A DNA stretch of 35,393 bases from a bacterium. GTDB taxonomy: Bacteria > Planctomycetota > JADGBV01. The stretch spans positions 1 to 35,393 of the forward strand of contig JAHFOS010000025.1 of NCBI GenBank assembly GCA_023261545.1, read 5' to 3'. Of the stretch, positions 1-35,393 are shown piece after piece. Both the position numbers and the translations under genes were made by a program. Positions within the stretch are counted from its first letter, which is position 1; every line of letters starts with the position of its first letter. Below the pieces are notes generated by a model, which did not search any database, was not told the origin of the DNA, and saw only the letters and a list, made by a program, of their open reading frames with translations.

Positions 1-3000
1 CCGTGAGGCGATAAGCGGCGAGGTCAGGTTCCGTTCCCGCCGTCCAGCTTGCGCGTACCGAGCCGGGAACGGTCGCCGTGTCCGTGGTGAGGCCCGCAAC
101 CACCGCCGGGGCCGCGACGTCCGCGATAGGCACGGCCTGCGGGAAGAATCCCGGCACGCCCAGCAGGAAATCCACTTGCTCGAAGGCGGCGGTGATGGCG
201 GCGTTGTCGCTCCGGGCTCCGAAGCGCAGGAAGGCATTGCCATCGCCTTGAGGTGGGGTCGCGCCGGAACTTTCGAGAGCCAGCGTCCGGCCATCGGCCT
301 CAATTTCCAGCGCCCCCTCAATGAAACGCAGGGTGTAGGTATGGAGGCGGCCACCATGATAGAAGCGCGCCTGCCGAGCGCCCACGCGCAGGCGATCCTG
401 AAAAATCTCCACCTCCTGGACAGGTCCCGCGTCGCTGGTCATGATGCGCAGCACGGTGAGCCCCTGGTTCGTGGGGTTGGCTCCGCTCGCGCGCACGCGG
501 AACTGAACGCTCAGCACGCGGTTTTCCTGGAGCATCGTCTGATAGAACTGGCGTTCGCTGTTGCCGGCGGGGATGAGCAGTTGGGCGTTGCCGCTCTCGG
601 TTCCCAACGTAGTACCTTCGGGCAGGCGCGCCACTTCCGCCAGGCCTGGGAAAGCTCCGAGTTCAGAGCCGGTAAAGAGTTCCGGGAAATGCGTAAAGCC
701 CGGGGGATCCGTCGCGAGGCTGGCGCGCCGCAGCAGTAGGCCGTCTTCGAGTTGGCGGGCGTCCACGGTAGCAACCTGCTTTTGCAACCCTGCCGAGCGG
801 CGGTTGAGTTTGTCCAGCACCGTGACCGTGTAGGTATAAGCCGTGTTGGGCGCCACGTCGCGGTCCACGTAGAAGTAGCGACTGCGGCCATCCTCGATAG
901 GCAGGGCAGCGGCAAGGACGTGGCCCGCCGCTGTACCGCGGTGGATAAGGAAGCCGATGGTTTCGCCGGAAGCTGCCGCAGCGTCGTAATTCCAAGCGAT
1001 AAAGGCGGCGTCCACACCGCCGCGTCCTTCGAGATCCGCCACTTCAAAAAGCGGCACCTTGGCGCGGGTTGGAGCCAGCGAGACGGTGTTGGAGAAGTTT
1101 TCGTTTCCGGCGGCGTCCCTGGACTTCAAGCGGAAGGAATAGGTGACGCCGATCTTGAGGTTGGCGATTTCGCGCCAGTGGGCTTTGCCGGCCACGACGA
1201 GGGCGGTTTCCGCCGTGGCAGGCGGCGCGTAAAGAATCGTCGCCGAGGCTACTTCCTCAGCGGCATCGGCACCGCTCTCCGGGTCAGGGTAGCTCCAGGA
1301 AAGGCGCGCCTTGCCGTCACCAGGCGCTCCCGTGAGCAGGGCGGCGGGCGGAGGCGCGGTGTCGAGGGGTTGGGCGCCGCCAGCGCCGGTGTTGGTGGAG
1401 TCCACCTTGACCACGTCTTCTTCGGGAGCAAAGACAACACTTTCCGGCACACCCACAGCGGTGGGTTTGCTGAGTCGGGTATAAGCCCGATAGGTGTAAG
1501 TTCCGGGCTCGCCGAAAGGAATGTGGTCGGTAAGAGAACCGGGATGGAGAGGATCTGCGGCGAGGTTTCCCAGATAGATCACGTTGCCCGAGACGCCTCC
1601 GCCCAGATCAACGACCTGTCCGACGCTGGGATGTTCCGGCAGGCTGGGAGCCGCCGGAGGCGTACCGGCTCCAGGTTTTGCCCTGACAATGATATTTTCC
1701 AGGAATTGGTAAGGCGCCTCCGTCTCCACGCGCGTCTGCCAGTTCACATCGGCCAGCGAGAACTTGCTATCCGGTGTCAAGCCCTTTACTCCGAGGTCGT
1801 AAACAAAACGCTTATAGGTGTCGAGCTCGTCCAGCATCACAATAGCCGCTGACTGGCCCTGGATGGAGTGTTGGCGGAAGACGAGCAGCTCCAGGGTGTT
1901 GGGATCCGCAAAGGTATCGCCCGCCGTGAAAGTGAGCGAGTTGCCCGCGGAGACGAGTCCTCCGCTATTCGTGCGATAGTTGGTGATGGTCCAGGCCGTT
2001 GCCTTGGGCAGAGCCACGGTGTTCACGGGCGTACCACCATCGCGTACCTCCACGGACTCAGCCGTGTAGGCCAGCTCGTCGAGTTCGTAGGCGTAGAACT
2101 CCGCCGAACCAGCCACAAGTTCCTCGTCCCGGAACTCCGTGCGCACGTGGTAGCGCTTGCGGGTGTCCAGAGCCGAGGCGAAGGAGGGCACGTCGCCACC
2201 CGTCGTCAGCACGATGCGTGCTTCGGCACGGTAGATGTCGCTGATAGCGATCAGGTTTTCGAGATCAGAGATGAAGTTCGATGCGTCCAGTGACAGGGTA
2301 GGCAAAGAGGATTCGGTTCCCTTGAGTTTGAAGCCCAGCCGGTTCCAACCCCCTGAGAAGGTCTGGAGCGCCAGGCTGGAAGAGCCGCCATCCGACGTGA
2401 CGATGAGCGAGCCGGAGGCCAAGTCTAGGTGGTCGTTTTCGATGACGCTGAAGCGGTCCTTCTTGTCGAAGGGCTCGTAGGCGACGTCCAGGAAATAGCG
2501 CTGGAAGGTATCCAGAGCCGAGTCGAACTCATTGCCCGAGCCCGTGCCGGCCACGGTGATGACGGCATTGCCGGTGTAAGTGGCGAGAATGGAAATGAGG
2601 TTGTCCGGGTTCGCCGCCAAGTCGGTGGCAGCTATCGGGTTCGGGCTGTAGCCATGAAAAATCCAGTCGGGGAATGTCCGGGGCGTCGGCGCCAACATCC
2701 GCACGGTGTTGCCGCTTGGGCCAGGGGTGAGGATATTCCCCGAGCCCACGCCCAGGGTGAGGATCTCGTTCTCAACCAGGAAATACGTGTCGAGCTGATG
2801 GAAGGGGCTGTGCTCGACAACAGCTTCGTAACGCTGATAAGTATCCAGGGCCGAGTCGAACTCATTGCCCGAGCCCGTGCCGGCCAGACTCACGGTGGCG
2901 TTTCCGGCGTAAGTAGCCGCCACGGGAATACGGTTCTCGGCGTTGGCGAGCGCGTTGGTCGCAAAAAGCTGCCCGGGTGTGAAGCTCTTAAAGGTCCAGC

Positions 3001-5821
3001 CTGCAAAGGCGTTCTTGAACTTGAGGTCGCTGGTGACGCCGTTCACGCGCACCACGCCCTCAGAGGGGAACTCCACATTGCCCGACTCCGTGACCACGAC
3101 GCTTTCCGTCTGATGGAAGGGCTCGTGGGTGACATCCACGCTGAAGCGCTCGTAGGTATCCAGCGCCGAATCGAACTGGTTGCCAGAGCCTGTGCCCGCC
3201 ACGGTCACCGTAGCATCAGCCTTGTAATTGGCGGTGATGGGAATTCGGTTCTCGGCGTCAGCGAGCGCGTTGTTTGCCGTGAAGGCGTTCGAGGAGAAGC
3301 TCAGGAAACTGTAGTCCGGAAAGTCCAAAAGGGGATGCGCATTGCCGGAAACCGTTGCCTGACCGCGACTGAGTGCCACGTTTTCCCCTTCCCCGGCAAT
3401 GAAACTCTCCTTCCGATTGAAAGGCTGGTGCGTGACGTCCACCTCGAAGCGTTCAAAGGTGTCGAGGGCCGAATCCAGCGAGTTGCCTGAGCCGGTGCCA
3501 TTCAGAGACACCACGGCGTTGCCCTCATAAGTGAGTTTGAAATCAAAGACGAGGTCCGACGGGACCTGAAGGTTGCCGGACGAGAATGGAGAGGAAACAA
3601 GCTGACCGTTGGCCTCGATCTTCTTCAGGAACCATGTGTCGAACAGCGGCATGCCGCCATCGCGAGGATTCGTCGGGAAGCGGCCAAAATTATGGGGATC
3701 GTTGATGGAAAGGTTGCCGTTGGCCATGGTCACGACTTCTTCGTCGTAGAAGAAGAAAGTGGCCGGCGCCGTCTGATGGAAGGGATCGTGTGCGACCGAA
3801 CCCTCATAGCGGTTGAAGGTGTCAATGCCACCGGGGATATCCACGACGACCTCATCTCCGCGCAGCTTGATGGTGCGATCCTCGTAGAAGGTGAAGTATT
3901 TCTCGAAGGCGTTGCCGCTTACCGTGAAGTGAACCGTGTAGACGCCCATGGACATGGAGTGGATGGCGTTGCCAGCGCTCCCGATGAAGCCGTTCACACC
4001 CGGCACGGGATGGTCTGCCGAGTCGAAGACTTCGTAGGTGGCCTCGTCACCGAAGTCCGTTTCCAGGGTGAGCTTGCGCAGCCGGGCACTGAGCGGATTC
4101 GCCAGCGAGTTGAACTCGTAAGCGCCCATATCCACGGGAGGCGTGCCCGCCATGGGTCCGTTCGGAGCGTCGGGATGATCGAAACGGGCGCTATCCTCCA
4201 AGTCCGCCCCAAAGGCAAGCGTACCGTCACCATTATCAATCACCCCGGCTTCAGGGTGCAGATGGTAGTCGCGGATCGTGAAGGCCGCGTTCCCCGAGGC
4301 TGAGGCCACGGCGTCGCCCAGCACCTCCAGAGTGTTGCTGGTGTTACTCAGAATAAGCAACCAGCGGTTGCCCGAGGAGCCTGGACTCACGAAGGCGCCT
4401 TTCAAAGCATCGGAATCCCAGAGATTTCCGGAAGTCATGAGCGTCGTGCGGCCCGTGGTGGCGTTGTAGGTAGGAGCGCCGTTCCAGTTTCCCGAGGCGT
4501 TTAGCGTTGCGATGAAAAGCTGCGCGTTGCCATCCAAGGCGACGTTGCCCGAGGGCAGGACGCGCTCGGTGCCGATGAGCGAGAAGAGATTGGAGGGAAG
4601 CTTTGCCAGCCCGGAGGGCTCATAAGCCCCGGCGATGCCGTTGGTGAACTTCGTGAGACCCAAGGCGTCGTTGAGCACGTCTTGAAGAACACCGCTCTTG
4701 AAGTTGTTCAGAACCGTGCAGTTCAGCAACAGCGTGGAGGTGCGCCCCACGAGATACATACCGGCTCCATCCTCCGTGGCGCGGTTGCCGGTGATAAGGC
4801 AGTTCTCCACTCGGCCACCAGCGTTATCGAGTTCGAGGCCACCGCCGTGCTCGGCGATGCTGTCAGCGAGGATGCAATCACGAATAGTGGGCGAGGAATT
4901 GTCCACCGTGATGGCACCGCCATCCCCGTCCGGATGCTGGCCTACGACGTTGCCTCCGCTCACGGTGAAGCCCTGGATCAGGGCTGCCGGCGTTTCGGCG
5001 AGATGGAGTTTGAATCCACGCCCGGAGTTCTCGCACAGGATGAAAGTTGCAAAAGGTCCCGCTTCGGACACGAGGCGCAGATCCTTGCCGCGGAAGTCCA
5101 GGTCCTTGTTGCCTGTGCCCTTGTAAACACCCGCCGCTACTTGAACAAGATCGCCAGGTCCCGCCGCATTTAAGGCAGCCTGAATCGTTTTCATCGGCCC
5201 CGTGCCGTTACCCGAGGTTGTCGCAGCGAGCCCATTATCGGTGTCTGAGCCCGTAACGACGTTCACAAAGAATGTGCGCGCCGTGCCGTTATGTTCGAAG
5301 GCGCCTATGTCCGCCAGGAGTCCACGCTTTACCCCGTCATAATCCGCGGCGGGGGCACGGAAAGGATCGGCAGCGGCGATGCAGGGCGAGCCCGCGCGCA
5401 GGTGAAAATTTCCCGGGGCAGCGAAGATGGGATAGGCGCTGATATTGCCGCGGTTGCCGGCGAAGCCCAGTTGCTCGATATCTGAGTGCGTGATCTCGGC
5501 GTTTCCTCCGGAGGTGGGATGGACTTCCCGGTCGCCGGCAGCGTTGTTTTGCCAAAGAATCGTGTTGGCGATAAGCGGGGCGGCGGAACCTTGAATCGCC
5601 ACGCCGCCCCCAGGTCCGCCCGCACGGTTTTGGGTGATGGTGGCGTTCAGTATCTCTACATTGGAAGAAGAGATGAATAACCCACCGCCCTGTCCCTGGG
5701 CCTCATTGCCGACCACCAGACAGTTCTCGAAAACCGCGAAATCCTCCCCGCGCAGGGCGCTGCCAACGTAGAGCAGCGCCCCCAGCAGGAGCAGCAGATT
5801 GCGGTTCCCGCGCACTGCCAT
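1..5821 (-). CDS. Giant secreted beta-helix / repeat / fibronectin III protein (3' end outside window)
   Basis: The frame stays open from an ATG at 5821 to the left edge, about 1,940 codons. It is absent from the ORF track because no stop lies in the window; the long plus-strand ORFs here are its antisense shadows. MAVRGNRNLLLLLGALLYVGSALRG looks like a signal peptide. Residues ~30-400 show GGG/NxT-type parallel beta-helix repeats, including a DUF1565-like stretch (TGPMKTIQAALNAAGPGD). Residues ~660-1340 hold about seven units marked by (S)ALDT[FY]xR[FY], spaced ~100-120 aa. From ~1340 onward there are fibronectin III-like segments (for example VRASWTAGTEPDLAAYRL). The tripeptide SGN occurs about 19 times. 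It is the last visible gene of the operon, 45 bp after the LamG gene, with a weak AGG just before the start. An exported cell-surface or adhesive role is inference; no catalytic motif was seen. Confidence 0.85.
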   Translation of the reverse strand, partial: MAVRGNRNLLLLLGALLYVGSALRGEDFAVFENCLVVGNEAQGQGGGLFISSSNVEILNATITQNRAGGPGGGVAIQGSAAPLIANTILWQNNAAGDREVHPTSGGNAEITHSDIEQLGFAGNRGNISAYPIFAAPGNFHLRAGSPCIAAADPFRAPAADYDGVKRGLLADIGAFEHNGTARTFFVNVVTGSDTDNGLAATTSGNGTGPMKTIQAALNAAGPGDLVQVAAGVYKGTGNKDLDFRGKDLRLVSEAGPFATFILCENSGRGFKLHLAETPAALIQGFTVSGGNVVGQHPDGDGGAITVDNSSPTIRDCILADSIAEHGGGLELDNAGGRVENCLITGNRATEDGAGMYLVGRTSTLLLNCTVLNNFKSGVLQDVLNDALGLTKFTNGIAGAYEPSGLAKLPSNLFSLIGTERVLPSGNVALDGNAQLFIATLNASGNWNGAPTYNATTGRTTLMTSGNLWDSDALKGAFVSPGSSGNRWLLILSNTSNTLEVLGDAVASASGNAAFTIRDYHLHPEAGVIDNGDGTLAFGADLEDSARFDHPDAPNGPMAGTPPVDMGAYEFNSLANPLSARLRKLTLETDFGDEATYEVFDSADHPVPGVNGFIGSAGNAIHSMSMGVYTVHFTVSGNAFEKYFTFYEDRTIKLRGDEVVVDIPGGIDTFNRYEGSVAHDPFHQTAPATFFFYDEEVVTMANGNLSINDPHNFGRFPTNPRDGGMPLFDTWFLKKIEANGQLVSSPFSSGNLQVPSDLVFDFKLTYEGNAVVSLNGTGSGNSLDSALDTFERFEVDVTHQPFNRKESFIAGEGENVALSRGQATVSGNAHPLLDFPDYSFLSFSSNAFTANNALADAENRIPITANYKADATVTVAGTGSGNQFDSALDTYERFSVDVTHEPFHQTESVVVTESGNVEFPSEGVVRVNGVTSDLKFKNAFAGWTFKSFTPGQLFATNALANAENRIPVAATYAGNATVSLAGTGSGNEFDSALDTYQRYEAVVEHSPFHQLDTYFLVENEILTLGVGSGNILTPGPSGNTVRMLAPTPRTFPDWIFHGYSPNPIAATDLAANPDNLISILATYTGNAVITVAGTGSGNEFDSALDTFQRYFLDVAYEPFDKKDRFSVIENDHLDLASGSLIVTSDGGSSSLALQTFSGGWNRLGFKLKGTESSLPTLSLDASNFISDLENLIAISDIYRAEARIVLTTGGDVPSFASALDTRKRYHVRTEFRDEELVAGSAEFYAYELDELAYTAESVEVRDGGTPVNTVALPKATAWTITNYRTNSGGLVSAGNSLTFTAGDTFADPNTLELLVFRQHSIQGQSAAIVMLDELDTYKRFVYDLGVKGLTPDSKFSLADVNWQTRVETEAPYQFLENIIVRAKPGAGTPPAAPSLPEHPSVGQVVDLGGGVSGNVIYLGNLAADPLHPGSLTDHIPFGEPGTYTYRAYTRLSKPTAVGVPESVVFAPEEDVVKVDSTNTGAGGAQPLDTAPPPAALLTGAPGDGKARLSWSYPDPESGADAAEEVASATILYAPPATAETALVVAGKAHWREIANLKIGVTYSFRLKSRDAAGNENFSNTVSLAPTRAKVPLFEVADLEGRGGVDAAFIAWNYDAAAASGETIGFLIHRGTAAGHVLAAALPIEDGRSRYFYVDRDVAPNTAYTYTVTVLDKLNRRSAGLQKQVATVDARQLEDGLLLRRASLATDPPGFTHFPELFTGSELGAFPGLAEVARLPEGTTLGTESGNAQLLIPAGNSERQFYQTMLQENRVLSVQFRVRASGANPTNQGLTVLRIMTSDAGPVQEVEIFQDRLRVGARQARFYHGGRLHTYTLRFIEGALEIEADGRTLALESSGATPPQGDGNAFLRFGARSDNAAITAAFEQVDFLLGVPGFFPQAVPIADVAAPAVVAGLTTDTATVPGSVRASWTAGTEPDLAAYRLT
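1800..3850 (-). repeat. Protein-level tandem repeats of ~100-120 aa (ALDT[FY]xR[FY] units)
   Basis: Inside the giant gene, seven units share a core such as DSALDTFERFEVDV, DSALDTYERFSVDV, DSALDTYQRYEAVV, DSALDTFQRYFLDV and SALDTRKRYHVR, with IDTFNRY and ELDTYKRF at the ends. They fall near residues 662, 784, 884, 985, 1100, 1215 and 1330. Four of the units carry GSGN just upstream of the core. I do not recognise the family. Confidence 0.7.
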
Positions 5822-5866
5822 CGCCTAGCCTGGCCAGGAGGTCATAAAACCCGCTGACTAGCCTTC

Positions 5867-8800
5867 TTAGCGCAGCTCGAACTTAAGTTCTACGTTCTGT
5901 TCCCGGAAGGGGCCGGTGTTCTGCGTCGAGGTCCACTCGAAGGCCGGGACCCTGGAATTCCAGAAGGTACGGACCTTATAGAGGCCACTCTCGGGATCTG
6001 CTTGAACGCGACTCGTGGGCTTCGTGTTCGCAGTGTCCGCCTCAGCTATTTTGAGGAAGTTCTGTCCCGGTCGCTTCAGGAAAAAGTCCACGAAGAAAGT
6101 AGGGCCACCCCCCAAGTCGAAGTTGTGGGGGTCGAGAAAAATACCGATCTCGAAGATCCCGTGGAATACACTGGGGGGAGTCGGATGGGTGTCATAGGGC
6201 ACATTCGCCGGTTTTGCCCCGTCCGTCATGAAGTCATCGAGATAGACTTTTGGGTCAGAAACCGACGCATTTACGGCTGGCGAAAACAGTGTGCGCTTGA
6301 TCGCCCCACCTGTAGCTCCACCCTCGGCGGGAATCAAAATATCCACCGTGGCGGTGGGATCCACCTGGAGCCGTTTTTCCGTGAGGAAAGAGTCGGCTGG
6401 TGTGACCACCGGGTCAGGAGGCAGCAAGGTAATCTTGATAAAGTCCACCCGCAGTTCATCCAAGTTGCTCTCGCGCTTAAGTAGTGCCATGGGGTCACCC
6501 GACGGCTGAATCGTGAAATTCGCCGGCAGATCGATGGCGCTGGGATTGCCGTTGTAGAGCTTGATCTCGAAGGCCGAGGCAGCCACAACCCTGAGCTTGG
6601 TCAGCGTGTTTCCACTCAGGAGATTGCCGCTATAGACCCGGAAGCCATTTTCGTCACGCCCGTTGCCCGCAGCCGTGAAGGGGAAGGGGTTTCCCGACGC
6701 CGTGACCTCCATCAAGGAGAAACTATCCAGGCTGGCCGCAAGGTAGCGGAAACCCGTGCCGCTCACCGTGGCTCCGGGACTGAAGTTGAGTTCCACCACT
6801 TGGTTGCCGCTGGAAGCCGCGGAGGTTATTTTGTTGCCGGAAGCGCTGAAGGTGCCGATGACCGATGTGGAATTCCCGCCCGTGAGCAGCCAGTTGTTCC
6901 GCAGGAAGTCCTCGGCGTTGCCGGAACTCGCAGAGCTCACCCCCGCAACCGCAGGCACATGAGCGAGTTTCGTGGACGCGCCGTTCTTGAAGAGCTTGAA
7001 GGCCTCGAAGCGCGAGGGCTTGGTGAGATCCACGTCCAGGCGCAACGTGGTCCAAGTCTTGTCCGCCACCAGTTTTTCAGCCGAGGCTACTGTGATGGTG
7101 TTACCGCTCAGGGCGTTGCCCGTATCCACCATGTCGAGCTGCAAGTTGCCCGAAGTGTTGATGCGCCACAATAGTTGCGGATCGCGACTCGGAACAGGTT
7201 CGACGTGCCGGTCCTGTGCCAGCATCACGTTGCCGTTGGCGCCGAATTTGCGTACCTGGGTTTCCAGCGTGAAGCGCTGACCCCAAGTGATGCTGCTGGG
7301 ACCGCCAATGATAAGAGAGGTCTCCGGAAGCTGTGCATTGCCGGCTCCGTTGAAGTTGAGCGCCGTACCCGCATATTGATTCTGGACGAACTTTACGCCT
7401 TGGATGGGAACGGTGTTGCCCGAGAAATAAACTGTCGGAGGCGGGATGGAGCCCTCGTTCTTGAAGCTTGTCACCTCATTGGCATCGGTGTTCCACTTCT
7501 GGTCATTGAAATCCAGGAAGAAGTTATTGTCCTCGATGGTAAAAATCACGTTGCCGGAAGCCGCCGAGGAAAGGCTGTACGAGTCGGTGGCCACCGCCGA
7601 TACTTTGAAGGTTCCGCGGGCGTTGGAACTCCAGGTGCCCGTGAAAGGCGCGACATTGCTGGAGGAGGCAAAGGCGGCAATGAGATTTCCTGACGCGTTC
7701 TCACGGATGGTGTACGTGAGGTTCGAAATGGTGTCGGTGTCGATGACGTTCGACTGGAAGGTCACATTGCCGCCCAGGATGAACTTGCTGTTCTGGGCGG
7801 GCGCCGTGATCGTCACGACAGGCGTGTCGTTGACGCGAATGGAGATATTCGCCGAGGAAGTCGAGGCGTTGTCATTGTCCTGGGCCTCCACGCGCAGGAG
7901 ATGCGTACCCACATTTCCCGTGGATTGGTTGAAGGAGAAGGCATTGCCTGAACCAATCGTGTTCACCAGCGCGCCGTTGTCATAGAAGCGCATTTGAGCA
8001 ATGCTGCCATCGGAATCCGTCGCGGTGCCGCTGAAGGTGTAGGTCCCCGGATTGATCACAGCCCCGTTGGCAGGCGCTGTTACGCTCACGCCCGTCGGCG
8101 GCGCGTTGATGCGAATAGAAACATTGCCCGAAGACGTCGAGGCGCCGTCGTTGTCATCCGCTTCCACGCGCAGCAATTGGTTGCCGGAGCTCGCCACGGA
8201 ATGGGTGAACGAGAACAGGTTGCCGCCGCCGGTCCCGATGGTGTTGACCAAAGTGGTGCCACTAGCCCCGGCATAGAACCTTATTTTCGCTATCGTGCCG
8301 TCCGTATCAGTCCCGTTGCCGCTGAAGGTGAAACCCTGGTTGATCTGGAAGACGGAACCGTCAGAGGGCGCGGTGACGCTGACACTCGTGGGCGGCGCGT
8401 TGATGCGAATCGAAACATTGCCCGAAGAAGTCGAGGCGCCATTGTTGTCCTCCGCCTCCACGCGCAGCAATTGATTGCCGGCGCTTGCAATGGAATGGGT
8501 GAAGGAAAAGACGTTGCCCCCACCGGTCCCGATGGTGTTGACCAAGGTGGTCCCGCTCGCACCGCCGTAAAACCTTATCTTTGCTATCGTGCCATCCGTA
8601 TCCGTCCCGTTACCACTGAAGGTAAAACCCTGGTTGACCTGGAAGATGGAGCCGCCGGAAGGCGCGGTCACACTGGCACTCGTGGGTGGCGCGTTGATGC
8701 GAATCGGGACGTTGCCCGAAGATGTCGAGGCACCATTGTTGTCATCTGCCTCCACGCGCAGCATCTGGTTGCCAGAGCTTGCGATGGAGTGGGTAAAGGA

Positions 8801-9718
8801 AAAGACGTTGCCACCACCGGTGCCAATGGTGTTGACCAAAGTGTTTCCGCTCGCGCCGCCGTAGAACCGCATCTTTACTATCGTGCCATCCGTATCCGTC
8901 GCGTTGCCGCTGAAGGTAAAGCCCTGATTAATTTGGAACACGCTGTTGCCCGAGGGCGCCGTGACCTGGACGTTGGTGGGTTCCAGATTCATGCCAAGAT
9001 TGAAAATTTCGCCGATATCCGCGCTGCTGAGGGCTCTGTTGTAGATGCGCAATTCGTCGAAATCAGCCTTGGCATAGGTGCCCATCGGGCTGTCGGAGGC
9101 GGCGACCTTGAGATTGCGCCCCGTATTGGTGAGGGAACCGGTAATGCCGGTCGCCACCACCTCCTGATTGCCGTTCATGAAAAGCTTGAGGTTGGAGCCA
9201 TCCCGCAGGGCCACGATGTGCGCCCATTGTCCGATAGTGAGGGCATTGGTGGCGGTGGTGTACTGAGGGAAACCACCGATTTCGGTCGCAAACATGGGCT
9301 TATTATCGGATCCACCAATGGAAGCGAGATCGACGGCCCACTCGCCAAGGGTGGGCGTGGCGTCATCGTTCCATTTACAGATTCCCCGCCAATTTGTAAA
9401 AACGACCGAATTCGCATTTTTCCTCACCCAAAAGCCCACGCTGAAATTCCCCGAGCCGAAGTAATAAATGCTGCTGTTGCCCATGGTCACGAGGTCGTCC
9501 ACGCCATCGCAGGCCACGAACCCATTTCCCGTGAGTGTCACCCCACCTTGCAGGGTGCCGTTATTCCCTGACGAGCTGGAGTCCGCCGCCACGTTGCCAC
9601 TGGCTTCACTGAATCGCCAATGGCCGATGAGTCCCGTGGTTGTGTCTGCACTGGCATAATTCTGCGCCAGCAACCACAGGGCGCTTGCGAACAGCAATTT
9701 GGCTTTTTCGGCGTTCAT
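5867..9718 (-). CDS. Secreted LamG + tandem Ig-like (Big_9-type) repeat protein
   Basis: The ORF track starts at 9778, but the ATG at 9718 follows GGAG by 7 nt and begins a clean signal peptide (MNAEKAKLLFASALWLLAQNYASA). The 9778 start, also preceded by AGGA, would add 20 residues. After the signal comes a LamG/concanavalin-like domain (GLIGHWRFSEASGN, GVDDLVTMGNSS, FDELRIYNRALS). Four Ig-like repeats of about 98 aa follow (VTAPSG..F..NQGFTFSGN.TDTDG..RFY), then a second lectin-like region. The C-terminal ~200 residues have a different composition. SGN occurs about 25 times, nearly all before the last ~220 residues. The gene follows the 218-aa membrane protein gene closely, so they are likely cotranscribed. 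A role in surface binding of polysaccharide or matrix is inferred from the domain types only. Confidence 0.88.
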   Translation of the reverse strand: MNAEKAKLLFASALWLLAQNYASADTTTGLIGHWRFSEASGNVAADSSSSGNNGTLQGGVTLTGNGFVACDGVDDLVTMGNSSIYYFGSGNFSVGFWVRKNANSVVFTNWRGICKWNDDATPTLGEWAVDLASIGGSDNKPMFATEIGGFPQYTTATNALTIGQWAHIVALRDGSNLKLFMNGNQEVVATGITGSLTNTGRNLKVAASDSPMGTYAKADFDELRIYNRALSSADIGEIFNLGMNLEPTNVQVTAPSGNSVFQINQGFTFSGNATDTDGTIVKMRFYGGASGNTLVNTIGTGGGNVFSFTHSIASSGNQMLRVEADDNNGASTSSGNVPIRINAPPTSASVTAPSGGSIFQVNQGFTFSGNGTDTDGTIAKIRFYGGASGTTLVNTIGTGGGNVFSFTHSIASAGNQLLRVEAEDNNGASTSSGNVSIRINAPPTSVSVTAPSDGSVFQINQGFTFSGNGTDTDGTIAKIRFYAGASGTTLVNTIGTGGGNLFSFTHSVASSGNQLLRVEADDNDGASTSSGNVSIRINAPPTGVSVTAPANGAVINPGTYTFSGTATDSDGSIAQMRFYDNGALVNTIGSGNAFSFNQSTGNVGTHLLRVEAQDNDNASTSSANISIRVNDTPVVTITAPAQNSKFILGGNVTFQSNVIDTDTISNLTYTIRENASGNLIAAFASSSNVAPFTGTWSSNARGTFKVSAVATDSYSLSSAASGNVIFTIEDNNFFLDFNDQKWNTDANEVTSFKNEGSIPPPTVYFSGNTVPIQGVKFVQNQYAGTALNFNGAGNAQLPETSLIIGGPSSITWGQRFTLETQVRKFGANGNVMLAQDRHVEPVPSRDPQLLWRINTSGNLQLDMVDTGNALSGNTITVASAEKLVADKTWTTLRLDVDLTKPSRFEAFKLFKNGASTKLAHVPAVAGVSSASSGNAEDFLRNNWLLTGGNSTSVIGTFSASGNKITSAASSGNQVVELNFSPGATVSGTGFRYLAASLDSFSLMEVTASGNPFPFTAAGNGRDENGFRVYSGNLLSGNTLTKLRVVAASAFEIKLYNGNPSAIDLPANFTIQPSGDPMALLKRESNLDELRVDFIKITLLPPDPVVTPADSFLTEKRLQVDPTATVDILIPAEGGATGGAIKRTLFSPAVNASVSDPKVYLDDFMTDGAKPANVPYDTHPTPPSVFHGIFEIGIFLDPHNFDLGGGPTFFVDFFLKRPGQNFLKIAEADTANTKPTSRVQADPESGLYKVRTFWNSRVPAFEWTSTQNTGPFREQNVELKFELR
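8100..8985 (-). repeat. Three near-identical 294-bp tandem repeats (98 aa each)
   Basis: The phrase gcgttgatgcgaat recurs at about 8103, 8397 and 8691, and the intervening DNA matches closely. Each unit encodes one Ig-like domain ending in STSSGNVxIRIN. The next, more diverged unit (RFYDNGALVNTIGSGN) lies just left of the array. The high nucleotide identity points to recent duplication or gene conversion. Confidence 0.8.
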
Positions 9719-9790
9719 CAAAATTCTCCGAAGGGTGACACGGGAATGGACTGCGGTACGAAGTGTCGATGCGTTCATGCTCGTCGTTTC

Positions 9791-10447
9791 CTATTGGATG
9801 TTGGCCCAGCTATACTTGGTCGTGAAATCGCGATACATTTCGTAGAGGCGGTTGTCGCCGGCTGCGGCGCCAGGGTTGCGTTGGGAGAAAGCAGCTTCGA
9901 TGGCGGATATGTCAGCCAGTGCCTTTTCATCACCCCCGGCGCTACCGCGCATACGGTTCAGCCAGGCTTTCGCCGTGGCCGGGTCCTCCACAAGCCTGCC
10001 GAAAATCTTGTGGCGGCGATCCTCCTGCCTGGCGGCGATTGTGTCCAGGACCTTGCGTCCCTCGGGGCTTTGGGGATCCACCGCTTCCTTGGTACTGCGC
10101 GCTTCGAAACGTGCCAGACTGGTCAGCGGCACCGAAGTGCGATAGAATTTCTCCTCTTTGCCATCCACCTTGCGGGTCACGATGGGCAGTCCAGAGGAAG
10201 GGCCTTGGGTGGCCTCGGGATTTGAGACGGGGGCGGCCTGGGCCTTGCCCGGATCTGCCGGTTCCGCCTTGGGTGCCGGGGCAGCAGCGGCGTGCAGTTC
10301 CGGTGCCGACTTCTGGTCTGGTGCTGCGCGCTCCGATTCCTGCGAGGGCTTAAGTGCGGGCTCTCGGAAAAGAAAATAACCGGCAACCACCGCCAAGCCA
10401 ACACCTACCACTGCGGCCACCTGAATCGAATTCCTGGAGTTGCTCAT
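9791..10447 (-). CDS. Single-pass membrane protein of unknown function in the surface-protein operon
   Basis: The listed 233-aa ORF begins inside the upstream gene. The better start is the ATG at 10447 (MSNSRNSIQVAAVVG), preceded by AGGTGG and 16 bp after the upstream stop. This gives 218 aa. One transmembrane helix sits at the N-terminus (about residues 8-27, IQVAAVVGVGLAVVAGYFLF). A Pro/Ala/Lys-rich linker follows to about residue 80, then a charged, mainly helical domain (SLARFEARSTKEAVDP, RRHKIFGRLVEDPATAKAWL). No family was recognised. Unlike its operon partners it has no SGN motifs. A periplasmic accessory, for example helping export or anchor the large secreted neighbours, is a guess from context. 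Confidence 0.8.
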   Translation of the reverse strand: MSNSRNSIQVAAVVGVGLAVVAGYFLFREPALKPSQESERAAPDQKSAPELHAAAAPAPKAEPADPGKAQAAPVSNPEATQGPSSGLPIVTRKVDGKEEKFYRTSVPLTSLARFEARSTKEAVDPQSPEGRKVLDTIAARQEDRRHKIFGRLVEDPATAKAWLNRMRGSAGGDEKALADISAIEAAFSQRNPGAAAGDNRLYEMYRDFTTKYSWANIQ

Positions 10448-10463
10448 GGTAGGACCACCTGAC

Positions 10464-11999
10464 TCATGGGGCAAGGAAAACCCCCGCTCCATCAGCGGCG
10501 GCCTTGTTGTTTTCTATGGTGCAACTGAGAAAGCGCGGGCCGGCACCGACACTGAAGATTCCCCCGCCGTTGCCGGAGGCGGTGTTTCCGGTAATTCTGC
10601 AGCCCACCAGGACCGGTGCGGCGGCGGGCGAAACGTAGATGCCCGCGCCTTCGGCTGCATGATTGGCGGTGATCACGCAATCGCGCAGCGTGGGCGAGGC
10701 GTTGCCGTTGATGAGAATGCCGCCGCCGTTCCCGCCGCTGTTGGCGCCGCGAATGGTGAAGCCTTCCAGAACCGTCGCAGGCGATTCGCTGTTGCCGAAA
10801 ATCACTCCCCGGCGCCCGGGCTCGTCCTGGACGTCGATCACCGTCACTTCAGGTCCCGAAGCGGCCCTGAGCCACAACCGTTTCCCAGCGAAGCTCAGAT
10901 TCGTGTTCTTGTCGCCGGGATAGAACCCTGCCGCCACCAGGATCAGAGAGTCATCTCCAGCCGAATCCAGGGCGGCCTGGAGGGTTTTCTTGGGGCCTTG
11001 GGTGTTGCCGGAGGGGACCGATGAAAGCCCGTCAAAAGCATCGCTGCCAGCACCGTCGTCCACATATAGGGTCGTTGCCGGCACCTGGGGCTGGACAAAA
11101 ACCCGAACCTCGTCCGAATCCTGGGAGACGATGACCCCGTTGCACTGGGCCGTGAGTCTCAAGGTGTAGGTGCCCGCCGACGAAAATACAGCCTCGGTGA
11201 TGAGCTTCGAGGCGTTCTGGAAAACCACGTTGCCAGATCCGGAAATCTTCTCCCATGCCACCGTCAGCGCAGTCTCGGGCAAGCTGGCACGGCCACGAAG
11301 CTCCACCCCGTTCGGAAAGACCACCACGGCGTCGGCTCCGGCATCCGCCCGGACCTCAAAGCTGGGGCTCACCACAGTCACGAATACGGTTCCTGTTCCC
11401 GTGCCGCCGTGTCCATCGCTGGCCGTGTAGTCGAAGCGGTCCACGCCTCGGGTCCCCGTGGTGGGCGTATAGCGAACCAGGGCATTGCCACCCAGGATCT
11501 GGGCCGTGCCCGAGCCCGGGACCGTGAGACTCGTCACCATCAGGCTGTCCATTTCAGCATCGGTGTCATTGGTTAGAACGGCGATATCCACCGAGTTGCC
11601 CTGGGTCGTGACTACGAAATCCGTCGCCGGCACCGGTGGGTCGTTCACCGGAGTCACGGAAATCTGCACCAAACCATCGTCGGTGTTGCCCGAGACAGCA
11701 GCCTGGAAGGCAAAACTGTCATTCCCCGAAAAATTGAGCGTCGGGTAGTAAACCAGATTGGGCGGCGTGCCGACCAGGGAGCCGTGGCTTGGGGATGGGG
11801 CGATGAGCGTCAGGTATTTCGTGCCTTGAACATTTGAAGATGCCGTCAGCAAAATCTGCAGCGGAGTATCTTCGGGGGTGGTGAGCGACTGGTCGTTTGC
11901 CGTGATATCTGCCCGAAGCAACGAACCCCCACCCGCAGCCAGGAGCGACCCGACCATCATGAAAAATCGCAAGAAGGACGCTTTCAGCTGCACGGACAA
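10464..11999 (-). CDS. Secreted Ig/cadherin-like protein with C-terminal parallel beta-helix
   Basis: This 511-aa ORF starts at a TTG at 11999; a GTG six bases later is an alternative, and no ATG fits as well. The N-terminus (LKASFLRFFMMVGSLLAAGGGSLLRA) is a signal peptide. Two tandem-95/cadherin-like domains follow (EDTPLQILL, NFSGNDSFAF, GVDRFDYTASDGHGGTGTG). Next is a PKD/REJ-like domain (VAWEKISGSGN, AGTYTLRLTAQ), then a DUF1565-like and beta-helix segment (GPKKTLQAALDSAGDD, GGGILINGNASPTLRDCVI). The protein ends abruptly after a helix rung (DGAGVFLAP). SGN occurs five times. The beta-helix segment resembles the start of the giant downstream gene. It is 16 bp from the next gene and likely cotranscribed. 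Confidence 0.85.
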   Translation of the reverse strand: MSVQLKASFLRFFMMVGSLLAAGGGSLLRADITANDQSLTTPEDTPLQILLTASSNVQGTKYLTLIAPSPSHGSLVGTPPNLVYYPTLNFSGNDSFAFQAAVSGNTDDGLVQISVTPVNDPPVPATDFVVTTQGNSVDIAVLTNDTDAEMDSLMVTSLTVPGSGTAQILGGNALVRYTPTTGTRGVDRFDYTASDGHGGTGTGTVFVTVVSPSFEVRADAGADAVVVFPNGVELRGRASLPETALTVAWEKISGSGNVVFQNASKLITEAVFSSAGTYTLRLTAQCNGVIVSQDSDEVRVFVQPQVPATTLYVDDGAGSDAFDGLSSVPSGNTQGPKKTLQAALDSAGDDSLILVAAGFYPGDKNTNLSFAGKRLWLRAASGPEVTVIDVQDEPGRRGVIFGNSESPATVLEGFTIRGANSGGNGGGILINGNASPTLRDCVITANHAAEGAGIYVSPAAAPVLVGCRITGNTASGNGGGIFSVGAGPRFLSCTIENNKAAADGAGVFLAP

Positions 12000-12055
12000 C
12001 CCGGATCAGCCCCGCAACGCCGTGTAGGGGAATCCGCCAAGCGCGAACCCCGGGG

Positions 12056-12586
12056 TCAGTTCTTCTCCGGGACGGACAGCGTTCTGAAAATCTCGTCCTG
12101 GGATAGGCGGAATGTTCCCGCCAGGGTATCTTTTATCCCGGCTTCGAGAGCCTTGAATTCGACGGCCATGCCCTGTCTTTTGAACTCGCCGCCGTACCGG
12201 CATCCATAAGCATAACTTTCTACGTGGATGGCATCGGGCAGCTCGCTGGAAGACAACGCCTGCGCCTTTGATGTGTCCTTGCGCTGGGAGTCTGAAGCGG
12301 CCTTGACGACCTCCACGCTTTGATCGTCGCTGAGAAGGTGCGGGCGATTCTCCAGCGCGTCCTGAAGGCCGCGGAGAAGGGTTTCAGCATCGATATTCGT
12401 GCCCTTGATGGCCTAGCCAATTAGCACTCCGTGAGTGTAGCTCTTGCGGGCCGATGGCTCCTTCAGGTCCAGGTCTTCCGCACTCGTTTTCGCAAGACCC
12501 ATAAAAAGGCACGACAGCACCAGAACACTGACGACCCGCGAAATTTTCACCCCGCATTCCGTCAAAACCTTCGGACAATTGGCCAT
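12056..12586 (-). pseudogene. Secreted FKBP_N-domain protein interrupted by one in-frame TAG
   Basis: Reading from the ATG at 12586 (AGGAG 8 nt upstream) gives a signal peptide (KISRVVSVLVLSCLFMGLAKTSA) and then SYTHGVLIG, stop TAG at 12415-12413, AIKGTNIDAETLLRGLQDAL. The frame stays open to 12056. Both halves match the N-terminal (dimerisation) domain of FKBP-type peptidyl-prolyl isomerases, whose usual pattern is SYA.G...G...K..G...D...L..GL.DAL.G. A second copy follows (SYAYGCRYGGEFKRQGMAVE). CAG to TAG is a single transition, and Gln fits the position. No catalytic FKBP_C domain is present. The ORF track shows only the 3' part as an 86-aa ORF. Alternatives are amber readthrough or a sequencing error. 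It heads the surface-protein operon. Confidence 0.75.
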
Positions 12587-13133
12587 GATTCTGCTCCTTT
12601 TGTAAAGGCACGGCCACCGGAAAGTAAGGGGGACCCGGTGGCGTCAAATTAGTTTTGCGCTACCTCGCCGCTTATTTTTGCACTTGCGCCGACATATTTT
12701 TCATTTAAGAGCCAGTTGCACGAATCGCCAGTACCACAGCCCGTAGCGGTCTTGCTTGGGCAATAACCACTACATATTGTGGTTGGATGGCCAAAAATAC
12801 GATTCATGCAACAAACTCATATAATCAAAGTTGAGTTCACGTGTTGTATTTTATCCATTAAAATCCAGAAGTCAGAGGCGCCCCGCGCCGCCAATACCAC
12901 CAAAATCAGCCTCTAGACACACCGGCACCTCCCCGCACCTTCTCCGGCGGCATCCTATTCCACCTCCTGGCGGTTGCCTCGGCCTGACGTCGCACCTGGC
13001 GCTGGAAACAAAGGCGTAGAGCAGGTTTAAGGCTGCAGCCCCGCACCTCCAACCAGAAGCTGGCCAACCCTCCAAAAGCGCCTGTGAGAAGGGCCGATTG
13101 GGCGACTGTGCTCTCCCCGGAACACCGTTAGGC
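12587..13133. other. Intergenic stretch upstream of the surface-protein operon, probable island/chromosome transition
   Basis: No convincing coding frame was found. The listed ORFs here are short, low-complexity or antisense to the cysteine-cluster gene's tail. The segment holds the AACCAC palindrome and an AT-rich patch around 12,770-12,860. It separates the left operon from genes of island character, so the left end of the island may lie here, but no copy of the tRNA-Phe 3' end was seen. Confidence 0.4.
12765..12784. promoter_or_regulatory. Palindrome AACCAC-N8-GTGGTT, possible operator
   Basis: A perfect 6-bp inverted repeat with an AT-rich 8-bp centre (tacatatt) lies about 180 bp upstream of the FKBP-type gene. 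The spacing suits a dimeric regulator. No promoter boxes were assigned with confidence. Confidence 0.3.
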
Positions 13134-13526
13134 TTACTGCGCCGCTTCCGCTTCAACATCGCCCGCAATGGCGCCAAGGCCAGTTGCAGCGTCTTCCTGA
13201 CCGCCTTGCTCATGGTCCTGGTGCTGGTTGGGCTTGCCCCGAGGCCGGAAGTTCCACAGCGCGCAGGTCTTGATCTCGCAGTTGTAGACTTCGGACCATT
13301 GGCAATTGGAGCACTGGAAGCATTTCATGGCGATAGCACGGGGCCTGTTGAGTTTCGCAATCTTGACCCCATCTCTCAGCAGTACCTCAACGCGAACGTA
13401 TCCTCCTGACGCGTTCAAGCCGTCAGCCTTGGCAACTTTAGTCTTGGCTGCCCTGGCAGCTTTAGATTTAGCGGCCCACTCAGCGCGCTGCTCAGGGGTA
13501 GCGTTGGCAATACCAAAATTGGCCAT
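13134..13526 (-). CDS. Small phage/plasmid-type cysteine-cluster protein
   Basis: The best start is the ATG at 13526 (MANFGIANATPEQRAEWAAK), with GAGGG about 7 nt upstream; the ORF track adds 23 upstream residues. The 130-aa product has a Lys/Ala-rich N-terminus. Its central cluster, RAIAMKCFQCSNCQWSEVYN followed by CEIKTCALWNFRP, recalls small proteins common in phages and plasmids with the pattern RAIR.KC.DC....EVR.CP...C.L.PYR. Five cysteines suggest metal binding. The C-terminus (HQDHEQGGQEDAATG) looks disordered. Function is unknown. It supports phage or island ancestry for this side of the window. Confidence 0.6.
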   Translation of the reverse strand: MANFGIANATPEQRAEWAAKSKAARAAKTKVAKADGLNASGGYVRVEVLLRDGVKIAKLNRPRAIAMKCFQCSNCQWSEVYNCEIKTCALWNFRPRGKPNQHQDHEQGGQEDAATGLGAIAGDVEAEAAQ

Positions 13527-14200
13527 GGTTTTACCCTCACAAAGTAAGATTTGGACTGGATCCCCAGATACTCGCGAAATACAGCGGTATTTCAATAGTC
13601 AGTTGGCCTTGGACCCCTTCTACGACCCCTCATCATCCAAATCGGCTGGAGTGCTACAGGCTAGTGTAGTTTTTAGCTAGAAAACGATTCTAGCGGGTGG
13701 GATCGGAATCAAAAACAGCGTTCCGGCAAACTATTGAAAAAACACCCTGCCGGCAGGTAAATTTATAACAATAGTGAAATCGGCGTAGGATGCCCCAGGA
13801 TCGGAAACGTAAAACCTTCGGAGAACAGGATAGCCGAGCCGGCTTGTTTTCAAGGCACGGCGACTGGGCTAGGCGGAACCCGAAAATAACGCCACCTGCT
13901 GGCGACTTGGCGATAAGCATTTGCCGGGTCAAAAAGCAGAATTTTGATCGGCGCTGCCCGGGAAAAATTTCCGGGTCCGTGTCCGGGCCAGCTCCGGCAT
14001 TCCGGCTGGCGGGCATTTGGAACAATAGTGAAATCTGCGCCTCGGCACGAAAACCCCTTCCCCCCTCCCGTGGCGGCGCTTTCCCCCCAAACCCCCCTTC
14101 CTTGCAGTCAATCCCCACCCCCTAACCCCTACCACCTCACCTCCCTGAATGGAAGATCAAGTGTATTGGAATTACCTGCGTGGGTATCGCTGTTAATAGC
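13527..14200. other. Non-coding stretch with short repeats
   Basis: No convincing gene. The ORFs at 13690-14118 and on the opposite strand are compositionally odd. A 15-bp direct repeat, AACAATAGTGAAATC, occurs at 13767 and 14021 and is followed by related bases. Small hairpins such as cccgggaaaaatttccggg lie between. A C-rich tract (ccccaccccctaacccct) precedes the iteron-like array. Confidence 0.45.
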
Positions 14201-14615
14201 ATCTGCAGGAGATTGCTAGTAACAGCGATCCCTTAGCGACCGCAGGTAACTAGAGATCCCATTGCTTGCTGTAACAGCGATCCCTTAGCAAGCGCTGTAA
14301 CAGAGATCCCTTAGCGACCGCTAGTAACAGAGAATCTCCTAGTAACAGGGGATTCCCTACCAGTCGCTGTCTAACAACGATCCCTTAGCGATTGCTGTAA
14401 CAGGAATCCCCTAGCGAGTGCTAGTAACAGGGGATCCCCTAACGAGCGCTGTTAATAACGATCCCCTAGCGATTGCTAGTAACAGGGATCCCCTAGCGAC
14501 TGCTAATACCAGGGGATCCCCTAACGAGCGCTGTTACTAGCGATCCCAAGTATAATGGCATGGCCGCGTGCGCGCGGTTAATAAGTAAGATCGCATCGTG
14601 GGATCTGCAGGAGAT
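14201..14615. repeat. Iteron-like tandem array, about 12 degenerate ~27-bp units, flanked by a 13-bp direct repeat
   Basis: Units start near 14221, 14248, 14273, 14299, 14326, 14344, 14373, 14399, 14426, 14457, 14481 and 14511. The approximate consensus is AACAGNGATCCCYTAGCGANYGCTRGT. Many units contain a dyad (ACAGCG...CGCTGT), and several centre on GGGATCCC. The 13-mer ATCTGCAGGAGAT occurs at 14201 and again at 14603, bracketing the array. There are no unique spacers, so it is not CRISPR. Iterons of a replication origin, a partition or regulator-binding array, or a minisatellite are all possible. Confidence 0.8.
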
Positions 14616-15563
14616 CAAAAAATAAATTTAAAACTGGGACTTGAAAAGGAGAATTTCTTGCCTATCCTCTGCATGCGCTTAAAAACGCTACCACCGGCTC
14701 CATACCTGAATGAAGATTGAATTTTAGACTGGGGGAACTGCAGGCTGCCGTAGCGATCTTCATACAGTTTTCCAGAGAAGTGCAGCCAGATCTAGCACGC
14801 AGCAGGGTGAGATTGCCATGGGGCTGTGTTCGTCAAAAAAATGAAAAGAACACCACCGAAGTTAGCGTGAGCAGCAAGCTAAGGTCGAGAGCGGACTACG
14901 CGAGCTAGTGGCACTTCGGGAACGGTGCGGCCCGCCGATCAATCCAGCGGGCGTTGCGCTGTCCGCAGGCATGATGGCGAAGCTAGGGACTCCCGTGAGC
15001 GCCGGGGTGCTGGGAACAAAGATCGGGAAGCACCTTGAGTAAAGCAGGATCCCTGTCCCACTACACAGACTCCAAAAGCGTCCCCCCTTTGGGCTTGCAG
15101 ATCATCTGAAAGGGTGCGAACCCTGCGTGAAAATCCAAACCCACACTGGCCGGCTCAGTAACCGCATCAATCCAATTCGGATAGAAGTAAGACCATCTCA
15201 GCCGCCTATGGATTAAAAAGTTTCCTAAACAAAACCAGGGCAACTGCGATAGGGCCGAATCCTGTCAAACCCCGGCAGACGGTTTGGTTATGCACCGGCG
15301 GATTTCGCGATCAAACTTTGCGGATTGTGCATATTGCGGGAACCATTTAGACAAGATGCTATCTGCAGGTCGTTGCTGTGCAAGATCAAAAAAACATTAG
15401 GACTATTGTAAAAGTAAAATAGAAAATACCTATTTCCTATGCACAGGAATTTGTCGAACGGAAAACTGATTCCATTGTCTTCATCGTGAACTACAAAATT
15501 GCAAACCCTCTTGCCAAGGGGGATCTCCGAGATGACAGGTCGCAAGAAATTTAGGAGGTCGCG
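14616..15563. other. Long upstream region of the STAND gene with possible gene remnants
   Basis: No full gene. An open stretch at 14866-15042 (plus) reads as protein-like sequence (RELVALRERCGPPINPAGVA, MMAKLGTPVSAGVLGTKIGK), possibly the tail of a lost gene. A 36-codon ORF at 15290-15400 contains CAYCGNHLDKMLSAGRCC, a possible zinc-finger remnant. Neither has a clear ribosome-binding site. The rest is AT-rich leader, ending in the strong AGGAGGT of the next gene. Confidence 0.4.
15553..15559 (+). promoter_or_regulatory. Strong Shine-Dalgarno AGGAGGT of the STAND gene
   Basis: TTTAGGAGGTCGCG precedes the ATG at 15564, leaving a 4-nt gap after AGGAGGT. It fixes the start. Confidence 0.8.
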
Positions 15564-18500
15564 ATGCCTTCTTTGAACTGGGGCACGATCCAGGATGGCG
15601 GTACTTTTGAATCGCTGATGCACGCGATCCTCTACGCCGAGGATCGTGCAACGCTCCTGTTTGGCCGCCCCGGCAGGGATGCCGGTCAGGACGCACGTTC
15701 CTCCGACGGAACAATCGTTTATCAGGCAAAATATCGTCAGAAACTTGTGATGGATGGTGCAGTTGACCTTGCACTTGAGGAATTGAAAAGCATCAAGGAC
15801 TACCGCAAGCCCGATCACCCCAATCAAAGACATTGGATGAACGCACGACAATGGGTCTTGGTTGCCAATTTTTCCATTAACCCTGACGATGAGACTAAGT
15901 GGCAGAGCCGTGTTGTTCCTGCCTATCGGGAGGAGGGGTTGGAGGCCAAATACTGGCACATCGAAACATTAGAAGGCAAATTGTCGGCGCATCCCGAGAT
16001 TCTCGATGTTTTTTTTGGTGGTGAAAATCGCGTGCTGGTCGGTTTGAAAGAAGCTCATGATCTCCTGATTGCTGCGTGCGTTGGCCCCGAGTCTCTGGAC
16101 ATACCAATGGTTGGCCGTGATCATGAGTTACAGCAGATTAAAGATTTTGCGAACTCCGATGACAAGTGGGTTCTCCCTGTAGTTGGTCCGGGTGGGGTCG
16201 GTAAGTCGCGCCTCCTATATGAAAGCCTCATCACGTTGAGGCAAGACGGCTGGAGGGTGCTTTGGGGGCTTCCCGGGGAGATGTCAAAGTCCTCACAGTG
16301 GTCTCGGTCTCTGAACGGTTCTCAGAAAACTTTTGTGGCAATTGATGATCCAGATGACTCCAGCCTGTTGCGGAGAGTGATTGAGCAATTGTCAGCCATC
16401 GAACGAAAATGGCGCGTTATCATCGCCTGTCGAAATGAAAATGCGGGGGCATTTCTTCAATTCCGAAACAACCGCCTAGTCTCCGAAACGATGCCGCTGA
16501 TTCCTCTCGACGAGCCAGCATCCAAAAGTCTGATGAATATATGTTTGAAAGGAAAGGCAGAGGACCACTGGCTTCATTCAGTCTTTAAATTCACCGGCGG
16601 CAACCCGGGGTGGATGTGTCTTATTGCGGAACTGACTAATCGAAAAGCTCTGCCTGAACTGCCAAATAAAATAGATGATATCGCCAGCACCTATGTCGAA
16701 TCCTGTTTGACATCGTTAAATAAAAAGCACCAAGAACACGGACGGAAGCTCCTTCGCTGGTTGTCCCTCTGGGGCGTTCTCAAGGTAGGTATTGAAGATA
16801 CAAAGAATGTGGAATTCCTATTTTTAAAATCGCTAGGAATACCTGCCAATTTGTCCGTCGATCTATTGCGAGGTCTCGTGCAAAAGGGTCTTGTTCGTAA
16901 TTGGGGTGTGGGCAGACAGCTTTACGCTGTTGAGCCACTTGTCGTTCGACAGCATATCCTGGGCGATTGGTTATTTGTTGCAGGATCTGATGGGTATCAT
17001 GTCAGTGCGGCGGGGAAACGGCTGGTAGACCAGTTGACCCGGGGAAAAATTCCATCCGTGGACTCGGTTCTAAAAACGCTTTCGCACCTGGTGCTATCGC
17101 GGCTAAATGACGCTGAAACAGATTCTTTTCTGGGACCCATGTTCAAGGCAATGGAGGAAATTGCTAGAAATGGAACAGTACTGGTACAGTATCGTATCGC
17201 CGATCTTATTGAAAAATCCGGATCAGCCGTTCCCGAGAGTTCCTTGAATGTTCTTATGACCATTCGGGAAAACTACAATGATAGCATGGACGTCATTGTC
17301 CAGCCGTGGGGCAAGCAGACTTACACCCATGAATCGCTTGTGGCTAATTTTCCATGGATTCTTTACCAGATCGCCGAGCACATTTCAGATCAAGTTGTGG
17401 CGAGGCGATTCCTGGAGGAATTCCGATTCCTCTTGAAGCTTGAAAATGCCAAGAAGCTCCACGCCGAGGCTGGCAAGGGGGTACATCAACTGCTCAAACG
17501 GATATTGTGCGAATCCAAAAACTTGGAAGTCTTTACGCGATCTGCCTACGATATAGCGGTCGAGCAGCTTGCGGATCCGACAGCCTGGCCCTTCGTCGGG
17601 GCGTTAATCGAATCACTATTGGACCCGATTCGGAAGTCGACGAATTGGACCGACGACTGGACGATTACTTTTTCTAAAAGAGCAATTCATCCAGAACGGG
17701 ACGAGTGGAATCTAGCAGAAAAACTACGGGACAAGGTATTGGATTCTTTACGAGAAGATCGCCAACCCGATGTTCGCGCCGGGCTTTGGCACGTTCTCGC
17801 AAAGTCGCACCATGAGTTCCATCGTGTAGTTTTGCATGGCAACGTGACGGAGGAGGCCGATGCACCGTACCAGGCCGTCCTGGAGAAGGATCTCGAAACC
17901 TGCGCAGCCATTCTGCAGTCTCCCCCAATACCGTTAACTATTGAGGAGGCGACACTGGCTCGTGAGATGTGGTCCTGGTACTTGGAGTATGGCGAAGAGG
18001 ACTCTCTTAGAGATCTGGCGCGCAAATGCGAAAAACTCTATGATGGGATTTCAATATGGAGGCTGCATGGTTTTTATAGGTTTGAAGAGCCTGAAATCCT
18101 GCGAATAGCTGATACTTTAAAGTCGGCCAGGAACATCAATGTTTACGAGGAGTTTTTTTCAGAATCTGAGCGTTATCTAAAATCTGTAGGGGACGGAGCT
18201 GAATACGGAAGTTTGTCTGCTTTGGCCGATTCATTAGTTTTTTTGTTTAGGCCTGACGCACCCGTCAATCCATTGACGTCCTTTGTTTTAAAAGTTTTGG
18301 CTGATGGGAAAAGACCTGTCGGTAGCGCTTCAAGCTGGACTTTTTCTGTCAGGATTTGCGAGAGAGGCCTGGGGCGGATCAAGAAAGACTCCTCGGATGC
18401 ATTAAAAATTCTGAATTACCTTAGATTGATTTCAGACAAAACTCCTCAAAAATCCGATCTCCTTTATGGCCTCTACTCGAATGCACATCCAGCAATAGTC

Positions 18501-19478
18501 GGAGAGCTTACTGAGGCCGAGCTGCAATTTTTACTGGATTTCGAGGCGGAGTTTAAGGAGCCCGCTCGGTGGTTTTACTTGTTGGGCACATTTACGTCAG
18601 TAAATCCTGGCACTGTCCAGGAGTCATTGGCGAAAAAACTTTATTCGCTGGGAAATGTGGAAACCTCCAGCCATTGCATATCAAGTTTTATTCGTGCGCT
18701 CCATATTTCCTGTATTAGGTATGGGGATAGATTTGGCCCTGAGATTGTTGAGTGTATCATTGGGACGATTGTTAAACACAATCTTGATGGGGGGCTTTTG
18801 GGGCGGCATGAACTTGAGGATATCAGTCGTCGTATTAGCTACAAAATGCCATTGAAATTTCTCATCAAGCTACTTAGAACACGCATGGATCTTGACGGAA
18901 AACAAAAACCCTACGATGACTTCAAAATCGTACCCCACAATTTCAAAGTGAGCACATGGTGCAGGTTTAACACAACCAATCCTGCGGAAGTGGATGATTT
19001 TCATGAGTTTTGTCATTTGGCGCTGGGCAACGGATTCACAGCCTTGTACTGGATGCCAAAATACATCTCTCAAATGGACCCCTCGGGACAGCATGTTGGC
19101 GCTTTCGTTGAAAAATATATCTTCGAAAATTCTGTTGTTGATGGGGATTCGTTAGCACGATTATCCTATTTGGCCTCAGAGTACCCCGACGACTCTCAAG
19201 CTTGGGCCGCTATCGCACGACCAATCTGCGTGAAAACCTGGGCGCTTCGAAGAGAGGGAAGGGAACATGTTTATTTTGGGCTATCCCGGAAGGAGACGGG
19301 TGTGATTCGTGGCGCACGAGTGGACCACTGCACTCAAATGCGTGACCGCGCAGTCCAATTGCTCAGTATCGAGCCCAAAGGTTCCCCTTTGTGGCCCTAT
19401 CGAGAGTGGGCGTTGAAATGCGCCGAAGCTGATCTTCGTCGGGAAACGGAAAGAGCGGAAGAAGACGCCCATGGCTGA
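15564..19478 (+). CDS. Avs-like STAND NTPase with N-terminal Mrr-type PD-(D/E)xK nuclease
   Basis: 1,304 aa, start fixed by AGGAGGT. Residues ~10-60 form a restriction-endonuclease-like core: helix with F15-E16, then GRPGRDAGQD (D39/D43) and VYQAKY (Q54, K56), the D...QxK pattern of Mrr-type nucleases. A STAND/AAA-type NTPase follows: GRDHELQQI (~180), Walker A GPGGVGKS (208-215) and Walker B-like FVAIDDPDD (~255-262), then IIACRNE. A winged-helix-like segment with EPLVVRQHILGDWLF lies near 455-470. The remaining ~800 residues look alpha-helical and repeat-like, as in the ligand-sensing half of Avs proteins. Known Avs proteins sense phage proteins, oligomerise and cut DNA; the same is inferred here. 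The next gene overlaps the stop by 8 nt (ATGGCTGA). Codon use is less GC-rich than in the flanking chromosome. Confidence 0.88.
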   Translation: MPSLNWGTIQDGGTFESLMHAILYAEDRATLLFGRPGRDAGQDARSSDGTIVYQAKYRQKLVMDGAVDLALEELKSIKDYRKPDHPNQRHWMNARQWVLVANFSINPDDETKWQSRVVPAYREEGLEAKYWHIETLEGKLSAHPEILDVFFGGENRVLVGLKEAHDLLIAACVGPESLDIPMVGRDHELQQIKDFANSDDKWVLPVVGPGGVGKSRLLYESLITLRQDGWRVLWGLPGEMSKSSQWSRSLNGSQKTFVAIDDPDDSSLLRRVIEQLSAIERKWRVIIACRNENAGAFLQFRNNRLVSETMPLIPLDEPASKSLMNICLKGKAEDHWLHSVFKFTGGNPGWMCLIAELTNRKALPELPNKIDDIASTYVESCLTSLNKKHQEHGRKLLRWLSLWGVLKVGIEDTKNVEFLFLKSLGIPANLSVDLLRGLVQKGLVRNWGVGRQLYAVEPLVVRQHILGDWLFVAGSDGYHVSAAGKRLVDQLTRGKIPSVDSVLKTLSHLVLSRLNDAETDSFLGPMFKAMEEIARNGTVLVQYRIADLIEKSGSAVPESSLNVLMTIRENYNDSMDVIVQPWGKQTYTHESLVANFPWILYQIAEHISDQVVARRFLEEFRFLLKLENAKKLHAEAGKGVHQLLKRILCESKNLEVFTRSAYDIAVEQLADPTAWPFVGALIESLLDPIRKSTNWTDDWTITFSKRAIHPERDEWNLAEKLRDKVLDSLREDRQPDVRAGLWHVLAKSHHEFHRVVLHGNVTEEADAPYQAVLEKDLETCAAILQSPPIPLTIEEATLAREMWSWYLEYGEEDSLRDLARKCEKLYDGISIWRLHGFYRFEEPEILRIADTLKSARNINVYEEFFSESERYLKSVGDGAEYGSLSALADSLVFLFRPDAPVNPLTSFVLKVLADGKRPVGSASSWTFSVRICERGLGRIKKDSSDALKILNYLRLISDKTPQKSDLLYGLYSNAHPAIVGELTEAELQFLLDFEAEFKEPARWFYLLGTFTSVNPGTVQESLAKKLYSLGNVETSSHCISSFIRALHISCIRYGDRFGPEIVECIIGTIVKHNLDGGLLGRHELEDISRRISYKMPLKFLIKLLRTRMDLDGKQKPYDDFKIVPHNFKVSTWCRFNTTNPAEVDDFHEFCHLALGNGFTALYWMPKYISQMDPSGQHVGAFVEKYIFENSVVDGDSLARLSYLASEYPDDSQAWAAIARPICVKTWALRREGREHVYFGLSRKETGVIRGARVDHCTQMRDRAVQLLSIEPKGSPLWPYREWALKCAEADLRRETERAEEDAHG

Positions 19479-20430
19479 TTTGGAAACACAGGTGAAGTCC
19501 AGCGCGGATCAATTGCGCGATGCATTGGGGAATGTCAAACTCAGGTCATCAGGAACCGCGTTGCCGATAAAATGCTACGAGAACTGGGAAATTCTCGCGT
19601 CCTTACATTCCTGCCTCACAGACGCTGTACCACTATTCGAAGTCAGAAGAATTGCATGGTTGGTCATGAACTCTCTGGTCAACGATGGGCGCATGGATCG
19701 GGAAAACAGACGAGTGCTTCAGAAGCAGCTATTAGATCCATCCAAATCTGTACCCAGCTATTCTTTCGATGGAGAACCCACGGACTTTGCCATAAGCAGA
19801 CATCTGGCGACAACAGGATATGTTTGTTCGGCGTGGAGCTTGTATGACCGACTTGCAAATGTGTGCGGACGGTTGTCGGCGTGGAAGGATGTTCCGAATG
19901 ACCCTTGGCAGGATCCCAAGCTATGGGGAAACTTGATGAGTGAGGGAAACAAGAGCGTTGGCGGCTTCATGATCCAGCAGCCGTTGGCAGCTGCTTACGG
20001 ATGGCCAACGGGGGTTGCTTACAAGATTCGGAACTGGTTGGTCCATGACGGGGGAGACGCTGGGCGACCAGGATTCTTCGAAGGAACACAAGTCTCGGAT
20101 CGCTTCATTCTACATAATAACGCCGTATCCTATCTTCAAGAGTGCTGCACCTACAAGTGTGAAAGTGGAAAGATTGATCGTTGTTGTCTTTCTGCTACGG
20201 ATGAGCCTTGGTTGACCCGTGACCTTCTTCAAATCCTTGAGAAGTATCACGCTGAAATCGACACCATGCTAACCTATCTTGTAAAATGGAGCGTGGGGTC
20301 TTTTGTCGGACAGATCCTAACATTTTGCGAACGAGACAAGCATATCTTGGTTACAACTGCAGTCACTACTCGCTCCTCGCGTGGGCGAACCCGAAGGCGG
20401 ACGAGCACGACGAGACCCTCCATGTCATAG
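19471..20430 (+). CDS. HEPN-like partner protein of the STAND nuclease
   Basis: The ATG at 19471 lies inside the stop of the STAND gene, so translation is coupled. The 319-aa frame is soluble and mostly helical. Residues 184-195 read YKIRNWLVHDGG, giving R187-x4-H192, the HEPN-type RNase signature, with the RN.xVH form typical of the superfamily. A Cys group follows (CCTYKCESGKIDRCC). No other domain was recognised. A toxin, co-effector or inhibitor of the STAND protein is inferred from coupling. The last ~28 residues (TTAVTTRSSRGRTRRRTSTT) look out of frame: from ~20,350 the neighbouring frame reads HYSLLAWANPKADEHDETLH with GC-rich third positions. The gene therefore probably has a frameshift or a recombination junction near its 3' end. 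Confidence 0.7.
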   Translation: MADLETQVKSSADQLRDALGNVKLRSSGTALPIKCYENWEILASLHSCLTDAVPLFEVRRIAWLVMNSLVNDGRMDRENRRVLQKQLLDPSKSVPSYSFDGEPTDFAISRHLATTGYVCSAWSLYDRLANVCGRLSAWKDVPNDPWQDPKLWGNLMSEGNKSVGGFMIQQPLAAAYGWPTGVAYKIRNWLVHDGGDAGRPGFFEGTQVSDRFILHNNAVSYLQECCTYKCESGKIDRCCLSATDEPWLTRDLLQILEKYHAEIDTMLTYLVKWSVGSFVGQILTFCERDKHILVTTAVTTRSSRGRTRRRTSTTRPSMS

Positions 20431-20898
20431 GGCAGACGTTCCTGAAGACCACTCCGCTGGGGGCACGGGAACAATAACGCCCCGGCGCACGGCGCCAAGC
20501 TCTAGCATCTGCAGGGTAGTCATAGCAGCTACCACTCCAACACGCCTACGTGCCGGCGCACGCTGGTTACTCCTATTCCTTAGTTGATCGGCAAGGTCCT
20601 CCAACCGCGTCTGGTACTCGTTGAAGCTATCGCCCTGTGCTTTGAAGACATTGCCGTAGGTGCGAATACCTGAAATGTCCCTGTCAAGCTGCATCGTGGG
20701 AATGAAGGCACCCGTCCCGGACATGGAGGATACGAATAAAAGCCCCAGTTTACGTGAGATTCTGGTGGCATGCCCCCACACTTCTGACGCAATGGCTGGA
20801 AGCGGTTCTGCTACCACAACCTGAAACCAAACTACCCAAATATCACTGGGATCCAGTGTAGAGTCTGTGGTAACTGCGGATCGTAAAGATACGGACAT
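20425..20898 (-). CDS. Hypothetical island protein
   Basis: The ORF track starts at 20919; the ATG at 20898 (MSVSLRSAVTTDSTLDPSDI) is more natural and gives 157 aa. The middle reads like a real protein (DIWVVWFQVVVAEPLPAIAS, EVWGHATRISRKLGLLFVSS, NEYQTRLEDLADQLRNR). No family was recognised. The 3' end abuts the suspect tail of the HEPN-like gene, converging on it with a 6-bp overlap. It may belong with the next minus-strand gene, about 125 bp upstream. Confidence 0.5.
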   Translation of the reverse strand: MSVSLRSAVTTDSTLDPSDIWVVWFQVVVAEPLPAIASEVWGHATRISRKLGLLFVSSMSGTGAFIPTMQLDRDISGIRTYGNVFKAQGDSFNEYQTRLEDLADQLRNRSNQRAPARRRVGVVAAMTTLQMLELGAVRRGVIVPVPPAEWSSGTSAL

Positions 20899-21022
20899 AG
20901 TGCTAGAAGTGGTCACCAAGTGAGCTGTAAAAGTTTCTCCGTAAACATACGGGGAAAGAATTTGGAAATTATCGGTTTTGGCGCTAAAGCGGTCACCTGT
21001 AAAAAGAAGCAGATGACCGCTG

Positions 21023-21463
21023 TCATAGAACCCCCAAATGGGTAAGAAGATCTCTAAACTGGGCGCTCGGCAGATTGGTCATGTGAATTACACTGTCTTG
21101 CAGCCAGGCGTTGTTGCTAGGGCTTATGAGCCGGCCTGGAGGGTTCCACAGCTTGTAGCCTCCGGGTGTGGTGATGTCAACGACGAAGGCCAGCTTGCTG
21201 ACCCCCTTCACACTCTTGGCCGCCATCTTGGCCCAGAAATCAAACTCCCACTCTGCCCAGTGCAGGATGTCCTCTTGAGTCCCTTCGAAAACCATCCCAA
21301 ATGTCAAAATGACCCGGGGGTCTTGAGCTACCTTGCTAACGTACCTGTTGGTCAGTTTGAGATACAGCAGGCGCGCGACGTCAGTTAGCCACTCCGTCCT
21401 AGCGTCCTGGTCCCCAGGCCGGTCTGGATGAAACTCCCAAGACCGGACGGTGTACTGCAGCAC
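21023..21463 (-). CDS. Hypothetical island protein, possibly 5'-truncated
   Basis: 146 aa from a GTG at 21463. The sequence is protein-like throughout (RTEWLTDVARLLYLKLTNRY, HWAEWEFDFWAKMAAKSVKG, WLQDSVIHMTNLPSAQF). In-frame codons continue upstream as DPTSDVGFYAAV until a TGA about 50 bp away, so the natural N-terminus may be lost. Family unknown. Aromatic-rich composition and no membrane segment suggest a soluble domain. Confidence 0.5.
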   Translation of the reverse strand: MLQYTVRSWEFHPDRPGDQDARTEWLTDVARLLYLKLTNRYVSKVAQDPRVILTFGMVFEGTQEDILHWAEWEFDFWAKMAAKSVKGVSKLAFVVDITTPGGYKLWNPPGRLISPSNNAWLQDSVIHMTNLPSAQFRDLLTHLGVL

Positions 21464-21829
21464 GGCAGCATAGAATCCAACGTCACTGGTCGGGTCAGCT
21501 TCAGCGCGGCCTCACTTTCTGAGCTTGGAATTATAGCGATCCAGCGCCGAGTCCCTCCCTCGCCACCATAGAGGCGCGATGCTCAACGACAGGAATTGAT
21601 GGATCCACCGCGTCATGGTGCATTCGTACAGATCGGCAGTGTTGGCCCCTATTCGCAAGCTGGACGCCCGCAGGAAAAACTGCGTAGGGGACGGCCTTGA
21701 ATGCCCCGATAATGAACTAAAATTAGATTGGCCCCGGACCTGAGCATTTTCGGAAGGAGCATCAGGCTCGGGACCCTCGTCTTAGGAACTGGAACCTCCG
21801 GGTGCGAAGGGCGCTGAGTGACGCGCGAA
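21464..21829. other. Gap upstream of the excisionase-like gene
   Basis: No supported gene. The 87-aa minus-strand ORF at 21649-21912 lacks a ribosome-binding site and family resemblance. The divergent arrangement of the flanking genes makes this a plausible bidirectional promoter region, but no boxes were assigned. Confidence 0.3.
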
Positions 21830-21979
21830 ATGCACAAAAAATCAACGGGGGAGTTCCTCAAGATGAGTGTGCTCAAAGAAGCTATCGCGTGTAGTGCAAG
21901 TTCGAGTAGCAATTCTCAAGGAATTGCGTCCGCGGATGTGATGCCTGCTGTCTGGAACGTTTCGTGGACCAGGAAATGA
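21830..21979 (+). CDS. Possible 49-aa small protein coupled to the excisionase-like gene
   Basis: MHKKSTGEFLKMSVLKEAIA followed by a Ser-rich stretch, ending in WNVSWTRK. Its TGA overlaps the ATG at 21976 as ATGA, the classic translational-coupling arrangement. It is not in the ORF track because of its length. No family or clear ribosome-binding site was seen, so it may be only a leader ORF. Confidence 0.4.
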   Translation: MHKKSTGEFLKMSVLKEAIACSASSSSNSQGIASADVMPAVWNVSWTRK

Positions 21980-22377
21980 CTGGAGCCACTTCCACTCGTG
22001 TCAGCACCCCGGAAGAAGGAATGCCTCATTCCGGTCTCAAGCCCGCTTTATCTGCAGCGCGTCATGATCGAAGCCTCGATCCTCCCGTGAAACCCTGCAA
22101 GACTATCATTCCAAAGCTGTCGCCACCAGAGCCCCAAACCGCAACCTTGATGTTCCCGGAAGTCATGGAGCCCGAACTCGCAGCGAAGTATTTGCGCCTC
22201 AATAAGGGAGGGGCGAGAACCTTGGCTAACTGGAGGATGCGCGGGATAGGCCCGCCCTTCGTGAAAATGGGCCACAAGATGATCCGCTATCGCAAGGGAA
22301 CCTTAGACGCCTGGATGGCTAACAGGGAATACCAATTTACTTCCCAGTTTCTGGCAGAGAAGGTGCCCGGGATGTAA
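21976..22377 (+). CDS. AlpA/excisionase-like MerR-type helix-turn-helix protein
   Basis: The ORF track begins at a GTG at 21964; the ATG at 21976, overlapping the upstream small ORF by ATGA, is preferred and gives 133 aa. The N-terminal ~60 residues are Pro/Ser-rich and probably disordered. The C-terminal ~65 residues (EPELAAKYLRLNKGGARTLA, NWRMRGIGPPFVKMGHKMIR, YRKGTLDAWM) match the winged-helix excisionase/AlpA family (HTH_17). Such proteins bind att-site DNA or regulate the adjacent integrase. The gene converges on the integrase gene, sharing 41 bp at the 3' ends. Likely role: control of island excision. Confidence 0.75.
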   Translation: MTGATSTRVSTPEEGMPHSGLKPALSAARHDRSLDPPVKPCKTIIPKLSPPEPQTATLMFPEVMEPELAAKYLRLNKGGARTLANWRMRGIGPPFVKMGHKMIRYRKGTLDAWMANREYQFTSQFLAEKVPGM

Positions 22378-23470
22378 TCCCGTAGGTAATTTTCTCGATG
22401 GCCTCCATCGCCTCGCGCTTCGAGGTGTCAGAGATGTGCTGGTATATCTGGGCGGTGGAGAGCTGGCTATGCCCCATGGCCGCCATGATTTTCTGCGGAG
22501 AAAATCCGTGCGTGGCGAGCTGCGATCCGAAAGTGCGGCGGATATCGTGGATACGGATGTCATTTAGTCCGCAGCGCGCGCGCACCCGTAGCCAGGACTT
22601 CCCAAGTCCGTTTATAGGCGTCCCCTTGTCGCCAGCAAAGACGAACTCCGAGACCCGCGGCAGGCTTCTCAGGATTCCCAGTAGCGTCGCATTGAGCGGC
22701 ACTATGTGTGGGCGCCCGGACTTCGTTCGCGGAATAGTCCACAACTCGCGCTCGAAGTCCACGTCCTCCCAGCGCATCCGCCGCACCTCGGTTCTCCTCT
22801 GCCCCGTGAGGAGCAGCACGTTGAAGTAGGCGCGGTAAGTCGGGTTCTCCAGTTCCACGGACTCGCGCCACTTTTGGATCTCCTCCAGGCCCAACCATCG
22901 CTCGCGCTTCTGCTCTGGAAACTTGCGCATGCGACTAGCCGGATTCGTCGGGATCATTTCCCATTCGACGGCTTTGGCTACTAGATGCTGCACGAAGGCC
23001 AGGAACCTATTGGCCTGAACGCTGCCATGCCGTTTCATAACTTCATTATGCCAAGACGAAACGAGTCGGCGTGTAATATCGGAAACGCACAATGGCCCCG
23101 CGAGTTTTTCTAGCCACATCCTGTACTTCGCTTTGTCCATCGCCGTCCGCGCCGAATTCCTGGTGTCCACATGGGATTTCCAATATTCATCCAGAAGCTC
23201 TGAAAGCGGCACCTCCCGCGTCTCTTCGAGCCGCCTCCCCAGCAGTTTCGCAGCCCGTTTCCGAGCCTCATCCACCGAAATATCTTCGATCCTCCCCAGG
23301 GTTCGCGTCGTATCTCGCCCCCCACGGTAGATGCGCACCACGTAAGATCGAGCCCCCCCATAACTCACCCGTATCCCAAAACGGCGGTCGAGATCATCCC
23401 ATAAAAACTGTACCCCAGCGCCCGGCAGCGGAATCCCAAAGACATTCCTCCTCGTCAGCCGCACTTGCAC
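22337..23470 (-). CDS. Tyrosine-family site-specific integrase
   Basis: 377 aa from a GTG at 23470. A second GTG at 23464 has GGAGG at better spacing (9 nt) and may be the true start. An N-terminal DUF4102-like arm-binding region (YVVRIYRGGRDTTRTLGR) precedes a SAM-like core-binding domain and the catalytic domain. Catalytic residues are visible in order: R in LLTGQRRTEVRRM, K in RTKSGRPHIVPL, HDIRR, H in MGHSQLS, and Tyr in AQIYQHIS. It lies 179 bp from the 3' end of tRNA-Phe, the usual layout for an island integrated into a tRNA gene. It presumably catalyses integration and excision with the convergent excisionase-like gene. Confidence 0.95.
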   Translation of the reverse strand: MQVRLTRRNVFGIPLPGAGVQFLWDDLDRRFGIRVSYGGARSYVVRIYRGGRDTTRTLGRIEDISVDEARKRAAKLLGRRLEETREVPLSELLDEYWKSHVDTRNSARTAMDKAKYRMWLEKLAGPLCVSDITRRLVSSWHNEVMKRHGSVQANRFLAFVQHLVAKAVEWEMIPTNPASRMRKFPEQKRERWLGLEEIQKWRESVELENPTYRAYFNVLLLTGQRRTEVRRMRWEDVDFERELWTIPRTKSGRPHIVPLNATLLGILRSLPRVSEFVFAGDKGTPINGLGKSWLRVRARCGLNDIRIHDIRRTFGSQLATHGFSPQKIMAAMGHSQLSTAQIYQHISDTSKREAMEAIEKITYGITSRAPSLPETGK

Positions 23471-23648
23471 CCACCTCCGCTAGACTATTTTTGACACGGC
23501 TTCGACACGATAGCACCGTGATTATGAAGGTATGCATCGTGATTCAACAAGTACTTTGGAGCAGACGTTCGCCTGCATAATTTCAAGATAACTACCTAAT
23601 AATCAGAATAATATCTTGAAAACCACACGCTTACAAAAGATTGGAAAG

Positions 23649-23721
<73 letters not shown>

Positions 23722-23842
23722 GGAACCGATACGAAGGCCTATCTTTTGGACGGTGACGAACCGTCAAGGAACGTAAGTTAAAGCCCATGAATACACCGCG
23801 TCGGCCCGGAGTCGCGTTGCGAAGGCGGATCGGCACGATCTC

Positions 23843-25159
23843 GTGAATAGCGATCGGCCCATCTTGAAGGACACGGGTCAGTCGGCCCGAGTCGCTTGGG
23901 CTGAACTGGGGACGGCTGTGCTGAGCCTTGCCCTCTTCCTCAACGTGCTGCGCACGGGCGCCGTCATCGTCCCGGATTCGATAGGTTACCTCGACCACTG
24001 GATCATCCGGCCACCGCTTTTGCCCTGGCTGCTGGATTTTTCCAGGGTTTTGCTGGGACCGCGCTACCTGCTGGGTGCGGCGGCCATCCAGACTGTTTTG
24101 CTCCTGGCTTCCGTTCACTTCCTGTGCCGCGAACTGCGCCGGACTTTTTCGCTGGGCGGCCTGGGCTACTGCGGCTGCTATATCTCCCTGGTTTTTGTCA
24201 TGGTGCCCAACCCGATGCTGGGAGTCGTGGGCGCTCAAATCGCCTCGGAGGCCATCGCCTACTCCCTTTTCCTCGTCAATATCGCGCTGCTGCTGCCCTG
24301 CCTTCAAGAACGCCATCCGCGCCGCGCCGCCGCCGCCCTGATGGTGGCCGCCGTCAATATCCTGAGCCGCGAGCAGATGTTTTACGCCTTTTTCACCACG
24401 GCGCTCTTCCTCGTCTTCCTGCAGCGGCGCCAGCGCGGAACGGCCTTGAAAACGCTGCTGCTGGCCACCCTTTGCCTGGCGTGCGTCTCCCTCGCCAACG
24501 GCGCCTACCACAAAGCCGTCAACGGGAGCTTCAGCGGCCCGTCATGGCTGTATCCCCACTTGTGGGCCAGCCTGATCTTCGTCTGCCGGCACGAGGACGT
24601 CGCCCTCTATGCCGGCGATCCCGAGTATCCCGCCATCCAAGGCATCTTCCGCTACGCCGAAGATAACCGGCTTTTTGCCCACCACCGCCGCGCTGACAAC
24701 TCCTCCATGTCCCGACACTACATGTACAAGATGCCCAGCATCTTTTTCGGCGGCATCGTGAACGCCTACAAAAAGCAAGCCGATCAACCCATGGACAGCG
24801 AGCTGTTCAAGCGGGTCAGCGCGGCCTCGCGCCGGCATTTCCCGGTCTTGCTCGCGAAAAAGCTCCCCCAATTCGCCGAGCTTTTCGCCATCAAGCTGCT
24901 CCAATGCCTGGGCGTGCTGGACGGCTTCCTCGCGGCCTGCTTCCTGGTCGCCTGGCGGGCGGCGCCGCGAAGCCCCATCGCGCTCGCCCTGGGTCTGGCG
25001 CTCGCGATGCTGCTGGCGAACTGCCTGCTGCTGGGCCTCTGCAATCAGATAGCCCCGCGTTACCTGATCACCACCACCGCCCTGACGCTGGTCGGATGCG
25101 TCCTATCCGCCAGCCATTTGAGCAGGCTCCGGGTGCATAACGAAGCCATGGAGTTGTAG
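23843..25159 (+). CDS. Polytopic membrane protein, GT-C glycosyltransferase-like
   Basis: 438 aa from a GTG at 23843, 121 bp beyond tRNA-Phe. About nine to ten hydrophobic helices are visible (AELGTAVLSLALFLNVLRTG, LGAAAIQTVLLLASVHFL, LALGLALAMLLANCLLLGL). A hydrophilic loop of about 100 residues lies before the last helices (PEYPAIQGIFRYAEDNRLFA). The layout resembles dolichyl-phosphate-mannose-type (GT39/ArnT-like) transferases. However, no clear catalytic Asp/Glu pair could be assigned. Export or glycosylation of surface polymers is possible. It is outside the island and GC-rich like the chromosome. Confidence 0.75.
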   Translation: MNSDRPILKDTGQSARVAWAELGTAVLSLALFLNVLRTGAVIVPDSIGYLDHWIIRPPLLPWLLDFSRVLLGPRYLLGAAAIQTVLLLASVHFLCRELRRTFSLGGLGYCGCYISLVFVMVPNPMLGVVGAQIASEAIAYSLFLVNIALLLPCLQERHPRRAAAALMVAAVNILSREQMFYAFFTTALFLVFLQRRQRGTALKTLLLATLCLACVSLANGAYHKAVNGSFSGPSWLYPHLWASLIFVCRHEDVALYAGDPEYPAIQGIFRYAEDNRLFAHHRRADNSSMSRHYMYKMPSIFFGGIVNAYKKQADQPMDSELFKRVSAASRRHFPVLLAKKLPQFAELFAIKLLQCLGVLDGFLAACFLVAWRAAPRSPIALALGLALAMLLANCLLLGLCNQIAPRYLITTTALTLVGCVLSASHLSRLRVHNEAMEL

Positions 25160-25225
25160 GGAGTCCAGCGCCGGGTTCAGGGCGCGGAGTTCAAAGATCC
25201 CCGCGCGCGGAGGCGTCGCTTTCAA

Positions 25226-27115
25226 CTACCGTTTCGGGGAGGCCGCGTCCTCTCGCAGCAATTCCTCCAACGGCCGGCCCGTGATGGCGGCGAGGAAAAT
25301 GTGCCCGTAGCGCCGGCATTTGCTTTCGCCGACGCCTTTCACGGTCAGGAAAGCGGCCTCGTCCGCGGGCTTGAGACGCGCCATCTCCCGCAGCGAAGCG
25401 TCGGAGAAGACGAGGTAGGCGGGCTGTCCCGCGCGCTGGGCCAGGGCGCGCCGCAGCTCGCGCAGCCGCTGGAAGAGCGCGTCGTCGGGCGCGCCGTTTT
25501 CCGGCTGGGTCGCGGTCGGCGTGCCGCCGCCACGCCTGGGCGCTCTCACGGATTTTTCCACGACGCTGAGCCGCACGGCGCCGCCTTGTTTGCAGAGGGC
25601 GAGGCCCGTCGGGGTGGTCCTGACGATGGGGAATCCCTCGTTATTATCAATCACGAGCGAGCCCTGGAGGACGAGCTGATCGATCCAGGTATGCAAGGCG
25701 ACCTCCTCGCAGTTCTTGAGCAGCGCAAACGTGCTGAGCTGGTCGTGGCCGTGGCGCCGGATGCGCTCGTTGTCGCGCCCGAGCAGCACGTCCACCACGT
25801 GGCCCACGCCGAAGGTGTTGCGACAGCGCTCCACGGCGCAAAGGATCTTCTGCGCGGCTAGAAGCGCCTCGCCGGCGGGCAGCTCCCGGGTCTCACCCAG
25901 GCAGACGTCGCAGGCGCCGCAGGAGGCGGAGTTTTGCCGGCCCGGGGGCGGCCAGGACTGGCCGAAATGCTCCGCTAGCAACTGGTGGCGGCAAATCGGG
26001 GCCACGGCGTAGCGGCCGATGTCCCGGATCTGGCGCTCGAAGGCAGCCTTGCGATCCGCGGGGAGCGGGCCGTCCATTTCCGCGAGGTGGCGATGGGTGG
26101 CGATGTCGCTGTAACTGTGCAGCAGCACGCATTCTGCGGGCAGCCCGTCGCGGCCAGCGCGCCCGGATTCCTGCTGGTAGTGCTCGATGCTTTTGGGCAA
26201 GTTGGCGTGGACGACAAAGCGCACGTTGGAGCGATCAATGCCCATGCCGAAGGCTATAGTAGCCACGACGACATCCAGACGTTCCTCCAGGAAGCTGCGC
26301 TGGGTCTTGCTGCGCCGGCCCGCATCCAACCCGGCGTGGTAGGCCTCGGCGGAGGCACCGGCTTCGCGCAGCTTTTCCGCCAGCCGCTCGGTTCCGGTCC
26401 GGGTTTGGCAGTAAACGATGCCGCCCTCGCCCGGGTGCCGCGCCATGACGTCCAGGACCTGGCGCGCGGGCTGGCGGCGCGCCAGGGAACGGTAGAGCAG
26501 GTTTGGCCGATCCACGTGGCCGACGAGCCGCAACGGATCGCGCAAGCCAAGCTGCTCCACGATGTCCTGCTGCACTTTGGGCGTCGCCGTGGCCGTGAGC
26601 GCCAGGCGCGGCACATCACCGCAGGATTCCAGCATGGCGGCGAGCTGGCGATATTCCGGGCGGAAATCATGTCCCCATTGGGAAATGCAATGGGCTTCAT
26701 CCACCGTTATGAGCCGCAACCGGCCCTGGATCCTCGGCAGCAGATCGCCCGTGCAGAGGCGTTCGGGACTGGCATAGATGAGTTCCGCGCGCCCGGCCTG
26801 CAATTCGCCGTAAGCCCGCCGGCGCTCATCAGCACCCAAATTGGAGTGCAACGCCACCGCCTGGAGACCGGCCTCCCGGGCCGCGGCCACCTGGTCGTCC
26901 ATCAGGGCGATGAGCGGGGATATCACCAGCACGGCCCCCTCCCCCAAGGCCGCCGGGACCTGGAAGCAAAGACTTTTACCCCCGCCCGTGGGCAGGATCA
27001 CCAGGCAGTCGCGACCGCTGAGACTGGCCTCGACAGCTTCCCGTTGCAGGGGGCGAAAGCTGTCATAGCCCCAAGTGCGCTTGAGAACCTCCAGCAGGCG
27101 GTCGTTACCGGACAC
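25226..27115 (-). CDS. recQ: ATP-dependent DNA helicase RecQ
   Basis: 629 aa from a GTG at 27115, the usual full RecQ length. An N-terminal RecQ signature (WGYDSFRPLQREAV) is followed by Walker A LPTGGGKSL, DEAH in TVDEAHCISQWGHDFRPEY, and motif VI QESGRAGRDG. A zinc site (CRHQLLAEHFG...CGACDVC) and RQC winged helix come next, then a C-terminal HRDC domain (LRELRRALAQRAGQPAYLVF, VKGVGESKCRRYG). It unwinds branched DNA in RecF-pathway repair. It converges on the membrane protein gene with a 66-bp gap. The 410-aa plus-strand ORF over it is a shadow. Confidence 0.97.
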   Translation of the reverse strand: MSGNDRLLEVLKRTWGYDSFRPLQREAVEASLSGRDCLVILPTGGGKSLCFQVPAALGEGAVLVISPLIALMDDQVAAAREAGLQAVALHSNLGADERRRAYGELQAGRAELIYASPERLCTGDLLPRIQGRLRLITVDEAHCISQWGHDFRPEYRQLAAMLESCGDVPRLALTATATPKVQQDIVEQLGLRDPLRLVGHVDRPNLLYRSLARRQPARQVLDVMARHPGEGGIVYCQTRTGTERLAEKLREAGASAEAYHAGLDAGRRSKTQRSFLEERLDVVVATIAFGMGIDRSNVRFVVHANLPKSIEHYQQESGRAGRDGLPAECVLLHSYSDIATHRHLAEMDGPLPADRKAAFERQIRDIGRYAVAPICRHQLLAEHFGQSWPPPGRQNSASCGACDVCLGETRELPAGEALLAAQKILCAVERCRNTFGVGHVVDVLLGRDNERIRRHGHDQLSTFALLKNCEEVALHTWIDQLVLQGSLVIDNNEGFPIVRTTPTGLALCKQGGAVRLSVVEKSVRAPRRGGGTPTATQPENGAPDDALFQRLRELRRALAQRAGQPAYLVFSDASLREMARLKPADEAAFLTVKGVGESKCRRYGHIFLAAITGRPLEELLREDAASPKR

Positions 27116-27160
27116 GCGCGCGGTATAAACGCGAACGCCGTTTGGCTATCCAGGCTGCTC

Positions 27161-27257
27161 GGATTTATCCACAGATTACACCGATGGGCACTGATTAAAG
27201 AGGCCAGCTCTGATTGATTACTTTCCGTGTTAATCTGTGTCATCTGTGGAAAAATCC
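27161..27257. repeat. Imperfect inverted repeat between recQ and the acyltransferase gene
   Basis: Arms ggatttatccacagattaca (27161-27180) and tgtcatctgtggaaaaatcc (27238-27257) pair at 18 of 20 positions around a ~57-bp loop. The motif resembles the widespread ATCCACAGATTACACAGATTAACAC intergenic repeat. It may be a repeat relic or a structured transcript end. Confidence 0.55.
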
Positions 27258-27375
27258 CCCGGTATTACGATTTGCTTCCCGCATTGCCAGATCGTGTTCC
27301 CGTGTGAAAACTCTTGAAAAGTGCGCATTATTCGGATGAAAAAAATTAAGGGAAATCGTTCTCGGTGCGCCCCAG

Positions 27376-28248
27376 TCAGCCGCCAGCCGTGTATTGCGCC
27401 ACATCGGCCTCCCAGGCGCGCAGTTTGTCCGCGATGAAGCCCAGCACCTGTTCATGCTCAGCCCGGCCCGATCCCGAGGTGACCGCCATGGGCGGACCGA
27501 AGGCGAAGCGCACGGGATGGCCGGGACGGATGGGCCCCAGGTCCTTGATCCAGCGGCCGTTGCCCCAGAAGCGTGTGTTGAGAGCGAGAGGCACCAGCGG
27601 AAAGCCCGTGCGCCGCGCCAGTTTGACGGCGATGGTGTTGAAGGCCTCGCCATCGAAACGATCCGAACGCGTGCTCTGGGGAAAAAGCACCAGCGAGCGG
27701 CCACGAGCCAATAGTTGTCCACCCTGCTCGAAGAGCTCCTCCAGATCGCGGCGCGGGTTCGCACGTTCCAAAGCCACGGCGCCAGTGGCTTTCAGGATAT
27801 CGCCAAGCCAGGGGTAGCCCAGCAGCGAGCGCTTGACGACAAAGGAGGCATCCTTGAAGGGAAAGATGATGCCCGGCAGCATGAAAGTCTCCAAGGAACT
27901 CATGTGATTGGAGGCGAAGATCACGGGCCCCGCCTGGCCGCGCAACATTTCCAGGCCCTCGATGTTGACACTGCCGCCGCAGCTTTCGATGAGTGGGATC
28001 AGCCCGAGGCTTTCCAGTTGCAAGGCCGCCCGCGGTTCGCTGCCCTTGCGAATGGCCTTCAGGGTGGCAATGACACCGCGCACCAGCCCTTGGTAGAAGC
28101 GCAGGGCGGCAGCTCCCGGGAGACGGAACCCGGGTCGTCCTCCCGAGGGCGACGCATAACCGCCAGCGCGCAGCAGGATTTCAGGCAAAGATTCGGGCGT
28201 CACGGAAAGCATCATAGGGGCGGTCACGTCCAGCGAAGCCGGTGGCAT
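27376..28248 (-). CDS. PlsC-like 1-acyl-sn-glycerol-3-phosphate acyltransferase
   Basis: 290 aa from the ATG at 28248 (the track's TTG is one codon earlier). Acyltransferase motifs are visible: motif I FASNHMSSLETF, a middle FVVKRSLLGYPWLG, motif II-like VALERANPRRDL, motif III LVLFPQSTRSDRFDG, and motif IV-like PLVPLALNT. The enzyme family transfers an acyl chain to lysophosphatidate at the membrane in phospholipid synthesis. Motif I carries HxxxxE instead of the canonical HxxxxD, which could alter activity or acceptor. A broken paralogue with the canonical Asp lies at 30,062-30,193. Upstream spacing to recQ suggests a separate promoter. Confidence 0.88.
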   Translation of the reverse strand: MPPASLDVTAPMMLSVTPESLPEILLRAGGYASPSGGRPGFRLPGAAALRFYQGLVRGVIATLKAIRKGSEPRAALQLESLGLIPLIESCGGSVNIEGLEMLRGQAGPVIFASNHMSSLETFMLPGIIFPFKDASFVVKRSLLGYPWLGDILKATGAVALERANPRRDLEELFEQGGQLLARGRSLVLFPQSTRSDRFDGEAFNTIAVKLARRTGFPLVPLALNTRFWGNGRWIKDLGPIRPGHPVRFAFGPPMAVTSGSGRAEHEQVLGFIADKLRAWEADVAQYTAGG

Positions 28249-28531
28249 CAAGGAAAGTAAGCGTTCAGCCCATCATTTGCGCCTTCGATGGCCTAAAATT
28301 TCGCGATACGAGAGCCTGTCTTTTGAAGCATCAATCATTTGGTGTAGCCCAACCTCGGATAGCAAAGCCAAAAGACCCACCAGCGCTGCCCGCCGTTGGC
28401 GGACCCTGAGGCGGCCGTTCCTACCCTTGCAAGCACAGCCCCCATCGGCCCTCCGGCCTCTCCCCTGTGAACTCAAGCCACCGGCGGGAGCTTGAGTTTT
28501 TTCTTTAAACGCGCCCAGGAAGTCCCCGAAA
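28249..28531. other. Intergenic region with possible gene remnant
   Basis: No convincing gene. A minus-strand reading at 28273-28476 (RRAALVGLLALLSEVGLHQM) could be a decayed fragment. The stretch ends in the terminator hairpin at 28471. Confidence 0.3.
28471..28506 (+). terminator. Rho-independent terminator
   Basis: ACTCAAGC ... GCTTGAGT forms an 8-bp stem with an 11-nt loop followed by TTTTTTCTTT on the plus strand. No plus-strand gene was identified upstream, so it may serve a lost gene or an unrecognised RNA. Confidence 0.7.
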
Positions 28532-28654
28532 AATCCTTAAACGCGTTTTTAGGGGGGTCAAAACATACGAATAAGGCCAAAAAACAGCCCGTTTTTTGGC
28601 TTATTTCATTGAGAATCAATCACTTATCGTGGTTCACTTATCGTGGTCTGACCC
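28532..28654 (+). repeat. Dispersed ~120-bp hairpin repeat, copy A
   Basis: It opens with atccttaaacgcg, tttttaggggggtcaaaa and catacgaataagg. A perfect 10-bp hairpin (gccaaaaaac/gttttttggc) follows, and the copy ends with cacttatcgtggtctgaccc; cacttatcgtggt is tandemly duplicated here. Copies B and C share the same ends. Just downstream lies a run of about six GGACCC words (28,681-28,740). Confidence 0.8.
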
Positions 28655-28847
28655 GAACCCACAGGACCCATCGGAATACCGGACCCACACCGGACCCAAA
28701 CCCGACCCGGACCCGTCAACCGGACCCGTGGTGCGGACCCAGCCGTTTTTATCTTATGGACCGTTGCATATTTAAGCCCCTGACTAAAAACGCGAGGATG
28801 TACCGGGGCGACCCAACAGTTCTTTTGAAAATAAAAGGCAAAGTGGC

Positions 28848-29660
28848 ATGAACATAGACTTCTCAACTTGGGCTTACCTGGAGAAGTTAACCTGGAAACA
28901 CGTGCTACTCGCCTTGACTGTTCTGATTGCGGCAAGGTTCTTGTCTTTTTTTCTTCGCGGCCTGCTTCGCCGCATCGCGGAAAGCGGCTCACCTCACTTG
29001 CGGCTCTCGATCCTACGCGTGACACCTATCGTCCGTCTTTTGATCGGAATTACAGCGGTGATTGTTATTGTCCCGATTTTTGTCGAGCCCACCTTCAGAA
29101 ACGCTGTTGCGGTGATTGCGAGCGTGGGCTTGGTGCTCGCCTTCGCGTTTAAGGATTACGGAAGCAGCCTAGTTGCCGGACTTGTAAACGTGCTGGAGAA
29201 CACCTATCAACCTGGAGATTGGATCGAGCTGGGTGGAGTCTATGGGGAGGTCAAGTCGATTGAGCTGCGAGCTACGCATATTGTGACAGCCGACGATACG
29301 GAGGTGATCATCCCCAACTCCCATATCTGGTCGGGGAATATTGCCAACGCCACCAGTGGCAACCGAAGCCTGCTATGTGTTGCAGAGTTCTACTTACACC
29401 CTGACCATGACGCTATGAGGGCACGGGCGCAGTTGGCGCAGATTGCAGAAACTAGCTCCTATCGGAAGTCCGACACGCCCGTTGCTGTGATCGTCATGGA
29501 AAAACCTTGGGGGACGAAATACCGACTAAAGGCTTACGTGAAGGAAAGCCGCGATCAGTTCCTTTTCATCAGCGATCTGACAGTCCGGGGCAAAGAAGCT
29601 CTTCGGGCCATGGGCATCCGATTCGCACAGGCGCCTTATGCGGCTGTGGAATCTGGGTGA
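28848..29660 (+). CDS. Small-conductance mechanosensitive channel, MscS family
   Basis: 270 aa from the ATG at 28848. Three membrane helices are visible: VLLALTVLIAARFLSFFL, VRLLIGITAVIVIVPIF and the pore-lining AVAVIASVGLVLAFAFKDYG. The MscS beta domain (NTYQPGDWIELGGVYGEVKS, TEVIIPNSHIWSGNI) and a C-terminal alpha/beta domain follow. It releases solutes during hypo-osmotic shock. It sits alone between copies A and B of the dispersed repeat, with no neighbour on the same strand close enough for an operon. Confidence 0.93.
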   Translation: MNIDFSTWAYLEKLTWKHVLLALTVLIAARFLSFFLRGLLRRIAESGSPHLRLSILRVTPIVRLLIGITAVIVIVPIFVEPTFRNAVAVIASVGLVLAFAFKDYGSSLVAGLVNVLENTYQPGDWIELGGVYGEVKSIELRATHIVTADDTEVIIPNSHIWSGNIANATSGNRSLLCVAEFYLHPDHDAMRARAQLAQIAETSSYRKSDTPVAVIVMEKPWGTKYRLKAYVKESRDQFLFISDLTVRGKEALRAMGIRFAQAPYAAVESG

Positions 29661-29866
29661 TCTATTTTTCTTTTTTTCGATTCGACCCCATGAGCGTACA
29701 ATAAGCGCACATGCGGTTTTGTTTCGTGGGCGAGGCATCTTGTCGCCGGTGCTTTTTTTCAACACGGAACGCAGAGGTTTCGGAGCCCCCGCCGGACGTG
29801 CGGCGTGGAATGGGAGTTTTTTCGATCCCGATCAGGCGAGACGTAAAACCGAGTTATCCGAGGCCT
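29661..29866. other. Non-coding spacer
   Basis: No supported gene, only short shadow ORFs and T-rich tracts (ctatttttctttttttcg, gctttttttc). The first T-tract lacks a hairpin, so no terminator was called for the MscS gene. Confidence 0.3.
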
Positions 29867-29993
29867 GAAAATTCCTTAAACGCATTTTTAGGGGGGTCAA
29901 AACATACGAATAAGGCTAAAAAACAGCCCAATTTAGGGCCTATCTTCCTGCTTATCAATCGGTTGGCTTGGCGGTTGGCTTGGTCCGACCCCC
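29867..29993 (+). repeat. Dispersed ~120-bp hairpin repeat, copy B
   Basis: It shares attccttaaacgcatttttaggggggtcaaaacatacgaataagg and the end ttggtccgaccccc with copies A and C. The central hairpin is weaker (ggctaaaaaacagcccaatttagggcc). ggttggcttgg is duplicated near the end. It lies next to the broken end of the PlsC remnant. Confidence 0.8.
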
Positions 29994-30061
29994 TGAGCAC
30001 GAGCCTCGCGGGGCTGAACCTCCTGCGCGGTGAGATTTGAGGGGGATCGCCGTGCCTCCGC

Positions 30062-30193
30062 GCCATTCACCACGAAGGCCGCACCCTTGAAGGAAAAGAG
30101 GATGCCCGGCAGCATGAAGGTGTCCAGGGCGCTCATGTGATGGGAGGCGAAAATCACGGGGCTCATTTGGCTGAGCAATATTTCAACGTGCCC
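30062..30193 (-). pseudogene. Remnant of a second PlsC-like acyltransferase
   Basis: The minus strand reads GHVEILLSQMSPVIFASHHM, then SALDTFMLPGILFSFKGAAF and VVNG. It aligns with motif I of the intact acyltransferase (GPVIFASNHMSSLETF), but with the canonical HxxxxD. The similarity stops just before repeat copy B on one side and at the promoter of the serine dehydratase gene on the other. It is clearly non-functional. Confidence 0.75.
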
Positions 30194-30198
30194 TATAA
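30193..30198 (+). promoter_or_regulatory. Possible -10 box TATAAT close to the serine dehydratase start
   Basis: CCCTATAATG lies about 10 bp before the ATG at 30208. A matching -35 box at normal spacing is not clear. If used, the transcript would be nearly leaderless. Confidence 0.3.
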
Positions 30199-30207
30199 TG
30201 CATCGCG

Positions 30208-31419
30208 ATGCACTCGTTGCGCGAACTCTACCGCATCGGCCCGGGACCCTCGGCGAGCCATACCATGGGGCCGCGCCGCGCCGCGGAACTGTTTTGCTCC
30301 CGGCACCCCACGGCCACCCGCTTCAGCGTTGCTCTCTACGGCAGTTTGGCGGCCACCGGTCGCGGGCATCTCACCGACGTTGCGCTCGTCGAGGCCTGCC
30401 GCCCCCGGCCCATCGAAATTGTCTGGAGGCCGCGCGATCTGCTGCCCTTGCACCCCAACGGCATGGAGTTCCTGGCCTACGATGTGGCGGGTAGCGAGTT
30501 GGAACGCTGGCGCGTTTACAGCGTTGGCGGCGGGGCGCTGCGCGAGGAAGGCCGCACCGCGCAGGCGCCTCAGATTTACGGCTGCAATAGCATGGAAGCC
30601 ATCCTGCGTTGGGCGCACGAAAACGGCAAGGCCTTGTGGCAACTTGTGGACGAGTGCGAAGGCCCGGAGATCCGCCCTTTCCTCGCTGAAATCTGGAAAG
30701 TCATGCAGGAAGCGGTGGGCCGCGGTCTCGCCGCGCGCGGGACGCTCCCCGGCGTGATCAAGCTCGAACGCAAAAGCGCGCTCTATTTCGAGCGCATCAT
30801 GAAGAAACCCGAGTCGTTGCGCCGTACCGGATTGCTTTCCGCCTACACACTGGCGGTCTCGGAAGAGAACGCCGCCGCGGGCCGCATCGTGACCGCTCCC
30901 ACTTGCGGCGCCTGCGGCGTGCTGCCCGGCGTGCTCTATTACCACCACCGGCATGAGAATGTCAGCGAAGAAAATATCCTGCGGGCGCTGGCCACCGCCG
31001 GACTCGTGGGCAACCTCGCCAAAACCAACGCCTCCATCTCCGGAGCGGAAGTGGGCTGCCAAGGCGAGGTGGGCACCGCCTGCGCCATGGCCGCCGCCGC
31101 CGTCGCCCAACTCCAGGGGGGCAGCCCCGAGCAGATCGAGTACGCCGCTGAAATGGGCATCGAACACCACCTCGGACTCACCTGTGATCCCGTGGCGGGC
31201 CTGGTGCAGATCCCCTGCATCGAGCGCAATGCCGTCGCCGCCAGCCGCGCCGTGGACGCCGCCGCCTACGCCATGCTCTCGGACGGCCAGCACAAAGTCT
31301 CCTTCGACCAGGTCATCGCCACCATGAAACGCACCGGCCTGGACATGAAAAGCGGCTACCGCGAAACCGCCGAAGCAGGCCTGGCCTCGACGCTGAAAGA
31401 GTTGAACGACTGCGGCTGA
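30208..31419 (+). CDS. sdaA: L-serine ammonia-lyase (iron-sulfur dependent)
   Basis: 403 aa, a single-chain form with the N-terminal beta domain (LYRIGPGPSASHTMGPRRAA) fused to the catalytic alpha domain. The three cysteines expected to bind the 4Fe-4S cluster are visible with family spacing (C-x41-C-x10-C): EVGCQGEVG, then LTCDPVAGLVQIPCIERN. TAPTCGACGVLPGV is also conserved. It deaminates L-serine to pyruvate and ammonia in the cytoplasm. A Rho-independent terminator follows at 31433, so it is probably monocistronic. The 366-aa minus-strand ORF is a shadow. Confidence 0.95.
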   Translation: MHSLRELYRIGPGPSASHTMGPRRAAELFCSRHPTATRFSVALYGSLAATGRGHLTDVALVEACRPRPIEIVWRPRDLLPLHPNGMEFLAYDVAGSELERWRVYSVGGGALREEGRTAQAPQIYGCNSMEAILRWAHENGKALWQLVDECEGPEIRPFLAEIWKVMQEAVGRGLAARGTLPGVIKLERKSALYFERIMKKPESLRRTGLLSAYTLAVSEENAAAGRIVTAPTCGACGVLPGVLYYHHRHENVSEENILRALATAGLVGNLAKTNASISGAEVGCQGEVGTACAMAAAAVAQLQGGSPEQIEYAAEMGIEHHLGLTCDPVAGLVQIPCIERNAVAASRAVDAAAYAMLSDGQHKVSFDQVIATMKRTGLDMKSGYRETAEAGLASTLKELNDCG

Positions 31420-31432
31420 CGCGGGAGGCGCT

Positions 31433-31470
31433 GGCCAAGACCACCCTACCCCGGCGGCTTGGCCCTTTTT
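31433..31470 (+). terminator. Rho-independent terminator of the serine dehydratase gene
   Basis: GGCCAAG (31433-31439) pairs with CTTGGCC (31458-31464) and is followed by CTTTTTCC. Confidence 0.75.
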
Positions 31471-31501
31471 CCCTAGAATTCAGAGATATTGGCCATCGCG
31501 C

Positions 31502-31617
31502 TCAGGCCAGCCAGCGGTCGAGGTTTTTGCGCACGAAGGCATCATCCGACAGATCGCCGTGCGCGCGATAGACGCGATCAATCTCCCCCAAAGGCCAAGT
31601 CCCGATCCAGCGCTGCT
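31502..31617 (-). pseudogene. C-terminal remnant of an unidentified gene
   Basis: The minus strand reads QRWIGTWPLGEIDRVYRAHG, then DLSDDAFVRKNLDRWLA and a TGA. The sequence is protein-like and breaks off exactly where repeat copy C begins. Family not recognised. Confidence 0.45.
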
Positions 31618-31620
31618 AAA

Positions 31621-31730
31621 GATCCTTGAAACCACTTTTAGGGGGGCAAAAACATACGAATAAGGCCCAAAAACGGCCCGTTTTAGGGCTTATCTCCAGA
31701 TGGATCAATTACTTAGCGTGGTCCGACCCC
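31621..31730 (+). repeat. Dispersed ~120-bp hairpin repeat, copy C
   Basis: It shares atccttgaaaccacttttaggggggcaaaaacatacgaataagg and the end ttagcgtggtccgacccc. The central hairpin GCCCAAAAAC/GTTTTAGGGC differs from copy A by partly compensating changes, suggesting that structure is conserved. Confidence 0.8.
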
Positions 31731-31740
31731 GAATTCTCAA

Positions 31741-31832
31741 GAAAGTAGGAAGGCAGAGCTCGTCGGCTTCGTCGCGGCGGCCTTGGGCATTCTCCAGCCA
31801 AGGCTGACCTTGAAAGTAGGAAGGCAGAGCTA
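31741..31832 (+). repeat. 20-bp direct repeat upstream of folB
   Basis: GAAAGTAGGAAGGCAGAGCT occurs at about 31741 and again at about 31813. The second copy ends about 12 bp before the folB start. It could be a regulatory site or repeat debris. The surrounding 31,731-31,843 stretch has no other recognisable gene. Confidence 0.65.
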
Positions 31833-31843
31833 GCGTCGCGGGC

Positions 31844-32209
31844 ATGTCTCAGCCGGGCCTCATCACCATCGCGGACCTCGAAATCAGCGCCATCGCGGGC
31901 ATCTACCCGCACGAACGTGAGGCGCCGCAGCGGTTGCTCCTGCAAGCCGAAATCGAGACGGATTTCAGTGCCGTGCGCGCGGAGCAGGGGCGTGTGGTGG
32001 CGGGCTTTGATTACCATCGCTTCGCGCAATTCCTCGAAGATCGCATCACCAGCGCGCGCTACGGGCTGCTGGAAGATCTCGTCACGGATGTCTCAGGCGC
32101 CGCGCTGCGCGAATTTCCGGAGATCGTGGCTCTGACCCTGGCGGTGCGCAAACCCGCCGCCGTGCCCCAGACCCGTTACGTCGAAGCGCGGCTGCGGGTG
32201 ACCCGGTAG
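31844..32209 (+). CDS. folB: Dihydroneopterin aldolase
   Basis: 121 aa, the normal family length. The N-terminal strand and loop (ITIADLEISAIAGIYPHERE) hold the conserved GxYxxER-type motif. AGFDYHRFAQFLEDRI, the catalytic helix region, and the late lysine in LAVRKPAAVPQTRYVEARL also fit FolB. It cleaves 7,8-dihydroneopterin to 6-hydroxymethyl-dihydropterin and glycolaldehyde in folate synthesis. No folate neighbours are present in the window. Repeat debris lies immediately upstream. Confidence 0.9.
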   Translation: MSQPGLITIADLEISAIAGIYPHEREAPQRLLLQAEIETDFSAVRAEQGRVVAGFDYHRFAQFLEDRITSARYGLLEDLVTDVSGAALREFPEIVALTLAVRKPAAVPQTRYVEARLRVTR

Positions 32210-32313
32210 GGGCCGGCTGGAAGCGCAGCGGGCGTGAGCGCGCGCGAACATCACGATTTTAGCCAATAAAATCGGGCTCAAACGGCCCTCCAAGACGGAC
32301 TCAGCGCAGGCTC

Positions 32314-32438
32314 GTCAGGCCCCCCGCCCTGCTGGGGCAGGGATCCCAGCGCCCCAGCAGGGCGGGGGGCCGAGTAGCCTTGTTCCGGGTCATCTTGGGC
32401 TAAAATCACGATGGTTCCGTGAATCTAATTTCCTATCG
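32314..32438 (+). repeat. Left terminal inverted repeat with 21-bp hairpin
   Basis: It contains a perfect hairpin, GGCCCCCCGCCCTGCTGGGGC (32318-32338) with its complement at 32351-32371 and a 12-nt loop. It continues gccttgttccgggtcatctt...gttccgtgaatctaatttcc. The whole stretch is the inverted counterpart of 34833-34955. The stop and last codons of the beta-helix gene lie inside it. Confidence 0.88.
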
Positions 32439-34852
32439 GCCTGATCGTGTTGAATGAAAAACACGGAGGGTTTGTCGGTAACAATGAGGTCATTCAGACA
32501 GGAGCCGCCCTTGACGGGTTTCAGGATGAACCGGTGTTCTTCGGCGCGCAAATTCCCCAGCGCTCCCATCCAGACAACCCGAAAGGCGTTGTTATTTCGA
32601 TGCCACTGGTAAGAGGGTTCGACGGTGATTTTAAAAGGTGAGGCGCCGTCCAGTGCGCATTCAAAAATCCTGTTGACGGCGTTCGGTTCATCCCGCCGGA
32701 GGCGGGCCAGCAGGTAATATTTTCCTTCCCCGGGCGGAGTGAACTTAAAATCCAAAACCGGTTGTTGCGCCACGCCGTCGAGAAGCGCGTATTTTCCACC
32801 GGTAATATTTTCTGAATCATCCTTTTTGATAAAAGCGTTGGTGCCGGCGGTGGGATCAAGATAAACGGAATTCGGGGCCTCCGGCCTGTGGAGCCTTTCG
32901 GTGAATTGTCCTTTTGCGTAGATTGTCACCGGACGCGACAAACCTTCCGGCGTCCGCACGAGAAAAGCCCCGCGAAACCAGGGGCGTCCGGTTAATTTTT
33001 GCGGAAGGGAGACGGTGAGTTTCAGCGTTTTTCCGGGCTTGATTTCTCCAGAGGCGGGTTCGACTTTGAACCAGGTGAAGGCCTGGTTCTGACGGATTTG
33101 AAACTGGATAGCATGGGCGGCATTTTCCGGACAAACCAGCAACATTTCCAGGGTCGATTTTTCCAGCGGCGAATTAAATTGGAGTTGTCTGGGCTCGGTG
33201 AAAAGGGCCAGGGGGCGGTTGGGCAGGTCGTCGACAGCGCCGATGAAGGCTCCAAGGTCGGACCCCTCCCGGGTGAGATTGCTGAGCCCGACGCTTTTGC
33301 CTTTGGCGGGACTGCCAGATCTGAGTTGAAAATTTCCTTCAAGCGGGTTTATCAATTCCGGATCTGCGCAGATCCCGGTTTTTTCCAGACCCAGATCTTT
33401 GAGGTCGGAAACGGCTTTTTGCGATGACTCCGCGCTTTTTCCGTCCCAAAAAAGATTGTTGTTAAAATTGTCGAACTTCGTCGATCGGTCCGTTTTCATC
33501 CGTTCCTCAGCGCAAACGAAAATATTGTTCCGCGCGAAGCCGAGCCATGTTCCGGTGAGCTTATCGATATTTCCGTAAGCGGTGTTGTTGGTGCAAAAAA
33601 CCGTGTTGTTCAGGACAAAACGTTTTCCCGTCTGAAGTGCGCTATGGCCGTTTTTAAAGGACTGGAGAGAAAGGCCGCTTTCGTCCCCGGGATTCACCAG
33701 CAGATTGTTGAAAATATATTGAGGGCCGAGCAAGCAGGCTCCCGTGCTGACTCCGCAAAGTGTTCCCTCCACTTTATTTTGATAAAAGCGGACGTTCATT
33801 CCCCCGCCTTCCAATTCGATTCCGTCGTCATTGCCGAAGGCGTGGAAGTTGCCGTAAATGTCGGCGTCCCGAAAAAAACCGCCGCTCGGCGAACTGTTTT
33901 CCGAACTTTCCACCACGTCGTTCCAGCGGTGTTCGTCGCTGCCAATAAAGTCGTTCCAGCGCAGCACTGTTCCGCCCCGGGATTCATAGACGTAAACGGC
34001 GCTGGGTCCGGCGGGGTGGGAAAACATCCAGGAATTGGCACGGCTTTTCGGATCGTGAATATAACAGCGCTCCACCACGGTCCGGGCACTGTGGTAAATA
34101 CGGACTCCCGCATCGTAATTGATGCATTTTCCCTTTTCGTCGAAATATTGCCCGATGGAATGGGCGTCGTCGAAATTCTGGGTTCCGACGAGTCCCCACC
34201 CCGAAAGGTCGCAATTGAGGATGCGGATGTCATCGGAATCCGTCACATCAACGGCGCAGCGATGTCCGCTTACAATCTTCACATTTTCCATGATCACATA
34301 GCGGGCGTTTTTAAAAGCGATGGTCGCCTGACTTTCGGGATCGTTCGGATCATCGGGAATGATTTCAATGGGACGGGAAGCGACCAGTTTAATCCACCCA
34401 TTGGGAGAGCCTTCTTCGGAAATAACGATGCCTTTTCTTTTCCCGGCCCTTTCGCTTAAATCAATGACCCGGGCGACCGGCACGGAGCTTTTCCAGGTCT
34501 TGAAGCCGCCCTGAAAAAGAATTTTATCCCCGCCTTCCGGACGCACCTGAAGCTCGTAGCTGATGTCTTCCCGTAAACCAAAAAGGCTGCCTTTCCAGAC
34601 ACCTGCCGGCAAATTGATCACCGGCGACATGGCCGACTGCCAGGCCGTTTCTCCTTTGCGACGGAATTCAACAGCGAACTTTTCCCCCTCACCCTTCGTA
34701 GGATAAAAATAGTAACTGGCGTTTTCAAAACTGGGTTTGATTTCCAGTTCGCCGGGTTTTAAGTCAAAGTTGATTTTGATTTCCTCTCCGGACGCGAAGA
34801 GAATCATCAGAGATAAAAAAAGCGCCGCGAGTCGATAGGAAATTGGATTCAC
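32390..34852 (-). CDS. Secreted right-handed beta-helix protein, polysaccharide-lyase-like
   Basis: 820 aa from a GTG at 34852, with signal peptide YRLAALFLSLMILFASGEE. An N-terminal Ig-like region precedes a right-handed parallel beta-helix (about residues 160-510: YVIMENVKIVSGHRCAVDVT, ILNCDLSGWGLVG, FYQNKVEGTLCGVSTGACLL). The C-terminal part has an Ig-like segment (EPRQLQFNSPLEKSTLEMLL) and a carbohydrate-binding-like domain (LDGVAQQPVLDFKFTPPGEG). It resembles beta-helix polysaccharide lyases and DUF1565-type proteins, but no catalytic residues were assigned. GC content is visibly lower than its neighbours'. Both ends lie inside ~120-bp inverted repeats, so it is probably the cargo of a mobile cassette. 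The start lacks a Shine-Dalgarno. Confidence 0.85.
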   Translation of the reverse strand: MNPISYRLAALFLSLMILFASGEEIKINFDLKPGELEIKPSFENASYYFYPTKGEGEKFAVEFRRKGETAWQSAMSPVINLPAGVWKGSLFGLREDISYELQVRPEGGDKILFQGGFKTWKSSVPVARVIDLSERAGKRKGIVISEEGSPNGWIKLVASRPIEIIPDDPNDPESQATIAFKNARYVIMENVKIVSGHRCAVDVTDSDDIRILNCDLSGWGLVGTQNFDDAHSIGQYFDEKGKCINYDAGVRIYHSARTVVERCYIHDPKSRANSWMFSHPAGPSAVYVYESRGGTVLRWNDFIGSDEHRWNDVVESSENSSPSGGFFRDADIYGNFHAFGNDDGIELEGGGMNVRFYQNKVEGTLCGVSTGACLLGPQYIFNNLLVNPGDESGLSLQSFKNGHSALQTGKRFVLNNTVFCTNNTAYGNIDKLTGTWLGFARNNIFVCAEERMKTDRSTKFDNFNNNLFWDGKSAESSQKAVSDLKDLGLEKTGICADPELINPLEGNFQLRSGSPAKGKSVGLSNLTREGSDLGAFIGAVDDLPNRPLALFTEPRQLQFNSPLEKSTLEMLLVCPENAAHAIQFQIRQNQAFTWFKVEPASGEIKPGKTLKLTVSLPQKLTGRPWFRGAFLVRTPEGLSRPVTIYAKGQFTERLHRPEAPNSVYLDPTAGTNAFIKKDDSENITGGKYALLDGVAQQPVLDFKFTPPGEGKYYLLARLRRDEPNAVNRIFECALDGASPFKITVEPSYQWHRNNNAFRVVWMGALGNLRAEEHRFILKPVKGGSCLNDLIVTDKPSVFFIQHDQADRKLDSRNHRDFSPR

Positions 34853-34955
34853 GGAACAACCGTGATTTTAACCCAGGATGACCCAAAACAAGGCTGCTAT
34901 GTCCCCCGCCCTACTGGGGCGTTGGGACCCTAGCGCCCCAGTAGGGCGGGGGACG
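34833..34955 (-). repeat. Right terminal inverted repeat with ~21-bp hairpin
   Basis: Its reverse complement matches the left repeat at roughly 85-87% (for example gccttgttttgggtcatcct...gttccgtgaatccaatttcc). It holds a perfect hairpin, GTCCCCCGCCCTACTGGGGC with its complement (34901-34920 and 34935-34954). The first codons of the beta-helix gene lie within it. Confidence 0.88.
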
Positions 34956-35127
34956 AAAAAATCGCGGGAGAATCGAGGCTGTCGGCCTCCCCAAAGCCGG
35001 GCGCGCCCTCAAAACCGGACGCGCGGGCGCGGAACCCCCATATCCGCAAGCCGTGCGAAAAATTTCTCGGGTTCAGGAAGGGCAGGCTGGCGGTGGCCCC
35101 ACCCTTATCCCGCCCTCCCAAGGCCAC

Positions 35128-35319
35128 TCAGCCGCCGGTCTCCTTTGCCGGCGGCCCCCGGATGTTGAGGCTGGGGGGATCCTTGCCAAGCAGATCTAGG
35201 TGTTTGAGGATGCGATAGATGACGGCGGTGTCATTGATGAAGGCGACGATGCGCATTGTGCCCGGGCAGGCGGGGCAGCGCAGCGGGTCAACCTCGTAGG
35301 AGTTTGTTCCATACTGCAC
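35128..35319 (-). pseudogene. C-terminal remnant of a transposase (IS91/Y2-like tail)
   Basis: The reading YEVDPLRCPACPGTMRIVAF followed by INDTAVIYRILKHLDLLG matches the conserved C-terminal zinc-ribbon-like tail of IS91/IS801-type transposases (YEVDPL.CP.CG..M.I.A.I.....I..IL.HL). An in-frame TAA lies about 20 bp upstream of the GTG start, and the rest of the transposase is absent or in another frame at the window edge. It is a degraded insertion-sequence end. Confidence 0.65.
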
Positions 35320-35393
35320 CCCATGCCTCTTTTGCGGCGGTTAGCTTTCATTCTGGCACCTTGCCTCTCGTCTTCTTTCATTTTCCGCAACAC

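Follow-up and report, generated by a model that had tools for sequence, protein, structure and literature searches.

Inverted repeats around a planctomycete beta-helix gene as probable right ends of IS91/ISPps1-like rolling-circle elements

In the rolling-circle model, transfer begins at the ori and then passes through that side of the element where the transposase lies (PMC5714925). For IS801 in Pseudomonas syringae, one-ended transposition gave right-end minis of 229, 360 and 679 nt (PMC3189936), and in the case of ISCR1, outward promoters have been measured at oriIS (PMC6218425). In ISPps1-type IS91 elements, such as those of P. putida pW2 (NC_013176) and pAKD16 (JN106167), the transposase C-terminus is followed by 200-500 bp and then by the right end TTCCTATC(S)S (or CCTATCCGT), beyond which the copies diverge. 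The same arrangement was found at the locus described here, and a -10-like hexamer ~35 nt inside the end (TATACT/TAAAAT) is common to ISPps1-type elements and to our repeats. Unlike ISPps1-type elements, however, the locus holds only right-end fragments without a complete transposase, and a long covarying hairpin lies between transposase and terminus. The fragments resemble the IS801 minis in having a common right terminus and differing left ends, but are older and more diverged (75-90% identical) and number ~27 copies. As with oriIS of ISCR1, the ori end adjoins downstream genes and contains an outward -10-like sequence, whereas the genes here are chromosomal and not resistance genes, and the promoter is a putative one, recognised by motif and orientation only. 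In addition, ISCR-like mobilisation concerns a gene beyond the ter side, whereas here both copies have the gene on their ori side.

The locus was analysed within the window, i.e. the whole stretch of 35,393 nt, which comes from a fragmented MAG of 4.56 Mb (288 contigs, 4% estimated contamination). Two inverted arms (32334-32438 and 34833-34937) are 84% complementary over 105 nt, and BLAST aligned them at 85% identity over 121 nt (E 7e-31). The left hairpin is perfect and the right one forms a 26-bp stem (92%). Both the GTG start (34850-34852) and the TGA stop (32390-32392) of a beta-helix gene lie inside the repeats. A sequence-only reading had already described the inverted repeats, the hairpins and this overlap with the start and stop codons, all of which were borne out by the arms, stems and ORF coordinates. 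The same reading saw no transposase, wrongly: the right repeat is longer than first noted, with similarity to copies in the same genome from 34832 to about 35300, and continues into a C-terminal transposase remnant (Table 1), soon after which the contig ends at 35393. The lower GC content reported for the gene is correct but slight (52.5% versus 57.5% for the window, with 19% of equal-sized windows here as low). The description of the repeats as terminal turned out to be inside-out, as both conserved element ends (CCGATAGG) are directed inward at the beta-helix gene, and the hairpins and the transposase remnant lie on the outer side. The left copy ends in AATTTCCTATCGGC at 32427-32440, and the ori terminus of the right copy, at about 34832, points into the gene at its 5' end.

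Table 1. Features at the beta-helix locus (positions in the window).
Feature	Position	Strand	Remarks
Left copy, solo ori (right) end, IS91/ISPps1-like by sequence	32318..32440	+	ori terminus at 32440, into 3' end of beta-helix gene, convergent
Hairpin of left copy	32318..32371	.	21-bp perfect stem; covariation across copies
Secreted beta-helix gene, 820 aa	32390..34852	-	first ~7 residues (VNPISYR) from right copy; last 16 and stop from left copy
TAAAAT -10-like hexamer, left copy	32401..32406	+	outward, antisense to beta-helix gene; conserved in old copies; putative function
Right copy, ori (right) end and transposase 3' codons	34832..35301	-	~465-bp form, common to C145, C47, C189, C77 and C153
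TAAAAT -10-like hexamer, right copy	34865..34870	-	outward into beta-helix gene; conserved in old copies; putative function
Hairpin of right copy	34901..34954	.	stem; covariation across copies
C-terminal remnant of IS91-family transposase (EVDPLRCPACPGTMRIVAFI...ILKHLDLLGKDPP)	35131..35319	-	sequence matches to IS91-family transposases
Stretch common with end of contig C145, 99%	35271..35393	.	both contigs terminate here

Of a transposase-like gene reading toward the terminus, the 465-bp form of the repeat contains the last ~55 codons. This piece is short; it matches the ISPps1 transposase (47% over 59 aa) and a Y2_Tnp/Zn_Tnp_IS91 protein (50% identical over 50 aa), and its DNA matches annotated IS91-family transposase genes (82% identity over 65 bp). 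The full ISPps1 and IS91-family transposases matched in this way bear Y2_Tnp and Zn_Tnp_IS91. The decisive evidence comes from the termini: on Proteobacterial plasmids, complete IS91-family elements stop exactly at the corresponding sequence (GGGATAGGAAAT / TTCCTATCGG), as do relatives in the same phylum. One IS91-family element is represented by four plasmid copies, which agree at 99.7-99.9% beginning exactly with GGGATAGGAAATCC and have differing flanks, divergence setting in immediately outside GGGATAGGAAATCCAACCGC; ISPps1 copies terminate at CCTATCCGT, as does a copy from Rhodoferax, and in the phylum relative G080 the copies lose homology at CTTCCTATCGG. Because their termini match the ends of complete IS91-family elements, the window repeats are, as judged by sequence, the ori (right) ends of IS91/ISPps1-like rolling-circle elements. 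The right end has the identical position and a sequence similar to the ori end of the family, and, as is typical of IS801-type minis, a common right terminus is combined with a variable left end. Of a Y2 HUH transposase only the last ~55 codons are present in the element, and the repeats were therefore filed as family-derived fragments rather than functional members. No complete partner element was found in the genome. Its sole Y2_Tnp match (L112, contig C213), with a tyrosine-recombinase-like gene adjacent, is a different IS91-type transposase gene and was rejected as autonomous partner because it has another terminus. A match on C250 was likewise set aside as a distant IS91-type piece on a contig that may be contamination, and an Rfam search returned sub-threshold chance matches only.

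With the left arm as query, 37 matches were detected in the same genome, and the terminal 23-mer, when up to 3 mismatches were allowed, was found there at 26 sites, compared to 0 for a reversed control pattern. Together with a copy on C77, this gives the 27 copies counted here. The repeat terminus was found in 0 of 58 other genomes of the phylum, and an exact pattern search detected it neither in IMG/VR nor in GTDB species contigs, where the homologues of the beta-helix gene lie. Alignment on the terminus revealed one sharp end common to every copy (CCGATAGGAAATTGGATTCACGG) and a variable opposite side, the length kept ranging from ~25 to ~465 bp with different truncation points. Similarity is lost ~25 bp from the terminus in C15 and C138 and at 44-75 bp in others, the left copy and C166 keep it past the hairpin, and the right copy and its five relatives in Table 1 keep ~465 bp. 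At its far end, this 465-bp form does not have an inverted version of the ori end. Most copies stand alone or as direct pairs beside unrelated genes; where another contig bears two copies, as C145 and C189 do, both have the same orientation. The left copy, the right copy and C220 form one subfamily (support 0.95). IS91 and IS801 have a GAAC/CAAG tetranucleotide, and other family members may differ. Next to the terminus of the present copies no tetranucleotide of this type was found; only a C is conserved (23/26 copies), and CTTG occurs only in C231. The sequence-only reading had suggested searching for further copies with other cargo or with a transposase. Copies elsewhere adjoin unrelated genes, and transposase codons, only the last ~55, are attached in at least 6 copies. 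The repeat is not unique to this locus.

Several observations were made alongside. The copy at C102:13473-13636 (L024/L104) has two inverted ori-like termini ~165 bp apart, between two genes reading away, and is a palindromic derivative, which is unusual for IS91. At 32249-32264 of the window, outside the left hairpin, part of the inner ori-end sequence (CATCACGATTTTAGCC) recurs in inverted form, perhaps as a relic of the other terminus of a palindromic copy. Another dispersed repeat (core AAAAATCCTTAAAACCACTTTTAGGGGGGTCAAAACATACGAATAAGGCC) occurs in the window at 28465-28636, 29864-29971 and 31618-31731 as well as in C77, C145, C189, C231, C247 and C288, and on C77 it lies immediately beside the 465-bp IS91 remnant. 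The window also contains a perfect 20-bp direct repeat (GAAAGTAGGAAGGCAGAGCT) at 31741-31760 and 31812-31831, just upstream of folB, and internal repeats of several hundred bp (~78% identical) in a long reading frame at 7828-8969.

The hairpin stem is located ~70 bp inside the ori end, between this end and the transposase stop. Across seven copies, 98.7% of the stem cells are paired, and 8 of 23 stem pairs have changed on both sides, whereas none did in any of the slid controls. Compensatory change has preserved the hairpin. The two stem arms have become shorter together in C153 and C166, which is expected from arm-to-arm copying of a palindrome as well as from selection.

In the case of the beta-helix gene itself, the domain match is weak (PF13229, E 7e-5, below the Pfam cut-off). 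Opitutaceae, Cyclobacterium and planctomycetes have homologues with 45-49% identity over ~800 aa. Matches at E<=1e-20 were found in 15 of 392 phylum genomes, counting its own, and the best homologues are spread over several phyla; given this patchy distribution, the gene probably moves between lineages. A second, 34% identical member of the family is present in the same genome (G000:C89:2946-4751). Homologous proteins start with a signal peptide and stop a few residues past an FFxQ motif, and in the window gene these places are taken by VNPISYR and ADRKLDSRNHRDFSPR, both encoded by the repeats. Because the homologues have native ends where element sequence stands here, element sequence has taken the place of the outermost codons at both ends of the gene, presumably by insertion. 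The terminal 26 bp of the repeat encode GTG-AAT-CCA-ATT-TCC-TAT-CGG (MNPISYR), that is, a start and a charged n-region with the -10 just upstream. In the beta-helix gene and in C233, MNPISYR stands in frame before a hydrophobic stretch and would thereby provide a new signal-peptide start.

The genes next to the ori ends show a preferred orientation. Based on simple codon-score gene calls, partly read by hand, the nearest gene on the ori side reads away in 21 of 27 copies (one-sided binomial 0.003), and in about 15 copies, read from the sequences by hand, a gene start lies within ~60 bp of the ori end. Among the neighbouring genes are those for enolase, a GDSL lipase, an N6 methylase, Uma2 and a CBM_4_9 protein. 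Six copies, the left copy among them, face gene ends, and the copy on C153 starts directly after a TAG. The CTAAAATC block, ~35 nt inside the end and at the position of GTGCTATACT in the plasmid elements, is more conserved than its surroundings in old copies (hexamer mean identity 0.92 vs 0.72 around). The -35 match of the outward promoter candidate is weak, and a strict sigma-70 scan did not list the outward TAAAAT promoter of the right copy. The 21 neighbours reading away suit an outward promoter as in ISCR1, and the ori end likely carries one; alternatively, the conservation of CTAAAATC may reflect binding by the transposase. The sequence-only reading had offered paired transcription borders as its second choice, which comes near the mark for the right copy, with its outward -10-like motif and putative promoter role. 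Further neighbours were noted: LexA-like genes or fragments were seen by eye near L034 (C47), L037 (C153), L031 (C189) and L085 (C154), the LexA-like frame in C154 running beside the transposase remnant, and toxin-antitoxin-like pairs adjoin the copies on C36, C47 and C247.

Altogether, we regard it as highly probable that two independent IS91/ISPps1-like ori (right) ends flank an ordinary beta-helix gene, with both termini facing it. The fragments would derive from right-end (one-ended) transposition or from later truncation, with transposition driven in trans by a transposase outside the assembly, and the HUH transposase may read the hairpin in single-stranded form. Copies would then have inserted at the beta-helix gene, so that the outward promoter of the right copy may now drive the gene and this copy would supply its GTG start, while the stop codon and a hairpin facing antisense would come from the left copy. 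With ~30 copies lying at gene ends and ~4000 genes, the chance of one such pair was estimated at about 0.05, i.e. two copies at one gene are roughly a 5% coincidence and not extraordinary. A shared burst of the left and right copies is plausible, because both form one subfamily with C220.

The sequence-only reading had instead proposed a non-autonomous cassette, whose terminal inverted repeats move the beta-helix gene as a unit. Its recognition of the repeats as mobile DNA with further copies stands, and the tight enclosure of a single gene by an inverted pair, the relatedness of the two copies and the patchy occurrence of the gene all fit such a cassette. In a TIR or MITE cassette, however, the element termini would be outermost, whereas the sharp termini here point inward with hairpins and transposase remnant outside. 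Furthermore, most copies elsewhere stand alone or as direct pairs beside other genes, no inverted pair with single-gene cargo being found among them (C145 and C189 are direct), and the gene was not found a second time together with these repeats, the terminus also being absent from GTDB species contigs. Because both ori termini face the gene, rolling-circle transfer from either of them would, in the published model (PMC5714925), run away from it. Considering also that chance yields such a pair at the frequency estimated above, the cassette is very improbable.

Just as improbable is a host regulatory element, in which the repeat would be the shared promoter or leader of a regulon and not mobile DNA. 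The conserved CTAAAATC block and the 21 of 27 copies that face genes as promoters would, one of them before enolase, are in line with it, but the terminus is the end of IS91-family elements, transposase codons are attached to at least 6 copies, several copies lie at gene 3' ends, and the repeat is absent from the 58 phylum relatives. REP/REPIN-type elements or bidirectional terminators could also come to mind, given a stem rich in GC where genes converge (left copy, C153, C189). This is the least probable of the three, as there is no T-tract, many copies are without a hairpin, the unit reaches 465 bp, the transposase piece is of the IS91 type (Y2) and not RAYT (Y1), and the match to the IS91 terminus disfavours both.

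The two independent ori ends at the beta-helix gene show that remnants of rolling-circle elements can mimic a gene cassette. Right-end fragments of IS91 elements are of a known kind, and the donation of promoter and start codon is what we infer in addition. That solo IS91 ori ends have spread in this lineage as mobile donors of promoters and start codons is a tentative proposal, which we consider rather unlikely. The hairpin close to the ori end, with its strong covariation, is a lead to what this branch of IS91 transposases recognises, and the ~27 solo ori ends, mostly located before genes, are a set for testing the domestication of transposon ends as promoters.
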